From Prevotella sp. (lineage in GTDB: Bacteria > Bacteroidota > Bacteroidia > Bacteroidales > Bacteroidaceae), in assembly GCA_017449675.1 (NCBI GenBank), contig JAFTFG010000023.1, forward strand, positions 1-62,608: a stretch of 62,608 nt of DNA. Direction: 5' to 3'. The notes beneath the pieces are model-generated. The model made no database searches, had not been told where the DNA came from, and worked only from the letters and a program-made list of their open reading frames with translations. Made by a program: the position numbers and the translations under genes. Positions 1 through 62,608 of this stretch are shown here, one piece after another (within the stretch, counting starts at the first letter, position 1; every line of letters starts with the position of its first letter).

Positions 1-1
1 C

Positions 2-457
2 AGTATGTTTCTGAGCATTCTGTGGGTAGTCATTCTACCAATAGTTATCGGTTTGTTGGTGAAATGGATCTGGCCTAAGTTCACGGAGAAAGCAACCGAC
101 TACCTCCCTGCATTCTCTTCTATTGCCATTGCCTTCATAGTAGCCATTATTATTGCTGCAAATGCCGACAAGTTACTGGCTGGCGGACTCTTGATTGTGG
201 TGGTGGTTATGCTTCATAATGTCTGCGGTTTGAGTCTGGGCTACCTGATAGGGCGTTTACTTGGACTCTCAGAACCCAAGAAGAGAGCCATATCCATCGA
301 AGTCGGTATGCAGAACTCAGGACTGGCCAGCAGTCTGGCAACCATCCATTTTGCAGCCTATCCCCTGGCCACCATTCCTGGAGCCATATTCAGCGTATGG
401 CATAATCTGTCTGGTGCTGCCGTTGCTTATCTTTATCGAAAAAAAACAGAAAACTGA
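2..457 (+). CDS. BASS-family (bile acid:sodium symporter-like) transporter, C-terminal part
   Basis: The reading frame is already open at the window edge, so only about the last 150 residues are seen and the true start lies outside. The product is almost wholly hydrophobic, with four or five membrane segments, and carries the sequence G-M-Q-N-S-G-L-A, which is typical of the second half of BASS transporters, followed by a short lysine-rich cytoplasmic tail. Characterised members carry bile acids, pantothenate, pyruvate or other organic anions with sodium in the inner membrane. The substrate cannot be told from this fragment. The gene ends about 90 bases before the glutamate synthase-like gene, which has its own weak promoter-like sequence, so the two are probably separate units. 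Confidence 0.8.
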   Translation, partial: SMFLSILWVVILPIVIGLLVKWIWPKFTEKATDYLPAFSSIAIAFIVAIIIAANADKLLAGGLLIVVVVMLHNVCGLSLGYLIGRLLGLSEPKKRAISIEVGMQNSGLASSLATIHFAAYPLATIPGAIFSVWHNLSGAAVAYLYRKKTEN

Positions 458-510
458 ACTATTTTGCATCTTTTTGGATACATTCGTCACTATAATTGAC
501 CAAAATTTGT

Positions 511-518
511 TATCTTCG
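511..518 (+). promoter_or_regulatory. Possible -7 element of the glutamate synthase gene
   Basis: TATCTTCG differs at one base from the Bacteroidota -7 consensus TAnnTTTG and lies 27 bases before the start codon. No -33 TTTG is found at the usual 19-21 base spacing, so this is a weak call. Confidence 0.35.
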
Positions 519-544
519 CAATCTAAACGAACAAAGATGAGTCT

Positions 545-1930
545 ATGAAGCAAAACAAATTCGAGGAAGTCAACGAGAGTTATAGTATGTTGGAGGCTAT
601 CAATGAGGCCAAGCGTTGTCTGCATTGTAAGGTCCCGCAGTGTAAGAAAGGATGTCCTATCAGTAATGACATCCCCGACTGGATCCATGAGTTGTCCAAG
701 GGAAACCTTGGCAATGCCATGAGTATCATCCGTGCCAAGAGCAACCTCCCGGCAGTCTGCGGACGTGTCTGTGCCCATGAGAAGCAATGCGAGGGCTCCT
801 GCGTCCTGGGAAAGAAGGGACAGGCCGTGAATATCGGTAAACTGGAGCGTTTCATCGCCGATTTCGATGCGGAGAATGAGTTGTCCCACGAGGATATGGC
901 CGAGAAGACCCGTGGTAAGGTGGCCGTCATCGGTGCCGGTCCGTCGGGTATCACGGTGGCCGGTGACTTGTCGAGGATGGGCTTCACCGTCGAGATGTTT
1001 GAGATGGAGGCACAGTGTGGAGGTGTCCTGCGTTACGGTATTCCCGAATATCGTCTTCCCAAAGAGGTGGTAGCCCGTGAGATACGTTATATCGAGAAGA
1101 TGGGAGTCCTCATCCATCGTAACACCCATGTCGGTGTGGAGATCACCGTCGACTCTCTTTTCGCACAGGGTTTCGACGCTATCTTCATCGGTACAGGACT
1201 CGGTAAGCCGAAATCACTGGAGATACCGATCTTGCAGGACGGGCGCAGCCTCTCGGAAGGTGAGGGAGCCATCAAGTGCGAGGACCTGAAGCGAGTACGT
1301 ATGGCCACCCATTTCCTGCGTCGTGTGGAACTGATCTCTGAGGGGTATATGAAACGGGAGGAGTTACCGGTAGAGGACGGTGCCCGTGTATGGGTCATCG
1401 GCTGCGGCAACACAGCGATGGATGCCTCACGGACAGCCCTGCGCATCGGAGCCTCACAGGTGGATGTCATCTACCACAAAGGCATTGACACCATGTCGGC
1501 CCTGCGTGCGGAATATGACGATGCCGTGAAGGAAGGGGTACACTTCAACTGGTGGAGTGCCATCACGGAGATTCACGTCAACGACCAACTGGATATCACC
1601 GAGATAGTACTGGAGACCAGGGAGCCCGATAAGGAACCCGTGCGCCAGACTCTGCCCGCCGACAATGTCATCATGGCCATAGGAGCGACACCGAACACGA
1701 GGATTGTGCGTACCACCTCCGGACTGAAGAATGACGAGCGTAAGTTCCTGATTACCCGTGAGATCCCCTATGGTATGACCACCCGTAAGGGAGTCTTCGC
1801 CGGTGGTGACGTGGCCAACCGTCAGGCGACAGTGGTTCATGCCATGCAGGATGCCAAGCGGGTGGCTGAGGGTATCGCCCAGTATGTCGATGCCGTCAGA
1901 CTGATGAGAGCCATTCAGGTAGACGAGTAA
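545..1930 (+). CDS. gltA: NADPH-dependent glutamate synthase small-subunit-type oxidoreductase
   Basis: A 461-residue flavoprotein of the GltD/NfnL type, which moves electrons from NADPH through FAD and iron-sulfur centres, classically to make glutamate from glutamine and 2-oxoglutarate. An N-terminal cysteine-rich Fer4_20 domain shows C-L-H-C-K-V-P-Q-C and C-G-R-V-C (about residues 26-90). A FAD-binding Rossmann motif G-A-G-P-S-G lies near residue 128, an NADPH-binding motif G-C-G-N-T-A-M-D near 285, and the C-terminal FAD contact G-G-D-V-A-N near 415. The length matches single-subunit family members. No large glutamate synthase subunit is adjacent, so a transhydrogenase or sulfide-dehydrogenase-like role is possible. 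A four-codon reading frame (ATG at 537) ends across this start codon. Confidence 0.9.
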   Translation: MKQNKFEEVNESYSMLEAINEAKRCLHCKVPQCKKGCPISNDIPDWIHELSKGNLGNAMSIIRAKSNLPAVCGRVCAHEKQCEGSCVLGKKGQAVNIGKLERFIADFDAENELSHEDMAEKTRGKVAVIGAGPSGITVAGDLSRMGFTVEMFEMEAQCGGVLRYGIPEYRLPKEVVAREIRYIEKMGVLIHRNTHVGVEITVDSLFAQGFDAIFIGTGLGKPKSLEIPILQDGRSLSEGEGAIKCEDLKRVRMATHFLRRVELISEGYMKREELPVEDGARVWVIGCGNTAMDASRTALRIGASQVDVIYHKGIDTMSALRAEYDDAVKEGVHFNWWSAITEIHVNDQLDITEIVLETREPDKEPVRQTLPADNVIMAIGATPNTRIVRTTSGLKNDERKFLITREIPYGMTTRKGVFAGGDVANRQATVVHAMQDAKRVAEGIAQYVDAVRLMRAIQVDE

Positions 1931-1953
1931 CCATCATGCCCGATACTCCGTCA

Positions 1954-2811
1954 TCACTTACTACTGTTTCTATACTGCTGTGGGGCCATACCGATATGTT
2001 GACGAAACAGTCGGACAAAATAGGAAGTATCCTCAAAAGCCAACATAGAAGCGATGTTCGTGATCGGCTCATTGGTAGTCACTAGCATCAACTCAGCCTG
2101 TTCCAGTTTCTTCCTGTTGACATAACTGCCGGGGGTCTCTCCTATCGTCTGCTTGAAGAGACGGATGAAATGGTCTTTCGACAGACAGGCTTCCGTCGAC
2201 AGGACATCAAGACTGATTTTGGTGTTAAGATGACTGTTGATATATTCCAACGCCTTGGCTATCCGATTATCTTGCACCATTTGTCGGCGTTGTGACTGAC
2301 AGATAAAGCGAGACAGCAGAATCTGCATGATACCCTTGGCCTCGACACGGACACCGAGTGGGCGGTGCCGACTCTCCCGAAGAGTCTCCATCAGTGTATC
2401 ATGGTCATCGTAAGTATCCGGATTAGAGGCTTGAAGAGCCTGATGGGGCATCAGTTCACACAAGCGTTCGAACAACAGACTGTCATAGGGCCATGCCTCT
2501 ATCTCATAGGGCATTTCCAACACGTCAAACACGCCCTGCTGAGTCAACTCATACTGCTCGTAGAGATGTATATAGTAATGCACAAAGAGCCCCGAACACA
2601 CACAGTGATGGGTGACATATGGCGGGATGAGATACAACTTACCCGGCAGCAGATTCAGTATTGTATCGGGCAATACAACTTGTGCGGAGCCTTCTGTGAC
2701 GTAATAGATTCTGACAAAGGGACTACGCACGTCCTGCCAGTTCCAGTCACCGAAATGTCTTGCCTGACCTACATTAAGTAGCGTTAAGGATATATCAGCA
2801 GTCTGTAACAT
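1954..2811 (-). CDS. AraC-family transcriptional regulator
   Basis: A 285-residue one-component regulator: an N-terminal cupin-like sensor domain (about 1-140) with the Y-x-I-P-P-Y-V-x-H-H pattern of sugar-sensing AraC proteins, and two helix-turn-helix motifs over the last 100 residues (S-K-D-H-F-I-R-L-F-K and D-T-S-Y-F-V-R-L-F-R). The frame stays open 60 bases further upstream, but that earlier start is TTG and would run into the divergent promoter region, so the ATG at 2811 is preferred. The gene is divergent from the DUF4450 glycosidase gene and probably controls it. A pair of direct repeats lies between the two genes. The inducer is not known; a mono- or disaccharide released by the neighbouring enzyme is a reasonable inference. 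Confidence 0.88.
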   Translation of the reverse strand: MLQTADISLTLLNVGQARHFGDWNWQDVRSPFVRIYYVTEGSAQVVLPDTILNLLPGKLYLIPPYVTHHCVCSGLFVHYYIHLYEQYELTQQGVFDVLEMPYEIEAWPYDSLLFERLCELMPHQALQASNPDTYDDHDTLMETLRESRHRPLGVRVEAKGIMQILLSRFICQSQRRQMVQDNRIAKALEYINSHLNTKISLDVLSTEACLSKDHFIRLFKQTIGETPGSYVNRKKLEQAELMLVTTNEPITNIASMLAFEDTSYFVRLFRQHIGMAPQQYRNSSK

Positions 2812-2872
2812 CGTACAAAAATAAGTAATATTTTCCAGAATCCCATGAGATATCGAAAAAATCCTATCCAAA

Positions 2873-2906
2873 AGCGATATTTTCTTTGTTTTTAGCGATA
2901 TTTTCT
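2873..2906. promoter_or_regulatory. Direct-repeat candidate operator between the AraC regulator and the glycosidase
   Basis: AGCGATATTTTCT occurs twice, at 2873-2885 and 2894-2906. The copies start 21 bases apart, two helical turns, so they face the same side of the DNA. That is the usual geometry for an AraC-family dimer. The repeats overlap the -33 element and spacer of the glycosidase promoter. Binding by the adjacent regulator is inferred. Confidence 0.5.
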
Positions 2907-2916
2907 CCTATCTTTG
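2885..2916 (+). promoter_or_regulatory. Bacteroidota-type promoter of the DUF4450 glycosidase gene
   Basis: A -33 TTTG at 2885-2888 and a -7 TATCTTTG at 2909-2916 are separated by 20 bases, matching the consensus spacing. The start codon is 28 bases further on. Confidence 0.75.
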
Positions 2917-2944
2917 CAACATCAAACCTCTAAAAACAATCTGT

Positions 2945-5900
2945 ATGAACTGCAAGAAAATCTTTTCCATCGCCCTGATCAGTATGGTAAGCGCCATCCT
3001 GTGGGCACAGTCTGCCGCCCCGTTGAAGGGTCGCACGTTCCAATATTATCCCGACGGGCGTGACATCGTCTGTCAGGACGGCGAACATCGTTACAACCGT
3101 GCACTCTACGGCGGTTACACCGAGTTCCGTCTGGAGACCAGCGACCGTCCTATCTTCGCAACCTATCGCAGCAAGGCACACAAGAACATCCGTTTTCGCC
3201 TGACAAGCAACGAGAGGACACTGCCGCTGGAGGAGACGACCCATGCCGAGGCCCGCTATAACGCCGGTAAGCGTGTCTATAAACTGACAGACACCACATG
3301 GGGAAAGGGGTCACTGACCATCACTGTACTGGCACAGGTAGACAGCGAGTCGGCTATCTGGCGTTTCGAACCACAGGACATGCCGAAAGATGCCAAGGTG
3401 GAGATGGTGGTGTGCGACATCAAACGTCCTAAGTTCAATCGCAGTGGCGACATGAACTCCGACCCCGCCGACAGTTTCGAGCCTGCCGACGGCGAACCCA
3501 ACAAGCAGACCATCCATTGGACACTGGGCACGGAAGCAACATACGCCGTGCTTGATTGTCATGGCGGTGCCTATCGCAATGCCAATCCACAGGCCACCTA
3601 CACCGTGCTCGACAGCGGTGCCAGCACCTACGTGCTCTCCACACCGACTGGTGGCGAGGCCCGTCAGTTGTTCGACAAGGCCATGCGTCATCATGAGTGG
3701 CTGGCAGGGAATATCGTGTTCAACACCCCCGATCCCTATATCAATACGATGGGCGGTACACTGATGGCTGCCGCCGACGGTGCCTGGGACGGTGAGACAT
3801 GGCTGCACGGAGCCATCGTATGGCGCATGCAACTGAACGGCTGGCGTGCCGGTTTTCTGGCCGACCTGTTGGGGATGCCCGACCGTGCCAAGTCGCATTT
3901 CACCGCCTATGCCAACAGCCAGATTACCGATGTGGAGCCCCACATTCCCAGTCCTACTCCCGATCCGGAGAAACTACTCACCCGTGAGACCAAGACATGG
4001 GGTACCCAGATGTACTCCAACGGTTACATCTGCCGTTATCCCAACCGCAAGGATATCATGCACCACTACGACATGAACCTGAACTACATCGATGAGTTGC
4101 TGATGCACTTCCAGTATGATGCCGACAAGGACTTCCTGCGTAAGATGTGGCCCGTCATCAAACTGCACCTACAGTGGGAGAAGCGTAACTTCGACCCCGA
4201 TGACGACGGACTATATGATGCCTACTGCTGTATCTGGGCCTCCGATGCCCTCTACTATAACGGTGGGGCCGTGAGCCATTCCACCGCCTATAACTACCGT
4301 ACCTTCCGTATGGCAGCACGCATTGCGGAGATATTGGGCGAGGATCCTACTTATTATCAGAAGGAGGCCGACAAGACCCTGAAAGCCATGAATGAGCGTC
4401 TGTGGCTCAGTCAGCGTGGCCACTGGGCGGAGTATGAGGACCTGATGGGACTGAAGCGCAAGCACGAACATGCTGCCTTGTGGAGTATCTACACACCGAT
4501 TGACTGTGGCATGGCCACTGAGGAACAGGCCATCCGTGCCACGCAGTATGTGGACTCCTGCATTCCCCATATTCCCGTAGTCATCGAGGGTGTAAAGCGC
4601 ACGAAGAAAGAGAAGCCGCTCTACACCATTGCGACGACCGACTGGCTGCCTTACGACTGGAGCATCAACAACGTGGCAGGCAACGAAGTGATGCACATGG
4701 CACTGGCCTATTTCCAGGCAGGACGTGCCGAGGAGGGATTCCGTCTGATCAAGGCCAACACCCTTGATAATGCCTTCCTGGGCGGCAGTCCAGGTAACAT
4801 CGGACAAATCAGTTATTACGACCGTGCCCGAGGGGAACTGTACCGTGACTTCTCCGACAATACCGGTATCCAGTCACGTACCTTTATCCAGGGACTCTAC
4901 GGTATCGTACCCGATGCCCTGAACGGTCGTTGTGTGATCCGTCCGGGATTCCCTGCCGAGTGGGACCATGCCTCCATTGAGACCCCGTATCTGACATACC
5001 GTTTCCGTCGCCAAGGCAACAAGGAGATCTATGAGATAGAGCAGCACTTCGCCCAACCGTTACAGATCATCCTGCGCCAGAATACCGGCAACGGCTACGT
5101 GGAGACCCTGGGTACTTCGGAGCAGAAACAGACCATCACCGTGACCCGTGCCAAGCAGCAGACCGCTCCCCGTCCACTCGTCACCGCTGAGCGTATCGAC
5201 GGTAAGGCGTGGGGCAATAATTTCGACGATGTGCAGACCGGTCGTCTGGAGACCGTCAATATGGACTCGAAACTGAACAGTAATGTCTCGGATATCTTCA
5301 AGAACTTCTACCTCTCACCACGTCCCAAGCGTACCACGCTGATGATTCCCGCTCATGGTATCGGTGAGTGGTGTCATCCGGAATTTATGTCCAAGATTGA
5401 TGATACACCGATGCGTCGTCAGGTGAGAGACGGTGTACTACAAACGGAACTGGGCATCCCCTTCCGCACCCCGTCCAAGGGTTGGAATATTGCCTATACC
5501 TCACTGTGGGACAACTACCCCGATGCCGTTACCGTACCCCTCACCGGCAGTGCCTCACACGCCTACCTGTTGATGGCTGGTTCGACCAACCATATGCAGA
5601 GCCGTATCGACAACGGACAGGTAGTCGTCGAGTACACAGACGGTACCACGACCACCCTACCCTTGCAGAATCCCCACAACTGGTGTCCCATCGAACAGGA
5701 CTACTATGAGGATGGCTTGCAGTTCCATGCTGCCCAGCCCCGTCCCTACCGCATCGACTTTACGACGGTGAAGGTGAGCCGCCATCACATGGAGATGGGG
5801 GAACGCTATGGTTACCAGAAGCGTGACTTCAAGGGCGGTGCCGGTATCATCCTCGACATGCCGCTCGACGGTAAGAAACAACTGAAGAGTCTCACCGTGC

Positions 5901-5956
5901 GTACCCTGTCCAATGATGTTGTGGTAGGCTTGATGGGTATCACCCTACAAAGATAA
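2945..5956 (+). CDS. Secreted DUF4450-type glycoside hydrolase-like protein
   Basis: A 1003-residue protein with a clear signal peptide (about 1-21, ending in a hydrophobic stretch and A-Q-S). The N-terminal third matches the DUF4450 pattern seen in Bacteroidota (R-A-L-Y-G, then F-R-L-E-T-S-D-R-P). The middle, about 260-700, has the W/Y-rich helical repeats and P-Y-D-W-S-I-N-N-V-A-G-N-E run expected of an (alpha/alpha)6-barrel glycosidase, and the rest is beta-rich. It probably acts in the periplasm or at the cell surface on a plant glycan fragment. The substrate is not known to me. It is divergent from an AraC regulator and stands alone, with a terminator hairpin directly downstream, so it looks like a small sugar-responsive unit separate from the pectin operons. 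Confidence 0.75.
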   Translation: MNCKKIFSIALISMVSAILWAQSAAPLKGRTFQYYPDGRDIVCQDGEHRYNRALYGGYTEFRLETSDRPIFATYRSKAHKNIRFRLTSNERTLPLEETTHAEARYNAGKRVYKLTDTTWGKGSLTITVLAQVDSESAIWRFEPQDMPKDAKVEMVVCDIKRPKFNRSGDMNSDPADSFEPADGEPNKQTIHWTLGTEATYAVLDCHGGAYRNANPQATYTVLDSGASTYVLSTPTGGEARQLFDKAMRHHEWLAGNIVFNTPDPYINTMGGTLMAAADGAWDGETWLHGAIVWRMQLNGWRAGFLADLLGMPDRAKSHFTAYANSQITDVEPHIPSPTPDPEKLLTRETKTWGTQMYSNGYICRYPNRKDIMHHYDMNLNYIDELLMHFQYDADKDFLRKMWPVIKLHLQWEKRNFDPDDDGLYDAYCCIWASDALYYNGGAVSHSTAYNYRTFRMAARIAEILGEDPTYYQKEADKTLKAMNERLWLSQRGHWAEYEDLMGLKRKHEHAALWSIYTPIDCGMATEEQAIRATQYVDSCIPHIPVVIEGVKRTKKEKPLYTIATTDWLPYDWSINNVAGNEVMHMALAYFQAGRAEEGFRLIKANTLDNAFLGGSPGNIGQISYYDRARGELYRDFSDNTGIQSRTFIQGLYGIVPDALNGRCVIRPGFPAEWDHASIETPYLTYRFRRQGNKEIYEIEQHFAQPLQIILRQNTGNGYVETLGTSEQKQTITVTRAKQQTAPRPLVTAERIDGKAWGNNFDDVQTGRLETVNMDSKLNSNVSDIFKNFYLSPRPKRTTLMIPAHGIGEWCHPEFMSKIDDTPMRRQVRDGVLQTELGIPFRTPSKGWNIAYTSLWDNYPDAVTVPLTGSASHAYLLMAGSTNHMQSRIDNGQVVVEYTDGTTTTLPLQNPHNWCPIEQDYYEDGLQFHAAQPRPYRIDFTTVKVSRHHMEMGERYGYQKRDFKGGAGIILDMPLDGKKQLKSLTVRTLSNDVVVGLMGITLQR

Positions 5957-5990
5957 CCCCCTATGATGAAGAGCATATTTCTCAGACGCA

Positions 5991-6022
5991 AAGCAGGGAA
6001 CTCGTCACAAGTTCCCTGCTAC
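5991..6022. terminator. Hairpin between convergent genes
   Basis: GCAGGGAAC at 5993-6001 pairs with GTTCCCTGC at 6011-6019. It sits between the convergent glycosidase and secreted-protein genes and is A/T rich on both flanks, so it can serve both strands. Confidence 0.7.
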
Positions 6023-6062
6023 TTTAATATTGTCAGCGTATATTAAGTTTTGAAACTTAATT

Positions 6063-7355
6063 TTACTTAATCACATACTTCTTACCGTCCTTGATGAAGA
6101 TTCCCTTTGTGGGAGCAGTCACCTCCTGACCTTGCAGGTTATACCACTTACCGTCAGCCTTTGTAGCGGTGACAACTGAGATGCCTGAGGCAGAACCAGA
6201 AGGAACCCATACTACTGTTTGCACGGACATTTTAATAGAACCATAGATAAAGAAGGTACCTGCTTCAGTAACTTCACCCTTCAATTCTACCAAGTCCTTT
6301 TTGGCTTCACTCTTGGACAAAACCGAATAACTCTTATCTTCTTTCTGGAAACCCAAACGAGTTTCACGTGCAGAATTGTTATCATTGGCTCTTGCAACCA
6401 CATACAGAGTGCCTGCTTCTGTTACATCCAATGCCATATAGTCAAGATTCATGCCTGTGGCCGCTACACGACGAGTACCCATTGCACCTTCTATGGGATC
6501 ACTTGACTCAGTTGCCGCACCTTCTAATGTTATCTTGTGCGTCATATTCAGTTCTGTTCCATTGGAAAGCGTGAAAGTCTTCTGAGAACTTGCAACATCC
6601 TCAACAGTCATTTTATGTCCAGATTTGAGTTGGAGATAGAGATTATTCAAATTCTCAGTGGCACTATATTCTGTTCCTGTTGTAAGGCCTGCAAAATCCC
6701 AGACAGTATTAGAAGAGCCTTGGCTACCACCACCTTGGCTACCACTACCTGATACAACTTGATCCTTTGTCAACACGGTTCCGTTCTCATCCTTAACGGT
6801 GATTGACGTAATATTTACACCACCTACTGTCGATTTCAAGGTAACATCACCATCAGTTGTTACGGTACCTGTACCATTCTGGTCATTCTTATCAACATCA
6901 TCGCCAGGAGTTCCCGTCTGATCAGTCACAGCATCAAATTTAGATATATTAGAAAGATTTGTAGTAGTCAGATAACGAGTATAGTCAGACCCCGAAGCTG
7001 TTTTCCAAACTACTTCTACTGTATAGTCTTTCTTAAGAGCAGGAATAGTAATAACAATATCCTTACCATTCAATTGAAGATTTGTAGAAACACGAATCTT
7101 GCCTTGTTTATTATCATTAGCAGCACCAGCCTTAAATTTCAGACCTTTTGTTAAAGCCAGTTCCTCACTACCCAACATCAAAGCCTCATTGTTGGTTGCA
7201 AGAAGATAATTCCATCGGTTGTCAGCCCATGCCCAGTGTGTTTCATCCGAACTATAAGAATCCGTTTGTGCAACAGTCCCTTTAAAATTCCAGGTTTGTG
7301 CCTGAGCACCCACAGCCATGATGGCCATAGCAATCAGCGTAAAGATTTTCTTCAT
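6063..7355 (-). CDS. Secreted protein of unknown function with C-terminal sorting-like motif
   Basis: About 430 residues with a signal peptide (M-K-K-I-F-T-L-I-A, cleavage near A-Q-A-Q). An in-frame ATG lies 6 bases earlier and another 36 bases earlier; this start gives the most typical signal peptide. The mature part opens with T-W-N-F and has a second V-W-D-F-A-G-L start near residue 220, each beginning a beta-rich segment. Between them is a low-complexity G/S/D/N linker. The last 25 residues read Y-N-L-Q-G-Q-E-V ... K-G-I-F-I ... G-K-K-Y-V-I-K, the tail seen on five other proteins in this window. I do not recognise an enzyme. It is probably a surface or secreted glycan-binding or adhesive protein. 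It is monocistronic and divergent from the hybrid regulator. Confidence 0.7.
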   Translation of the reverse strand: MKKIFTLIAMAIMAVGAQAQTWNFKGTVAQTDSYSSDETHWAWADNRWNYLLATNNEALMLGSEELALTKGLKFKAGAANDNKQGKIRVSTNLQLNGKDIVITIPALKKDYTVEVVWKTASGSDYTRYLTTTNLSNISKFDAVTDQTGTPGDDVDKNDQNGTGTVTTDGDVTLKSTVGGVNITSITVKDENGTVLTKDQVVSGSGSQGGGSQGSSNTVWDFAGLTTGTEYSATENLNNLYLQLKSGHKMTVEDVASSQKTFTLSNGTELNMTHKITLEGAATESSDPIEGAMGTRRVAATGMNLDYMALDVTEAGTLYVVARANDNNSARETRLGFQKEDKSYSVLSKSEAKKDLVELKGEVTEAGTFFIYGSIKMSVQTVVWVPSGSASGISVVTATKADGKWYNLQGQEVTAPTKGIFIKDGKKYVIK

Positions 7356-7524
7356 AATCATTCGTTTTAAAGTTATTATTATAATTAGCAATTTTGTTCA
7401 CCAGCATATCCCTGAACAATCTTTACCCTAAAGGACCAACCTATCAACCAATATTTACTAACATTAACAAAATTCACAGATAGCAGCCACTGCGCCATCT
7501 CAACGCATATTTAATCATTTGCTG

Positions 7525-7532
7525 CAAAATTA
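7525..7532 (-). promoter_or_regulatory. Possible -7 element for the secreted protein gene at 6063-7355
   Basis: On the minus strand this reads TAATTTTG, which fits TAnnTTTG, about 170 bases upstream of the start. No -33 TTTG lies at the normal spacing. The rest of the 305-base gap 7356-7660 is A/T-rich leader with no clear reading frame. Confidence 0.35.
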
Positions 7533-7605
7533 TAATTTAGTAATAGCGTACACTATGCAAAATGTACACACTTCTTCATTATCATTCAAATTTTTCTTGA
7601 ATTTA

Positions 7606-7637
7606 CTTGCTCGTATCATTTTTTATATCTACATTTG
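7606..7637 (+). promoter_or_regulatory. Promoter of the hybrid two-component system gene
   Basis: TACATTTG at 7630-7637 fits the -7 consensus. CTTG at 7606-7609 is a partial -33 element at 20 bases spacing. It lies 23 bases before the ATG at 7661, which supports that start over the earlier in-frame TTG at 7607. Confidence 0.6.
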
Positions 7638-7660
7638 CAGAAGAATATACACTTACTAAC

Positions 7661-10600
7661 ATGAAACGCCTACTAACTATAACCATGATGTTCCTATTGT
7701 CTGTATTATATGTACAGGCACAGTTTTTCTCCAGGAACCTACCATACGACAATGTGATGAGTTTGCAACACATCCGCTGTGTCACCCAAGACAAAAACGG
7801 TTTTATCTGGATGGGATCCACCAATGGTCTGTACCGCTACGACGGCTACCGCTACCAACGGATTCAGGAGAAGCGACACCCGCATCTGTTACCCGATGAG
7901 TCTGTATTAAATATTGACAACTGGGGAGACCGCTTTCTATGGATCCGTCTGCGCGGAGAACTATACAGTTGCTATGATCTGGATCATAACTGTTTCGTAG
8001 ACTGGAACGGAGACATGGCCCATCAAGAGCCTTATAAGCGCTATGTCATCGCCGACAAGAACAATATCTGGCTATACAGTGACCATAACGGATGCTGTCA
8101 TGTGACCGTTCACCAAGACGGTACCTTGAGTAGTAAGAAGTATCATCTCGCTGATCACTCGCTGCCCTCCGATCATGTGAACTTCGTGATTCAGGAGCAT
8201 AACAACCGGGCCTGGATTGGTACTGATCATGGACTGGTCTGTATCCGAGACGGTAAGAGCCACGTGACCGTCAAGGACATGAATATGGTATGTGCACAGC
8301 AACTGACAGGTGACCCCATCTGTTTTATCTCAGAACAGGGATATATCTATCAGACCCATAAAAGCGGAAGCCTGAATATCTTCACCCCCCCCACCCCGTT
8401 ACCTGCCAAGGTCAAACGGGTAGCCAGGGAGAAAGACCGGCTCATCATAGGAACTGCAGAGGGCACCTATTGTTATGACACCCGTCTCCGTACGCTGACC
8501 CCGCATCCCTATATCCACGTGAATGATCTGCAGATAGTGGAAGACAATCGCGGCAACAAAGTAGTATTCGACCGCGACGGTACCTCCCTGTGGTATCTGA
8601 CACCCGAGAAGACCTATACGCTCCATGACATCTACAGTAAGGAAATGTCACAACAGAACGGCGGAGGGCGTTTCAAGTTTGTCTTCGGCAGTTTCGGACG
8701 TATCTGGATCACCACCTATGGTAATGGATTACTCTCCTACGATACGAGAACAGGGGTGATGAGTCATTTCTCATACAACGACAAAGGCAGTTCCATTCTA
8801 TCCTCTGACTTCCTGCAGAATATCTACGAGGACCATAGCGGCTATCTCTGGATCTGCCAAGAGAACATCGGTGTAAGACAGATCGGAGAGATTAACCAGC
8901 ATAAGGATATCCGGTATATCACCACCGCCCAAGACCAAAGCCACGTCAATACGATCCGTCTGATCAAGCAACTAGGCGACCATATTTATATCGGCAATCG
9001 CAAGAACGACCTGTGGACCACTGATTTCCAGTTGAATGTCATCCAGAAAGACAATCCCTATGGGGATGATGTCGTCGCAGCCACAACAGACCGGCAAGGA
9101 CACTTATGGATCGGCACCCGTAACAAAGGTATCTTTGTTGACGGGAAACCGCTGGAGCCGGCCATCAAGGGAAAGGTGAGCGACATCCTCTGCGATCGGA
9201 AAGGACGCGTCTGGATATCCATCTTCGACGGTACTGTACAGATGGTGACCAACCAGTCGGACGGTAGCAGGAATATCCGGCTCTTCTTCCAAGGGAAAGA
9301 TGCCATTGCCCAACCACGCTCTATGGTGGAAAGTCATGACGGGCGTATCTGGCTCTGCTCCAACAAAGGCGTCTATGTCTTCAGTCCCGAAGCACTCATC
9401 AAGAATGACACTGCCTATCAACACATCAATGTATCCGGGAGTAACAGTAACTCTGACGAGGTACATACCATCATCGAGGACTCTAAGCATCGCATCTGGG
9501 CTGGTACCTCAGGCTATGGCCTGGCACTCATCAACAGTGCGGGGAATGTTGTCAAGCGATACACTGACCAGGACGGACTGCCCAACAACAGCATCGAGTC
9601 CATCGTTGAGGACCGGCGAGGGAATATCTGGACAGGTACCAACTATGGACTGGGGAAATACGTCACCGACGAAGACCGTTTCAACACCTTCTTCCTGTCT
9701 CACCAGCCACTGGGTCTGATGTATACCGAGGGGTGCGCTACCCTGTTGAGTGACGGTCGACTGGCTATGGGTACCCTCCACGGCATGCAGGTGTTCAACC
9801 CCAATGAGATGAAACCACGTTCCAGTATTTTCCCTTTGGCCATCACTGATATCCAGATTAACGGAGTATCCATACAAGACACTGGTGACGACTTGGACTA
9901 TCATATCACGAGCGGCAACGACAAGGAACTGCGACTGAGCCACGACCAGAATTCTCTGACGTTCTATTTCTCTGAATTCCAGTATGTCAACACCCAACTG
10001 ATCAAATACAGTTATTGGCTGGAGAACTATGACAAGGAGTGGAGCGAGCCGTCATCCTTGAGTTTCACCACCTATAAGAATCTGCGCCCCGGCAAGTATA
10101 CGCTCCACGTGCGTTCTTATAATATCTACGGTATGCTCAACAGTCATGAGGTGACTCTGGCTATCGTCATCTATCACCCCTGGTGGAACACCTGGTGGGC
10201 ATGGCTGATCTACCTGCTGATCATTGCCGCTATCGCATGGGCTATCTGGCATCACTGGCAACAGGTGAACAACCTGCGCAACAAGATCAATGTGGAGAAA
10301 CAGTTGAATGAGTATAAATTACGCTTCTTCACCAATATCTCTCATGAGTTCCGTACACCACTGACCATCATTCGCGGTGCAATGGACCGTATCACCACAC
10401 AGGGAGAACTGCCTGGTAATCTGAAACAACCAGTCAGTTCCATGCAGAAGAGTACCAGTCGCATGCTCCGTCTGATCAACGAACTGTTGGAGTTCCGCAA
10501 GATCCAGAACAATCAGTTACGGTTGGCCTTGGAGGAGACGGACATCATCGCTTTCCTACGCAGTATCTTCCTGACGTTTAACGAGACGGCAGAAAACAGA

Positions 10601-11869
10601 CAGATCAGTTACGTGTTTACAACACCTGTCCGTGAGTATCGGATGTTTATCGACCGGAACTATGTAGATAAGATGGCCTTCAACCTCCTGTCTAACGCTT
10701 TCAAGTATACGACCCGCAAGAAGAGTATCACCCTGCGCATCAAACTGGAAGAAGAGCAACGACAGTTGACCTTTGAGGTAGAAGATACAGGCATCGGTAT
10801 TCCCAAAGAGAAACAGAGTGCCCTCTTCAGCCGTTTCAACCAGAGTGAGTTCTCCCGAGAAAGTATCGGTATCGGACTGCATATGGTACAGGAACTGGTG
10901 CGTGTCCACCACGGTGAGATTGCATTCCGTGAGAACCCGGCAGGCGGTAGTATCTTCAGTATCACGCTCCCGACCGACAAGGGAGTCTATCAGGAGAACG
11001 ACTTCCTGAACAGCGACAGTGAGTTGCTGAACGACCGCGGCAACGAATGGCAGACCTCCGAGGAGGCCCTTGTCACCTATAAAGAGATGGAGCATCCTCC
11101 CTTGAACGACCATACCATCCTCATTGCCGAGGACGATGATGACATGCGTGAGCACCTGTTCAACGAGTTACGTCACTGTTTTATCATCGAGACCGCATGC
11201 AACGGTGAGGAGGCCCTGCAGAAGATACAGGAGAAGCGGCCTGCCCTCCTCATCAGTGATGTCCAGATGCCCGTCATGAACGGTTTTAAACTGGTACAGA
11301 AAATCCGTCAGGACAAAGAACTGTCTGATCTGCCCGTCATCCTCCTCACTGGTATCAGTGATGAGGAGAAGATGGTGAGAGGCACGGAATACGGTGCCGA
11401 CGACTACCTGTTCAAACCCTTCAACACCAGAGTGCTCATTGCCAAGTGCAGCACGCTCATCGAACAGCGTGAGCGCCTACGTGTCAAATACGCCAAGGAG
11501 GTGGTAGGCAGCACACCTATCGCAGAGATTATCACCGAAGATACCGACAAGAAATTCCTGGAGCGTTTCGACAGTTGGATCTATGCGAATCTCAAGAACT
11601 CCGACATGCAGTTCATGGACTTTGCAGGCAGCATGAAGATCGGACGTACCACTTTCTTCAAGAAAGTCAGACAACTGACTGGTATGTCACCGCATGAATA
11701 CATCAAGAAGAAACGGATGGCACGGGCCGCAGAACTCTTGCAAGACCCTGCCTTCGGTATTGCGGAGGTAGCCTATGAATGCGGCTTCGATGACGCCAAC
11801 TATTTCAGTCGCATCTTCAAAGAATACTTCGGGATGACGGCGACGCAGTTCCGTAAAGGTAAGCAATAA
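7661..11869 (+). CDS. Hybrid two-component system sensor-regulator (HTCS) for the pectin PUL
   Basis: A 1402-residue fusion of sensor kinase and regulator. After a signal peptide come periplasmic two-bladed beta-propeller repeats (recurring W-x-G-T/S-x-x-G-L-x-x-Y) and a Y_Y_Y domain up to about 835. A membrane segment (W-W-A-W-L-I-Y-L-L) follows at about 845-867. The kinase has H-E-F-R-T-P-L near 894 and ATPase motifs N-L-L-S-N-A-F-K-Y near 1008 and D-T-G-I-G-I-P near 1042. A receiver (E-D-D-D-D near 1156; phospho-acceptor Asp in S-D-V-Q-M-P near 1200) and an AraC DNA-binding domain complete it. HTCS proteins bind an oligosaccharide in the periplasm and activate PUL promoters. It sits tail-to-tail with the SusC/SusD operon and is the likely controller of that operon and perhaps the rhamnogalacturonan operon. 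Confidence 0.95.
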   Translation: MKRLLTITMMFLLSVLYVQAQFFSRNLPYDNVMSLQHIRCVTQDKNGFIWMGSTNGLYRYDGYRYQRIQEKRHPHLLPDESVLNIDNWGDRFLWIRLRGELYSCYDLDHNCFVDWNGDMAHQEPYKRYVIADKNNIWLYSDHNGCCHVTVHQDGTLSSKKYHLADHSLPSDHVNFVIQEHNNRAWIGTDHGLVCIRDGKSHVTVKDMNMVCAQQLTGDPICFISEQGYIYQTHKSGSLNIFTPPTPLPAKVKRVAREKDRLIIGTAEGTYCYDTRLRTLTPHPYIHVNDLQIVEDNRGNKVVFDRDGTSLWYLTPEKTYTLHDIYSKEMSQQNGGGRFKFVFGSFGRIWITTYGNGLLSYDTRTGVMSHFSYNDKGSSILSSDFLQNIYEDHSGYLWICQENIGVRQIGEINQHKDIRYITTAQDQSHVNTIRLIKQLGDHIYIGNRKNDLWTTDFQLNVIQKDNPYGDDVVAATTDRQGHLWIGTRNKGIFVDGKPLEPAIKGKVSDILCDRKGRVWISIFDGTVQMVTNQSDGSRNIRLFFQGKDAIAQPRSMVESHDGRIWLCSNKGVYVFSPEALIKNDTAYQHINVSGSNSNSDEVHTIIEDSKHRIWAGTSGYGLALINSAGNVVKRYTDQDGLPNNSIESIVEDRRGNIWTGTNYGLGKYVTDEDRFNTFFLSHQPLGLMYTEGCATLLSDGRLAMGTLHGMQVFNPNEMKPRSSIFPLAITDIQINGVSIQDTGDDLDYHITSGNDKELRLSHDQNSLTFYFSEFQYVNTQLIKYSYWLENYDKEWSEPSSLSFTTYKNLRPGKYTLHVRSYNIYGMLNSHEVTLAIVIYHPWWNTWWAWLIYLLIIAAIAWAIWHHWQQVNNLRNKINVEKQLNEYKLRFFTNISHEFRTPLTIIRGAMDRITTQGELPGNLKQPVSSMQKSTSRMLRLINELLEFRKIQNNQLRLALEETDIIAFLRSIFLTFNETAENRQISYVFTTPVREYRMFIDRNYVDKMAFNLLSNAFKYTTRKKSITLRIKLEEEQRQLTFEVEDTGIGIPKEKQSALFSRFNQSEFSRESIGIGLHMVQELVRVHHGEIAFRENPAGGSIFSITLPTDKGVYQENDFLNSDSELLNDRGNEWQTSEEALVTYKEMEHPPLNDHTILIAEDDDDMREHLFNELRHCFIIETACNGEEALQKIQEKRPALLISDVQMPVMNGFKLVQKIRQDKELSDLPVILLTGISDEEKMVRGTEYGADDYLFKPFNTRVLIAKCSTLIEQRERLRVKYAKEVVGSTPIAEIITEDTDKKFLERFDSWIYANLKNSDMQFMDFAGSMKIGRTTFFKKVRQLTGMSPHEYIKKKRMARAAELLQDPAFGIAEVAYECGFDDANYFSRIFKEYFGMTATQFRKGKQ

Positions 11870-11870
11870 G

Positions 11871-11911
11871 AAAGAGGGGAGGCTCCGTTGTCGGAACCTC
11901 CCCCTCTTTAT
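11871..11911. terminator. Bidirectional terminator hairpin
   Basis: AAAGAGGGGGAGG-type arms (11871-11883 and 11897-11909, one base unpaired) form a strong G/C stem edged by A and T runs. It lies between the convergent HTCS gene and the last gene of the SusC/SusD operon. Confidence 0.8.
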
Positions 11912-11926
11912 TTATATGAATCAAAT

Positions 11927-13483
11927 TTAGAAAGCCAGCAGGAAACGGATGTAGGCATTACCATTACATGCCACCCCCTTGTAGCGATCGGCCAATGCCG
12001 TCTTCTTACCTACATAGCACCAGTTAGAGCCGGCACCACGGACATTGCATGACCAGTAGTTGTCTGACCCACCCGTATTCCAACGGATATTACTACCCTT
12101 GGCGGCTGTCAGTTGCGTGTCCAGCATAGAGAGTTGTGCCTCGATATTCTTCCAGTCACCCAGTGAGGGGTAATACCAGCCTGTACAGATACCGGCAGGT
12201 GTGGGATGGTCGGCAATCTGGGTATCCAGATTCTTGTTCATCTCCGAGGTATAGTCCAGTGTGATACCACCAATCGCCAATGGCTGTGGCACCGCACGCC
12301 AGGCCTTCGTCACCTCAAAGCCCTCTTCTGCCATATTGGTCTCATTGAGCGAGGCGGCAGCCGTCACACCACTCTGGTCAGCCAGGTTATAGTCACGATA
12401 CCAGTAACGCCAGCCTGCCGCATTCTGTGCGGAGGTGGTAGAGGCATTCGTTCCCCACTTGCCACGCACTTCATTGAGACTGATGACCACACCGTGACTC
12501 CAACTGGAGTTTCCTGAACGGATAGCCTCCGTCGTCCCCAGTTTGAAGACCACACCGATGATATTGGAAGGCAGCGTCTCCGTATCTTTGCTGACGATAC
12601 GTCCGTCAGCACAGTAGTAGTCACCGGTCTGTAATGTCATATTCACCAGTGACGCACCGCCGTCTACGACAAACTTAGCATACTCGCCGGCAGCGACAGC
12701 AGCCAATTCGGGAGTCTCATAAGTGCGAGCCACCCCGTTATTGGTGAAATTCACCGTGATGATACCCTCCTGTCCCGGTTCTACGATGAAGCGGTACGAC
12801 TGTGAGGCATCGTCGAAGTAAGGCTGTATAGCGGTACCGTTCAACGTAAAGCCCACATTCTCTGCCTTGGCCACCACGTATGGGTCCATATTGGCATTAT
12901 CAAAGATATACGACGAGTTAGGCAGTTCCACACATACCAGTGCCTTCTGGTGTTGCAACGGCAGGCGGACGGCATTATACTGTCCGATAGTGGCGGCAGT
13001 TGACACCATGAGGTCTACGGCCTCATAATCAGCCTTGGTATTCTGCTTGTTCCCCGGTACCACATCAGCAATCATCTGTGCGAACGGATTGGTTGCGGAA
13101 GCATTGAACTGCGCATCCTCCCGATAGGGATAATAGGCATAGAACTGTGCACCCTGCAACGCTGTCGCATCAATAGCCTGAGGAGCCTCCCAGAAACCGT
13201 TGGAGTTATAAGACAGGGTGATATTCTCCAGTACCACCTGTCCATTCTTCACCGCATAGAGACCTGCCTGGTCAGCCAGTTCAAAAGTGGTAGTCAGTGT
13301 CGTACCGTCTGTAGCGGCACGCATGGTTGTACCGGCATCAAAGATTTCAAAGCGCAGTGGCTGTTGTACGGTCATACCGTCCTCCTCCTGACTGCATGAG
13401 GTTGTCAGTCCCAAGGTCAACAAAACTACTGCCGTCAGGCTCAGTGCCTTCACCTTTTTATCTATATTCATGCTCATGATCAT
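11927..13483 (-). CDS. Fimbrillin-like surface lipoprotein with C-terminal FISUMP/DUF1566-like domain
   Basis: Up to 518 residues with a lipoprotein signal (L-G-L-T-T-S-C). Two further ATGs lie within 12 bases (residues 3 and 5), so the start is uncertain by a few codons. The N-terminal half has the fimbrillin-family pattern (L-Y-A-V-K-N-G, then F-Y-A-Y-Y-P-Y, then L-P-L-Q-H-Q-K-A-L-V). The C-terminal half (about 300-518) is W/G/N-rich, with W-Y-Y-P-S-L-G-D-W and a Y-I-R-F-L-L-A-F end, resembling FISUMP/DUF1566 lectin-like domains. Last gene of the SusC/SusD operon, where surface glycan-binding proteins usually sit; a glycan-binding role is inferred. Confidence 0.75.
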   Translation of the reverse strand: MIMSMNIDKKVKALSLTAVVLLTLGLTTSCSQEEDGMTVQQPLRFEIFDAGTTMRAATDGTTLTTTFELADQAGLYAVKNGQVVLENITLSYNSNGFWEAPQAIDATALQGAQFYAYYPYREDAQFNASATNPFAQMIADVVPGNKQNTKADYEAVDLMVSTAATIGQYNAVRLPLQHQKALVCVELPNSSYIFDNANMDPYVVAKAENVGFTLNGTAIQPYFDDASQSYRFIVEPGQEGIITVNFTNNGVARTYETPELAAVAAGEYAKFVVDGGASLVNMTLQTGDYYCADGRIVSKDTETLPSNIIGVVFKLGTTEAIRSGNSSWSHGVVISLNEVRGKWGTNASTTSAQNAAGWRYWYRDYNLADQSGVTAAASLNETNMAEEGFEVTKAWRAVPQPLAIGGITLDYTSEMNKNLDTQIADHPTPAGICTGWYYPSLGDWKNIEAQLSMLDTQLTAAKGSNIRWNTGGSDNYWSCNVRGAGSNWCYVGKKTALADRYKGVACNGNAYIRFLLAF

Positions 13484-13507
13484 CTTATAATATTAATGAT
13501 TAAACGA

Positions 13508-14383
13508 TTAATTCGAAGAGACATTACCACCAATACCACTATTGTTCCAAGTAGCATCAACGGGTACGAACTCAACGGATCCCACACCATCAGTCACGTC
13601 GACATTAGCCTGTATGTCTGCGCCATGGGCCAGTTGCAGTTCACTCATGTCAATCGAGTAGGAACGGATATTACCGACCAACACGAGATTGGCGGCGACA
13701 CCGGACTCAAGGTCAATAGTCTGGGGAATCAGTCTCAACACGACATTCTGCAAGGTGCCATTACCACTAATCACCAGGTCTTCCGGGGCTTCCAGTGTAA
13801 GGTCGAGAGAATAAGGATCCACCGTAGCCTGCTGAGCGAAACCCGTCAGGCGGCAACTGGTGATCTGCTCACCTGCCGGTGCCGTGATGGCGATATTCAG
13901 ACGAGCCAACGCATAGTCGAACACCAGGTTGACCTTCCCGCCATTCTGCGGGGTCACCCCCTCCGCCTTGGCGAAGAGGAAGTCAGTGATCTGTGACTGG
14001 TCACGGGTGTCAAGGGTAATGGTAGGCTCAGCACCGTCAGAGCCCACGAAAGGATAGTAAGCCACGATATCGGTGGTTCCCTTCACATAGATAGGATAAC
14101 CGCTAGCCTGTGAGAATGTCATACCGTCGGCCTGACAGACATATTCCCGATTACGTGCGGTAGCGTCGTACAGACCATAGCCGGTAGCGATGCCGATCAC
14201 ATCATTCGGACTCCATGTCATCCCCGGATTCAACTGTGCGCTGATCTGTGCCGTCACGTTCATAAGGGTGCCCGCACCTTCGGTAGTGGCATGACCACCC
14301 AGATAATCCTCGTTGGAGCAACTGCTGAACAAGCACAGACAGGCGGCAACGGGCAGCATAAATATATACTTGAAGTTCTTCAT
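13508..14383 (-). CDS. Fimbrillin-family lipoprotein
   Basis: 291 residues with a signal peptide and lipobox (L-F-S-S-C, cysteine near 22). The fold pattern matches fimbrillin/Mfa-like proteins: P-N-D-V-I-G-I-A near 58, V-A-Y-Y-P-F near 110, and F-D-Y-A-L-A-R-L-N-I near 175. Such proteins form pili or act as outer-membrane accessory lipoproteins. It lies 35 bases after susD and 24 before the second fimbrillin-like gene, in the place of the SusE/SusF-type binding proteins of other PULs. I infer a surface role linked to the polysaccharide rather than an adhesive pilus, but the sequence alone does not settle this. Confidence 0.75.
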   Translation of the reverse strand: MKNFKYIFMLPVAACLCLFSSCSNEDYLGGHATTEGAGTLMNVTAQISAQLNPGMTWSPNDVIGIATGYGLYDATARNREYVCQADGMTFSQASGYPIYVKGTTDIVAYYPFVGSDGAEPTITLDTRDQSQITDFLFAKAEGVTPQNGGKVNLVFDYALARLNIAITAPAGEQITSCRLTGFAQQATVDPYSLDLTLEAPEDLVISGNGTLQNVVLRLIPQTIDLESGVAANLVLVGNIRSYSIDMSELQLAHGADIQANVDVTDGVGSVEFVPVDATWNNSGIGGNVSSN

Positions 14384-14418
14384 ATCTTATTTTCTTAACT
14401 GTTAACGCTTAACTTAGA

Positions 14419-16053
14419 TTAATAGCCGGGATTCTGCGTGTAGAGTCCTTCACGAATACGGATCTGCGACATCGGTATGGGATACAGCGCAGAGTTCTGC
14501 GTCACACGATTGGCATAGATCGTATAGTTGCTGGAATGAGCCTGGTCACGCTTGTCGCGATAGTTGACCATCATGGTACGGATATCCTCTACGAAGGTGT
14601 TCTGACGCACCTCGTCAAACCAACGGTGTCCCTCACCCAGCAGTTCACAGCGACGCTCATAGGCGACGGCTTTCTGATAGTTCTCTGCCGACAACTCTTT
14701 CAGTTCACTCAGTCCGGCACGGGTACGGATCTTATTCAGGTAGTTATAGCCCTCTGTCGTATTACCCACACACTCTGCATAGAGCAGCATGATATCCTCG
14801 ATACGAAGGACGGGCCAGTTCTGCGGCCAACAGGTACGGTCGACAATTTCCGCATCCATATTGGTGAGTCCGAGAGAGGCACGTTTGATCTTATGCTCGA
14901 AGAACTTCACCAGGAAGTTGTTCTGGTCGGTGGCACCACCGATATACTGACCTGTCTCCTCGTCATAGGCCTGTCCGGTATTGATCGTACCGACCAGTCG
15001 CTGGTCAATATACTCCTCCGTGGTCGTCCCGTCAGCATTCTCGATGGTATTACTCAACAGGAAGTGATCCTGCAAGTCACGTTCCACATAGACATGAGGA
15101 CCGGTAGTGAGATAGGCGTTACAGTAGTCGTCGGCATAGGTGTTCGACGGCTTTGACAGTGGGGTGGCAGGATTACCCTGACCCTTCTCAGCCACATACT
15201 GTATCTCGAAAATGAAATTCTTATTGTCATTCTCATGTACCCACATACGGTTCCAGGAGTCCATACTACTTACCCAGTAGTTATCCAACTTCGTCAATAC
15301 CTCAGCGAAGAGAGCCTGAGCCTTGTCTTTCGTATCCTGATAGAGCGGATAGCCTGCCATCTGCATATATACCTTACCCAGCAGAGCCTTGGCTGCGATG
15401 TTCTTCACTCGCTCAGAGTGCTCATTACCCTGATAGTCGACGGGGGTCTCTGCCAGATTCTCTATCGCATACTCCAAGTCGGGGACGATCACCTGGTTGT
15501 ACACCTCCAGCGGTTCGCTCTGCGGGATGGCAAAGGCCTCTGAGGGAGACAACTCATGCAGGGAGACGGGTACACGACCGAAGAAGCGTACCAGGTCGAA
15601 GTATGACAGGGCTCTCAAGAAACGAGCCTCAGCCGTATACTGTTTCACTTGCGCCTCTGTCATTCCGGCTCCGCTCATACGGTCCAATAAGACATTAGCG
15701 GCAGCAATCAGCGTGTAATGGTCTGCCCAACAATTGGAAACCGTATTGTCGTTCAGCAGTCCCGTATTATTAAACTGCGCACAGTCTGAATAGTCATTCG
15801 TCTTCTGCTCTGTCGTGATGAACAGGTTGTCAGAGCGGAACTCACTCATGGCCAGATAGTATTGTGCGAAAGGCTTCAACGCACCATAGACACCCGTCAG
15901 GTTCTGGTCTATATTAGCGGCAGCCGAATAGGCATTATCCGTTGACAAAGAGGATTGCGACTCTGTGACCAGATAATCATCGCAGGCTGTCAGTGCTAAA
16001 GCGGTCAAGGCTACGACACCGAGCATCTTCACCTTATTATATATAGCGATCAT
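14419..16053 (-). CDS. susD: SusD/RagB-family surface glycan-binding lipoprotein
   Basis: 544 residues, with a lipoprotein signal peptide (L-A-L-T-A-C-D-D-Y, cysteine near 24). Further features are the SusD start pattern (Y-L-V-T-E-S-Q-S-S ... A-Y-S-A), TPR-like helices through the middle, and the family ending with E-R-R-C-E-L-L-G-E-G-H-R-W-F-D near 470 and a C-terminal P-G-Y. SusD caps the SusC barrel and captures oligosaccharides at the cell surface. It follows susC by 37 bases in one operon, the invariant order for this pair. The operon also carries a PL9 lyase, so acidic pectic oligosaccharides are the probable ligand. Confidence 0.96.
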   Translation of the reverse strand: MIAIYNKVKMLGVVALTALALTACDDYLVTESQSSLSTDNAYSAAANIDQNLTGVYGALKPFAQYYLAMSEFRSDNLFITTEQKTNDYSDCAQFNNTGLLNDNTVSNCWADHYTLIAAANVLLDRMSGAGMTEAQVKQYTAEARFLRALSYFDLVRFFGRVPVSLHELSPSEAFAIPQSEPLEVYNQVIVPDLEYAIENLAETPVDYQGNEHSERVKNIAAKALLGKVYMQMAGYPLYQDTKDKAQALFAEVLTKLDNYWVSSMDSWNRMWVHENDNKNFIFEIQYVAEKGQGNPATPLSKPSNTYADDYCNAYLTTGPHVYVERDLQDHFLLSNTIENADGTTTEEYIDQRLVGTINTGQAYDEETGQYIGGATDQNNFLVKFFEHKIKRASLGLTNMDAEIVDRTCWPQNWPVLRIEDIMLLYAECVGNTTEGYNYLNKIRTRAGLSELKELSAENYQKAVAYERRCELLGEGHRWFDEVRQNTFVEDIRTMMVNYRDKRDQAHSSNYTIYANRVTQNSALYPIPMSQIRIREGLYTQNPGY

Positions 16054-16090
16054 AATTCTTTATTTTTTAATTCTCTGATTGTTGATTTTC

Positions 16091-19000
16091 TTAGAATGTA
16101 GCATTGATACCCAGCGAGAAGGTACGGGCTGACGGATAGGCACCGTAGTCAGTAACAGCCACCTGTGAACCGGAGTTATTTGATTCAGGAGAGAAGCCGT
16201 TCTTATAACCCGTGATCATGAAGACATTCTCGCAACTGGCTGTGAAGCGCAGCACTTTCAAAGCATACTTCTTAGGCAGACGCCAGCGATAGCCGATGGT
16301 GATATTCTTCAACTTGATGAAGTCGGTAGAGTAGAGCCAACGTGTACTGAACTGCTCTGCGGAGCCGTTGGTGGCACGGGGTACGACACCGTCACCAGGA
16401 TTGGTCTCCGACAGCCACATATTCACCCAGCGGTCCAGACGGTTGATACTGGTACCCTGACTCTGCATATCGATAGCACGGGCCAGACCCTGCCATATCT
16501 TACCGCCGGCCTGAGCCGTGAACAGGAAGGAGGCATCCCAGTTCTTCCACTTGAACGAGTTGGTCATACCGAAGGTCCATGAAGCCTGAGGCTTGCCGCA
16601 GTAAGTACGGTCGTTCTCGTCGATGATACCGTCACCATTGATATCACGATAACGTACGGAACCGACGACAGATGTCGACTCAGTAGGATACTTCATCAGG
16701 TCTTCCTCGGTCATATATATGCCGTCGGCGATATAGAGATAGTACTCACCGACAGGGTGTCCCACCTCGATGATCTGTGTCTTGTTGTCATAACCGGTAT
16801 AGATCGCCGAGTTATCACCCAACGACTTCACCTCATTGGTGCTATAGCCCATCGACAGTTTGGTGGTCCACTTCAACTTACCCACCAGATTCTCGGTCTT
16901 CAGTTCCAGTTCAACACCCTTGGTACGGATATTACCGATATTACTATAGGCCTTGGCATAACCGATGACGGCCGGCATAGACACCTGGTAGAGCATATCA
17001 CTGATATTCTTCACGTAATAGTCGGCAGCAAACGAGATACGGTTGCTGAACAGGCTCACGTCGGCACCGATATTCCATGAGTTGGTCTTCTGCCATCCCA
17101 GGTCGGGGTTGGCAGTACTGGCAGGTACATAACCAGTTATCACCGTACCGTCCTTTGAATAAGTGGAGGTCGTCAACAGGCCATCGGCGGCATTGGCAGA
17201 GATGGAGTTCGAACCGTTCGAGCCATAACTGACACGCAGTTTAGCCTGGTTGACCCACCACTCTGGTTTCCAGAAGTGCTCATTAGAGATACGCCAGGCG
17301 GCAGACACGGCGGGGAAGGTACCCCACTTACGGTTGGTACCGAAGCGTGAACTACCGTCACGACGGATAGAGGCATTGATCAGGTAACGGCTGTCATAGC
17401 CATACTCAGCACGTGCAAAATACGACACCAGATGGTCGTTCGTCGTATAGGTCGCCGTGAAGGAGGTAGGAGTCACATCGGTGATGGTCCATCCCTTGAT
17501 GGTATTGGTGGGGAACTGGGTGGCAGCCAGGTTGTAGGAGTTACCGTCCTGTGTCGACTCTATAGACCAACCGCCCACCACATTCAGGTGGTGCTTACTG
17601 TTCCAGGTATGGTCGTAGGTGGCTGTTGCCTCCAGATGATATTTGTGTGAGCGGTTACCCGTCCAGAGAGCCTCGGCATAATAGCCCTCACCAGAACTCC
17701 AACTGCGATGCGCTGATGACGGTGTGAAGCGCTTACGGTCTCTGTTGTTGAATATCCAAGAACCCAGCACCTTGACATCCAGCCCCTTGGTCACGGTATA
17801 GTTGGCGAAGGCTGATGCCTGTATACGGATCTGCTCGTCACGGTAGTAACGCTGGTCCATCACAGCCACCGGGGAAGCCGTCGAACCGGCATAGATATAG
17901 CGTGAGTATGGCTCTGCTGCGGTATAGAGGCCGGCCTCGTTCTCTACGACAGGAACCAGTGACAGTGCGTTCATGGCAGCATTATCCTTACCATCCACGT
18001 TACCACCGGTGGTCACTGTCATCTGCGGCGACACGTCCACACCGAGTTTCAGTTTGTTAAACAACAATGTCTGTCCGCTCAACTTAGCGGTGATACGCTT
18101 GAAGCCCGTGTTGATGACGATACCGTCCTGGTTGACATAACTCACGGAAGCGCGATAGTTATTCGTCTTATTACCCTGTGTGATCGACAGGTTATAGGTC
18201 TGAGAGACAGACGGGCGGAACATTGCCTCCTGCCAGTCTACCAATGACAGACCGCCATAGCCGGGCATCACCCAGCGAGGGTCGATGACTGCCGAGGTAC
18301 CGGCACCGCCACGAGCGATGATCACCTGACGCAGGTAGGAGTCGCCCACCTGTGCACCACCTGCCGCATAGGTATCAGCATACTGGTTGTAGTTGGCATT
18401 CATACGCCAGTTGATCCATTGCTCAGGCGACATCACCGGCATATAACGCTCGGGAGTCGACAGCGAGAAGTTCACGGAGGCTGTCACGGTGGTCTTACCA
18501 TCGTCATTACCCTTCTTACAGGTCACGATGATCACACCATTAGCGCCACGACTACCGTAGATCGCACTGGAAGAGGCATCTTTCAGTACCTCGATACTCT
18601 CAATATCCTGAGGGTTCAACTGCTGCAAGTCGAAGTTGTCATCCATGGGTACACCATCCACCACATACAGCGGATTGGTATTACCATCCTCGTTGATGCT
18701 CGTCGCACCACGCACCTTGATCTGTACACTGGAGCCAGGAGCACCGGATGTCGACTGGATATCCACACCGGCCAGTTCACCTTGCAGGGCAGAGGCGATG
18801 TTCGATACGGGACGGTCGGCCAAGTCGTCGCCCTTCACCTGGGCCACGGCATTCGTCACATCACCCTTCTTCACCGAACCATAACCGATGACCACCAGTT
18901 CTTCCAACTGGTTGGCATCCGAACTCATATGCACGTCGGCACGACCGTTCTTGATAGCCACCTTCTGGTTGCGGTAGCCGATATACGACACCTCAATCTG

Positions 19001-19210
19001 CTTGACACTATTAGGTACCGACAGGGTATAGTTACCATCCAAGTCAGTCACCGTACCGTCATTGGAGCCTACAGCCTTTACCGTAGCACCAATCAGGGGC
19101 TCACCCGTCTCATCGACGATATTACCCTTGACGGTCACTTTCTGGGCCTGAGCCACGACTGCCACCGTCAACAGGACGACAACAGCCAATATCTTCTTCA
19201 TTATCTTCAT
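16091..19210 (-). CDS. susC: SusC/RagA-family TonB-dependent outer-membrane transporter
   Basis: 1039 residues. A signal peptide (about 1-22) precedes a carboxypeptidase-like regulatory domain (G-N-I-V-D-E-T-G-E-P-L-I-G-A-T-V), the E-L-V-V-I-G-Y-G-S-V-K-K signature near 108, and a plug domain (about 115-230, with Y-V-V-D-G-V-P and S-A-I-Y-G-S-R-G-A-N-G-V). A 22-stranded barrel follows, ending in aromatic A-T-F. It imports oligosaccharides through the outer membrane with energy from TonB. It starts 4 bases after the BspA-type gene ends, so the two are translationally close, and susD follows. Confidence 0.97.
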   Translation of the reverse strand: MKIMKKILAVVVLLTVAVVAQAQKVTVKGNIVDETGEPLIGATVKAVGSNDGTVTDLDGNYTLSVPNSVKQIEVSYIGYRNQKVAIKNGRADVHMSSDANQLEELVVIGYGSVKKGDVTNAVAQVKGDDLADRPVSNIASALQGELAGVDIQSTSGAPGSSVQIKVRGATSINEDGNTNPLYVVDGVPMDDNFDLQQLNPQDIESIEVLKDASSSAIYGSRGANGVIIVTCKKGNDDGKTTVTASVNFSLSTPERYMPVMSPEQWINWRMNANYNQYADTYAAGGAQVGDSYLRQVIIARGGAGTSAVIDPRWVMPGYGGLSLVDWQEAMFRPSVSQTYNLSITQGNKTNNYRASVSYVNQDGIVINTGFKRITAKLSGQTLLFNKLKLGVDVSPQMTVTTGGNVDGKDNAAMNALSLVPVVENEAGLYTAAEPYSRYIYAGSTASPVAVMDQRYYRDEQIRIQASAFANYTVTKGLDVKVLGSWIFNNRDRKRFTPSSAHRSWSSGEGYYAEALWTGNRSHKYHLEATATYDHTWNSKHHLNVVGGWSIESTQDGNSYNLAATQFPTNTIKGWTITDVTPTSFTATYTTNDHLVSYFARAEYGYDSRYLINASIRRDGSSRFGTNRKWGTFPAVSAAWRISNEHFWKPEWWVNQAKLRVSYGSNGSNSISANAADGLLTTSTYSKDGTVITGYVPASTANPDLGWQKTNSWNIGADVSLFSNRISFAADYYVKNISDMLYQVSMPAVIGYAKAYSNIGNIRTKGVELELKTENLVGKLKWTTKLSMGYSTNEVKSLGDNSAIYTGYDNKTQIIEVGHPVGEYYLYIADGIYMTEEDLMKYPTESTSVVGSVRYRDINGDGIIDENDRTYCGKPQASWTFGMTNSFKWKNWDASFLFTAQAGGKIWQGLARAIDMQSQGTSINRLDRWVNMWLSETNPGDGVVPRATNGSAEQFSTRWLYSTDFIKLKNITIGYRWRLPKKYALKVLRFTASCENVFMITGYKNGFSPESNNSGSQVAVTDYGAYPSARTFSLGINATF

Positions 19211-19213
19211 AGT

Positions 19214-20125
19214 TTATTCCTCCTCAATGGTTAGTTCACTCCAGCCCGGGGCACTCTGATAGGCGCTGAGGGCACCTGCCGGAACATAGATAACGGGATC
19301 GACCCCACTCTGGGCCTCATAGAGAGTCCCTTCCAGGGTAGGCGGTGTTACCGACTTCATGTGATAGGCGGCGATCTTCGAGCGGTCTGTGTCGCTGCGT
19401 CCACCAAAGGCCTTATCACCGATGGTCGTCACTGTCGAGGGGATGGTTATCTCCGTCAGTTTACTGCAATCGAAGAAAGCCATCGCACCGATGCTCTGCA
19501 ACCCCTCGGGCAATGTCACTGCGGTCAGTGCAGAGCAGCCGTAGTAAGCCATCTCACCTACCTTCGTCACTGATGACGGCAGGTTGGCGGCAGTCAGTTT
19601 GGTGCAGTAGCCGAAACATCCCTCAGGAATCTCCGTCACACCCTCTGGGATATTGATAGCGGTCAGTCCGACACAGATGGCGAAGGCACCGTCACCGATG
19701 GTCTGTACCGTAGCAGGCAACTCCAGCGTGGTCAGTGTGCGACAGCCCATCATGGCCTGTTCGCCGATGGCCGTCAACCGATAGGTCTGTCCGTTGGCAC
19801 TGACCGTCTCCGGCAGTACCAGATCACCCGTATAGGTGGTGACATTAATGGTAGCGGTAGACTCCGACTGCCAATGGCGAGGATTGTCACCATCGTAGGT
19901 CAGCGTGGCTGTTCCTGCCGTCGTTCCAGGCAACAGATACAGCGTCGTGTTGTCATCCAGCGTAGCAGTAAACTGCCCGCGACTGCTCGTGAAATAGTTG
20001 GGGTCGCCAGCCGTCAGGCCGTCATCGTCCTTACACGATGTCAATGCCCATACTCCCGTGGAGAGCATCAGCACTGTCAGTCCCTTCATGACATAAGCGT
20101 CCAACTTTAAGTTTCGCTTTTTCAT
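19214..20125 (-). CDS. BspA-type leucine-rich-repeat lipoprotein
   Basis: 303 residues from the ATG of M-K-K-R-N-L-K; a longer frame exists upstream but overlaps the preceding gene. A lipoprotein signal (W-A-L-T-S-C) is followed by an immunoglobulin-like stretch. About five BspA/LRR_5 repeats of roughly 23 residues follow (F-x-x-C-x-x-L-T-x-I-x-I-P-x-x-V-T-x-I-G), at about 110-265. BspA repeats occur on surface proteins of oral and gut Bacteroidota that bind host proteins or other bacteria. It is second in the PUL operon, directly before susC. That is an unusual companion for a SusC/SusD pair; a surface role with the transporter is inferred. Confidence 0.85.
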   Translation of the reverse strand: MKKRNLKLDAYVMKGLTVLMLSTGVWALTSCKDDDGLTAGDPNYFTSSRGQFTATLDDNTTLYLLPGTTAGTATLTYDGDNPRHWQSESTATINVTTYTGDLVLPETVSANGQTYRLTAIGEQAMMGCRTLTTLELPATVQTIGDGAFAICVGLTAINIPEGVTEIPEGCFGYCTKLTAANLPSSVTKVGEMAYYGCSALTAVTLPEGLQSIGAMAFFDCSKLTEITIPSTVTTIGDKAFGGRSDTDRSKIAAYHMKSVTPPTLEGTLYEAQSGVDPVIYVPAGALSAYQSAPGWSELTIEEE

Positions 20126-20144
20126 CTTGGTTAGTTTTAAGTTA

Positions 20145-21656
20145 TTATTTAATAAGATATTTCTTTCCTTGGCGAATGACGACACCCTTGCGGGAGTCTG
20201 TCACCACCCTACCTTGCAGGTCGTAGGCAGGAGTCTCTACACGCAGGTCTGTCAGCAGGGGGCGGATACCTGTTCCGGGGGTCATCTCCGCACCAGATAC
20301 TTTCTTAGCCTCCGCCACGGCTGCGGCATAGTTGCTGAAATCACAGCCCTTTCCTGAATAGTTCTTCTGTTGGAGGTAGGTCGTTGTATTGGCGGCGAAC
20401 ATACCGTCAGCCTGGCGGGGCAGGGTGAGACGGCTGACGCTGGTACTGACATAATCGGTGTTGACAGTGGCAGGACTGGTCCATCCGCTTCCTGTCCATG
20501 TGAATGAGTTATCCGTGATGGTATTCTTGCCGTCGGCACCATCCAACCATGTCACGTGCTTGCCACTGCCATGCAGCGACAGGTTATGATCCAGTTCATG
20601 ACCGTAGCCGTTGACATCCGTATTCTCCGAGGCGGCAGGTCCTTGTCTGTTCACCATACTATAATTATAGGCACCGCTGCCTGAAGAGGTATTATAATAG
20701 AAATGGATACCCCCCAGGTGATGGTTGGAGTAAATGCCGTTCGACTTGTTCTGGACAGCCAGACAGTGATACACCTGATGCTTGGGAGCGCCATCGGCCG
20801 GTAATGAGATACTGGTGGCACTCATACCATAGCCGCCGGCCTTGAAGCCATTACCGTCCTGCCGTTTGTTACCCTCGGCATCATAGCCGTTATGATAGGC
20901 AATGCTATAACAGAAGGTCACAGGCGAGAAACAGTTGATAAGGTCAAAGCCGTCGTCGGAGTTGTTCCACGCCCGGCATCCGATGAAGATATTATTCTCC
21001 TGACCTTCCAGTACATGACAGCCAAACCCGTCGTTCTGACCACCAATACCATTCTCCGACACAGGGTCGTAGTTGTTATAGCCGTCACAGTTGACAAACA
21101 GGTTATGGTGTGAGCGTCGTGTCAGATAGAAACCGATACCCATCCCGTCGTGGCAGGCAATATTCTCAAAGGTATTATACGAGCCATCGGTCACACGGAA
21201 GTTCTCGCTCTGCGTATGACTGGTGATATTCACCTGAATACCAGTCACCTCGAAGTTGCGGAACACCAGATACTGACCACTGACCAGGAAGGCGGTCACA
21301 CGATAACCTGTCGGATTGACGGCCGACATATCGAACACGGGACGCTGCCCGTTCTCTGTCAGTCCGATAAAACTGATGGGCTGTCCCTGCGTCCCCTTCT
21401 GGCTCATATCAAATATGATCTTATAGGGATCCGTCGTCTTAGAGATCTGTGACTCCGTAATAATATAGGTACCCGGCAGGATATACACCCTGTCGCCTGC
21501 CTTCACCACCTTCTGGGCTGCACCCAGTGTGGCGAAAGCGGTCTCACGTGTCGTCCCACTGTTGGCATCATTACCCGCCGTAGAGACAAAATAGTCAGTG
21601 GCCGACATCTGGAGTGCCGTCACCACTGCTATTGCCATAACACCTAATCTTTGCAT
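20145..21656 (-). CDS. PL9-type pectate/polygalacturonate lyase, secreted
   Basis: 503 residues from the ATG of M-Q-R-L-G-V-M; the frame extends 63 bases upstream but that part overlaps the promoter. A signal peptide precedes a right-handed beta-helix with the PL9 hallmarks: N-N-S-D-D-G-F-D near 232-238 (calcium-binding aspartates) and D-G-N-G-F-K near 265-270 (catalytic lysine). PL9 enzymes cleave polygalacturonate or related pectic backbones by beta-elimination with calcium. The last 25 residues carry the tail motif (Y-D-L-Q-G-R-V-V ... K-G-V-V-I ... G-K-K-Y-L-I-K), suggesting export to the surface. First gene of the SusC/SusD operon, so it defines pectin as the target. Confidence 0.88.
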   Translation of the reverse strand: MQRLGVMAIAVVTALQMSATDYFVSTAGNDANSGTTRETAFATLGAAQKVVKAGDRVYILPGTYIITESQISKTTDPYKIIFDMSQKGTQGQPISFIGLTENGQRPVFDMSAVNPTGYRVTAFLVSGQYLVFRNFEVTGIQVNITSHTQSENFRVTDGSYNTFENIACHDGMGIGFYLTRRSHHNLFVNCDGYNNYDPVSENGIGGQNDGFGCHVLEGQENNIFIGCRAWNNSDDGFDLINCFSPVTFCYSIAYHNGYDAEGNKRQDGNGFKAGGYGMSATSISLPADGAPKHQVYHCLAVQNKSNGIYSNHHLGGIHFYYNTSSGSGAYNYSMVNRQGPAASENTDVNGYGHELDHNLSLHGSGKHVTWLDGADGKNTITDNSFTWTGSGWTSPATVNTDYVSTSVSRLTLPRQADGMFAANTTTYLQQKNYSGKGCDFSNYAAAVAEAKKVSGAEMTPGTGIRPLLTDLRVETPAYDLQGRVVTDSRKGVVIRQGKKYLIK

Positions 21657-21703
21657 ATTTCGATCTAGTAGTCTGTTTTTGTTATTATCTCGATTTCTCA
21701 ATG

Positions 21704-21711
21704 CAAAAATA
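21704..21711 (-). promoter_or_regulatory. -7 element of the PL9/SusC/SusD operon
   Basis: The minus strand reads TATTTTTG, matching TAnnTTTG, 47 bases upstream of the PL9 start codon. No consensus -33 is seen, which fits a promoter that needs an activator such as the HTCS. Confidence 0.5.
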
Positions 21712-21771
21712 CAAAACATCAGTTATATGGCACTTTAATCTAATTCAAAAGTCTATACTTTCGTACGCAGA

Positions 21772-21808
21772 CTAAAAATTAGGCAGGACTCCGCTGAGCC
21801 CTGCCTTC
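21772..21808 (-). terminator. Intrinsic terminator after micropeptide 1
   Basis: AGGCAGG (21781-21787) pairs with CCTGCCT (21800-21806). On the minus strand the stem is followed by AATTTTTAG. It separates the micropeptide transcript from the PL9 operon. Confidence 0.75.
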
Positions 21809-21854
21809 TGAAACTTACAAAAAACTACTAACTAAAAACATATGAAGTTCCTAC

Positions 21855-22037
21855 TTAAAAGCCTATCCCTAAGATGCTGTTCACATCATCCAGATCCGGC
21901 AGATCTTCCATCTCGCGGCCCAGTGCGTCATTATTGTCTCCAGAACCTCCGTTGAGTCCTACACTTGCTGCCAACATCTGACGGGGAGCAATCATTACGA
22001 TCTTTGTCTCAGGCTGGATATATTGTTTCTTTATCAT
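21855..22037 (-). CDS. Micropeptide 1 (60 aa), paralogue of those at 30475 and 48254
   Basis: 60 residues starting M-I-K-K-Q-Y-I-Q-P-E-T-K-I-V-M-I, then M-L-A-A-S, a glycine-rich stretch and D-N-N-D-A-L-G-R-E, with an acidic tail ending in G-I-G-F. There is no signal peptide or clear membrane helix. The ATG at 22037 is chosen over the GTG one codon earlier because AGGAGG lies at ideal distance before it; such a strong Shine-Dalgarno sequence is unusual in this phylum. It begins 15 bases after the stop codon of the secreted protein at 22053-23294, so the two are surely co-translated. Two paralogues in this window sit in the same place after similar secreted proteins. Function unknown: a peptide precursor, a chaperone-like partner or a regulator are all possible. 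Confidence 0.7.
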   Translation of the reverse strand: MIKKQYIQPETKIVMIAPRQMLAASVGLNGGSGDNNDALGREMEDLPDLDDVNSILGIGF

Positions 22038-22211
22038 CACTGTGTCCTCCTTTTATTTAAGTATGACCTTTTTACCATTCACGATATAGAGACCCTTGGT
22101 GGGATGTGCCACACGCTGGCCGTTGAGGTTATAGTATACATTATCTATAATGGTCTTCTGACCTTCTACGACACTGATACCTGTTGCTCCGCCTCCGCCA
22201 ATGCTGAGTTC
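21917..22211. repeat. Near-identical direct repeat, copy 1
   Basis: The 3' end of the secreted-protein gene, its Shine-Dalgarno sequence and the start of micropeptide 1 are almost base-for-base the same as 30498-30789. The copies have the same orientation and are about 8.6 kb apart. Outside this segment the two gene pairs diverge strongly. Confidence 0.85.
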
Positions 22212-23294
22212 TATGCCACGAGAGGTCGCAGACACGTTGGTTGTCGTGCGAAGGAATGCTTTGTTGGCAGCCAGATCACCTGACCCAGTTGTATGCTTGA
22301 ATACGGCGTTACTGGTACCATCAGGCAACAGGATATAGTTGTAGTTCGTCTCATCACTACCTGTATTGATTGTCGTGGTCGCAGGTAAAGCATAGGTAGC
22401 CAGGTTAGCCACCAGCAGATTACCAGAAGCGGTGATTTGGTCCTCTACTGATTTCAGTGTCAGCACATCATCGGCGGCACCCTTGATAATAACACCCTGA
22501 CAGGCGGGAATACGGTTGCTCTCGGTTGCAGTCAATGTCACATCAGAACCATTTTCTGATGATGCATAATAGACTGCCGGAGTAGTACTTTTCGTATGAG
22601 CAGCAATGGTATAGGTATGGGGACCACTAAAGGTTACATAGCCGCAGGAAGGGATCGTGACAGTCTTTGAAATCTGTCCAGCACTTTCTGATACTACATA
22701 TTTAACACCATAGATTGTACAGGATGCCTGAGAAGTACCATTCATGCCAACGATGTGACAAATTACCTTACCACTACCCGCCGTGATCTCAGCCTGGGAG
22801 ATACTGACAGTAATCATTTGGAAATCTGTTTTGGTATTGTCTGGCAACTTAGCATCCTCGGTTGTGCCCTTGAACACCTTTACTTCTCGGCCACTGGCGG
22901 AATTACGGCAAAGCACATATATCTTACCCGGCTTTGTCACACGAAGTGACATACGGCCACCTGCACCTGTATCACTGGCAGCACCAGAATAGCCTGCACC
23001 ACGAGTCCCATTGAAAAACAGACCGGTATAATAGCCTGAAGGGAAAATAACATCATCACCATCTTTGGTTGCATTGGTCAAACGAGCCATGACCGAAGTC
23101 ACGGTTCTTGTTCCTAATGCCACATACAACCCGTCATAGTCAATCACATTATCCGTCCCTGTAACATTAAGGTTTTTGCCATACTGACCAAACAGCCACG
23201 TCGCTGTAGCACTATTAGCCACATCAGCGGCCCATGCTCCTAATGGCAGCAGGGCCAAGGCGCACAGCGCCAATTTGAGTAATTTTGTTTTCAT
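22053..23294 (-). CDS. Secreted modular protein with T-W-x-F domain, second beta domain and sorting-like tail
   Basis: 413 residues with a signal peptide (cleaved near A-W-A-A). Domain 1 runs from T-A-T-W-L-F near 30 to Y-G-V-K-Y-V near 205. Domain 2 starts at G-Y-V-T-F-S near 218 and contains I-P-A-C-Q-G-V-I-I-K-G and A-N-K-A-F-L-R-T-T. A tail follows with Y-Y-N-L-N-G-Q-R-V ... K-G-L-Y-I-V-N-G-K-K-V-I-L-K. The same domain order forms the C-terminal part of the PL4 lyase at 48421, so this looks like that binding/anchoring module without a catalytic part. Close relative of the protein at 30631 (same N-terminus and tail, different middle). No enzyme motif was recognised; a glycan-binding or surface-layer role is inferred. 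Confidence 0.75.
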   Translation of the reverse strand: MKTKLLKLALCALALLPLGAWAADVANSATATWLFGQYGKNLNVTGTDNVIDYDGLYVALGTRTVTSVMARLTNATKDGDDVIFPSGYYTGLFFNGTRGAGYSGAASDTGAGGRMSLRVTKPGKIYVLCRNSASGREVKVFKGTTEDAKLPDNTKTDFQMITVSISQAEITAGSGKVICHIVGMNGTSQASCTIYGVKYVVSESAGQISKTVTIPSCGYVTFSGPHTYTIAAHTKSTTPAVYYASSENGSDVTLTATESNRIPACQGVIIKGAADDVLTLKSVEDQITASGNLLVANLATYALPATTTINTGSDETNYNYILLPDGTSNAVFKHTTGSGDLAANKAFLRTTTNVSATSRGIELSIGGGGATGISVVEGQKTIIDNVYYNLNGQRVAHPTKGLYIVNGKKVILK

Positions 23295-23326
23295 ATCGTT
23301 TTGATTTTAATAATTGGTTACTGCTG

Positions 23327-23334
23327 CAAAGGTA
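23327..23334 (-). promoter_or_regulatory. -7 element for the secreted protein plus micropeptide 1 unit
   Basis: The minus strand reads TACCTTTG, an exact fit to TAnnTTTG, 33 bases before the start codon. Confidence 0.6.
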
Positions 23335-23490
23335 CACATTATATGATAGTAAGAGAGAGCACATCAGTTCACAGTTTAGCATAAATGTACAGAAGTACTA
23401 TTCTGGCAAAAATCGACATTTTTTTAAGTTAGGTAACATTTACCCCATATTTTTGGAACAAAACTGAACGAATGTTTGAATAATTTGTTG

Positions 23491-23498
23491 TATCTTTG
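23491..23498 (+). promoter_or_regulatory. -7 element for the vapE leader RNA
   Basis: TATCTTTG followed by GCAGC, an exact match to the Bacteroidota -7 consensus. It lies about 270 bases before the vapE start codon, which implies a long structured leader. Confidence 0.6.
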
Positions 23499-23504
23499 CA
23501 GCGT

Positions 23505-23730
23505 GATTTGATCACAATGCGAAGACAGGCTGGTACTGTCAGAGCAAATTTTGGTGGAAAAAGAGGGCTCAGTTTTTTGTTTTTGCCGAACTGCAATTCA
23601 AAAAGAAACTCAAAACGAAGGCTGCGTGCTCACTCCCATAGGGGCGTGAGCATTAGCGGTATACGACAATGAGTTGAAGCGCAGTTCGGCATGTCGTATA
23701 TTTAAGGTGCTTACGCCTCTCTTTTTGCTA
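23505..23730 (+). ncRNA. Structured, pseudoknotted leader RNA upstream of vapE
   Basis: About 225 bases without a coding frame but with several perfect stems. Stem A: 23584-23594 with 23681-23691 (11 bp). Stem B: 23660-23668 with 23692-23700 (9 bp, TATACGACA/TGTCGTATA). Hairpin C: 23627-23633 with 23646-23652 (7 bp), topped by CCC-ATA-GGG. An outer stem pairs 23558-23565 with 23719-23726. A small 5' hairpin pairs 23524-23528 with 23536-23540. The 3' arm of A lies in the loop of B and abuts the 3' arm of B, so A and B form an H-type pseudoknot. It could be a cis-regulatory leader or a separate small RNA of the vapE cassette. I do not recognise the family. Confidence 0.65.
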
Positions 23731-23766
23731 AACCATAACACGATATAAAAACAAATTTTTCAAATT

Positions 23767-25905
23767 ATGTTGTCAAACATTGAGATTACTTATTATCAGC
23801 ATTTCAAGGACACATGCCCCATACAGACCACGATGGAGCATATCGTCAGGCTGATCAGGGACGATGCGGCAGTAGCGGCGAAGACCGCTGCGCACCGCCA
23901 TGAGCCCCAGGCAGGCCACAAGGATGCCTGTCCTTTGTTTGCCGTCGCCGCTGTCATGCGGGACGGCAAGAGTGAGAACAAGATCGAGCGGATGACAGGA
24001 CTGTCACTGGTAGATATCGATCATGCGGACGACCTGGAGGCACTGTTCCGACGGGCGTGTGACGACCCTCATACGATGCTCTGCTACCGCACCATCAGCG
24101 GCAGGGGACTGCGTATCATCTTCCGCTATGCACTGGACGGGCATTACCCGCTCAGGCTACAGAAACAGTATTACGCCAAGGCCTTCGCCTACGGTAATGC
24201 CTATTACGACCGACTGTTGGGTGTAACGCACGACGACCAGTGTAAGAACGTGGGACGGTTGAGCGGCATCGCCCATGATGCCGACGTGTATTACCATGCC
24301 GGGGCACAGCCCTTCACCAAGGAGGAGATACAGGAGGCCTCCGACCGCCTGCTGCAACGACAGAAGGAGCACCGCAAGAGACAACGGGAACAGCGACGCA
24401 TTGCCGCCTGCTATGAGACGATGATCCGCCCTGAGGTGGAGGCCGACGGTGCCGTCTATGCCGCAGGCTCCCACAACGACTACGTGATGCGGGTAGGATA
24501 TAAGTTGAATCAGTTTGGGTTTTGTCTAGAGGCGGCGAAGGCATGGGCGGTCAACCAGTTTGCCGACTATGAGAAGACCGCCAGCGTCATCACGTCGTGC
24601 TATGAGCGGACGGAGGAACACGGTAGTCGGGGTGGACAGAAATACTGTCACGAACAGGACACGGACAACCGGGGACTGGCCAGCGTGGAGGAGATACAGG
24701 CGTTCCTCACCGAACGGATCCGGCTGCGCCATAATGTCATCACGGGAAGGGTGGAATATGAGGCGGACGGCAGATGGCTGCCTATCACCGACCGGGTGGT
24801 GAACACCTTATGGGTGTCGATGGCAAAGGACAAGACGGTGAAGGCACAGGACATCTACCGGGTGATAGAGAGTGACTTCGTACCGGCCTTCCATCCCTTC
24901 CGGGAATACCTGGAGAAACTGAACGAAGTTCCCGATGAAATCGACTATTTTCAACAACTTGCCGACACCATCACACTCAAGAATGCCTCCCCCGCCCTCT
25001 TCTACGAATACCTCAGGAAATGGCTCGTGGGGATGGTGGCAGGATGGCTCGACGACACGGTGGTGAACAATGTCATCCTCGTACTCATCGGTGAACAGGG
25101 CTTGTATAAGACGACGTGGTTCTCATACCTCCTCCCGCCACCCCTCCGACACTATTTCTACACCAAGACGAACGCCAACCGCATGGGGCGTGACGACCTC
25201 CTCACACTGGCCCAGTACGGACTGGTGTGCTGTGAGGAACTAGACACGATGCGACCGTCGGAACTCAACCAACTGAAGGCCGCCGTCACCATGACATCCA
25301 TCGACGAACGGGCGGCATACGCCCATTTCCATGAGCACCGACCCCATATCGCCTCGTTCTGCGGGACAGGTAATAACGCTCAATTCCTGTCGGATCCAAC
25401 GGGAAACCGACGCTGGCTACCCTTCGAGGTGACTGCCATCCGCTCGCCCCGGGAGCATCCGTTCCCCTATGAGGGCATCTACGCCCAGGCATACCGCCTG
25501 TACAAGAGTGGGTTCCGGTATTGGTTCTCACAGGATGAGATCGCCCGCCTCTCCAAGCACAACCGACAGTTTGAGACCCCGAAATTAGAGCATGAACTGA
25601 TACCGCTGTATTTCCGTAAACCGAGAGACCTGGAGGGCGGTGTCTTTATGTCCGTCGGTCGTGCGATGCAGATAATAAACGGCAGCGTGTCACAAAGACT
25701 GTCACCCATCGAGATGGGGCGGGCTTTCGGCGACCTGGGCTTCCACCGTGTGAAATGGGGCGGACAGCGTGGCTATATCGTCGTACAGCGCACCGCCGAT
25801 GAGATCCAGCAGACACAGCGTATGATGGCGGCGCAAGCCGTCAGTGAGGATACCCTGACCGGGCGACAGGGGTCGGATGGGGCATATGGGTCAGTGATTT
25901 TCTAA
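23767..25905 (+). CDS. VapE/VirE-family primase-helicase with BT4734-like N-terminal domain
   Basis: 712 residues. The N-terminal part (about 10-190) matches the BT4734/BF3469-like primase-polymerase domain (V-D-I-D-H near 82, G-R-G-L-R-I near 115, G-R-L-S-G-I near 163). The C-terminal part (about 400-620) is the virulence-associated E ATPase: a Walker A-like G-E-Q-G-L-Y-K-T-T near 442, the acidic C-C-E-E-L-D near 487, and D-P-T-G-N-R-R-W-L-P near 540. These proteins belong to phage satellites and integrative elements and probably start or help element DNA replication. First gene of a cassette with DUF4248, HU-like, smalltalk and P5-lysozyme genes, common in Bacteroidota with no agreed function. 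A folded leader RNA precedes it and a large inverted repeat follows. Confidence 0.85.
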   Translation: MLSNIEITYYQHFKDTCPIQTTMEHIVRLIRDDAAVAAKTAAHRHEPQAGHKDACPLFAVAAVMRDGKSENKIERMTGLSLVDIDHADDLEALFRRACDDPHTMLCYRTISGRGLRIIFRYALDGHYPLRLQKQYYAKAFAYGNAYYDRLLGVTHDDQCKNVGRLSGIAHDADVYYHAGAQPFTKEEIQEASDRLLQRQKEHRKRQREQRRIAACYETMIRPEVEADGAVYAAGSHNDYVMRVGYKLNQFGFCLEAAKAWAVNQFADYEKTASVITSCYERTEEHGSRGGQKYCHEQDTDNRGLASVEEIQAFLTERIRLRHNVITGRVEYEADGRWLPITDRVVNTLWVSMAKDKTVKAQDIYRVIESDFVPAFHPFREYLEKLNEVPDEIDYFQQLADTITLKNASPALFYEYLRKWLVGMVAGWLDDTVVNNVILVLIGEQGLYKTTWFSYLLPPPLRHYFYTKTNANRMGRDDLLTLAQYGLVCCEELDTMRPSELNQLKAAVTMTSIDERAAYAHFHEHRPHIASFCGTGNNAQFLSDPTGNRRWLPFEVTAIRSPREHPFPYEGIYAQAYRLYKSGFRYWFSQDEIARLSKHNRQFETPKLEHELIPLYFRKPRDLEGGVFMSVGRAMQIINGSVSQRLSPIEMGRAFGDLGFHRVKWGGQRGYIVVQRTADEIQQTQRMMAAQAVSEDTLTGRQGSDGAYGSVIF

Positions 25906-25910
25906 AATGC

Positions 25911-25970
25911 TACGCGCGTACGCAGGAACTCTGAAAAATTCACTTTTTGAACACTTCCTGCGTACGCGTA
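25911..25970. repeat. Inverted repeat after vapE
   Basis: CGCGTACGCAGGAA (25915-25928) is a perfect 14-base inverted match to TTCCTGCGTACGCG (25955-25968). Both arms extend further with a two-base bulge. There is no downstream T run, so it is not a simple terminator; it could be an RNA stem or a protein-binding site. Confidence 0.75.
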
Positions 25971-26065
25971 AGGAAATCTCAAAACCAACGCCCCTACCGA
26001 CCCATCTGACCCCTCACCGACATCACTACATCATCAACCGATATTTTCTAAAAACCCACAAAACA

Positions 26066-26287
26066 ATGATACCATTTGAGATAAAGCGCTATGGCAAGTC
26101 AGAACTGGCCAGACTCTACTGCCCGCATACGAAGACGAAGAAGGGGGCCCTCAACAACCTGAAGTTCTGGATCCGCACCAATCCCGACCTGCCCCATGCC
26201 CTCCAGTCATGCGGCACAGCCCCCTGTGCCCAGCACTACAGTCCCGAGGAAGTAGCCCTCATCGCCTACTACCTAGGGGAACCTTAG
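26066..26287 (+). CDS. DUF4248-type small protein of the vapE cassette
   Basis: 73 residues starting M-I-P-F-E-I-K-R-Y-G-K-S-E-L-A-R-L-Y-C-P. The frame is open back to 25907, but that extension would read through the inverted repeat, and the start used here gives the family-typical N-terminus. The pattern (K-S-E-L-A-x-L-Y, then A-L-x-x-L-K-x-W-I, then P-E-E-V-A-L-I-x-x-Y-L-G-E-P) resembles a small helix-turn-helix-like DNA-binding fold. It normally lies beside vapE and the HU-like gene in Bacteroidota, as here. No function is known; DNA binding is an inference from the helical pattern. The repeat block of the four-helix-bundle unit begins directly at its stop codon. Confidence 0.75.
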   Translation: MIPFEIKRYGKSELARLYCPHTKTKKGALNNLKFWIRTNPDLPHALQSCGTAPCAQHYSPEEVALIAYYLGEP

Positions 26288-26288
26288 G

Positions 26289-26390
26289 AAGGCGGCACCT
26301 CCTGCCCTCGGAGGCGGCACCTCCTGCCCTCGAAGGCGGCACCTCCAGGGGGCGAAGGTGCCGCCTTCGCCCCCCGGAGCCCTAGGCTCC
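26289..26390. repeat. G/C-rich 22-base repeats and hairpins left of the four-helix-bundle gene
   Basis: About two and a half copies of a unit containing GGCGGCACCTCCTGCCCTC are followed by a perfect 14-bp hairpin (26331-26344 with 26356-26369) and the palindrome GGAGCCCTAGGCTCC (26376-26390). Frames through it are fortuitous. Confidence 0.85.
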
Positions 26391-26500
26391 CTCGAAATCT
26401 CGAAGGTCGGGATATCGTTTCCCTCGAGATCTCGAAGGTCGTTATATCGTTATCTCGATATATCGATATATCGATATCGCGATACACGAAGGCGGCGAGA
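26389..26500. repeat. Palindrome-rich direct repeat, left copy
   Basis: About 110 bases of TCGA/GATATC/CTCGAG-type palindromes that recur almost unchanged at 27493-27604. The two copies bracket the four-helix-bundle gene in the same orientation. Confidence 0.9.
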
Positions 26501-26605
26501 TTCCGAAGGCGCCGAGATCACGAAGGCGCCGAGATCACGAAGGCGCCGAGATCACGAAGGCGCCGAGATCACGAAGGCGCCGAGATCACGAAGGCGGGCG
26601 AGATT
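26487..26605. repeat. 17-base tandem repeat array
   Basis: Five perfect tandem copies of CGAAGGCGCCGAGATCA at 26504-26588, with a degenerate copy on each side (26487-26503 and 26589-26607). Each unit has the palindrome GGCGCC. There is no spacer, so it is not a CRISPR array. Confidence 0.95.
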
Positions 26606-26618
26606 TCGGAGGAAAAAT

Positions 26619-26649
26619 TTTGCCAATCAAAATTTTTCCCTTAACTTTG
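26619..26649 (+). promoter_or_regulatory. Promoter of the four-helix-bundle gene
   Basis: TTTG at 26619-26622, 19 bases, then TAACTTTG at 26642-26649: a consensus Bacteroidota promoter immediately after the repeat array. The gene therefore has its own promoter and is independent of vapE. Confidence 0.8.
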
Positions 26650-26712
26650 CATCATGATTCATCAGCATTGGTGATTCTTCAAAATAGTATTAACATAAAA
26701 TTTTATCAACTA

Positions 26713-27456
26713 ATGATTGACATCAACAATTTCGGGTATTACTGGCTGGACACATGGATCCTTGCCAACGTTATTCAACTTTCAACACAGGACTTCTGCA
26801 ACAAGTACCTCAACCGCAACAATGATCCATGCGGACGACAGTTCGACCAGATGACGCAGGCGGCACGCTCCGTTCCTGCCAATATTGCGGAAGGCAGTTC
26901 TAGGCATGCCACCTCCAGAGAGACGGAGATGAAACTCACCGACGTAGCCCGTGCTAGTCTGGCGGAACTGGCTAACGACTATCTCAACTGGATGCTGCTG
27001 CGTGAACGCATCCCCTGGTCGGTCAACGCCCCAGAATACCAGGCAGTACATCAGGTGGCCCTGGACCGCCCTACCTACAAAGACGATATCCAGCATCTGA
27101 GTAGTATCCATATCCTGACACAGAGACATAAGTTTGACACCTGGCTCAACGGCGACGACTCCCTGTTGGCTGCCAACTGCCTGCTGGTGCTTTGCAACCG
27201 CCTGATCCTGATGCTGGGGAGACAAATAGAGCGACAACTGAAGACGTTCACGGTGGAAGGCGGCTTCACGGAAGGACTGACGGCGGAGCGCCTTGCCTAT
27301 CGCACCCAACAGAGTGTGGAGGCAAACGCACCCTTATGTCCCAAATGTGGGAAACCCATGATCAAGCGCATGGCGAAAAAGGGTATCCATTCCGGAAGGG
27401 AATTCTGGAGTTGCAGCACCTATCCGCAATGCAATGGAACCAGGCCCTCGGAATAA
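26713..27456 (+). CDS. Four-helix-bundle protein fused to a topoisomerase-type zinc ribbon
   Basis: 247 residues; the start at 26713 is 64 bases after a consensus promoter. The N-terminal part (about 10-190) has the four-helix-bundle/23S rRNA-intervening-sequence-protein pattern (R-S-V-P-A-N-I-A-E-G, then L-A-E-L-x-N-D-Y-L-N-W). The C-terminus (about 208-243) is a zf-C4_Topoisom ribbon with C-P-K-C and S-C-S-T-Y-P-Q-C. I recall this arrangement as the four-helix-bundle suffix type. Intervening-sequence proteins are encoded inside inserted sequences, and this gene is likewise bracketed by long direct repeats, so it may be the protein of a mobile repeat unit. It interrupts the vapE cassette between DUF4248 and the HU-like gene. 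The biochemical role is unknown; nucleic-acid binding is likely from the ribbon. Confidence 0.8.
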   Translation: MIDINNFGYYWLDTWILANVIQLSTQDFCNKYLNRNNDPCGRQFDQMTQAARSVPANIAEGSSRHATSRETEMKLTDVARASLAELANDYLNWMLLRERIPWSVNAPEYQAVHQVALDRPTYKDDIQHLSSIHILTQRHKFDTWLNGDDSLLAANCLLVLCNRLILMLGRQIERQLKTFTVEGGFTEGLTAERLAYRTQQSVEANAPLCPKCGKPMIKRMAKKGIHSGREFWSCSTYPQCNGTRPSE

Positions 27457-27475
27457 CCCCTCGGAATCCCGACAC

Positions 27476-27630
27476 CCCTCGAAATCTCGTTTCCCTCGAA
27501 ATCTCGAAGGTCGGGATATCGTTTCCCTCGAGATCTCGAAGGTCGTTATATCGTTATCTCGATATATCGATATATCGATATCGCGATATACGAAGGCGCC
27601 GAGATCACGAGAGAAACGAGATTTCGAGGG
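27476..27630. repeat. 155-base inverted repeat, right side of the four-helix-bundle unit
   Basis: The 18-base arm CCCTCGAAATCTCGTTTC (27476-27493) is perfectly complementary to 27613-27630. The loop contains the right copy of the palindrome-rich direct repeat (27493-27604), so the segment can fold into one long hairpin or cruciform. Confidence 0.9.
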
Positions 27631-27709
27631 CGGGCGAGATTTCGAAGGCACCGAGATCACGAGAGAAACGAGATTTCGAAGGCGGGCGAGATCACGAAGG
27701 GCACAGCGG
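27631..27709. repeat. Degenerate GCGGGCGAGAT/GAGATCACGA repeats
   Basis: Variants of the 17-base unit and of the GAGAAACGAGATTTCGA arm continue to about 27709. The remaining gap to 27785 carries the HU-like promoter. Confidence 0.75.
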
Positions 27710-27725
27710 GGAATTTTGTTTTTTG

Positions 27726-27733
27726 TATCTTTG
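27726..27733 (+). promoter_or_regulatory. -7 element of the HU-like gene
   Basis: TATCTTTG followed by GCAGC, 52 bases before the start codon, right after the repeat block. Same form as the one before vapE. Confidence 0.6.
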
Positions 27734-27785
27734 CAGCGGATATCCAAAACAACATTAGTATTCACCATTTAAAACACACAAAAGT

Positions 27786-28309
27786 ATGGCAACAAACAAA
27801 ATTGCACTGAAGATCAATTACCGTAAGAACACCAACATGCACTCCGCCAGTTACGGCAAATACTACCCGGAGGTGGACGGAAGCGAGACACTGTCGCTGC
27901 GAGGACTCTCCGAGCACATCAAGAACCACGGCAGCATCTACACCCGTGACATCATCGAGGGCGTGCTCATCAAGATGTCGGAGTGTATCCCCGAACTCGT
28001 CGCACAGGGCATCGGCGTGAAACTCGACGGCCTCGGTAAGTTCTACCCCACCGCCAAGTCGGTGAGAGGCGGCGTGGCAGAGGCCGACCTCAAGGGTGTC
28101 AACTCCAACGACATCGTGAAGGGCATCCACATCCGTTTCCTGCCGACAGTCAGTCACTCGACAACATCACCAGCACGGAGTTCAAGAAGAAATGCTTCCT
28201 GGAGTCGGCACATATCGTGGAGACCACGAAGGTGGGCAAAAAACATGTCAGTACGAAGACCCCGATTGCCGACTGGTTGGTGGCGCATGAGACACAGGTC
28301 AACCCCTAA
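27786..28309 (+). pseudogene. HU-like DNA-binding protein of the vapE cassette, interrupted by a -1 frameshift
   Basis: Frame 1 from 27786 encodes about 120 residues of the HU-related (HU-CCDC81/TIGR01201-type) fold: Y-Y-P-E-V near 26, I-x-E-G-V-L near 58, then G-V-K-L-D-G-L-G-K-F and I-H-I-R-F-L-P. At 28143-28145 the family-like sequence jumps to the -1 frame (GAC at 28145), which continues D-S-Q-S-L-D-N-I and ends T-Q-V-N-P at the TAA of 28307-28309. Frame 1 instead runs into an arginine/serine-rich tail to 28325 that is not family-like. Restoring one base gives a normal-looking protein of about 175 residues. No canonical slippery heptamer is present, so a recent one-base deletion or a sequencing error is more likely than programmed frameshifting. 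Confidence 0.75.
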
Positions 28310-28332
28310 TCATCTAATACCATGAAAACACC

Positions 28333-28425
28333 ATGAAGAAAGAGTTAATCAAGAAGATCATCCAGATTGTGATCACCATCCTGACGGCAGTCAGTTCGAC
28401 CCTGGTGGTACAGTCGTGTTGCTAA
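28333..28425 (+). CDS. Smalltalk-type micropeptide (30 aa)
   Basis: A 30-residue peptide: a lysine-rich start (M-K-K-E-L-I-K-K), a single hydrophobic helix (I-I-Q-I-V-I-T-I-L-T-A-V), then S-S-T-L-V-V-Q-S-C-C. This is the pattern of the Bacteroidota smalltalk protein family, which is very often found between an HU-like gene and a cell-wall hydrolase gene, as here. The final V-Q-S-C could act as a lipobox, making it a tiny lipoprotein; otherwise it is an inner-membrane peptide. A holin- or spanin-like role with the next gene is inference only. A four-codon frame (28322-28336) ends over this start codon. The P5 gene starts 4 bases after its stop. Confidence 0.75.
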   Translation: MKKELIKKIIQIVITILTAVSSTLVVQSCC

Positions 28426-28429
28426 GATC

Positions 28430-28870
28430 ATGAAAGACACCAAGACAGCAAGGGGGTTGCGTAACAACAACCCCCTTAATATCATCAAGAGCAAGTATCA
28501 GATATGGCTGGGACAGACCAACATCGGCGGCGACACCCGTTTCTGTCAGTTTTCCTCCATGCAGTACGGATTCCGGGCGGCCCTCAAACTGCTACGGACC
28601 TACTACACGAAATATGGTTGCATCACCATCCGGCAGATCATCAACCGGTGGGCACCGCAGTCGGAGAACAACACCCAAGCATATATCCGGGCGGTGAGCA
28701 GGTATACGCACCTGGATGATGACACCCCGCTGCCTCCCATGAAGGAGGAAACGAAGACCGTCTGGTGTGACCTCGTACTGGCGATGGCCACTGTGGAGTG
28801 CGGACTGACTGTCGATGACAGCGAGACCCTCCGCATCTCACTCAGCAAAGCCTGGAATACGCTGTATTAA
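28430..28870 (+). CDS. P5-like phage lysozyme (structural protein P5 family)
   Basis: 146 residues. It begins with R-G-L-R-N-N-N-P-L-N-I, the signature of phage structural protein P5/lytic-transglycosylase-like muramidases, followed by F-x-x-x-x-Y-G-F-R-A-A, Y-x-x-x-Y-G-C-I-T-I-R-Q-I-I-N-R-W-A-P, N-x-T-Q-A-Y-I and an L-A-M-A-T-V-E-C-G end segment. It should cut peptidoglycan. There is no signal peptide, as is usual for endolysins that rely on a holin. In most vapE cassettes this slot is filled by an amidase or this lysozyme. It is only 4 bases after the smalltalk gene, and a strong terminator follows. Confidence 0.8.
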   Translation: MKDTKTARGLRNNNPLNIIKSKYQIWLGQTNIGGDTRFCQFSSMQYGFRAALKLLRTYYTKYGCITIRQIINRWAPQSENNTQAYIRAVSRYTHLDDDTPLPPMKEETKTVWCDLVLAMATVECGLTVDDSETLRISLSKAWNTLY

Positions 28871-28907
28871 AAGGGCAGGGAATCTATGATGGATTCCCTG
28901 CCCTTAA
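28870..28907 (+). terminator. Terminator of the vapE cassette
   Basis: AAGGGCAGGGAATC and GATTCCCTGCCCTT form a near-perfect 14-bp stem around a short loop, straight after the lysozyme stop codon. The downstream T run is weak. Confidence 0.75.
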
Positions 28908-28971
28908 CAATTAATCGTTAAACAGATTTAATTTTTGCAACAATCAGTCATCATAGCGTGACACAATTGAA

Positions 28972-29088
28972 GGAAAATGTGTAACTTTGCACCAAAAGTC
29001 GGTAGGAAAATGTGTGACTTCGCATCAAAAGTCGGTATAAAAATGTGCGAGTCTCATCAAAAAGTCGGTAGGAAAACGTGCAATTATG
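28972..29088 (+). repeat. 33-base tandem repeats carrying the ATPase promoter and start codon
   Basis: Three full units of 33 bases (28972-29004, 29005-29037, 29038-29070), each ending in AAAGTCGGTA, are followed by a partial fourth. Unit 1 holds TAACTTTG (28982-28989), an exact -7 element. In unit 4 the matching position is CAATTATG, which supplies the ATG at 29086. Confidence 0.9.
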
Positions 29089-30423
29089 TATCAGCGCAAG
29101 ATTGAAAAAGTTCTCCATTCATGGTTGAAAGACCCTTCACATAAACCTCTTGTGGTGAAGGGAGTCCGTCAGTGTGGCAAAACGAGTAGTGTGGTGGATT
29201 TCGCCCGTAAGCATTTTAAAAATGTAGTCTATCTGGATTTTCGAGAGCATCCTGACTATAAAAAGTTCTTTACTCCCAATTTAGAGGTGGATGCCATCGT
29301 TATGCGTATCACAGCAGCCATGCCTAACGTTGAGATAGAGACTGGTGAGACCTGTTTCGTCTTCGACGAGATACAGGATTGTCCACGTGCCAGAGGTTCA
29401 TTGAAGTACTTCCATCTGGATGGTCGTTATGAAGTGATATGTACAGGCTCTTTGCTTGGTGTGAATGGATATAAGACACCTGAAGAGAAGAATGAGGAAG
29501 AAGAAGCCTCTATCCCTGTGGGGTTTGAGGATATCGTTGACATGTATCCGATGGACTTTGAGGAATGGTTGTGTGCCAATGGCATCAAAGAGACACACTT
29601 TGAATATCTGAGGAAATGCCTGAAAAGTGAAACTCCCGTTGACGAGGCATTGCACGACCGTTTTCGTGAACTGCTCCACCAATACATCGTGGTGGGTGGT
29701 ATGCCTGAGGTTGTCACTACTTTCCTTGAAACAAAACAAATAGGCAAGGTGCTCACCGTACAAAGGCGCATTGTAGACGAGTATAAATCAGACATGGTGA
29801 AATATGCCCCTGCCGCCGATAAATCACGGATACGAGAGTGCTTTGAGTCCATACCGACGCAACTGGCCCGTGAGTATAAGAAATTCAACTACACTGTAGT
29901 CCGCCCAGGAGGAAGAGGGCGTGACTATGCAGGAAGTTTGCAGTGGATTGAAGATGCAGGTATCATTCGCCGCTGCTACAATACGGAAATAACAGAGTTA
30001 CCGCTCGACGGACACCGTATACAGAATGAGTTTAAGGTATATATGACCGACATTGGCTTGCTTGTCTCGATGTTGGAAGAAGGCACTCAGTCAAATATCC
30101 TGCAAGGCGATCTACTCAGTTACAAAGGTGCTATCATAGAGAACCTACTAGCCGACATCTTTGGCAAGATGGGACGCAAATTGTATTATTTTCATAAAGA
30201 CAGTGGCCTGGAACTCGACTTTCTCATACGCTATAAAGGAAAATGCACACCAGTGGAATGCAAGTCCACCACAGGCAATGCCAAATCCATGCGTACGGTG
30301 CTGAATCACCCGGAAAAGTATCACGTCACCGCTGCCCTGAAATTAGGTGACTACAACATCGGAAGGCAGGGAGAACTATTGACCATGCCAATGTATATGG
30401 CTTTCTTACTGACGGAGGTATGA
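29086..30423 (+). CDS. AAA_14/DUF4143 ATPase with PD-(D/E)xK-like C-terminus
   Basis: 445 residues. Walker A is V-K-G-V-R-Q-C-G-K-T-S (about 24-34) and Walker B F-V-F-D-E-I-Q-D (about 93-100), with the sensor C-T-G-S-L-L near 118. The C-terminal DUF4143 domain ends in L-E-L-D-F-L-I-R-Y ... P-V-E-C-K-S, the archetype of the PD-(D/E)xK nuclease fold. Such ATPases are numerous in Bacteroidota, often patchily distributed, and their job is not established; links to DNA mobility or defence are suggested. It stands alone, after a tandem-repeat promoter and before a terminator it shares with the convergent micropeptide gene. Confidence 0.88.
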   Translation: MYQRKIEKVLHSWLKDPSHKPLVVKGVRQCGKTSSVVDFARKHFKNVVYLDFREHPDYKKFFTPNLEVDAIVMRITAAMPNVEIETGETCFVFDEIQDCPRARGSLKYFHLDGRYEVICTGSLLGVNGYKTPEEKNEEEEASIPVGFEDIVDMYPMDFEEWLCANGIKETHFEYLRKCLKSETPVDEALHDRFRELLHQYIVVGGMPEVVTTFLETKQIGKVLTVQRRIVDEYKSDMVKYAPAADKSRIRECFESIPTQLAREYKKFNYTVVRPGGRGRDYAGSLQWIEDAGIIRRCYNTEITELPLDGHRIQNEFKVYMTDIGLLVSMLEEGTQSNILQGDLLSYKGAIIENLLADIFGKMGRKLYYFHKDSGLELDFLIRYKGKCTPVECKSTTGNAKSMRTVLNHPEKYHVTAALKLGDYNIGRQGELLTMPMYMAFLLTEV

Positions 30424-30433
30424 TAAACCATTG

Positions 30434-30474
30434 AAAAAGAGGCAGGTTGTCTAGTTGCAACCTGCCTCTTTTAT
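30434..30474. terminator. Bidirectional terminator between the ATPase and micropeptide 2
   Basis: AAAGAGGCAGGTTG and CAACCTGCCTCTTT form a perfect 14-bp stem with A and T runs on the two sides, between convergent genes. Confidence 0.9.
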
Positions 30475-30615
30475 TTACCACTCGTCATCCGATTCTCGGC
30501 CCAGTGCGTCATTATTATCTTGAGAGCCTCCAAGTCCAAGACTTGCTGCCAACATCTGACGGGGAGCAATCATTACGATCTTTGTCTCAGGCTGGATATA
30601 TTGTTTCTTTATCAT
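30475..30615 (-). CDS. Micropeptide 2 (46 aa), paralogue of micropeptide 1
   Basis: 46 residues, with its first 25 identical to micropeptide 1 (M-I-K-K-Q-Y-I-Q-P-E-T ... M-L-A-A-S), then a shortened glycine stretch, Q-D-N-N-D-A-L-G-R-E, and S-D-D-E-W at the end. It has the same strong AGGAGG ribosome-binding site and the same 15-base spacing after the stop codon of the upstream secreted protein (30631-31854). It is too short for usual gene callers. The shared middle motif D-N-x-x-A-L-G-R-E with the other two copies suggests selection on the peptide itself rather than only on the DNA. Function unknown. Confidence 0.72.
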   Translation of the reverse strand: MIKKQYIQPETKIVMIAPRQMLAASLGLGGSQDNNDALGRESDDEW

Positions 30616-30789
30616 AACTGTGTCCTCCTTTTATTTAAGTATGACTTTCTTACCATTCACGATATAGAGACCCTTGGTGGGATGTGCCACACGCTGGCCG
30701 TTGAGGTTATAGTATACATTATCTATAATGGTCTTCTGACCTTCTACGACACTGATACCCGTTGCTCCGCCTCCGCCAATGCTGAGTTC
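30498..30789. repeat. Near-identical direct repeat, copy 2
   Basis: Matches 21917-22211 with few differences, in the same orientation. Together the copies bracket the vapE cassette and the ATPase gene. Recombination between them would remove about 8.6 kb. Confidence 0.85.
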
Positions 30790-31854
30790 CAACATTCTAG
30801 ATGCTCCAGCATCAATTGTTGTACGCAAATAAGATTTGTTGGCAGCCAAGTTACCAGAACCCGTCGACTTCTTGAATCCCGTTGTTGAGAGCGTGTAATT
30901 GTAATTCGTACCATTAGTGGCAGGCAATGCATATGAGCCTATATTTGCAATAAGTTTATTGCTGGCTGCATTTGTTTTATCGGCCTCAGTTATATCTGAT
31001 TCTCTGATATTCTTCATTGTAATAGTCTCTGATGTTGGTGTTGTACCAATCAGAACAACTCCAGTATTTGCGGGTATATGGTCTATTTTCTTTAACGTAG
31101 CACTGGTTGATGATACTTCAGAAACCACGTAGGCTGTATACCCCGTGGGAACCCTATAGTTACAAGCAGACGAAAAAGTAGCATAGCCTTCAGTTACACT
31201 AACACTAATGTCATGCTGACTTAAATCAGTTGCATCTTTTGTAGGTACGAATTTTACGCCATATAGAGTCCAATCGGTTTCCTCACATCCTATGAAATAG
31301 CGCTTATTCGCAGTTACATCACAAGAAAGTAGTATCCAGTCAGATGTAGTGCGTGAGGCGGTTGTCTTTGAGGTGGCACCTTCATAAATCGTAACCGTCT
31401 TACTGGCTGACTTTGTGTTTACAAGTACATACAACTTTCCTGCTACGATAGGTTTAACACCTGCTAGCATATACTGAGATGTATTGTCTATAGTCACGTC
31501 TTGGGAAGCACGTGAGGCTGCATTGAATTTCAATCCTACATATTCGCCTTTTGTGAACGGGGTTACCCCTCCTACTTCTGGTGCAGTAGCATTAGGCATG
31601 CTTACTGATGCTGTGGCTGTAATAGACCTAATTCTATCCGCATTAGCATCACCTACACAGAAATACAACTTGTCATAGATGTATAACTGTCCCTGAGTAC
31701 CTTCTGTCGTTGTAATGGTCGACACTGTGGCCTCCTCATAAAACTGATTAAAAAGCCATGTTGTTGTTGCTCTCGGCTGTAATTCTTCCGCCCATGCCCC
31801 CATTGGCAGCAGGGCCAAAGCACTAAGTGTTAGTTTAAGTAATTTTGTTTTCAT
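30631..31854 (-). CDS. Secreted modular protein, paralogue of 22053-23294
   Basis: 407 residues with the same signal peptide type (M-K-T-K-L-L-K-L ... G-A-W-A). Domain 1 runs from T-T-T-W-L-F-N-Q-F near 30 to L-Y-G-V-K-F-V-P-T near 210. Domain 2 begins G-Y-A-T-F-S and contains I-P-A-N-T-G-V-V-L-I-G and A-N-K-S-Y-L-R-T-T. The tail is the same Y-Y-N-L-N-G-Q-R-V ... K-K-V-I-L-K. The ends are nearly identical to the protein at 22053 while domain 1 is strongly diverged, a pattern of diversified binding faces on a constant chassis. No catalytic motif. It is followed by micropeptide 2 in the same transcript. Confidence 0.75.
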   Translation of the reverse strand: MKTKLLKLTLSALALLPMGAWAEELQPRATTTWLFNQFYEEATVSTITTTEGTQGQLYIYDKLYFCVGDANADRIRSITATASVSMPNATAPEVGGVTPFTKGEYVGLKFNAASRASQDVTIDNTSQYMLAGVKPIVAGKLYVLVNTKSASKTVTIYEGATSKTTASRTTSDWILLSCDVTANKRYFIGCEETDWTLYGVKFVPTKDATDLSQHDISVSVTEGYATFSSACNYRVPTGYTAYVVSEVSSTSATLKKIDHIPANTGVVLIGTTPTSETITMKNIRESDITEADKTNAASNKLIANIGSYALPATNGTNYNYTLSTTGFKKSTGSGNLAANKSYLRTTIDAGASRMLELSIGGGGATGISVVEGQKTIIDNVYYNLNGQRVAHPTKGLYIVNGKKVILK

Positions 31855-31950
31855 TGTTGTTTAAGTTTTAGTATGATTTATTATTGTCTCCTTTTGGTCA
31901 CCGTCATCTACCTCACCGGACGAGGTGGGTGAATTGTTGCTGCAAAGATA
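31855..31950 (-). promoter_or_regulatory. Promoter and leader of the secreted protein plus micropeptide 2 unit
   Basis: The minus strand reads TATCTTTG at 31943-31950, an exact -7 element about 90 bases before the start codon. The leader holds a small hairpin (ACCTC with GAGGT around 31909-31928). The rest of the gap up to 32124 shows nothing else. Confidence 0.6.
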
Positions 31951-32124
31951 CATTAATATATTAGGGACAATTTAGTAGAATCGTCCGTTTAGGTTACATA
32001 ACGTACAAAATGCCTGAAAAGCCGAAGGGTGAGGTAGGAAAATGAAATCAATTACTCATAATATAGTAAATATGTATCTGTTGGACTTCATTCTAAGGTT
32101 AGATACAACTTTTGAGGCAAAACA

Positions 32125-32156
32125 TTTGGCAATTTGCCGAAATTGTTATACCTTTG
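32125..32156 (+). promoter_or_regulatory. Promoter of the AbiE-type toxin-antitoxin operon
   Basis: TTTG at 32125-32128, exactly 20 bases, then TACCTTTG at 32149-32156. It places the start of transcription just before the ATG at 32179 and rules out the earlier in-frame TTG at 32134. Confidence 0.85.
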
Positions 32157-32178
32157 TCCTCAAACTTACGTTAGCATT

Positions 32179-32901
32179 ATGACGATAGTAGAGCAGATAT
32201 TAGATTATGCATCAATGCAAAGGCAGCCATTCCGCAGACGCGACCTGATGCAGGTCTTGGGTATAAACAATGTATCCGAAGCCTCTGCTCATGTGCTGTT
32301 AACTCGGCTTGTGGAGCAGGGACTCTTGGTTAAGGTTGGCTACGGTATGTATGCCTTTCCTGAAAAAGGCAAACAGCCATTTGTCTATAAACCTTCAGAA
32401 GAAGAACAGACTATTGCCAAGTTGATAAGGAAGAAGTTTCCTTTTGCAGATTTCTGTATCTGGAGGCCTTCTGCATTAGTTCCCTATATGCAGCATATTC
32501 CAGCATTAGGCATGACATTTGTCGATGTTGAGCGCATAGCCATGGAATCAGTCTTTTTCTTCTTGCAAGGACAATTCCCTGCCTTGTCAATTCTGCTGAA
32601 TCCAACAGCGCAGGAGTGTGAACGCTATATTACGACCGAAAAAATCCTAATTGTCCGTGCTTTAGTTAATGAGGCACCAATAACAGAAGTGGCAGGAACA
32701 CCTGTTCCTACGCTAGAAAAGATTCTCGTGGATGTTACTGGCGACCGGGAACTGAATTTCGCCCAAGGCTCGGAACTCTACACGATTTACGAGAATGCAT
32801 TTAGTATGAACAATGTGAATAAGGGCCGTCTGCTCCGATATGCTGCACGGCGCAACCGAAAAGAATTTGTACAACGAATCATTAAAACTCAGAACTTATG
32901 A
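32179..32901 (+). CDS. AbiEi-like antitoxin / transcriptional regulator (DUF6577-type)
   Basis: 240 residues. The N-terminal winged helix-turn-helix (about 5-60: R-R-D-L-M-Q-V-L-G, then A-S-A-H-V-L-L-T-R-L-V-E-Q-G-L-L-V-K-V-G-Y-G-M-Y) is followed by a larger mixed domain with P-T-L-E-K-I-L-V-D near 180. This is the layout of AbiEi antitoxins, which repress their own promoter and neutralise the nucleotidyltransferase toxin encoded next. The stop overlaps the toxin start as ATGA (32898-32901), so the two are translationally coupled. The consensus promoter upstream is the likely autoregulated site. It may act in phage defence by abortive infection, as known for AbiE in lactococci; here that is inference. 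Confidence 0.8.
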   Translation: MTIVEQILDYASMQRQPFRRRDLMQVLGINNVSEASAHVLLTRLVEQGLLVKVGYGMYAFPEKGKQPFVYKPSEEEQTIAKLIRKKFPFADFCIWRPSALVPYMQHIPALGMTFVDVERIAMESVFFFLQGQFPALSILLNPTAQECERYITTEKILIVRALVNEAPITEVAGTPVPTLEKILVDVTGDRELNFAQGSELYTIYENAFSMNNVNKGRLLRYAARRNRKEFVQRIIKTQNL

Positions 32902-33965
32902 TACATCCAGATAGTCGAACCTTGGAGTGGATTGAGAATGTTGCCAGAAAGAACCATGTGAAAGACATTGCACTGGCAGAAAAGGCCATCAGGGCTTTTT
33001 CGTTGCTTGAGGCTTTGGTACGCTCCGGCTGTCCGCTCCTGTTCAAAGGAGGAACGGCAGAGATGTTGCATTTGAACAGTGCCAGACGACTATCCGTTGA
33101 TGTAGATATCATTTGTCCCCCAGACACACTGATAGAAGACTATTTAAAAGTCTATTCAGCAGAATACGGTTTTGGGGACGTTGAACTGGTGGAGCGAATT
33201 TCCCGCACAGACATACCCAAGAAACACGCTAAGTATTATTATCAGGTTTCGTATCCTGCAGGTGGCAGACAAGACAAGGTTTTGTTGGATGTCTTGTTTG
33301 AAGAGAACCATTATTCCCAGGTCGTATCCCTGCCTATCCAGAGTCCTTTCTTGAAAACGGAAGGGGAACCGATAATGGTTAACCTGCCCAGTTATCAGGA
33401 CATGCTTGGTGACAAACTCACTGCCTTTGCACCACATACCACTGGAATACCTTTCTTTAAGGGCGAGAAGGATTGTTCAATGGAGATCAACAAACAGTTG
33501 TTCGATATCGCATCCTTGTTTGACTTGACAAATGACTTGTCAATCACATCCAAGACCTTCCGCAAGTTCGCTGCCATTGAGTTGCTATATCGTAAGTCAG
33601 ACCCGTCGAAACTTCAAGATGTTCTTGATGACATTTTCAATACATCCCGTTGTATTTGTCTCAGAGGCCTTGAAAACCCAGAAGAGTTCAAACTACTCCA
33701 AAATGGCATAGGTAAGGTACGCAGTTTCATCCATAGCGAAAACTATGGTCTCGACAGTGCCATTATCAATGCATCCAAAGCAGCCTATCTCAGTAAACTC
33801 ATTGAGAAAGGCATATCAGAGGTTCGTCATTTCTCTTCAGATAATGAGCAAGAATTGCTTAGTGCCCTAATTGTTGAGCCGCTGCCTACTAAATTCAATA
33901 AGTTCAAGAAGAGCAACATTGAAGCCTTCTTCTATTGGAACGAAATTCAAAAACTGATAAGATGA
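32898..33965 (+). CDS. AbiEii/AbiGii-family nucleotidyltransferase toxin
   Basis: 355 residues with the minimal nucleotidyltransferase signature: L-F-K-G-G-T-A-E-M-L near 50, then R-R-L-S-V-D-V-D-I near 64-72 (metal-binding aspartates), and the third acid within L-L-D-V-L-F near 133. Typical helices follow (D-M-L-G-D-K-L-T-A-F). Members of this family block growth by modifying tRNA or other targets with nucleotides and are held in check by AbiEi. The length is at the upper end for the family but all motifs are intact. Its stop codon (33963-33965) directly abuts the stop codon of the convergent YhcH-like gene, with no base between. Confidence 0.85.
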   Translation: MIHPDSRTLEWIENVARKNHVKDIALAEKAIRAFSLLEALVRSGCPLLFKGGTAEMLHLNSARRLSVDVDIICPPDTLIEDYLKVYSAEYGFGDVELVERISRTDIPKKHAKYYYQVSYPAGGRQDKVLLDVLFEENHYSQVVSLPIQSPFLKTEGEPIMVNLPSYQDMLGDKLTAFAPHTTGIPFFKGEKDCSMEINKQLFDIASLFDLTNDLSITSKTFRKFAAIELLYRKSDPSKLQDVLDDIFNTSRCICLRGLENPEEFKLLQNGIGKVRSFIHSENYGLDSAIINASKAAYLSKLIEKGISEVRHFSSDNEQELLSALIVEPLPTKFNKFKKSNIEAFFYWNEIQKLIR

Positions 33966-34568
33966 TTACTCCTTATAATCCATCTTGACAACGATAACCC
34001 GGATCTTCTGGTCATCGTTTTTCTTTTGGTTATGCAACTTGGCAATGTGCCAGTCGGTAGGAAAGAAGATGACGAACTGACCGGCCTTGACATCAAAGAA
34101 GTTGGTTTTCTCCTTCACGAAGTTATAGCGCATCACGTCTTTCTTGTCGTCATATGGGATCTTGACCGTACTCGACTCATGATCCAGCAAGGCAAACCCC
34201 TCGGTACCCTTCACCACCAACTGGAAGTCTATCTTCTTACGATGGCTCTCCGTACCACGTTTCTCCAGCGGCCCGTTCTCCGAATCCTCTACGCTGGCTA
34301 CCAACGTAGAACCCTCAATGGGGTGCTTGCCCTTGGGGATAGCCAACAAGTCGGTGTTACAAAGCCACTGATAGAGCACGTCCCACTGTTCCTTGTTCTT
34401 CTGATACTGACGGTAGAACTCGTCGATGTTCAATGTCTTATGGGGCTTGGCCTTCTTCAGACTGCTCCACTCACTCTTCTTCAACCACTGTTTGGCTTCC
34501 TTACTCGTCTGTGCCGCTACCGCTATCGCCAGTAGACTCAGCACCATGCATGTCATTACTCTTTTCAT
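33966..34568 (-). CDS. Secreted YhcH/YjgK/YiaL-family protein
   Basis: 200 residues with a signal peptide (V-M-T-C-M-V-L-S-L-L-A-I-A-V-A-A-Q). The rest matches the DUF386/YhcH cupin-like family: H-P-I-E-G-S near 83, E-S-H-R-K-K-I-D-F-Q near 106-115, E-G-F-A-L-L near 124, F-V-I-F-F-P-T-D-W-H-I-A-K-L near 170, including histidines and glutamates that bind a metal in the family. Relatives act as sugar mutarotase or anomerase-like enzymes, mostly in the cytoplasm, so export is unusual. Last gene of the rhamnogalacturonan operon, 18 bases after the GH2 gene; processing of a released galactose or uronate is inferred. Confidence 0.82.
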   Translation of the reverse strand: MKRVMTCMVLSLLAIAVAAQTSKEAKQWLKKSEWSSLKKAKPHKTLNIDEFYRQYQKNKEQWDVLYQWLCNTDLLAIPKGKHPIEGSTLVASVEDSENGPLEKRGTESHRKKIDFQLVVKGTEGFALLDHESSTVKIPYDDKKDVMRYNFVKEKTNFFDVKAGQFVIFFPTDWHIAKLHNQKKNDDQKIRVIVVKMDYKE

Positions 34569-34586
34569 ATTATACGGAGTGAAAAA

Positions 34587-37500
34587 CTACTTCTTTATTT
34601 GCTCATGAAACGCCATCTCGATGATACTCAACATGTTCGACTTAGAAGGCTTGGTCGACACCTTATTCTTGGCCGCCAACTCCGTCATAGAGCCGAAGGC
34701 CTCTTTCACGGTAGCAGGTCCGATCATCCGGATCTCATAACGGTCGGTCTTCACTGGTTCTGCGATATCGATGTAACAGTCACCGAGTGTCTTGTCTGTA
34801 TAGCCCTCCCATACAAGTTTACTGTCAGCATATACCTGTAGCGGGTAACTGGTACGACGGAAGCCGTCCATGCGTAAGGCTATACGCCTGATTGATGCCG
34901 GACGGGCAAGGGTCACCTTCACCCAAGCATTCTCCAGTTTACCGTCACTCTTCCATAGAGAAGCATGGTCCTTCTCACTGTTCTCGTTGTCATCGAACAT
35001 CAAATGGGCCTTATCACGATTGACAGGAACCTCGACCTCCTTGATGCCGACAGTAGCGTAATGCTGCTCATAGGATGATGTTACGGGTGTCTCCCCCCGA
35101 TCAAGGTAATGAGGCAGGACAGACGACCAGTCGGCCTCGATGACCTTACCGCCGGCATCCACATAGAACCCGTCTTTTTGTGGACATGGCACCGTCGTGG
35201 CAGACAGTGATACCGGCTGGTATCCCTGTGCCTTAGCCGTCAGCGTGACTGTGCCAGCATCCAACGTGGAGCGTACCATCACACGGATGACACCGGCCTC
35301 AAGCATCAGTTCCTGGGATAGAACACCATTGGTATCCCTGCTATGCCCGCCTTCAGCGGTTATCTCACCCTCGGTGACCGGCTCAGCGACCGCATTCTGT
35401 GCTTTCTCCTCTTCGCTGACAACACCACTGACCCCACCAAGATATTCACCAGGTCCTTTTATGTCGAAAGTAACCATGTCATGGGCTAGAGGATAACGCC
35501 GACCGTCTTTGTCGACCGCCTCAATCTCCGCAATACGGATATCACTGCCGTCGGCACGGAATGCTGACGGAGCATCTATCCACTTCATCTTCAGCGCAAC
35601 AGGTTTTCCGATGGTCTTGACGGTATAACGGGAAGTCTCACGACCGTTCGTCCTGCCAACAGCCTCCAGTGTGCCAGCCTCCCACTTGACATCTTTGAAG
35701 GTAAAGAGGAAAGTATGCGTACGTTCCCCTTTCCCCAGCGATTTACGGTTGAGGAACAGTTCCACCTCGTCGCCCGTAGATGCCACATAGACCAGTTTGG
35801 TAACAGCCTTGCCATCCTTGTCACCGTCTTCGTAGTTCCAATGTCCGATGATATAAGTATGGTCTTTCTCTGTGTCTACCCATCCGTCCCATATGGTCTG
35901 ATGAACAAACCACGAGTCCTTGGCAATACGCATCGCATCCACATCACCGCTGGTACGGTAATTCTTCTCCCCCCGGGCATGGGTATTGGAATCGGAGAAG
36001 ATAATCTTCGCACCACCACTGTTGACACGCAGTCCCTGTCCCGGTCTGGCAAGCCAATATTCGTTCCAGCGAATGATATTCTCTACAGCCAGTCCATCCT
36101 GGTTGTGGTTATAAGCCACCGCACGCTCACCACGATAAAGCGGTCCCTCACCCTCCTGATGATAGGGGTAAGACCACTCGTCCCAATACCGACGGATCCC
36201 CTCATCACGATTATACTCCATCTGCCACATGGGTTTACCGCTACTCTTGTTGACATACAGCATCTCACCCCCATACTCGGCCACTTTCGAGTCGAGCATG
36301 TTACGGGAGCCGATGGCACGTCCGCCATTGGGGTCATACTGGTCACGGATCGCCTTCATCTCAGCCATATGCTCCTCAGTGATCTGGTTGTTGCCACACT
36401 CGTAGAACAGGATGCTGGGATTATTACGGTTATAGATGATGGCATCACGCATCACCTCCGTGCGCTGTCCCCAGCGGCGGTCTGTCACGTCTTTCTCTGA
36501 GTCGCCGGCAGGCATCGCCTGGATTAGTCCCAAACGGTCGAACGACTCGATATCCTGTTTCATCGGCGTGACATGCATCCAACGGAACAAGTTACCGTTA
36601 CATCCCAGTACCAGGCGGTTGGAGTAGTCACTCATCCATGCAGGGACAGAGATGCCTACAGCAGGCCACTCATTGGTACTACGCTGGGCAAAGCCCTTGA
36701 GTTGGATGACACGGTCGTTGAGACAGACCATACCATTCTTGAAATCCGTCTTACGGAAGCCGGTACGGGTGGTTGTCTTGTCAATCACCTTGCCGTCGGC
36801 AGTCAGTGTCGTCTCCACATCGTAGAGATAGCCGTAGCCCCATGACCAGAAATGCAGTCCTGCCACTTTCTGTTCAGCCTTCATCAGCACCGTCTGACCT
36901 GGTTCCACGGTCTGCTCCTGTCCCTTAAACAGAGCCACCAGTGTACCGTCCCTGTCAAGAACCCTCACCTGATAACCCACCTTACGCCCTTGCTGACCGT
37001 CGTTCTTCACCTCCGACTCAGCATGAATGATGGCTGTATGCTGTCTCACCTGATGATGAGTGGCATAGACATAGACCCCTGTGGTCGCTAAATTAGTATA
37101 GAGAGGTAATGTCTGGTAGACATCATCCTGCATGACATGAAGCCATACATTCTTATTGATACCCCCATAGTTGCAGAAGAAATTGCGGTCGTTCCACTGA
37201 TAGCCCGAATGCGTCTCCTTCTGTGCTTTCTCGTTCCATGTACTGATATGCTCTCGATACCGCCAGTCATTGTCGATGAAGACAGCCAATACATTGTCAC
37301 CCTCCCTCTTGATATAAGGTGTCAGGTCGAAGCCAAAGGCCATCACACCATTCTCACCCCATCCCAGTTCCTTCCCGTTCAGGAACACACGGGCAGCAAA
37401 ACGGACACCCTCGAACTCGATGAAGTATTTCTTGGCATGTCTTAACTCCGCAGGCAGCACAAAATGCTTACGATACCAGGCTGTGGTATCTGTCAGTTCA

Positions 37501-37712
37501 TCAATACGCTTACCAAAGGCCTCCTGCTGGTTGTAGGAATGAGGGAGCGTCACTTGCTGCCATGCACTGTCGTCACACTTGGTGCTGAAACTACTCTTCT
37601 CCGCTCCTACTTTTACCAGCCATTTCGCATTGAAGTTATAACGGTCACCTGCCAGAACAGTCAGTGAGACTGTCATCAAAGTCACGAATGCACTGAATAT
37701 TCTCTTCTTCAT
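34587..37712 (-). CDS. GH2-family glycosidase with DUF4982 and F5/8-type C-terminal domains
   Basis: 1041 residues from M-K-K-R-I-F; an earlier in-frame ATG 24 bases upstream overlaps the preceding gene's end. A signal peptide is followed by the sugar-binding jelly roll (W-Q-Q-V-T-L-P-H-S-Y near 53) and immunoglobulin-like domains. The TIM barrel (about 300-580) has the nucleophile region W-Q-M-E-Y-N near 495. The acid/base region reads F-Y-E-C-G-N-N near 434 instead of the usual W-S-x-G-N-E. DUF4982 and a discoidin-like domain (about 880-1010) complete it. Probably an exo-beta-galactosidase or related enzyme trimming side chains of rhamnogalacturonan-I. Seventh gene of the operon. Confidence 0.85.
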   Translation of the reverse strand: MKKRIFSAFVTLMTVSLTVLAGDRYNFNAKWLVKVGAEKSSFSTKCDDSAWQQVTLPHSYNQQEAFGKRIDELTDTTAWYRKHFVLPAELRHAKKYFIEFEGVRFAARVFLNGKELGWGENGVMAFGFDLTPYIKREGDNVLAVFIDNDWRYREHISTWNEKAQKETHSGYQWNDRNFFCNYGGINKNVWLHVMQDDVYQTLPLYTNLATTGVYVYATHHQVRQHTAIIHAESEVKNDGQQGRKVGYQVRVLDRDGTLVALFKGQEQTVEPGQTVLMKAEQKVAGLHFWSWGYGYLYDVETTLTADGKVIDKTTTRTGFRKTDFKNGMVCLNDRVIQLKGFAQRSTNEWPAVGISVPAWMSDYSNRLVLGCNGNLFRWMHVTPMKQDIESFDRLGLIQAMPAGDSEKDVTDRRWGQRTEVMRDAIIYNRNNPSILFYECGNNQITEEHMAEMKAIRDQYDPNGGRAIGSRNMLDSKVAEYGGEMLYVNKSSGKPMWQMEYNRDEGIRRYWDEWSYPYHQEGEGPLYRGERAVAYNHNQDGLAVENIIRWNEYWLARPGQGLRVNSGGAKIIFSDSNTHARGEKNYRTSGDVDAMRIAKDSWFVHQTIWDGWVDTEKDHTYIIGHWNYEDGDKDGKAVTKLVYVASTGDEVELFLNRKSLGKGERTHTFLFTFKDVKWEAGTLEAVGRTNGRETSRYTVKTIGKPVALKMKWIDAPSAFRADGSDIRIAEIEAVDKDGRRYPLAHDMVTFDIKGPGEYLGGVSGVVSEEEKAQNAVAEPVTEGEITAEGGHSRDTNGVLSQELMLEAGVIRVMVRSTLDAGTVTLTAKAQGYQPVSLSATTVPCPQKDGFYVDAGGKVIEADWSSVLPHYLDRGETPVTSSYEQHYATVGIKEVEVPVNRDKAHLMFDDNENSEKDHASLWKSDGKLENAWVKVTLARPASIRRIALRMDGFRRTSYPLQVYADSKLVWEGYTDKTLGDCYIDIAEPVKTDRYEIRMIGPATVKEAFGSMTELAAKNKVSTKPSKSNMLSIIEMAFHEQIKK

Positions 37713-37735
37713 CTGTCTTTTGTTATAGATATCCA

Positions 37736-40700
37736 TTATTTGACGACCTCTAGGCGTACACTGCCTGTCAACCCGGAGGTTATGAGTTTATCATCCGGCT
37801 TCGCCAACGGATGGGTCTGACGCATGAGACGCTCACCCTCCGGGCGGTTGGCATCACCCACCAGACGATTCCATAAACAGTTGGCGACCTGAATCTCCAA
37901 CCGGTTAGTACCTTTCTGAATATAGGGAGTGATGTCGAGTGTCCAAGGGGCACACCATACCGTACCAGCCTCCTGACCGTTGACAAACACCTGTGCCACT
38001 GCCGACACCCCACTGAGAGCGAGGCGATAGGCAGCCTGCGCATCTTTCTGCTTCACGCTGAAGGTATTGGTATAGGTTGCCGTACCTGAGTAATAACGAA
38101 TCAGCGGGTTGTCATACTTCGACCAGTCAGTCAACTGTTCCATCGTGACAGACTTCTCCGGACCACCCGTCTTCGCATCGAACATCACCTGCCAAGATCC
38201 TGTCACCTCCTGCACAGACTGCACCGTAACAGGAAGTTGGGGAGCCGTAGACGGAAGATCACTGAACACGATAAAGCACGACTCACGAGGGGAAAGTGTC
38301 AAACGGTCTGGCGAGATCGCATAACGCTGCCCCGTCACAGGATTCCACCATTCGGCATTTCTGAATCGGGTATTGAAGACGACAGGTCCACTGACCGTCT
38401 CGTCGCTATGGTTGTCGAGATAATAGATATCCTCTATGGCCGTACGGCGATGACAGAAATAGAGACGGTCGGCCGACGGCATATCCACATCAGGTCTCAT
38501 ACCGGCAGCACGGAGTGCATCAGACAAAGAGACACCACTGTGCGGATCCCAGATATGAGCCCCTGCCCGACGCAACTCATCCACCTTTTGCCGAGCAGCT
38601 GGTGTCAGTTCCTCATCCCTCGGTAATAACATCATCCCATAGGTGATACCGTCTGGAAGGACCAGTCTACCCTGCTCCACCCTCATACGGTGTAACAGTA
38701 CATCTGTGGTAAAGGCATCGAAGTCATAGCCCTGCGGTATATCAGGCAACAGATGGCCTAAGATACGTTTAGGGACATCATCACCCAGATAGAGGCAGAG
38801 GTCGGCCACCGGCTTCCCCTGACGGAGCATCCAGGAGGTACGTGTCTGGTAATCCCAGAAGCCACGACTCATCGGCCACTGGGTATTCATACGGTTCAAT
38901 ACATACTGGCGGCCATTGGCCGTATTCAGTCCCCTTCCATCCACCCAGGGCTGATAGGCTACGGCGCAGACCACAAACTCATTGATGCCGAAACAGTAGG
39001 CATAGTCAGCCAGAGACTTGACCTGTGCCAAGGTATGCTTGTAGGAGATATCCGTAAAAGCCTCGCCAGAGGCAATCTGCTTGCCATAGACATGAGCGGC
39101 ACTCGAACAGTCCTTGATATCGTAGTTACCTTCTCGTTGATACCCCCAGAACTCTCCCTGTGGTTTGTCCACCATCCGCTTCACCTCAATATTATCACCA
39201 GGGAAGCAGAGGGCACCGCCGATAGCCTGGGCGGTCAGTGTCAGACCCTCAGCATGACACAGGCGGTTGAACTCCCCAAAATAGTTAACGGTAATCAGAT
39301 CACTGATCGTACGACGTAAGTCACCCAAGAACCGGCTACTCTGTCTGCTGTCATCAACCACCATACCTACCATCGCAGGCAGATAGGTTTTCATATCATA
39401 GCCCCGCAGCCGTTGGAAGTCAGCCGGCATCGTTGCCGTCCAATTCTGAGGACCGGCCTCATGACTATCCATACAGACACCCTCTAACACACCGCCATGA
39501 GCACGGATACTGTCGATGACTGGTTTGGTGTAACTCTGCCAGTGCAGACGGACTGCGTCAGCAGACAACTTATCACACTCCAGTCCGAGATGTGCCTCAC
39601 GGCCATGTTTAGTATGTCCACCCGTACTGACAGCCACGAAACGCATGACGAGCCACTGTCCCCGAGGAGCCTGCCAGTGTAGCGTACCGTCGGCATCCAT
39701 CATCGTCGTCAGGTCGATGATCTGGTTGGCATGAATGGTCTCCACCTTATTATATTGGGGCGTTTTGTCGTCGTCGATAAACTCCGGCATCCAACAGGCT
39801 TTCTCCTCCCATTCATCAATACAGGCCCGGGCAGAGATCACGACCTCACCGAATGACACCTTCTCCTTCCCGTTCAGTGACACTCGGAAATAACGCCCCT
39901 GCACAGCAGGGAAGGCAATGGTCTGCTGCTTCACACCTCCCAGACTGCGATACTTAGGATGCAGATCACACACCTTGGTATAATGCTCACCATCTGCGGA
40001 CGCCTCCAGCACACCGATATCCGGCAGTTCACGATAGCCGGCACCATAGAAACGATGAGGGTCGGCTATATCCAACGGACGATGGGTCTTAGGAACAGGC
40101 ATAGACGAGGTACGGGCTTTCCCGATGGGTGTCACCTCGTAGGTGATACTACGAGCCGTAAACAACTGGCCGAAGTCATAGACTAATTGGTTGTCGGCCT
40201 CACCGCTACGCACGGCCTTCAATATTCTAGAGTCACCCAGAAGTGTCTCACTATACGGGACAGCCAGTACTGCCACCTCCTGATGCCAGTTACGATGCCG
40301 ACGAGGCAGTGGCAGTCTACAGGAAACTTGTTGACCGCCCTCCACCAGACACTCAACCATCGCCAACCGCTGCATGCCCTTATCGGGAGTGATCCATTTT
40401 CCTCCAGCCACATAACCGTTACCCACATTGATCTCGAAACTCAACCCGAGACGACGGGCTTCCTGTGAGGCAAAGATCAGGTCTTGCCACCATTTGGGTG
40501 ACAATAGTTCATCGGCGCCCTCTCCCTTGCCATGCACCTGGTCGTAATAGACGACCCCGCCTACTCCCTGTTGCTTGAAAGCCTCCAGATCAGCGGTAAT
40601 ACCCTCTCGGGTGGTCGGTGTCTCCCCAAAGAACCACCATACCTTCGTGCGAGCCGTATCCTGTGGATGCAGAAAACCATAGGTCAGCGAAGACACCTTG

Positions 40701-40768
40701 TCCTCAGCCATCACCTGACTGAGGACAATCGTCAGAAACACTATTAATAATCCGCTCCGTCTCATCAA
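37736..40768 (-). CDS. GH106 alpha-L-rhamnosidase (first copy)
   Basis: 1010 residues with a signal peptide (L-T-I-V-L-S-Q-V-M-A). The GH106 pattern is clear: V-W-W-F-F-G-E-T-P-T-T-R near 45, G-V-G-G-V-V-Y-Y-D near 70, W-W-Q-D-L near 93, the barrel segment M-D-S-H-E-A-G-P-Q-N-W near 435, and S-G-E-A-F near 573. Then come A-E-W-W-N-P-V-T-G and a C-terminal beta domain with V-F-V-N-G-Q-E-A-G-T-V-W. GH106 enzymes remove terminal alpha-L-rhamnose from rhamnogalacturonan fragments with inversion and calcium. It lies between GH43 and GH2 genes with 14-23 base gaps. Confidence 0.92.
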   Translation of the reverse strand: MMRRSGLLIVFLTIVLSQVMAEDKVSSLTYGFLHPQDTARTKVWWFFGETPTTREGITADLEAFKQQGVGGVVYYDQVHGKGEGADELLSPKWWQDLIFASQEARRLGLSFEINVGNGYVAGGKWITPDKGMQRLAMVECLVEGGQQVSCRLPLPRRHRNWHQEVAVLAVPYSETLLGDSRILKAVRSGEADNQLVYDFGQLFTARSITYEVTPIGKARTSSMPVPKTHRPLDIADPHRFYGAGYRELPDIGVLEASADGEHYTKVCDLHPKYRSLGGVKQQTIAFPAVQGRYFRVSLNGKEKVSFGEVVISARACIDEWEEKACWMPEFIDDDKTPQYNKVETIHANQIIDLTTMMDADGTLHWQAPRGQWLVMRFVAVSTGGHTKHGREAHLGLECDKLSADAVRLHWQSYTKPVIDSIRAHGGVLEGVCMDSHEAGPQNWTATMPADFQRLRGYDMKTYLPAMVGMVVDDSRQSSRFLGDLRRTISDLITVNYFGEFNRLCHAEGLTLTAQAIGGALCFPGDNIEVKRMVDKPQGEFWGYQREGNYDIKDCSSAAHVYGKQIASGEAFTDISYKHTLAQVKSLADYAYCFGINEFVVCAVAYQPWVDGRGLNTANGRQYVLNRMNTQWPMSRGFWDYQTRTSWMLRQGKPVADLCLYLGDDVPKRILGHLLPDIPQGYDFDAFTTDVLLHRMRVEQGRLVLPDGITYGMMLLPRDEELTPAARQKVDELRRAGAHIWDPHSGVSLSDALRAAGMRPDVDMPSADRLYFCHRRTAIEDIYYLDNHSDETVSGPVVFNTRFRNAEWWNPVTGQRYAISPDRLTLSPRESCFIVFSDLPSTAPQLPVTVQSVQEVTGSWQVMFDAKTGGPEKSVTMEQLTDWSKYDNPLIRYYSGTATYTNTFSVKQKDAQAAYRLALSGVSAVAQVFVNGQEAGTVWCAPWTLDITPYIQKGTNRLEIQVANCLWNRLVGDANRPEGERLMRQTHPLAKPDDKLITSGLTGSVRLEVVK

Positions 40769-40782
40769 TCCCTTATTACAGA

Positions 40783-41943
40783 TTATTCAAAGTCTTCCAG
40801 TCGCCACTCATCACGCCACTCAATGGTAGGCTTACCGTCGGCATCAAAGGTGACGGGCAGGAACACATAAGTGGCATCCTTGGTCGTCTCCCACTCATCA
40901 CGCACCATGTCACGCTTGTCTTTGACCTGCGGGGCAGTATAGTCGCGATCAAAAGCCTTATGATCCTTGAACTCCTGCTCATACCATTTGGCCCGTTCAC
41001 GAGGAATCTGAGTACCAGCCAGTTGCGGGAGCCAACGGTCAGCCAGTGATACAAAGAGGTCTTTCTTACCTGGAATCCTGATGACACTGGTTATCTGCGA
41101 ACAGAATGACGAGGCAGTACTATCGTTGATATGCGGATCACCCAGATCAGTATACTCCCCATGATAGTCGACGAACACACAGACCCGTGACGGGTTGGGA
41201 GTATAACCTGTCGTACCAGAGGTAAACAGATAATGCTTGCCATCACGGTAGAAATGTGATGGAGCCTCACGAGTATAGGGCACATGCTGGTCGGGGAAAT
41301 GCACACTATACTTCTCAGTAACTCCCGTGAAGTCATTATTCAACTCCGCACAGATCAGTTCACAGTGCGGACGCTCAAACCACACATAGCCCTGGCCTGT
41401 CTCGGAATCACAATACATATCGAAGTCACCCACCCCGAAGCCCTCGGGTTTGAGACTCCTGACATACTCATAAGGACCCGTAAACTCATCGGCCTGCATG
41501 ATCACGAAATAACCATCTGTATCCATCGATTTGATCCAGCACACCCACTTGCCGGTACGAGGATTATGCAAGATATGAGGACGGTCCAGTGTCTGCGAGA
41601 AATGCAGGGGTGATGTCGCATTGACGGTATCAGGCTCGATGATCAGTCCCAGGTCCTCCCAGTTGTAGAAGTCCGTTGAGCGATAGGCACGGATGCCCCA
41701 TGTCCACACATTACTGCCCAGCGTAGTAAACTCCTTATTCTCACCATACCAATAATAGACACCGTCTTGTTCAAACACCTGGAAGCCATGAGCCTGAATG
41801 GGGTTGCCATTCGTGTCGAGCCATACCTGTCCAGGTTTGATACTGTGGTAGGCCGCATCGTCCTGGGCCTTCTGTGAACAGGAAGTCCAAGACAGCAGTG
41901 CCAAGCCCATCAGTGTGAGATTTACTTTGATCTTCTTCATCAT
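40783..41943 (-). CDS. GH43-like glycosidase lipoprotein
   Basis: 386 residues with a lipoprotein signal (L-L-S-W-T-S-C-S). The five-bladed propeller starts G-Q-V-W-L-D-T-N-G-N-P-I-Q-A-H-G, with Y-Y-W-Y-G-E-N-K near 65, the D-R-P-H-I-L segment near 120, and E-A-P-S-H-F near 235, all typical of GH43 exo-galactanase/arabinosidase-like groups. It ends E-W-R-D-E-W-R-L-E-D-F-E, the same as the C-terminus of the neighbouring GH28-GH43 fusion. Lipidation suggests surface or periplasmic anchoring. The probable job is to remove galactose or arabinose from rhamnogalacturonan side chains. A tandem duplicate of the GH43 half of the next gene upstream. Confidence 0.85.
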   Translation of the reverse strand: MMKKIKVNLTLMGLALLSWTSCSQKAQDDAAYHSIKPGQVWLDTNGNPIQAHGFQVFEQDGVYYWYGENKEFTTLGSNVWTWGIRAYRSTDFYNWEDLGLIIEPDTVNATSPLHFSQTLDRPHILHNPRTGKWVCWIKSMDTDGYFVIMQADEFTGPYEYVRSLKPEGFGVGDFDMYCDSETGQGYVWFERPHCELICAELNNDFTGVTEKYSVHFPDQHVPYTREAPSHFYRDGKHYLFTSGTTGYTPNPSRVCVFVDYHGEYTDLGDPHINDSTASSFCSQITSVIRIPGKKDLFVSLADRWLPQLAGTQIPRERAKWYEQEFKDHKAFDRDYTAPQVKDKRDMVRDEWETTKDATYVFLPVTFDADGKPTIEWRDEWRLEDFE

Positions 41944-41956
41944 CCTTTATACTTCC

Positions 41957-44629
41957 TCATTCAAAGTCCTCCAGTCGCCACTCGTCACGCCACTCGATAG
42001 TAGGCATGCCCTTGGCATCGAAAGTGATGGGCAGCATGACATAGCCGGCATGGTAGACAGCATGAGCCATATCTACCAGATCATAGCGACGGTCCAGCAC
42101 CGTAGGCTGCACATCCTTACCCTTACGGGCCTGTACCTTGTAATTCTTATAAGCCTTGCTCTTGGCCACAAAGGTCCGCTTGGCATAGTCGGAGCCCGTA
42201 GTAAACGGTTCCCAGCGGTCGGCCAGTGCCACCCATAGGTTCTTCTTCCCAGGAATACGGATCACCCCTGTGATCTGCGAGTTAAATGATGATGCCGTCG
42301 TATCGTTGACATGCGGATCACCCAGTGTACAATAGGCCCCATGCGGATCGGTGAAGACAGCCACCTCTGAGGGATTCGATGTATACCCCGTCGTACCCGA
42401 GGTGAACACATAATGCTTGTCACCTACCTGGAAATGGGCAGGAGCCTCACGGGTGTAAGGCGGTTTCAGTCCGATGAAATGCTCGGAGAACACTTCCGTG
42501 ACATCCGTCATATCGTCGGTCAGTTCCGCACAAATCAGTTCCCAGTGCGGACGCTCGAACCACACATAGCCCTTACCTGTCTGCGGGTCGACATACATAT
42601 CGAAGTCACCCACTCCAAAACCATCGGGTTGCAGGTTACGCACGAAGGTATAGGGGCCCTTGAAGTTGTCAGCCTGGAAGATAGCGAAGTAACCGTCGTC
42701 AGCCTGACTCTTGGCCCACATCACAAACTTACCAGTGCGGGGGCTCTTGATGATATGCGGACGTTCGAGTTTCTGGGTGTAGTGGATGGGCGACATCGGA
42801 TCGACCTCATCAGGAGGCAGAATCAGTCCCTCGTCCTTCCAGTTGTAGAAGTCCTTAGACGAATAGCAACGCACACCGCCAAACATACGGTTGGTACCCA
42901 GCAAGGCATCAGCCTTGTTCTCACCATACCAGTAATAGGTACCGTTGTCCTCACAGATCTGGAAACCATGCGCCTGAATAGGTTTACCGTTGGTATCGAG
43001 CCATACCTTACCGGGCTGGACGGCATGATAGGTGACAGGCTGCATGGGAACCTCCTCAACATACAGATACTGGGAAGGCACCCCTTTCTGCTCCACCTGT
43101 AGAGGCTGCTGCTTCGTGATGTTATTGACACCGAAGACACTTACCTGTGAACAGCCGTCAAGGGTCAGGGTGTTATCGTCGGACTTGATACGCACATCCT
43201 TCATGGCAAAACCAGAGGCATCACGCAGGAAACCGATCTTCTCACAAGTCACCTCAGCATTACCGAAGAACACGTTCTTGACAGGACGCTCCGGCTGTCC
43301 GATATAGTGGATCAGTTCCTTACATCCCTCAACCAGGACATCATGAACGGAGATATCATGGAAATAAGGCGTGTATTTGTTGACCTTGGGAGCGTTCTTG
43401 CCATCAGGATAACGCTTGGCGAGGTCACCGCCCCACTTGATACTGCCCAGCATATCACAGAACATCGCATAATGCAGCACGTTAGCACGGACACGCTCTA
43501 CGAAGAGGTTCTGCACGCCACCGCCACGAGGACGCAGCGACTTCACACGGAAGGCCTGGTCTGTACCATCGAACACACAGTCATGACAATAGATATTCTT
43601 CACATTACCAGCCACCTCGGTACCACAGACGATACCACCGGCACCACGCAAGGCCAGACAGTGACGCACCACAACGCCATCGGTAGGACGGTTCACCCGT
43701 ACACCATCCACGCCACGTCCCGACTTCATGGTGTAACAATCATCCTGACAGTCCAATGCACAGTATTCCACCAGCGCATTGGTCGTCGACTCGATATCCA
43801 CACCATCCGTACGGCCATGACCGAAACTGTTGACGGTGACACCACGGATGATGACCCCGTCACAATACTGGGCCACGACATTCCAGTAGAGCCCCTGCTC
43901 TAAGGTAACACCCTCCACCAGCACGTTCTTACAGTCGATGGGAGCGATGGTCTTAGGCAGGAATACCTCTTGGTTGTTTTTCACTCCATCGTAGACACGC
44001 TCCTCCAAGGGTTGCTCGCCATTCTTGGTAATCACCTCGATATTCAGCGCTTTCTCCTTGTTGTTCTGGTAAATCTCACAATCAGTAGAGGCACCTATCA
44101 GTTTGCCCTGTCCCGTCAAGGCGATATTCTCAGCCTGATGGGCATAGATGCAAGCCCCCAACGAATAGATCTCAATCCCCTCGTCACGGGTGAACACCAC
44201 AGGCAGGTAGTCGTTGATAAGACCGCTGAAATGCAGTTCCGCTCCTTGAGCCAGATGCAGGTTGACATTCGACTTCAGTTCGATACGTCCTGTTTCCCAC
44301 TGACCGGCAGGAATCGTCACCGTACCCCCACCCTGCTGCGACAACTTGTCGATAGCAGTTTGGATCGTCTGACGGTTCTTGGCAGCATTCTTGTAGTTGG
44401 AACTAAGCCCCTTCTTCAGTTTAACGGTCTCCTGACGAGCATTAAACTTACTATGGTCTATCGTAGCAAGTTGGAACTTGAAGGGAGCCTTTACGGGGGC
44501 TATCTCCTGGGGCATCGCCTGCGGCCCCACCTCACTGCGTACGGGGATACGCTGCCCTAAAGAGACCTGTGCCATGCTCCATGCTGGAAGCAGGAGCATA
44601 GCACAGCATAGTATTTGTTTTAGGTTCAT
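41957..44629 (-). CDS. GH28-GH43 fusion enzyme
   Basis: 890 residues with a signal peptide. The N-terminal half (about 80-530) is a GH28 right-handed beta-helix: G-R-T-D-G-V-D-I near 272, Q-D-D-C-Y near 292, and an R-V-K-S near 358, corresponding to the catalytic aspartates and basic residues of polygalacturonases and rhamnogalacturonan hydrolases. From about 540 (P-G-K-V-W-L-D-T-N-G-K-P-I) to the end is a full GH43-like propeller about 60-70% alike by eye to the single-domain protein encoded next. One chain could thus cut the backbone and trim a side chain. Both halves seem intact. In the rhamnogalacturonan operon, 21 bases after the PL4 gene. Confidence 0.88.
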   Translation of the reverse strand: MNLKQILCCAMLLLPAWSMAQVSLGQRIPVRSEVGPQAMPQEIAPVKAPFKFQLATIDHSKFNARQETVKLKKGLSSNYKNAAKNRQTIQTAIDKLSQQGGGTVTIPAGQWETGRIELKSNVNLHLAQGAELHFSGLINDYLPVVFTRDEGIEIYSLGACIYAHQAENIALTGQGKLIGASTDCEIYQNNKEKALNIEVITKNGEQPLEERVYDGVKNNQEVFLPKTIAPIDCKNVLVEGVTLEQGLYWNVVAQYCDGVIIRGVTVNSFGHGRTDGVDIESTTNALVEYCALDCQDDCYTMKSGRGVDGVRVNRPTDGVVVRHCLALRGAGGIVCGTEVAGNVKNIYCHDCVFDGTDQAFRVKSLRPRGGGVQNLFVERVRANVLHYAMFCDMLGSIKWGGDLAKRYPDGKNAPKVNKYTPYFHDISVHDVLVEGCKELIHYIGQPERPVKNVFFGNAEVTCEKIGFLRDASGFAMKDVRIKSDDNTLTLDGCSQVSVFGVNNITKQQPLQVEQKGVPSQYLYVEEVPMQPVTYHAVQPGKVWLDTNGKPIQAHGFQICEDNGTYYWYGENKADALLGTNRMFGGVRCYSSKDFYNWKDEGLILPPDEVDPMSPIHYTQKLERPHIIKSPRTGKFVMWAKSQADDGYFAIFQADNFKGPYTFVRNLQPDGFGVGDFDMYVDPQTGKGYVWFERPHWELICAELTDDMTDVTEVFSEHFIGLKPPYTREAPAHFQVGDKHYVFTSGTTGYTSNPSEVAVFTDPHGAYCTLGDPHVNDTTASSFNSQITGVIRIPGKKNLWVALADRWEPFTTGSDYAKRTFVAKSKAYKNYKVQARKGKDVQPTVLDRRYDLVDMAHAVYHAGYVMLPITFDAKGMPTIEWRDEWRLEDFE

Positions 44630-44650
44630 AACTTATTCCTTTTCAGTATA

Positions 44651-46384
44651 TCATTTCACTTCTTTACCGGTTTCCAGTTTCATACAGTCCCACATCAGAC
44701 CACCCTTTTCCTTTACACTGGGAATAGAGATGCTAAGAGTGTTCCTGCCTTTCTTCAACAGTTTGGCAGGGAAGGTGATGACCTTTAACTGATGGGCCCC
44801 ACTGCGTACACCACTACGATAAATACTGCCATCACTATCAGGATAGAACAGTTCTCCGATTTTCTCACCGTTCAATGTGTATATCATACGGGGCTTCTGG
44901 GTCACGGCAGCAGCAGAGATCGTCAGATGGGCATCACCATCGTAGGTCTTATCAAGGTTGAACTCCACATTCCACAGACTACCCTTCTTCGATTCCACAA
45001 AGTACCAGTCCTCGGCAGGATTGCTCTGACCAATAATATAGGTCATGGTGTCGGGCACAAGGTCGAACAGTCCATAGGCTCGCGGACTGTCTGCCAGTTT
45101 AAAGCCATCAGACAGGCGGTCGGCCTCGCCGATGCGCCACAACAGGTTCTCATATTTCTTGGGAGCCCACTTGACGGTACCGATATTCACCTTACCGGCT
45201 TTGTTAACCTCGATACCAGTATGTTCCAGTTCATCGGTATTCTCACCCTCCAAGGCATAGACATAAAGGCTATACTTACCACGACGTACCTTAGGAATCG
45301 TGAAGTTACCCTTCTTGTCAGTCTGTGCCCAGAAGATATATCCCTTACCCTGTGCATTCACATCCTTACCAGGTTCAGCAAGGATGACCTGCAAACGGGC
45401 TGGCGGCAAGCCATTGGTCACCTGGATACGACCGGTCACCGTAGCACGCTCTGTATCATGGAGGTCATGACGGAACCATTTAAACGGCCATTCCTTCTCC
45501 TGTGTAGCAGTCTGTTTGGCTGCATCGGCAATCATCTGCTGACGGCTTCCTTCGTTGAAATACATCAGGAACGGACCATACAGTTTGCGATCACCCTTGA
45601 CATACTCCTGATGGACACTACCAAAATGCTCACCCTGGAACATTTGCAACATCAATGGTGACTTGGTATCGGTATGAACGGTGAGTTCCTGTTTCAGCGG
45701 ACCTCCGTTGATATACTCTGGAGTCACAGGAATCGCCCATACTCCGATATGGTCGGTCATCATACCATGAAAATGGTCGTCGGCCACATAGTTAGACCAA
45801 TTGTACTTGGTATATATCTCTCCACTAGGTAGCCGGAACGTCGCATCCTGGATAGCAGCAGTACGCTCGATAGCCTTCATCGTAGCGACGGGCGGGAACT
45901 CTCCCTGCATCTGCTCATTGACATATCCGTAGGTAAACTTATCGCCATCCAGACGATATACCAGACGGGCCTCCTTCAAATAAGAGTCTTCTGCCACACC
46001 CTCGGCTACCACATAACTATAGATGCCATTGACACCCTTGCGGAGGATATAACCCTGCTGCCACTTGATGTTCTTAGGCATCTCGTTGGTATAGAGGATC
46101 TCAGCATAGTCATCGGTACTGCGCACCACCTCTACCTTCGTGGCTTTCAGTTCACTGTAGTTAGGCTGGTTACAACTGAAATAAATCGTACCTTGTTTGC
46201 CGAAGAGGTCTTCATCGTTATACAGACAACCAGTGATCTTTCCTTTCGGATTGACAGTTACCTGTAATGTCCCGTTCGACAAGACTGCAGAGTTATCGTC
46301 ATTGACGGTGACTTTGACGCTCTGAGCCACAATGTGAACTGCTGTCACCGACAACAGTGACAGGATGATATAAAAACGTCTCAT
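44651..46384 (-). CDS. PL4 rhamnogalacturonan lyase (short form)
   Basis: 577 residues with a signal peptide. Three-domain PL4 layout: a lyase beta-sandwich (about 25-330, with E-A-R-L-V-Y-R-L, Y-G-Y-V-N-E-Q-M-Q-G, Y-T-K-Y-N-W and H-G-M-M-T-D-H-I-G-V-W), a fibronectin-like domain starting T-V-T-G-R-I-Q near 335, and a C-terminal carbohydrate-binding-like domain (W-R-I-G-E-A-D-R near 435, G-L-M-W-D-C-M-K-L at the end). It cleaves the rhamnose-galacturonate backbone by beta-elimination. Third gene of the operon, next to the GH105 that removes the resulting unsaturated uronate. A longer paralogue lies at 48421. Confidence 0.9.
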   Translation of the reverse strand: MRRFYIILSLLSVTAVHIVAQSVKVTVNDDNSAVLSNGTLQVTVNPKGKITGCLYNDEDLFGKQGTIYFSCNQPNYSELKATKVEVVRSTDDYAEILYTNEMPKNIKWQQGYILRKGVNGIYSYVVAEGVAEDSYLKEARLVYRLDGDKFTYGYVNEQMQGEFPPVATMKAIERTAAIQDATFRLPSGEIYTKYNWSNYVADDHFHGMMTDHIGVWAIPVTPEYINGGPLKQELTVHTDTKSPLMLQMFQGEHFGSVHQEYVKGDRKLYGPFLMYFNEGSRQQMIADAAKQTATQEKEWPFKWFRHDLHDTERATVTGRIQVTNGLPPARLQVILAEPGKDVNAQGKGYIFWAQTDKKGNFTIPKVRRGKYSLYVYALEGENTDELEHTGIEVNKAGKVNIGTVKWAPKKYENLLWRIGEADRLSDGFKLADSPRAYGLFDLVPDTMTYIIGQSNPAEDWYFVESKKGSLWNVEFNLDKTYDGDAHLTISAAAVTQKPRMIYTLNGEKIGELFYPDSDGSIYRSGVRSGAHQLKVITFPAKLLKKGRNTLSISIPSVKEKGGLMWDCMKLETGKEVK

Positions 46385-46390
46385 GGAATC

Positions 46391-47509
46391 TTACTTTTTG
46401 ATTAACTTATAATACTCTACCGCACCAAGCAAGAAACAACCTGTGCCGTAGTCCTCAAAGTCCGGAGCCTTATCATAGGTTACCGGCTGGCTGTCAGCAG
46501 GACCGGCACCCGTTCCTTGTACAAAACCAAGGAAACCGTCAGCATGCACACAGTCCTTCACGATGGTCTTCCAAGCCTTGTCGATAACAGGACGATACTT
46601 CTTGGCACTCAGATAGCCATGACGGATACCCCACGACATGCCATATATGAATAAGGATGTCCCGGAGATTTCCTTGCCTGCCCATTCTTGCGAGACAAGG
46701 CTGGCATTCCACAGTCCATCCTCACGCTGCCATTTCAGTAAACCCTCTGACATCAAGAGGAAATCCTTTTTCAGTTCCTTATAATAGGGATCTTTAGGAT
46801 CTAACTCCTCCATGACACGTACCAAGGCAGCATATACCCAGCCATTGCCGCGACTCCAACAGCAGTCTGCTCCATCTTTCTCCTTGAAAGGAGGTACGAA
46901 GTTCTTGTCGCGCCACCAAAGTCCTGTTTTCTCATTGAAGAGTCCGCCACCCTCTTGGTTACGGGTATAGCGATACTGCTTCATGGCGTAATCGATATAT
47001 TTACGATCTCCCGTTGTGACGGACAACTCGGCAAAGACAGGCATAGCCATCTGGATAGCATCTATCCACCACCAGTAATTGGGCTTGTCGGTCAACAGTT
47101 GATAGTCTAGATTCTCGGTAATAGGCACTATCATCTTCTTGTCTTTTGTCTGACGGTAGCGCCAGATATAAGTCTGGGCACAGCACTGGTCGTCAGCATC
47201 AGTAGTTTTCACGCCATTTCGCGGAGTCCACTGATGGTGATCGGCCCATCGGTCGATGTAGTCGATATAACGCTGCTGCTGATCTACTTCCCAGAGAGCA
47301 GTCAGTCCCTCATAATACACTCCACGAGTCCATAAAGAACTGGGACGTGTCTTACCGTGCACATGAGTGTCTGCCTCCGGCACATTATGCTTTGCCATGA
47401 AGTAGTCGTTAGCCTTACGGGTCACCTGAAGCACCTCACTAGCCGTAGTCTGTGCCTGAACAGACACAGACACGACGAGTGCAATGACTGATATAATTGC
47501 TTTTCTCAT
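46391..47509 (-). CDS. GH105 unsaturated rhamnogalacturonyl hydrolase
   Basis: 372 residues with a signal peptide (V-S-V-S-V-Q-A-Q). (alpha/alpha)6 barrel of the YteR/YesR type: W-T-R-G-V-Y-Y-E-G-L near 60, D-D-Q-C-C-A-Q-T-Y near 105, W-W-W-I-D-A-I-Q-M-A-M-P near 147 (catalytic aspartate), and C-W-S-R-G-N-G-W near 212. It removes the 4,5-unsaturated galacturonate from the non-reducing end of lyase products by hydration. It starts 6 bases before the PL4 gene in transcription order, so lyase and hydrolase are made together. Length is normal for the family. Confidence 0.93.
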   Translation of the reverse strand: MRKAIISVIALVVSVSVQAQTTASEVLQVTRKANDYFMAKHNVPEADTHVHGKTRPSSLWTRGVYYEGLTALWEVDQQQRYIDYIDRWADHHQWTPRNGVKTTDADDQCCAQTYIWRYRQTKDKKMIVPITENLDYQLLTDKPNYWWWIDAIQMAMPVFAELSVTTGDRKYIDYAMKQYRYTRNQEGGGLFNEKTGLWWRDKNFVPPFKEKDGADCCWSRGNGWVYAALVRVMEELDPKDPYYKELKKDFLLMSEGLLKWQREDGLWNASLVSQEWAGKEISGTSLFIYGMSWGIRHGYLSAKKYRPVIDKAWKTIVKDCVHADGFLGFVQGTGAGPADSQPVTYDKAPDFEDYGTGCFLLGAVEYYKLIKK

Positions 47510-47538
47510 ATCTTATTAACGTCTTTTCGACTGTTTTA

Positions 47539-48114
47539 TTATTGTGCAGGGGTAAACTTTACCTGATACACAAAATACTGGCAATCTGCACCAAACCAGA
47601 ACACACCCGGTTTGTCTGCCTTATAGGTCAATTCATAGGCCTTGTCCTCACTGGCATCACCGGTCGCTACCACCTGATTATTGAAAACCATAAATACCTC
47701 ACGGTCATCAACAGCCTTACGGGGACCGATAATCACGGTTAAAGTACCAGGAACAGCAGTATTCAACGCAAAGCAGCGGTCAATCTTAGGATTACCATCG
47801 TTAGCAGGACGAACCTTACTGGTAACATCTTTCTTCAAAGAACCGTTACCATTGATAGCGGCTACTATACGTGACTTCCAGGGAGTACCATCGGCAAATT
47901 TACCGGTACGCTTACGCATATCAGCCATAATCTCATGACCCTCAGCCTCGGCACCACGTACATATAATCCATTTATACTATTGATACCGTTGGAGATAAC
48001 TGTTCCTTTCTCATAACTCTCAAAATCCCAAGTTGTAGCAGTAGACACCTTATCCTGTGCGTTACAAACCATAGCAACCAGTGCCAGAGCGATTGTTAAA
48101 AGATTCTTTTTCAT
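47539..48114 (-). CDS. Secreted single-domain T-W-x-F protein, first gene of the rhamnogalacturonan operon
   Basis: 191 residues with a signal peptide (L-A-L-V-A-M-V-C-N-A-Q). The mature protein is one domain, from T-T-W-D-F-E-S-Y near 27 through I-N-G-L-Y-V-R-G near 47 to Y-F-V-Y-Q-V-K-F-T-P-A-Q at the end. This is the same domain found at 22053, 30631 and inside the PL4 at 48421, here alone and without the sorting-like tail. By shape it is a beta-sandwich, and I infer carbohydrate binding. It leads the eight-gene operon with its own promoter just upstream. No known family was recognised. Confidence 0.7.
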   Translation of the reverse strand: MKKNLLTIALALVAMVCNAQDKVSTATTWDFESYEKGTVISNGINSINGLYVRGAEAEGHEIMADMRKRTGKFADGTPWKSRIVAAINGNGSLKKDVTSKVRPANDGNPKIDRCFALNTAVPGTLTVIIGPRKAVDDREVFMVFNNQVVATGDASEDKAYELTYKADKPGVFWFGADCQYFVYQVKFTPAQ

Positions 48115-48166
48115 TGTCTTAAGTTTTTAAGTGATTATTATTCATTTCATTGATTGTCTCTTGTTG

Positions 48167-48174
48167 CAAAAGTA
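48167..48174 (-). promoter_or_regulatory. -7 element of the rhamnogalacturonan operon
   Basis: The minus strand reads TACTTTTG, fitting TAnnTTTG, 53 bases before the first gene of the operon (48114). No good -33 element is seen, which suggests activator dependence. Confidence 0.5.
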
Positions 48175-48253
48175 GTAATATCTTATCAGATAACTATCCC
48201 ATATCGTACAACATTCTTTCAATACGTTCACATCCCCTGCTATACCCAGCCAC

Positions 48254-48424
48254 CTACTCTCCGAAAAGGACACTATTCACTTCTTCGAGTTCATCCAGTT
48301 CACGCCCCAGTGCCGAGCCATTATCCTGAGAGTCGGATGACAAGCCGGCAGGAGAGCCGCATATCAGAGAGGCCGGAATTATTTCTATAATCGTATATGC
48401 TGGTTTAATATAGATTGCTTTCAT
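48254..48424 (-). CDS. Micropeptide 3 (56 aa), overlapping the PL4 stop codon
   Basis: 56 residues: M-K-A-I-Y-I-K-P-A-Y-T-I-I-E-I-I-P-A, then S-L-I-C-G-S, a G-L-S-S-D-S-Q-D-N-G-S-A-L-G-R-E core, and a tail E-E-V-N-S-V-L-F-G-E that recalls D-V-N-S-I-L-G in micropeptide 1. Its ATG (48422-48424) overlaps the TGA of the PL4 lyase gene (48421-48423), so it is translated by ribosomes finishing the lyase. The sequence is diverged from micropeptides 1 and 2 but keeps Y-I-x-P, D-N-x-x-A-L-G-R-E and the tail, which argues for a real, conserved peptide. Function unknown. Confidence 0.72.
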   Translation of the reverse strand: MKAIYIKPAYTIIEIIPASLICGSPAGLSSDSQDNGSALGRELDELEEVNSVLFGE

Positions 48425-51400
48425 TTGATCATGACTTTTTTTCCGTTGATGATGTATAATCCTTTCCTAGGTTGTGCTACACGCTGACCGGACAGATTAA
48501 ATATGATGCTATTCGCCTCAGATGCCGGACTGAGTACTTCATTGATTCCAGTAGAACCACCAAAGTTCAGGTCTAGGCTCCGTGAGGGACTGGAGGCTTC
48601 CACTGTGGTACGCAAGAACGCTTTCGAAGCAGCGAGCATGCCCATACCGGAAGATTTCTTAAAGGTCGGACCGGCAGCCAGTGTGTAATGATAATAACTT
48701 CCATAAGTGGCAGCCAACGCATAGTCAGCCATATTAGCCACCAGATAGTTGGTACCGACAGCGTCGGCTGTGGCTGTCGAGGTCAGCATATAACTACCCT
48801 CCTCACCTTTCAACACGACACCAGTACAAGCAGGAATAGTGGTGATAGGATCCATCGTCACCTCTGTAGGGTTAACTGCTGACACCTTATAAGCAGTCAG
48901 ACCTTCCGGAACAGTATAGTTCTGTGCAGCACAGAAAGTAACATATCCTGCCGACGTAATGTCAACCGACATGGTTGCAGATGTCTCACTGTCAGGAAGG
49001 AAGGCGGCAGCAATCAAATAGAAACTCCCGTTAGCCTTGAGCATTAACGGACCGGCAGCAGTCGCATGATAACTGATGACCTTAACCTCTTTGTTTGTAA
49101 AACTATAGGTGGTAGCATCATCCACGCCAATAAAGTTAAAAGTAAATGTCCGGGCGGCATCAGGAGCCTGTACCAAGGCGTAGAATGTACCGGCCGTCGT
49201 CACATCCAAACCAAAGGCATCAGTATTGTGTCTCTCAGAAGATGCAGGGTAGTTCTTGGCAACCGTTCCTGCACCACCGCTAAAGAACACAGACGGCACA
49301 GTACCATGATAGGATACGCCACCTATCTCCTTGGCTTCTGACAATGTGGAGGTCTTAGCCTGAACAGTATGATTGTTATTCACATGCAGATAAAGTCCGT
49401 TGTAGTCAAGCATGGCACCACTACCGCTTCCTTCGACGAGATAGTCATTGACGGCATACTGATTGAAATTCCAGTGCGATGTGGCACCTACGGCAGACTC
49501 CGGATCTTCTGTCGGTACAAACTTGACATAGAACACATTCACATCCTTGCCGTAGGCATCGATGAAGAAGGTACCGCCCTCTGTAGCCTGATACTCCAAC
49601 ACATCCAGACGAGCAGTCTTGGCAGCAGCAACGGTCAGTGAAGCCTCTTTGACGACCGTACCATTCAAGGCTAAACGCAGTTTATTCCCTTCCGCCGGAG
49701 AATCCGTCGACTGGAATGCGACATAGACCATGCCGGGGACTGTGGTCTGGAAGCCGATATTCAGACGTGACTTCTCCACTACATCACCATTGGCAGCAGG
49801 CAGAAGAGTATAGTCATTTTTAGTCTGGCTCTTCAACGTCACGAAGTTCTGACTGGAATAGGTTGTACCGTCACTGAACGTGAAACTGCGCGTGTCCTTT
49901 CCAGGTACTCGCATAGGTATGGAGAGACCTGCGGCCCCACGAAGATAGAAGCCCGTATTGTTATAATTGGTAATGGCTGTCAGTCCTGATGAATTATCGG
50001 TAGTCTCACCATTGAAGCCCATGGAAGCCTCTTCTGTAATGACCTGTACGGTGGAGTTCTTCTTTTCCAGTTTAATGATATCATACAAAACACCGCCCAA
50101 GTCATTCCCCAACTCGTCAGTACCTAACCCCCACACATTCAGATAAAGGTTGTTCTCACCCACTTGCAGTCTGGAAACAGGAATATCAAAGACTATCAAG
50201 GAGTCGCGTCCTGCCAATGTAGCACTGCGTGACACGGAACCGTCATGATTCGGACGGAACACACCAATACCCGAACTCGACGAAGTCTCATTCGAGCGCA
50301 CGGTAATCTTAGCATTAGCCGCACCTGCAGTAGCAATCGTCAATCGTAATGGATAAGTGGGTAGTTCTGTCAGATTATATTTGATGGTCCATGTACCATT
50401 ATGGCATTGAGCATAATACCAATCGTTAGCAGGAGTACTCGTTCCAACAGTATATGTCAGATTTGTCGGAACGCTATTCCACTGACCATACGCACGACGC
50501 TGTCCGCTCATCTTATATCCTGCCGCTAAATGATCTGCCTCACCAATCTGCCACAACACCTCATCGTAGCGATCCGCATCAGGGGTCCACGTCATAGTTC
50601 CCAGCGCAGTAGTATTCCCATCGCTGACACTTACTCCATCCTGAATGAAATAGCCAGTGGCAGAACCGTTTAGTGCATAGGCATAGAGGGAATAGTCACC
50701 TGCGCGTACATTATTAACATTAAAATTACCTTCTGTATCTGTCTCTGCCCAGAACTGATAACCGTCACCTTGCAACATGGGTTTAGAACCCGGTTGTGCC
50801 AAGACAACCTGCATCTTTGTCGTTCCGAAATAGGCAGCATCTTCTGCTGACATTGTAATTTTCCCTGTCACCGTACCACGCTTCTTACATTCTGTATCGC
50901 GCAGCCAACTATAGTTAGGCCATGTGCTTTGCTCAGTAGCAGCCCGTTCCTTTGCGTCGGCAACCATTTGGCTATGTGCAGTAGCAACATCCGAGGATGT
51001 TGACTGATTGACATAGATCAGATGAGGACCATAGAGTTTCTTCTGACCGCTGGCATAGGTCACCCCGGCACCACCAAAGTGATTACCATGAAAGTGACGC
51101 AACAGAATAGGGGTCGTCTCTGTGGCATGTACTGTCAGATCTTGGCGCATCACGCCACCATTCAGCCACTCTGTAGTGGGAGTAATCATCCAAACACCCA
51201 CCTGATCACCCATCAGACCATGAACCGCATCATCTTTCTGAAAAGCAGCATAGTCATATTTTGTATAGATGGACGCATCAGACAATTGGTAGGTAGCATC
51301 AGTCACCTTAGTACCGCCCGCTATTTCCGACGGTGTAGGCAACGTCCCTTGAGCCTGCTCGTTGACGTAAGCATAATTAAATAAAGTTGGAGACACACGG

Positions 51401-51864
51401 AGTCCCATACGAGCCTCACTCAAGGAACCAGACGACGCAGATCCTTCTACCTGTACATAATGATAGACTCCCGCTACACCGCGACATACGATATAGTCCA
51501 TCACCCAACGGATACCGCTACGCCAGTTCGTCACATACTGAACCTCCACTACATCGACAGTATTCTGCTTCACATAGAACTCACTAATCGAATAGTTGGT
51601 ATTTGTATTGTTCATGGCAAAACTAAAATAGCCTTTTGCCCCGGTACCATTGATCAACTGTACTGAGTTACTAAAATTACCATCGCCATCCTTGTATAGC
51701 AGGAAAGAGGTAATTTCTCCACTACTGTTAATATACACAGACACCAGATCATTTCGTATCGTACAATTACGATCACTACGTTCCAATGTCACATCACCGT
51801 TGACTGCAAAGGTTCCAACCCATGCCATCGCCAACAAAACAGTTAAGTACAACTTGATCTTCAT
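48421..51864 (-). CDS. PL4 rhamnogalacturonan lyase (long form) with modular tail
   Basis: 1147 residues; AAGGA lies just before an ATG at 51870 and 6 bases before the ATG at 51864, so the latter is preferred. The signal peptide is followed by a PL4 unit (about 25-600: A-Y-V-N-E-Q-A-Q-G, H-G-L-M-G-D-Q-V-G-V-W, G-T-V-T-G-K-I, W-Q-I-G-E-A-D-H). A beta-rich domain follows (about 610-790), then a T-W-x-F-type domain from S-H-W-N-F-N-Q-Y near 795. A second tail domain starts at G-Y-V-T-F near 970, with I-P-A-C-T-G-V-V-L-K-G, and the sorting-like end is F-N-L-S-G-Q-R-V ... K-G-L-Y-I-I-N-G-K-K-V-M-I-K. The tail should anchor or display the lyase at the cell surface, in contrast to the short paralogue at 44651. 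Confidence 0.88.
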   Translation of the reverse strand: MKIKLYLTVLLAMAWVGTFAVNGDVTLERSDRNCTIRNDLVSVYINSSGEITSFLLYKDGDGNFSNSVQLINGTGAKGYFSFAMNNTNTNYSISEFYVKQNTVDVVEVQYVTNWRSGIRWVMDYIVCRGVAGVYHYVQVEGSASSGSLSEARMGLRVSPTLFNYAYVNEQAQGTLPTPSEIAGGTKVTDATYQLSDASIYTKYDYAAFQKDDAVHGLMGDQVGVWMITPTTEWLNGGVMRQDLTVHATETTPILLRHFHGNHFGGAGVTYASGQKKLYGPHLIYVNQSTSSDVATAHSQMVADAKERAATEQSTWPNYSWLRDTECKKRGTVTGKITMSAEDAAYFGTTKMQVVLAQPGSKPMLQGDGYQFWAETDTEGNFNVNNVRAGDYSLYAYALNGSATGYFIQDGVSVSDGNTTALGTMTWTPDADRYDEVLWQIGEADHLAAGYKMSGQRRAYGQWNSVPTNLTYTVGTSTPANDWYYAQCHNGTWTIKYNLTELPTYPLRLTIATAGAANAKITVRSNETSSSSGIGVFRPNHDGSVSRSATLAGRDSLIVFDIPVSRLQVGENNLYLNVWGLGTDELGNDLGGVLYDIIKLEKKNSTVQVITEEASMGFNGETTDNSSGLTAITNYNNTGFYLRGAAGLSIPMRVPGKDTRSFTFSDGTTYSSQNFVTLKSQTKNDYTLLPAANGDVVEKSRLNIGFQTTVPGMVYVAFQSTDSPAEGNKLRLALNGTVVKEASLTVAAAKTARLDVLEYQATEGGTFFIDAYGKDVNVFYVKFVPTEDPESAVGATSHWNFNQYAVNDYLVEGSGSGAMLDYNGLYLHVNNNHTVQAKTSTLSEAKEIGGVSYHGTVPSVFFSGGAGTVAKNYPASSERHNTDAFGLDVTTAGTFYALVQAPDAARTFTFNFIGVDDATTYSFTNKEVKVISYHATAAGPLMLKANGSFYLIAAAFLPDSETSATMSVDITSAGYVTFCAAQNYTVPEGLTAYKVSAVNPTEVTMDPITTIPACTGVVLKGEEGSYMLTSTATADAVGTNYLVANMADYALAATYGSYYHYTLAAGPTFKKSSGMGMLAASKAFLRTTVEASSPSRSLDLNFGGSTGINEVLSPASEANSIIFNLSGQRVAQPRKGLYIINGKKVMIK

Positions 51865-51889
51865 AAACATTCCTTTTTTATTTTTTTTG

Positions 51890-51919
51890 CAAAGATAACC
51901 AGACTATCGACTTGCCAAA
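51890..51919 (-). promoter_or_regulatory. Promoter of the long PL4 lyase and micropeptide 3
   Basis: On the minus strand TTTG (51916-51919), 18 bases, then TATCTTTG (51890-51897), 26 bases before the start codon. Confidence 0.7.
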
Positions 51920-52028
51920 CAGATTGATAGTACATTTATATGGAGAAATGTACAATAAATCCACAGATTCTGAACATTTTTTTAGATGAAAGAACTATCA
52001 TACTAACACACATTTCATAAATAATGTG

Positions 52029-52036
52029 TATCTTTG
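52029..52036 (+). promoter_or_regulatory. -7 element of the GH106/GH2 pair
   Basis: TATCTTTG followed by GCAAC, an exact -7 match, 26 bases before the ATG at 52062. No clear -33 element. Confidence 0.6.
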
Positions 52037-52061
52037 CAACAGAAAACAAAATGACAAACCT

Positions 52062-54524
52062 ATGACTAGACAGAAAAGAATCCAAAGAGTGGTAATTTTA
52101 CTCAGTACTTTCATTTGTTCCTCACTCACGTTGTTTGCTCAATCATGGCCTGCCCCACTACCTGAGGCCAAGGCGGGAACACGCTGGTGGTGGCTGGGCT
52201 CTGCCGTCGACCGTCCGGGACTGGAATGGAACCTCTCGGAATACGCCCGAACGGGTATCGGGGCCGTGGAGATCACGCCGCTCTATGGAGTACAAGGGAA
52301 TGAGAAGAACGAGTTATCGTTCCTCTCCCCGGAATGGATGCAGGCCTTGAAGACCGTGCAGGACATCGCCAGGGAGAAAGGTATCGAGGTGGATATGAAC
52401 TGTGGGACGGGATGGCCCTTCGGCGGTCCTACCGTCCCGCTCAAGGAAGCGGCCGGCAAAGCCATCATCCACGACAGTATCACTGCTGACGGTAAGCATC
52501 ATATCACGATAGAAGCGGGACATACCAAACAGAAGGTGAAACGAGCCGCCCCCGGTGGTGAGGGCTGGGTAGTAGACCATTTCGACCGTGATGCCGTGAA
52601 GCATTATCTGGAGCGTTTCGAACAAGCCTTTGCCGCTTCCGGTGTTCCTTATCCCCATACCTTCTTCAACGACAGTTATGAGGTGTACGGTGCCAACTGG
52701 ACCCCTACCCTCTTCGACGAGTTCCTGAGACGCAGAGGCTATGACCTGCGTGACCACCTGCCGGAACTGTTAGGACTGAAGGACGACGGTAATCAGGTGC
52801 TGGCCGACTATCGGGAGACCCTGTCCGACCTGCTCTATGAGAATTTCACCCAACAGTGGGTCAACTGGGCACATAGCCACGGTGTACAGGTGCGCAACCA
52901 GGCTCATGGCTCGCCCGCCAACCTCCTGGACCTGTACGCTGCCGTAGACATCCCAGAGATAGAGGGGTTCGGGCTCTCGGAGTTTGGTATCAAGGGACTG
53001 CGTACCGATCCGGGAAAGACCCGTAAGAACTACAGTGACGTGTCGATGCTGAAATACGCATCATCGGCAGCCCATGTCACAGGAAAGCCGTTTACGAGTA
53101 GTGAGACGTTCACCTGGTTGACGGAGCATTTCCGTACGTCGCTGTCACAGATGAAACCCGATCTCGACCTGATGTTCACCTGTGGGGTGAACCATGTGTT
53201 CTTCCACGGCTCCTGTTATACCCCGAAGGATGCCCCCTGGCCGGGATGGAAGTTCTATGCGTCGATTGATATGAGTCCTACGAACAGTATCTGGCGGGAC
53301 GCTCCCTATCTCATGAAATATATAGAGCGGTGTCAGAGTTTCCTGCAGATGGGCAGACCGGACAATGACTTCCTGGTATATCTGCCCGTCAGAGATATGT
53401 GGAAGAAACGTATCCCCCGTAAGGACGGTAAGCCCGTGAAACCAGGCGACGACCTGTTGATGCAGTTTGACATCCATTCGATGGATGAGAAGTCACCCGA
53501 ATTTATCCATAGTATCCTGACCATCGACAGTCTGGGGTATGACTGTGACTATATCAGTGACCGTCAACTGGCCAAGGTGCACATTGAGAACGGACAACTT
53601 GTGACAGAAGGCGGGACACACTACAAGGGACTGATCATCCCGACAGGAACCACAATGGACGAGAAACTGAAGGCATTGCTAGTTCCCTTTGCCGACTATG
53701 TCATTGATGGAGAGGATAAAACGGCAATGGCTCGTCTGGCGAAAGCAGAACCTATGAGGACAAAGGGGCTGCGGGCCATCCGACGGCGGAACGACGACGG
53801 CTATCATTATTTTATCGCCAACCTGACTCCGAAGGATGTCAACGAACAGGTGGCTCTGGCTGTTGATGCCAGGAGCGCATGGCTCTATGATGCCATGACA
53901 GGAGAGATCACACCCGCCAACATCCAAGACGGTAAGGTACTGCTCCGTCTGCGCTCAGGGGAGTCTGTGATCCTCAAGACATCCTCCACCCTCTCTGCTC
54001 CTGCCGATCTGGCTCTCTCCACCTATGAGGAACTGCCCATCAACACACCCTGGACACTATCCTTCATGGAGGAGTCGCCTAAGGTGAACCAGACTTTCAC
54101 GCTGGACCAACCGCAAACTTGGGAAGCATTAAGTAAGGAGACTGCCATCACGATGGGAACAGGAGTCTATACCACGACGATTACTATAAATAAGGAACAG
54201 GCGCGCAAACACTGGATGATAGACTTGGGCGATGTCAGGGAGAGTGCCCGTGTCTATATCAACGGACAACTGATCGGTTGTGCATGGGCGGTACCGTTTA
54301 TCCTGGATTGTAAGGACACGTTACACAAAGGAAAGAATGAACTGCGCATCGAGGTGACCAACCTGCCTGCCAACCGTATCGCAGACCTTGACCGTCAAGG
54401 AGTGGTCTGGCGCAAGTTCAAGGAGATCAATGTGGTGGACATCAATTACAAGAAGACACTATACGACCAATGGGAACCAGTACCTAGCGGTCTGAACTCG
54501 CCTGTCAAACTATATACCCAATGA
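52062..54524 (+). CDS. GH106-family alpha-L-rhamnosidase-like protein (second copy)
   Basis: 820 residues from M-T-R-Q-K; the frame continues upstream only through the promoter. Signal peptide (F-I-C-S-S-L-T-L-F-A-Q), then T-R-W-W-W-L-G-S-A-V-D near 30, G-I-G-A-V-E-I-T-P-L-Y-G near 63, W-M-Q-A-L-K near 87, G-T-G-W-P-F-G-G-P near 112, N-D-S-Y-E-V-Y-G near 198, and S-S-E-T-F-T-W near 345, all patterns of GH106 barrels. The C-terminal beta domain has V-Y-I-N-G-Q-L-I-G-C-A-W. It is shorter than the first GH106 and only distantly like it, so it may take another rhamnosidic linkage. It overlaps the next gene by ATGA (54521-54524). Divergent from the long PL4 lyase. Confidence 0.85.
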   Translation: MTRQKRIQRVVILLSTFICSSLTLFAQSWPAPLPEAKAGTRWWWLGSAVDRPGLEWNLSEYARTGIGAVEITPLYGVQGNEKNELSFLSPEWMQALKTVQDIAREKGIEVDMNCGTGWPFGGPTVPLKEAAGKAIIHDSITADGKHHITIEAGHTKQKVKRAAPGGEGWVVDHFDRDAVKHYLERFEQAFAASGVPYPHTFFNDSYEVYGANWTPTLFDEFLRRRGYDLRDHLPELLGLKDDGNQVLADYRETLSDLLYENFTQQWVNWAHSHGVQVRNQAHGSPANLLDLYAAVDIPEIEGFGLSEFGIKGLRTDPGKTRKNYSDVSMLKYASSAAHVTGKPFTSSETFTWLTEHFRTSLSQMKPDLDLMFTCGVNHVFFHGSCYTPKDAPWPGWKFYASIDMSPTNSIWRDAPYLMKYIERCQSFLQMGRPDNDFLVYLPVRDMWKKRIPRKDGKPVKPGDDLLMQFDIHSMDEKSPEFIHSILTIDSLGYDCDYISDRQLAKVHIENGQLVTEGGTHYKGLIIPTGTTMDEKLKALLVPFADYVIDGEDKTAMARLAKAEPMRTKGLRAIRRRNDDGYHYFIANLTPKDVNEQVALAVDARSAWLYDAMTGEITPANIQDGKVLLRLRSGESVILKTSSTLSAPADLALSTYEELPINTPWTLSFMEESPKVNQTFTLDQPQTWEALSKETAITMGTGVYTTTITINKEQARKHWMIDLGDVRESARVYINGQLIGCAWAVPFILDCKDTLHKGKNELRIEVTNLPANRIADLDRQGVVWRKFKEINVVDINYKKTLYDQWEPVPSGLNSPVKLYTQ

Positions 54525-56881
54525 GAAAGACTTTCCTGACCCTGCTACTATCAAGCATCTGGCTCTCCGGTATGACCAGAGAGGTCGTCAACCTGAATTT
54601 CGGTTGGCAGTTCAGTCGTGACTCCCTGTTCACCGAGTATAGCATAGTGGACGTGCCCCATGACTTCCAGACAGACCAGCCCTGGGTGTCGCCCGCAGCC
54701 GACGAACGGGCTGATCAGAGCGACGCTGCCGCCAATACTAAGTCACGCCTGTCGGCCCGAGGCTTCAAGGAGATGGGTATCGGTTGGTATAGAAAGACCA
54801 TAGACGGAAGGGGTCTGAAGGCAGAAGGCAAACGACTACTCCTCGACTTCGAGGGTATCATGCTGGTAGGCGATGTCTACCTCAACGGGCAGCATATCGG
54901 AGGCACGGACTACGGCTATGTGGGCTTTGAGATAGATATCACAGGTAAGTTACGGGACGGTGATAACGTGCTGATGGTCAAGGCCAACACCATGGGAGAG
55001 AAGAACTCACGATGGTATACAGGAGGAGGTCTCTTCCGCAATGTCACGCTCGTCACCACCTCCAAGGACTTGTATTTCAACCGCCACCCGCTACGTATCA
55101 CCACCCGTGACAACCGCCTGGTGAATATCACTGCGGAGATCTGTTATCACACAAAGACAAAAGAGACATTCATCGACACGAAACTATACGCCCCTGACGG
55201 ACGACTCATCCACCAACAGACGGACACAGCACGTCGGAAGACACCAGCACGCACCTTTGAGGTACCGATACGTGAGATCACGGTGGGGAATGCCCTCCTG
55301 TGGGACACGGAGCATCCATACCTCTATCGTGTGGTGACGACATTACGACGCAGTGACGGCAGTGTGGCCGACGAGGTCAGTGAGGAGTTCGGTATCCGTA
55401 CCATAGAGATTGCCCCTGAATACGGTCTAAAACTAAACGGTAAGAAGGTACTGCTCAAAGGCTATGCCAACCACCACACGCTGGGAGCCCTCGGAGCGGC
55501 AGCCTATCCACGTGCCATCGAGAAGCGTATCCGACTGATGAAACAGTTTGGCATCAATCATATCCGTACCTCGCATAATCCCTATAGCAGACAGTTCATC
55601 CGCCTTTGCGACCAATACGGTATCCTGGTGGTCGATGAACTCTATGATAAATGGACACAGCAACAAGCGGGCGGACGAGTACCTTTCATGCACCACTGGG
55701 CACAGGATATCGAAGAATGGGTACGACGTGACCGTAACTCACCCTCTGTCGTCCTGTGGAGTCTGGGTAATGAGTTACAACAGATGGCCGATCAACCCTT
55801 CAACGACTTCGGGGTGACCTGTTACAAGATGATGCGTCCTGTCGTAGAACGTTATGATGCCACCCGGAAGGTGACGGTGGCGATGCATCCCCGTTACCGC
55901 AACTGGGAGACCGACTCCCTACCCTGTGACCTGGCCCGACAGACAGATGTCCAGTCGTATAACTACCGGTATATGTACTTCCCCGGTGACGGTCGCAGGT
56001 TCCCATGGATGACATTCTACCAGAGCGAGGCATCAGTCAGTAATATGGGACCTAACTACTTCGAGATGAACCTGGACAAGGTGATCGGACTGGCCTACTG
56101 GGGAGCAATCGACTATCTGGGGGAGTCACAGGGATGGCCTGCCAAAGGATGGGCACAGGGTGTCTTCGACATCTCCCTGCAACCCAAACCTAAGGCTTAT
56201 CTCATGAAGAGCCTCTTCTCGGAGGAACCCACCGTCCATCTCGCTATCGTGGAAGACAGGCAGTCTGACGTGATGTGGAACGGTGTACAGACGGGTAATC
56301 AGCGTCTGTCAGAAAACTGGAACAGAACGGCAGGGACTACCGTCAACCTGTATACCTATACTAACTGTGAGGAGGTGGAACTGCGCCTGAACGGTCATAG
56401 TCTGGGACGTAAGACGAATCCGCAGGATCCTCAACAGCGCAACCAACTACGTTGGGACAACATCCCTTACCAAACCGGTAAGTTGGAGGCCATCGGTTAC
56501 AACGGTCATACCAAGGTGGCCTCCCATCAGTTGGAGACAACGGGGAAGGCCGTACGACTTATCGCCGAGGCCGACAACGACCACTGGAAGGCTGACGGTG
56601 AAGACCTCCAGCATGTCCGTATCACAGCCGTTGACACCCGAGGCAGACAGGTATGGGAGGCCAACGACGAGGTGAGTGTAGCAGTGGAGGGACCTGCCCG
56701 TCTGGTGGCCATCAGTAATGGAGACATCACCAGTGACGAATGGGCTGGCAGTACTACCCATCGCCTATGGAACGGGACAGCATTGCTCATCCTGCGTGCC
56801 GGACAGTCAGAAGGAACCGTGAGACTCACCGTCAAATCTCCCTACAAACCCACGACCCTCACTTTTAATCTGGAAAAATAA
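54521..56881 (+). CDS. GH2-family beta-galactosidase-like enzyme
   Basis: 786 residues with a short signal peptide. Jelly-roll start (F-G-W-Q-F-S-R-D near 27, D-V-P-H-D-F near 46), G-I-G-W-Y-R-K near 86, a TIM barrel with I-R-T-S-H-N-P near 350, acid/base V-L-W-S-L-G-N-E near 411-418, nucleophile region F-Y-Q-S-E-A-S near 500, and a C-terminal DUF4982/Ig-like part. All GH2 catalytic residues are present, unlike the GH2 at 34587. It should release beta-galactose or a similar sugar. Translationally coupled to the GH106 gene, so the pair probably acts on one side-chain structure in turn. Confidence 0.92.
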   Translation: MRKTFLTLLLSSIWLSGMTREVVNLNFGWQFSRDSLFTEYSIVDVPHDFQTDQPWVSPAADERADQSDAAANTKSRLSARGFKEMGIGWYRKTIDGRGLKAEGKRLLLDFEGIMLVGDVYLNGQHIGGTDYGYVGFEIDITGKLRDGDNVLMVKANTMGEKNSRWYTGGGLFRNVTLVTTSKDLYFNRHPLRITTRDNRLVNITAEICYHTKTKETFIDTKLYAPDGRLIHQQTDTARRKTPARTFEVPIREITVGNALLWDTEHPYLYRVVTTLRRSDGSVADEVSEEFGIRTIEIAPEYGLKLNGKKVLLKGYANHHTLGALGAAAYPRAIEKRIRLMKQFGINHIRTSHNPYSRQFIRLCDQYGILVVDELYDKWTQQQAGGRVPFMHHWAQDIEEWVRRDRNSPSVVLWSLGNELQQMADQPFNDFGVTCYKMMRPVVERYDATRKVTVAMHPRYRNWETDSLPCDLARQTDVQSYNYRYMYFPGDGRRFPWMTFYQSEASVSNMGPNYFEMNLDKVIGLAYWGAIDYLGESQGWPAKGWAQGVFDISLQPKPKAYLMKSLFSEEPTVHLAIVEDRQSDVMWNGVQTGNQRLSENWNRTAGTTVNLYTYTNCEEVELRLNGHSLGRKTNPQDPQQRNQLRWDNIPYQTGKLEAIGYNGHTKVASHQLETTGKAVRLIAEADNDHWKADGEDLQHVRITAVDTRGRQVWEANDEVSVAVEGPARLVAISNGDITSDEWAGSTTHRLWNGTALLILRAGQSEGTVRLTVKSPYKPTTLTFNLEK

Positions 56882-56903
56882 TGGTGGTTTGTGAAATAAT
56901 TTG

Positions 56904-56911
56904 TACCTTTG
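56904..56911 (+). promoter_or_regulatory. -7 element of nhaD
   Basis: TACCTTTG followed by GCAGC, 34 bases before the nhaD start codon, just after the GH2 stop codon. Confidence 0.55.
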
Positions 56912-56945
56912 CAGCACTGAAGCGAATCTATTAATACAATAACAC

Positions 56946-58277
56946 ATGGCAACATTAACATTATTCATTGTCATCGCTTTCGTCATCGGCTATCTGTGTA
57001 TCGCCTTGGAAAGTGTGACAAAAATCAACAAGGCAGCAATCGCCCTGCTGATGTGTGTGGTATGCTGGACACTCCTGATGGTGAATCCCGGTATGTTCTA
57101 TCCTGAGATTGCAGGTGAAGGTGTCATACACCATATTGCAGAGGTGATAGAACACCATCTTGGAGATGCTGCAGGTACCCTCTTCTTCCTGATGGGTGCG
57201 ATGACCATTGTCGAGATCGTAGACTCCAATGGCGGTTTCAACTTCGTGCGTGACACCTTGAAGACACGTTCCAAGCGTAAACTGCTGTGGCGTGTGGCTT
57301 TCATGACCTTCTTCCTGTCGGCCATCCTCGACAACCTTACCACGTCGATTGTGATGATCATGGTATTGCGCAAACTGGTACAGGCCAGAGAGGAACGCTT
57401 GATCTATGCGGCCTTGATAATCATTTCCGCAAACTCCGGCGGTGCCTTCTCACCCATCGGTGACGTGACGACCATCATGCTGTGGATCAAGGGTGTTATC
57501 ACTACACAGGGTGTGCTCACGGAGATATTCATCCCGTCACTGGTGTCTATGGTGATCCCGGCTCTCATCCTCAGTCTCTCCCTGAAAGGTAAGTTCGACA
57601 AGGAACAGAACCTGCCTAAGGCGGGAGTCAGCCAGTTTACGAAGGTACAGCGTGACATCATCTTCTGGTTGGGTGTCGGCGGTCTCGTCTTCGTACCTAT
57701 CTTCAAGACTATCACCCACCTGCCTCCGTTCATGGGTATCCTGCTCGTCCTCGGTGTCCTGTGGACAGTCACTGAGATTTTCCACTACAATACTTCTGAG
57801 GATGATACGATGGCGAAGCGTGTGAGCGACATCATGACGAAGATAGACCTGTCGACCATCATGTTCTTCCTGGGTATCCTGATGGCTGTCGCCGTACTCC
57901 AAGAGGTTGGCGTGCTAACCGCACTGGGTCAGGGACTTAATGAGGCCTTCTCTGGTAACTACTACGTCATCAACGGTATTATCGGTGTACTGTCATCCAT
58001 TGTCGATAACGTACCACTTGTTGCCGGTTGTATGGGTATGTATCCTGTGGCTCCCGAGGGTGCGATGGCTGTCGACGGAATCTTCTGGCAACTGCTCGCC
58101 TACTGCGCCGGTGTCGGTGGTTCGATGCTGATTATCGGTTCTGCTGCCGGCGTTGTCGTCATGGGACTGGAGAAGATCACCTTTGGCTGGTATATGAAGA
58201 AGATTACCTGGATTGCCTTCGTTGGCTATCTCTGTGGTATCCTTATCTACTGGGTAGAACGGACACTGCTGTTCTAA
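56946..58277 (+). CDS. nhaD: NhaD-family sodium:proton antiporter
   Basis: 443 residues, about 12 membrane segments. Diagnostic stretches are F-F-L-M-G-A-M-T-I-V-E near 80, L-S-A-I-L-D-N-L-T-T-S-I near 122, S-A-N-S-G-G-A-F-S-P-I-G-D-V-T-T near 158, and S-S-I-V-D-N-V-P-L-V-A near 350. The two D-N motifs are the ion-binding core of the ArsB/NhaD group. It exports sodium in exchange for protons at the inner membrane. It has its own promoter and a terminator, so it is not part of the pectin operons. Length and motifs are complete. Confidence 0.93.
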   Translation: MATLTLFIVIAFVIGYLCIALESVTKINKAAIALLMCVVCWTLLMVNPGMFYPEIAGEGVIHHIAEVIEHHLGDAAGTLFFLMGAMTIVEIVDSNGGFNFVRDTLKTRSKRKLLWRVAFMTFFLSAILDNLTTSIVMIMVLRKLVQAREERLIYAALIIISANSGGAFSPIGDVTTIMLWIKGVITTQGVLTEIFIPSLVSMVIPALILSLSLKGKFDKEQNLPKAGVSQFTKVQRDIIFWLGVGGLVFVPIFKTITHLPPFMGILLVLGVLWTVTEIFHYNTSEDDTMAKRVSDIMTKIDLSTIMFFLGILMAVAVLQEVGVLTALGQGLNEAFSGNYYVINGIIGVLSSIVDNVPLVAGCMGMYPVAPEGAMAVDGIFWQLLAYCAGVGGSMLIIGSAAGVVVMGLEKITFGWYMKKITWIAFVGYLCGILIYWVERTLLF

Positions 58278-58296
58278 CCGCGCTGATCAAATCATA

Positions 58297-58338
58297 AAAA
58301 AGGCGTGCACTCCACAGTGAATGTGCACGCCTTTTCTT
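58297..58338. terminator. Bidirectional terminator after nhaD
   Basis: AAAAAAGGCGTGCAC (58297-58311) pairs with GTGCACGCCTTTTCTT (58323-58338), a strong stem with A and T runs between convergent genes. Confidence 0.9.
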
Positions 58339-58356
58339 GCTATCAACAGGAAGAGT

Positions 58357-58746
58357 TTACTTGTGTTTCTTATAATAGTCCAGTCCACGACGAACATTCT
58401 CCTTGACGGCATTCGAGGAGAAGGTGGCACCTGTCACGCCATCCACCTCTGCTGTGGCGGCCTTCTTCACGGTCATCCCATTCCACTTATCCAACAGGTT
58501 TTTCTTGACCATGGCGAAATACTTAGGAGTCTCCTTGTTACGCAGGGCCTCGATCTTCTCAATCTTGTTCTTCTTGATATAAATCTTCAATGGGGTGGGA
58601 CTCTGATAGCCCTCCACGTCAGCAGCCAGTGTCGTCGTATTAATGACATACGTCCCATTCTCTTTGGTCATCACACCATCATCAGGCATCATACTCATCA
58701 GCATGACAGCCATGCATGAACCTAATAAAATACTTACTTTCTTCAT
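58357..58746 (-). CDS. FMN-binding domain lipoprotein or periplasmic protein
   Basis: 129 residues with an N-terminal export signal (M-K-K-V-S-I-L-L-G-S-C-M-A-V-M-L; the cysteine near 11 could be lipidated). The FMN_bind domain is shown by D-G-V-T-G-A-T-F-S-S-N-A near 103, the site where FMN is joined by phosphoester to threonine in NqrC/RnfG proteins. Small exported FMN carriers take part in electron transfer to envelope reductases. No partner reductase is adjacent, apart from a secreted nitroreductase-like protein two genes away. Monocistronic, between nhaD and dinB. Confidence 0.85.
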   Translation of the reverse strand: MKKVSILLGSCMAVMLMSMMPDDGVMTKENGTYVINTTTLAADVEGYQSPTPLKIYIKKNKIEKIEALRNKETPKYFAMVKKNLLDKWNGMTVKKAATAEVDGVTGATFSSNAVKENVRRGLDYYKKHK

Positions 58747-58832
58747 ATCTTTCTTTTATTTTCGGAGGCAAAGGTACGAATAAAAAATGAAAACAATCCC
58801 CATCACCCATCACTAAAAATGATGATATTTCT

Positions 58833-58863
58833 TTTGTATTGTCCCCGTTTATTCGTACCTTTG
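58833..58863 (+). promoter_or_regulatory. Promoter of dinB
   Basis: TTTG (58833-58836), 19 bases, then TACCTTTG (58856-58863). The start codon at 58872 is only 8 bases on, so the leader is very short. No LexA-type palindrome was recognised. Confidence 0.75.
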
Positions 58864-58871
58864 ACCACAAG

Positions 58872-60005
58872 ATGAAGATCATTCATGTGGACATGGACCA
58901 GTTTTTTGCTGCCGTCGAACAACTCGACCAGCCGGAACTGAAAGGCAAACCGATAGCCGTAGGACATGATGCCGAACGCGGTGTCGTGTCCACTGCCAGT
59001 TATGAGGCACGCCGCTATGGGGTCCATTCGGCTCAGTCTATCCAAGTAGCCAAGCGACTATGTACACATCTCATCATCATCGAACCACACTTCCAACGCT
59101 ATAAGGAGGTGTCGGCTATGCTTCATGAGATATTCCACGACTACACCGACCTGATAGAACCCATCTCCTTGGATGAGGCCTTTCTGGATGTCACGAACAA
59201 CAAGAAGGGGATGGAAATGGCGGTAGATATTGCTCGCGAAATCAAACAGCGTATCCGGGAGACGACGGGACTGACGGCATCAGCAGGTGTCAGTTACTGT
59301 AAGTTCCTGGCGAAGATAGCCTCCGACTGGCGCAAGCCTGACGGACTGACGGTGATTCACCCAGACAAAGCACTCGACTTCATCGGTCAACTGGGGATTG
59401 AGAAAATAGGAGGCATCGGACAGAAGACGGCGGAAAAGATGCACCGTATGGGAATCTTCACAGGCAGTGACCTCAGAAAAACCCCACTAGCCAGACTGAC
59501 ACAGGAATTCGGTAAGATGGGCAGTGTGTTCCACGACTTCGCCAATGGTATTGACGACCGCCCGGTCATCTCGGAATGGGAGCGCAAATCAGTGAGTTGT
59601 GAACAGACCTTCGAGACAGACATCAGCGAAAACAGTGCCGTCACCATCCACCTATACCATACCGTACAGGAACTGGTACGGCGTATCGAGAAGACAGACT
59701 TCGAGGGTTACACGCTGACACTGAAAGTAAAATTCCTCGACTTTCAACAAATCACACGAAGCATTACTGTCGACTACATCCTCCGAACCAAGGACAATAT
59801 CCTACCCCTGGCCAAACAACTGATGCATAGCGTAGAGTTCCACTCCCATCCTATCCGACTCCTAGGCCTGGGTGTCTCCAACCCTGGGAAACTCCCGTCA
59901 AACGGAGGACCGGTCTCTCGTCAAGGGACCATCAACCGGGAACCGCAATGGGTAGAATTAGAACTCGAGTTTGAAGAATGGCCGGAAGACCAATTCCTTG
60001 TTTAA
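58872..60005 (+). CDS. dinB: DNA polymerase IV (Y-family, translesion)
   Basis: 377 residues from the ATG of M-K-I-I-H-V-D-M-D-Q-F-F; the earlier TTG lies inside the promoter. Catalytic aspartates are in V-D-M-D near 6-8 and the acidic pair in S-L-D-E-A-F-L near 104. The steric region A-S-Y-E-A-R-R-Y-G is near 48, helix-hairpin-helix I-G-G-I-G-Q-K-T-A near 180, and a little-finger domain runs from about 235. It lacks a strong C-terminal beta-clamp motif by eye. It copies past damaged bases at low fidelity. The stop codon shares TTAA with the stop of the convergent nitroreductase gene. Confidence 0.95.
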   Translation: MKIIHVDMDQFFAAVEQLDQPELKGKPIAVGHDAERGVVSTASYEARRYGVHSAQSIQVAKRLCTHLIIIEPHFQRYKEVSAMLHEIFHDYTDLIEPISLDEAFLDVTNNKKGMEMAVDIAREIKQRIRETTGLTASAGVSYCKFLAKIASDWRKPDGLTVIHPDKALDFIGQLGIEKIGGIGQKTAEKMHRMGIFTGSDLRKTPLARLTQEFGKMGSVFHDFANGIDDRPVISEWERKSVSCEQTFETDISENSAVTIHLYHTVQELVRRIEKTDFEGYTLTLKVKFLDFQQITRSITVDYILRTKDNILPLAKQLMHSVEFHSHPIRLLGLGVSNPGKLPSNGGPVSRQGTINREPQWVELELEFEEWPEDQFLV

Positions 60006-60619
60006 TAGCCTACGGGATGGTTGAGTTCCAGATAACTGGTCTCAGCGAGATGGAGTTCGGCTTTCAGTACGTCGAAGTCCATCGTGGCACGGGCAACAGT
60101 CTTCAGACCGAGGGCGGTGCAGGCGAGGTAGATATTCTGAGAGACATAACCTGCATCCATCGCTCCAAATTTGTCATTGGGAGCACGGTTGGAGTCCTTC
60201 GTGCTGACAAGGACGAGGGAGATGGGAGCCGACTTGGCAAAGGCTTGACGGCTGGCAATGGCATCACGCAAATCTTTGTCGGATACTTTGGTAAGCGTAT
60301 TGGCTTGGGCATTGTAGAGACAGACACCATCCTTGGAGCACACATATATTTTCACGTCCTGCATATTGACAGCAGAAGGAGCAGTTATCTTGCCCGTCTT
60401 GGCATCACTGACACCACAAGCAGCCCAAAGTAAGGTTGAGAGTGTCTGCTGGCTGATCTCCTGGTCGCTGTACTCACGTTGCGAACGGCGCTGTTGCAGG
60501 GCATCACCCAGCGTCATTGACAGTGTATTCACTTCAGGTTGTGGTAAACTGATCACCTCCTGAGCCTGCATGCTGCCCACCATCGTCAGGGCCAGCAAGA
60601 AAAGAATCATTTTCTTCAT
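60002..60619 (-). CDS. Exported nitroreductase-family (SagB/ThcOx-type) protein
   Basis: 205 residues with a signal peptide (L-F-L-L-A-L-T-M-V-G-S-M-Q-A-Q). The mature part has the FMN-dependent nitroreductase fold: R-R-S-Q-R-E-Y near 45, L-L-W-A-A-C-G-V near 64, P-S-A-V-N near 80, G-A-M-D-A-G-Y-V-S-Q-N-I-Y-L-A near 152, and N-H-P-V-G-Y at the end. Family members reduce nitro groups, quinones or oxidise peptide azolines using FMN. Export is unusual for this fold but recurs in Bacteroidota. It has its own promoter. Substrate unknown. Confidence 0.85.
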   Translation of the reverse strand: MKKMILFLLALTMVGSMQAQEVISLPQPEVNTLSMTLGDALQQRRSQREYSDQEISQQTLSTLLWAACGVSDAKTGKITAPSAVNMQDVKIYVCSKDGVCLYNAQANTLTKVSDKDLRDAIASRQAFAKSAPISLVLVSTKDSNRAPNDKFGAMDAGYVSQNIYLACTALGLKTVARATMDFDVLKAELHLAETSYLELNHPVGY

Positions 60620-60701
60620 TGTGTCGTATTTTTAGTTTTAGTCGTAGTTTCGTTTTAATTGCTGATAAGCATCCTTGTAGCAAACATCCAACAACCGTTG
60701 G

Positions 60702-60709
60702 CAAAGGTA
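60702..60709 (-). promoter_or_regulatory. -7 element of the nitroreductase gene
   Basis: The minus strand reads TACCTTTG, 83 bases before the start codon; an exact fit to the -7 consensus without a well-placed -33. Confidence 0.5.
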
Positions 60710-60803
60710 CACATTTCGTCTCAAACTGAGATAAGAATACCGATAAAAAGTTGGATATAACACTACTTTTTAACAAATAGTTTGATTATTCCTTGACTCA
60801 GTC

Positions 60804-61031
60804 CTATTGCCCCAATAGTCTATCTAATTGAGCCTGCAATTCCTCGCGGTTAGGCAGATATAACTGATAGCGGGCCGCAAACAGTTATATCTTCTTTCGT
60901 CATATTTCGTTTGCAAAATAACGGAATCCTCTCTTCCACAACCCACGACGCACAATCATCTCTGGCTTCGTGTCCTTCGACCGAATCGCAGCCATATTAA
61001 CAGATCGTTATTGTGATGAGAGTTTATCCAT
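60804..61031 (-). pseudogene. vsr: Broken vsr-like gene with a fused foreign 3' end
   Basis: Read on the minus strand from ATG at 61031: M-D-K-L-S-S-Q, stop (TAA at 61008-61010, probably a mutated CAA), then R-S-V-N-M-A-A-I-R-S-K-D-T-K-P-E-M-I-V-R-R, the N-terminus of Vsr very-short-patch repair endonucleases. After R-Y-F-A-N-E-I the frame stops again and the Vsr core is missing. In the same frame the last 26 codons (60884-60804) read L-F-A-A-R-Y-Q-L-Y-L-P-N-R-E-E-L and resemble the C-terminus of a DUF1016/YhcG-type nuclease. So two restriction-linked genes appear to have been joined by deletion. A consensus promoter is still present. It is divergent from the DNA methylase. Confidence 0.65.
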
Positions 61032-61035
61032 GCAG

Positions 61036-61066
61036 CAAAGATAGGCAAATTATTCAAAATGACAAA
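61036..61066 (-). promoter_or_regulatory. Surviving promoter of the vsr remnant
   Basis: On the minus strand TTTG (61063-61066), 19 bases, then TATCTTTG (61036-61043), a consensus promoter 5 bases before the first ATG of the broken gene. Confidence 0.75.
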
Positions 61067-61098
61067 ACATAATCGCCTACGCTTTTTTAACATAAATG

Positions 61099-61130
61099 TT
61101 TGGAAGTTTAAAAATATGTTTGTACTTTTG
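61099..61130 (+). promoter_or_regulatory. Promoter of the DNA methylase gene
   Basis: TTTG (61099-61102), 20 bases, then TACTTTTG (61123-61130), 30 bases before the ATG at 61160. Confidence 0.75.
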
Positions 61131-61159
61131 CTTCCGCTAACCAAATATGATGGGTAGTT

Positions 61160-62608
61160 ATGGGAAGAGAGTATTACCAAAAACCACTTTTTGATGATAT
61201 GCTTACAATGGAGCGACAACTTCAAAACAATGATAATGAGGTCGTCGTTAATCTCTCAAGCCCAATTGTTTCAAAATTAAAGAACTACTCACTGGAATAT
61301 TACGTAAAAGATATAGAAACACACGGACTAAAATACACTTGGGACTATATTTGCGAATATGTTTTAACGTACGGAGAAAATCGTGCTTTCCTTAATATTC
61401 ATAATTTCGGCGAAATGTACGAAATTGGACTTGCCATCCAAGATAAACAGCAGAAAAAAAAGAACGGACAATATTATACGCCAGATGATGTTGCCCTGAT
61501 TATGAGTGAATGGTTTGATTCTCTGGAGGGACAAAATCTTTGTGATGTCGGTTGCGGAACAGGGAAACTGATTTTAACCTATTTAGATTATATAGGTAAA
61601 GAGAGAGCCATAAAACTTCTAAAAGAAGGAAAAGTCTATTTGTATGATATTGATTCAGTTGCGCTAAAAATTTGCAAAACTGCGTTATTGCTAAAGTATG
61701 GCAAAGAATTAAACGATGAAATTCACGATATAGAAGGAGATTTCTTATCATCAAAAATTAAATTACCCCATAATTGCAAGGTTATATCAAATCCTCCTTA
61801 TGCGGCAATCCAGCAAGTTGGCTTATATTGGAAAAACACGATGGTGTTGAATGATTCACGAGAATTGTATTCAATTTTTATGGAGAAAATCATTAATGAT
61901 AGTCTCTCTTCTATCATAATCACACCATATAGTTTCATCTCTGGCTCAAAGTTTTATTCTTTAAGAAGGATCTTGAATCAATACAATGGAGAGATTTTTT
62001 CTTTTGATAATGTCCCAGGAAATATTTTCTGCGGGAGAAAACATGGCATTTTTAATACCAACACCAGCAACTCTGTCAGAGCAGCAATTACTATAGTTCG
62101 AAAAAACAATTCAGATGGATTTAGGCTTACTCCACTTATTCGTTTTAAATCTACGGAGCGAAAAGCCTTACTACAATGCAAAACACTTGAAAGATTCTTA
62201 TCACCTAAGAAGCAAAAAATATCATCTGACATGCCCATGTATTATAAATGTTTTAAGGAACTACAACCATTATATGATTGCGTGATAGCAAAAACAAAAC
62301 ACCATATACTTGCAGAACTTGTTTCCAGAAGCGGTAAATATACACTTTCAATGCCAAATACATGCCGCTATTTCACCAGTGCCATTTCAGGTAAGATGAA
62401 CAGAAGCGGACAAATAACTCTTCATTTTGACGATGAGAAAAAGTTCAATTATATCTATTGCCTGATTAATTCTTCTTTTGCATATTGGCATTGGAGACTC
62501 TTTGATGGAGGTATTACTTACCCTGTTAGTTTACTTTTAAAGATGCCTATATTCTACGAGTCTCTTACAGAAGAAGATCATTTGTTCCTTAAAGATATTG
62601 TGAAAGAA
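61160..62608 (+). CDS. N6-adenine DNA methylase (Eco57I/type IIG-like), 3' end outside window
   Basis: The frame is open from ATG at 61160 to the window edge, 483 codons with no stop. Motifs of an adenine-specific DNA methyltransferase: G-Q-Y-Y-T-P near 111, motif I D-V-G-C-G-T-G near 136, and motif IV N-P-P-Y near 213, followed by a target-recognition-like region (about 330-480, with F-T-S-A-I-S-G and Y-P-V-S-L-L-L-K). The layout fits Eco57I/BpuSI-like or type I modification proteins. The base composition is clearly more A/T rich than the rest of the window, a sign of horizontal transfer. The broken vsr/nuclease remnant upstream suggests a decayed restriction-modification island; the cognate restriction part, if any, would be downstream. 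Confidence 0.85.
   Translation, partial: MGREYYQKPLFDDMLTMERQLQNNDNEVVVNLSSPIVSKLKNYSLEYYVKDIETHGLKYTWDYICEYVLTYGENRAFLNIHNFGEMYEIGLAIQDKQQKKKNGQYYTPDDVALIMSEWFDSLEGQNLCDVGCGTGKLILTYLDYIGKERAIKLLKEGKVYLYDIDSVALKICKTALLLKYGKELNDEIHDIEGDFLSSKIKLPHNCKVISNPPYAAIQQVGLYWKNTMVLNDSRELYSIFMEKIINDSLSSIIITPYSFISGSKFYSLRRILNQYNGEIFSFDNVPGNIFCGRKHGIFNTNTSNSVRAAITIVRKNNSDGFRLTPLIRFKSTERKALLQCKTLERFLSPKKQKISSDMPMYYKCFKELQPLYDCVIAKTKHHILAELVSRSGKYTLSMPNTCRYFTSAISGKMNRSGQITLHFDDEKKFNYIYCLINSSFAYWHWRLFDGGITYPVSLLLKMPIFYESLTEEDHLFLKDIVKE

Follow-up and report, generated by a model that had tools for sequence, protein, structure and literature searches.

The question raised by this locus is what is encoded by three small homologous frames, each of which lies directly behind the gene of a secreted protein. 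The window, i.e., the whole stretch of 62,608 nucleotides of Prevotella sp. DNA that we analyzed, carries all of them on the minus strand, at positions 21855..22037 (frame 1, 60 aa), 30475..30615 (frame 2, 46 aa) and 48254..48424 (frame 3, 56 aa), as the preliminary description had it. The motifs reported there, YIxP and DNxxALGRE, are indeed common to the three frames, and so is the close spacing to the upstream stop codon, with gaps of 15 nt for frame 1, 15 nt for frame 2 and -4 nt for frame 3, whose start overlaps the stop codon of its partner gene (ATGA). We consider it likely that the three frames encode RiPP-like precursors, part of a dispersed set that is processed in trans by one machine.

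The small frames and their family

The three window frames have no Pfam or NCBIfam match at E up to 1, and a scan of 31 family members with the same collections yielded nothing near a cut-off. A lasso_cyano match of one of these 31 members (E 0.097) is weak; it prompted the search for an RRE and is not counted as evidence. The leader profile, compared to PDB sequences, retrieved unrelated phosphatase chains only, and no lasso leader.

The frames had been described as a set of three. Their homology holds, but the family is larger: in their own partial genome (54% complete), a single-sequence search detected 8 members and a profile search 12 (frame 1 is itself a row of the search profiles). Among 39 related genomes searched, the family was found in 23 of the 24 that belong to the same genus, one of them matching weakly (G003, E 0.011), and in 1 of 15 genomes from other families of the order (E 0.15). 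At the rank of Bacteroidaceae, matches at E up to 0.01 were found in 94 of 121 genomes and in 17 of 22 genera. It should be noted that ALGRE, which had been put forward as the family motif, is present in only a few members; the parts conserved throughout the family are KKxYxxP and an LLAGS-like box, with the Ser of the box retained in 67/77.

The N-terminal ~25 residues are conserved and the remainder is variable, which is the leader and core organization of a RiPP precursor. In frame 1, the leader MIKKQYIQPETKIVMIAPRQMLAAS (21963..22037, minus strand) contains the YxxP motif and a LAAS box and, with the boundary placed at this box, would be followed by a variable acidic core that spans 21855..21962 (minus strand) including the stop codon. 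The leader of frame 2 (30541..30615, minus strand) is the same: 75/75 nucleotides are identical, and divergence begins directly past the Ser codon of LAAS, while the frame 2 core has the C-terminus DDEW. The presumed leader of frame 3, MKAIYIKPAYTIIEIIPASLICGS (48353..48424, minus strand), is delimited by the family alignment. Across 94 sequences, the mean charge is -6.9 for the core versus +1.8 for residues 1-26. Tryptophans are concentrated at the core end, with 65 of 97 in the last 14 residues, a value reached by none of 2,000 core shuffles. Of the 20 loci included in the core analysis, 6 contain frames, and these had been picked partly because they were co-located.

We also compared the cores of members with homologous partners to those of members with other partners. 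Mean core similarity was 0.05 versus 0.00 (144 versus 984 pairs), and leader similarity was also higher for homologous partners (0.32 versus 0.30). This tracking of partner homology by the core is weak, results partly from evident recent duplicates and is not used as support.

The comparison of frames 1 and 2 revealed 7 synonymous and 10 nonsynonymous changes in 46 aligned codons (dN/dS 0.36). The dN/dS check that had been proposed for these frames gave values below 1 in 12/12 pairs with dS >0.1, the frame 1/frame 2 pair being counted once; two pairs with dS near 0.03 have dN/dS >1, resting on one synonymous change each. An origin of the frames by chance or as an annotation artefact is hardly conceivable: short length and poor conservation at the C-termini speak for it, yet the matches in 94 of the 121 family genomes, the non-random genomic context and the dN/dS values below 1 all argue against it.

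Neighboring genes of exported proteins and T9SS

All three upstream partners are secreted proteins with a common tail, as proposed earlier: in 3/3 cases we observed a signal-peptide-like N-terminus (by eye) and an end of the form ...GQRVA.P.KGLYI.NGKKV..K. Partner 1 (22053..23294, minus strand, 413 aa) has a C-terminal sorting-type tail by profile A3, of which partner 1 is itself a row; partner 2 (30631..31854, minus strand, 407 aa) has the same tail by profile, and partner 3 (48421..51870, minus strand, 1149 aa) has the same kind of tail, also by profile. The suggestion of a rhamnogalacturonan lyase among the partners agrees with partner 3, which has domains of rhamnogalacturonan-lyase type (PF14683 and PF14686 above cut-off, PF06045 below cut-off). 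The model of the T9SS type A sorting domain, TIGR04183, matches 7 of 27 tails weakly at E up to 1 (best E 0.0011) and gave no match for the three whole window partner proteins at E up to 1. Two further window genes, 6066-7391 and 20145-21719, have a related tail (E 2.9e-10 and 8.4e-5) and no frame behind; thus, the coupling is selective.

A BLAST comparison of the window revealed a 299-nt cassette on the minus strand that includes the tail, a Shine-Dalgarno-like site, the leader and part of the core; copy 1 (21913..22211) is 95% identical to copy 2 (30494..30789). Because of this block, frames 1 and 2 are not independent. Beyond the cassette, BLAST found just one stretch, of 65 nt and 82% identity, at the starts of partner genes 1 and 2. 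The limits of the cassette therefore indicate that the recognition parts are common, and that the mature domain of the partner and the core of the peptide differ. The Shine-Dalgarno-like sequence AAGGAGG lies between the stop codon of the tail gene and frame 1 (22046..22052, minus strand) and again ahead of frame 2 (30624..30630, minus strand). In a wider sample, AGGAG or GGAGG was present ahead of 18/55 tail-coupled members, 0/39 other members and 7/227 long ORFs; the start of each long ORF was taken to be its first ATG, which may be wrong. Among the tail-coupled frames of the own genome, strong Shine-Dalgarno-like sites were observed ahead of 7/11; such sites are rare ahead of long ORFs (7/227).

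In the own genome, 11 of 12 members lie behind tail genes, at distances of -4 to 48 nt, and the 12th, on contig C21, is without one. Viewed from the tail loci, 30 of which were examined (profile; 32 tail hits in all), 11 carry a frame and 19 do not. The member on contig C21 (L261:4275-4400) has a very short core that ends at TGA, and no tail gene upstream.

Outside the own genome, we analyzed 92 same-genus members, a set that excludes the own members L039 and L061 and includes three weak matches (E 0.002, 0.04 and 7.2). A tail gene was present within 260 nt upstream of 46 members, and a variant tail upstream of 7 more. A lipoprotein gene within 200 nt downstream was the only such neighbor for 24 members; two of the 46 have both neighbors. 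The remaining 15 have neither neighbor by rule; 3 of these are at contig ends, and for some of the 15 we recognized by eye a lipoprotein start missed by the rule or a tail that lies 380-390 nt upstream. The expected enrichment behind tail genes is thus confirmed (46/92 members versus 26/2,025 control ORFs), with the qualifications that the control ORFs (35-110 aa) were drawn only from loci L069-L128 and that the 46 are partly seeded, since some of the tails in profile A5 were themselves detected upstream of frames. For a lipoprotein gene downstream, the corresponding values are 24/92 members and 38/2,025 control ORFs. In 19 further loci of other genomes, mostly best-scoring hits of the 121-genome search, the profile detects a tail ahead of 14 of 21 frames. 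Of 16 neighboring lipoprotein-type proteins, 2 match the fimbrillin-like family PF13149 and 3 match other families; the remaining 11 have no match (E up to 0.01). Some frames (L041, L045, L062, L064, L083 and L107) are preceded by another type of tail, which has the ending NVAGQQ(V/M)K. The fixed partnership with tail genes that had been supposed is not borne out by these data, given that 24 of 92 members precede lipoprotein genes.

The tight spacing, stop-start overlaps and Shine-Dalgarno-like sites would fit frames that are translated but act independently of their peptide, by coupling or attenuation of the neighboring genes, and so would the position of one class upstream of lipoprotein genes. 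Such frames are not expected to be conserved at the amino acid level across genera, to have dN/dS below 1 in 12/12 pairs with dS >0.1 or to track a distant RRE locus (see below), and we regard this explanation as very unlikely.

The peptides could also be export or sorting helpers of proteins with T9SS-type tails, acting on the tail or on the cargo, as the preliminary description proposed among its interpretations. The 46 frames (and 7 with a variant tail) of 92 behind tail genes and the Shine-Dalgarno-like sites ahead of 18 of the 55 tail-coupled frames are consistent with this function; however, 19 of the 30 own tail loci have no frame, 24 of the 92 frames precede lipoproteins, and the frames and T9SS are separated in two genomes. 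SprA was detected in 37 of the 39 genomes. G017 (92% complete) has SprA and 18 tail genes, and no frame match at E up to 1. In G009, SprA is absent and there is no tail match at E up to 0.01, a combination that fits a role of the tail in T9SS; this genome nevertheless has 10 frame matches at E up to 1 (0.004 or lower for six) and keeps the RRE/kinase/peptidase machine. Of four G009 frames examined, three immediately precede a lipoprotein gene and the fourth follows one. G017 and G009 already part the peptides from T9SS, i.e., the frames do not show the dependence on T9SS and its cargo that would characterize an accessory protein. A helper of the tail is accordingly disfavored and appears improbable, if slightly less so than the peptide-independent frames. 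As a separate observation, G009 (L042, L063, L118, L125 and L128), which is nearly complete and of the same genus, appears to have lost T9SS and the cargo tails jointly.

RRE, kinase and peptidase genes

A PqqD-like RRE was found in 23 of the 24 same-genus genomes, as a single copy in 21 of them; it is missing in G017. The protein has an RRE fold, with TfuB1 and TbiB1 as closest solved relatives. In the own genome, contig C29 encodes the RRE, an ABC transporter and an HprK-like protein with a fused S24/S26-like (signal-peptidase-like) domain. The kinase-peptidase profile likewise matches 23 of the 24 same-genus genomes, the exception being G017, and 2 of 15 genomes outside the genus. G017 is thus devoid of the frames, the RRE, the HprK-like kinase and the S24/S26-like peptidase alike. 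Matches to family models are below cut-off: for the own-genome proteins, HprK_rel_A (TIGR04352) scores 22.1 bits versus a cut-off of 200 and TIGR04353 scores 27.8 versus 35, and for the peptidase, Peptidase_S24 scores 19.9 and 18.5 versus 23.3. The kinase-peptidase profile has weak matches only among PDB sequences, including PEP carboxykinase, Hpr kinase and LexA (E 0.1-0.3). A predicted structure of the kinase-peptidase has a mean pLDDT of 55 and was not used.

Across the 121 family genomes, both frames and RRE were present in 91, frames only in 3, RRE only in 10 and neither in 17, a table that was tallied by hand, with 7 frame-negative genomes assigned by elimination. The RRE is thus present in 91 of 94 frame-positive genomes and absent from 17 of 27 frame-negative genomes. 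This co-occurrence is significant (Fisher p 3e-11) by a test that ignores phylogeny, and 13 of the 121 genomes are discordant. With RRE matches restricted to E below 1e-20, a threshold chosen after seeing the data, the corresponding numbers are 88, 6, 2 and 25 (p 4e-18).

We then consider the surroundings of the RRE in the best 80 of 555 RRE loci, ranked by similarity to the query and picked regardless of frames. The locus titles of these 80 are mostly uncultured Prevotella, Prevotellaceae or Bacteroidales, many of them ruminant, and the named species include Prevotella histicola, Hoylesella marshii and Xylanibacter species. Within 6 kb of the RRE, the kinase is found in 77 of these 80 loci, the peptidase in 76, an ABC transporter in 42 and a nucleotidyltransferase in 7; no ABC gene was detected near the other 38 RREs. 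A frame lies within 6 kb of the RRE in 10 of the same best 80 of 555 loci, 3 of the 10 being weak (E 0.002-0.01), compared to ~1.6 linked frames expected from a rough estimate of ~5 frames per 3 Mb rather than from a computed background. Since 70 of the 80 loci have no detected frame within 6 kb, although several of the 80 end at contig ends, such linkage is the exception. Linked examples are L142 and L184, where a tail gene, its frame and the machine genes are collinear on one strand, and L155, where the RRE and the sole frame match of G003 are 1.5 kb apart, with a fusion of a peptidase and an ABC exporter close by. In this fusion (L155:4662-6701), an S24-like peptidase domain, below the Pfam cut-off, is joined to the ABC exporter, a build that recalls bacteriocin exporters with a peptidase domain.

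It is conceivable that the peptide stays inside the cell as a small protein which the HprK-like kinase phosphorylates, the RRE being the adaptor, and which then regulates the expression of the partner or reports on it, with no cleavage or export. The kinase accompanies the RRE more constantly than any other gene (77 of the best 80 of 555 loci), only 42 of these loci have a detected ABC transporter nearby, and the cores are acidic, which would all suit such a protein. Nevertheless, the signal-peptidase-like gene equals the kinase in constancy (76 of the same 80), a signal-peptidase-like domain is fused to an ABC exporter in G003, and the leader and the core evolve differently; hence, an intracellular phospho-protein is unlikely, though the least so of the alternatives. 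The RRE-type leader motif, the co-occurrence with the machine and the partial physical linkage argue well for the precursor of a processed peptide. Of the interpretations offered in the preliminary description, that of a precursor is well supported and that of an export or sorting helper is disfavored.

Proposed processing and related systems

Representing the precursor as leader plus core, the proposed pathway has the following steps. The leader of ~25 residues (KKxYxxP...LLAGS) precedes a variable, acidic, often Trp-ended core, and the gene of each precursor stands in tandem with that of a surface or secreted protein. The shared machine, on contig C29 in the own genome (ABC transporter, PqqD-like RRE, HprK-like kinase-S24/S26-like peptidase), would serve the dispersed precursors in trans. 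Judging from the homology to lasso B1 proteins and from the fold, the RRE may bind the leader at YxxP; the kinase may phosphorylate the peptide; the signal-peptidase-like enzyme could cut at or near the LLAGS box, read as a small-residue cleavage site; and the ABC transporter would export the core, to be released beside the co-expressed partner. More tentatively, one machine might produce a set of peptides that are processed and possibly phosphorylated. Each would be co-expressed with a partner, either a T9SS cargo enzyme or a large lipoprotein, and would act on it or at the same surface as a cofactor, inhibitor, anchor or signal, and this might be a general layer of Prevotella-like bacteria; we advance this as a possibility of rather low probability.

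Several known systems have features in common with this one. The leaders of lasso peptides are bound by RREs through YxxP, within a YxxPxL motif, and the B1 proteins are PqqD-like. A lasso cluster with an HprK-like kinase, bsf of Bradymonas sediminis, in which B1 (RRE) is split, is characterized in PMC10368454. The present system resembles this type in the YxxP leader motif, the discrete PqqD-like RRE and the HprK-like kinase, and, in some loci, in a nucleotidyltransferase (7/80) and an ABC transporter (42/80; best 80 of 555). A distinction is that the candidate leader peptidase is S24/S26-like here, and not a transglutaminase-like B2: PF13471 has no match over cut-off in the 24 same-genus genomes, with matches below cut-off in G007, G011 and G022 and none in the own genome (54% complete). 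In addition, no asparagine-synthetase-like cyclase was noticed beside the machine in the loci read, and the precursors are numerous and scattered, the majority lying next to the gene of an exported protein. The same combination of chaperone and kinase occurs in HPr-rel-A (TIGR04352, HprK-related kinase A; TIGR04353, PqqD chaperone), both models of which remain below cut-offs here. The system is lasso-like and HPr-rel-A-like, yet lacks a defining feature of each; therefore, we place it apart from both, among RRE-dependent peptide systems.

In prochlorosins, one machine acts in trans on many dispersed precursors that have a common leader and variable cores; the plan of one machine and many precursors is the same for the frames, whereas the enzymes are different. 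The leaders processed by PCATs (peptidase-containing ABC exporters) end in a double glycine. PCAT exporters are found in RiPP clusters of Bacteroidales, according to PMC10352776. The fusion in G003 of a peptidase-like domain to an ABC exporter is similar to this arrangement; however, the peptidase here is S24-like and the leader ends in LLAGS, not in a double glycine. The likeness to T9SS tails (TIGR04183) concerns the partner and not the peptide; the match is weak, and absent in G009, which lacks SprA.

We know of no one-enzyme RiPP system in which each precursor is paired to a surface protein. The pairing of peptide precursors with exported proteins, with one shared machine elsewhere in the genome, is probably a feature of the system considered here, and we did not find it described: titles and abstracts retrieved in searches of open-licence papers contain no description of the frame family or of its pairing with exported proteins, nor do the available parts of PMC8241843 and PMC7470986. 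If the proposed explanation is right, a large unannotated family of small frames in Prevotella-like bacteria is the substrate set of a defined machine, the coupling of most members to an exported enzyme or lipoprotein ties peptide processing to the repertoire of outer-surface proteins, and the function of an orphan small-protein family becomes directly testable.

It should also be noted that in two loci (L146:1413-4944 and L147:6838-10299) frames with Cys-containing cores are followed by a radical SAM maturase, two RREs, the kinase and the peptidase. These clusters are compact and suited to heterologous expression.
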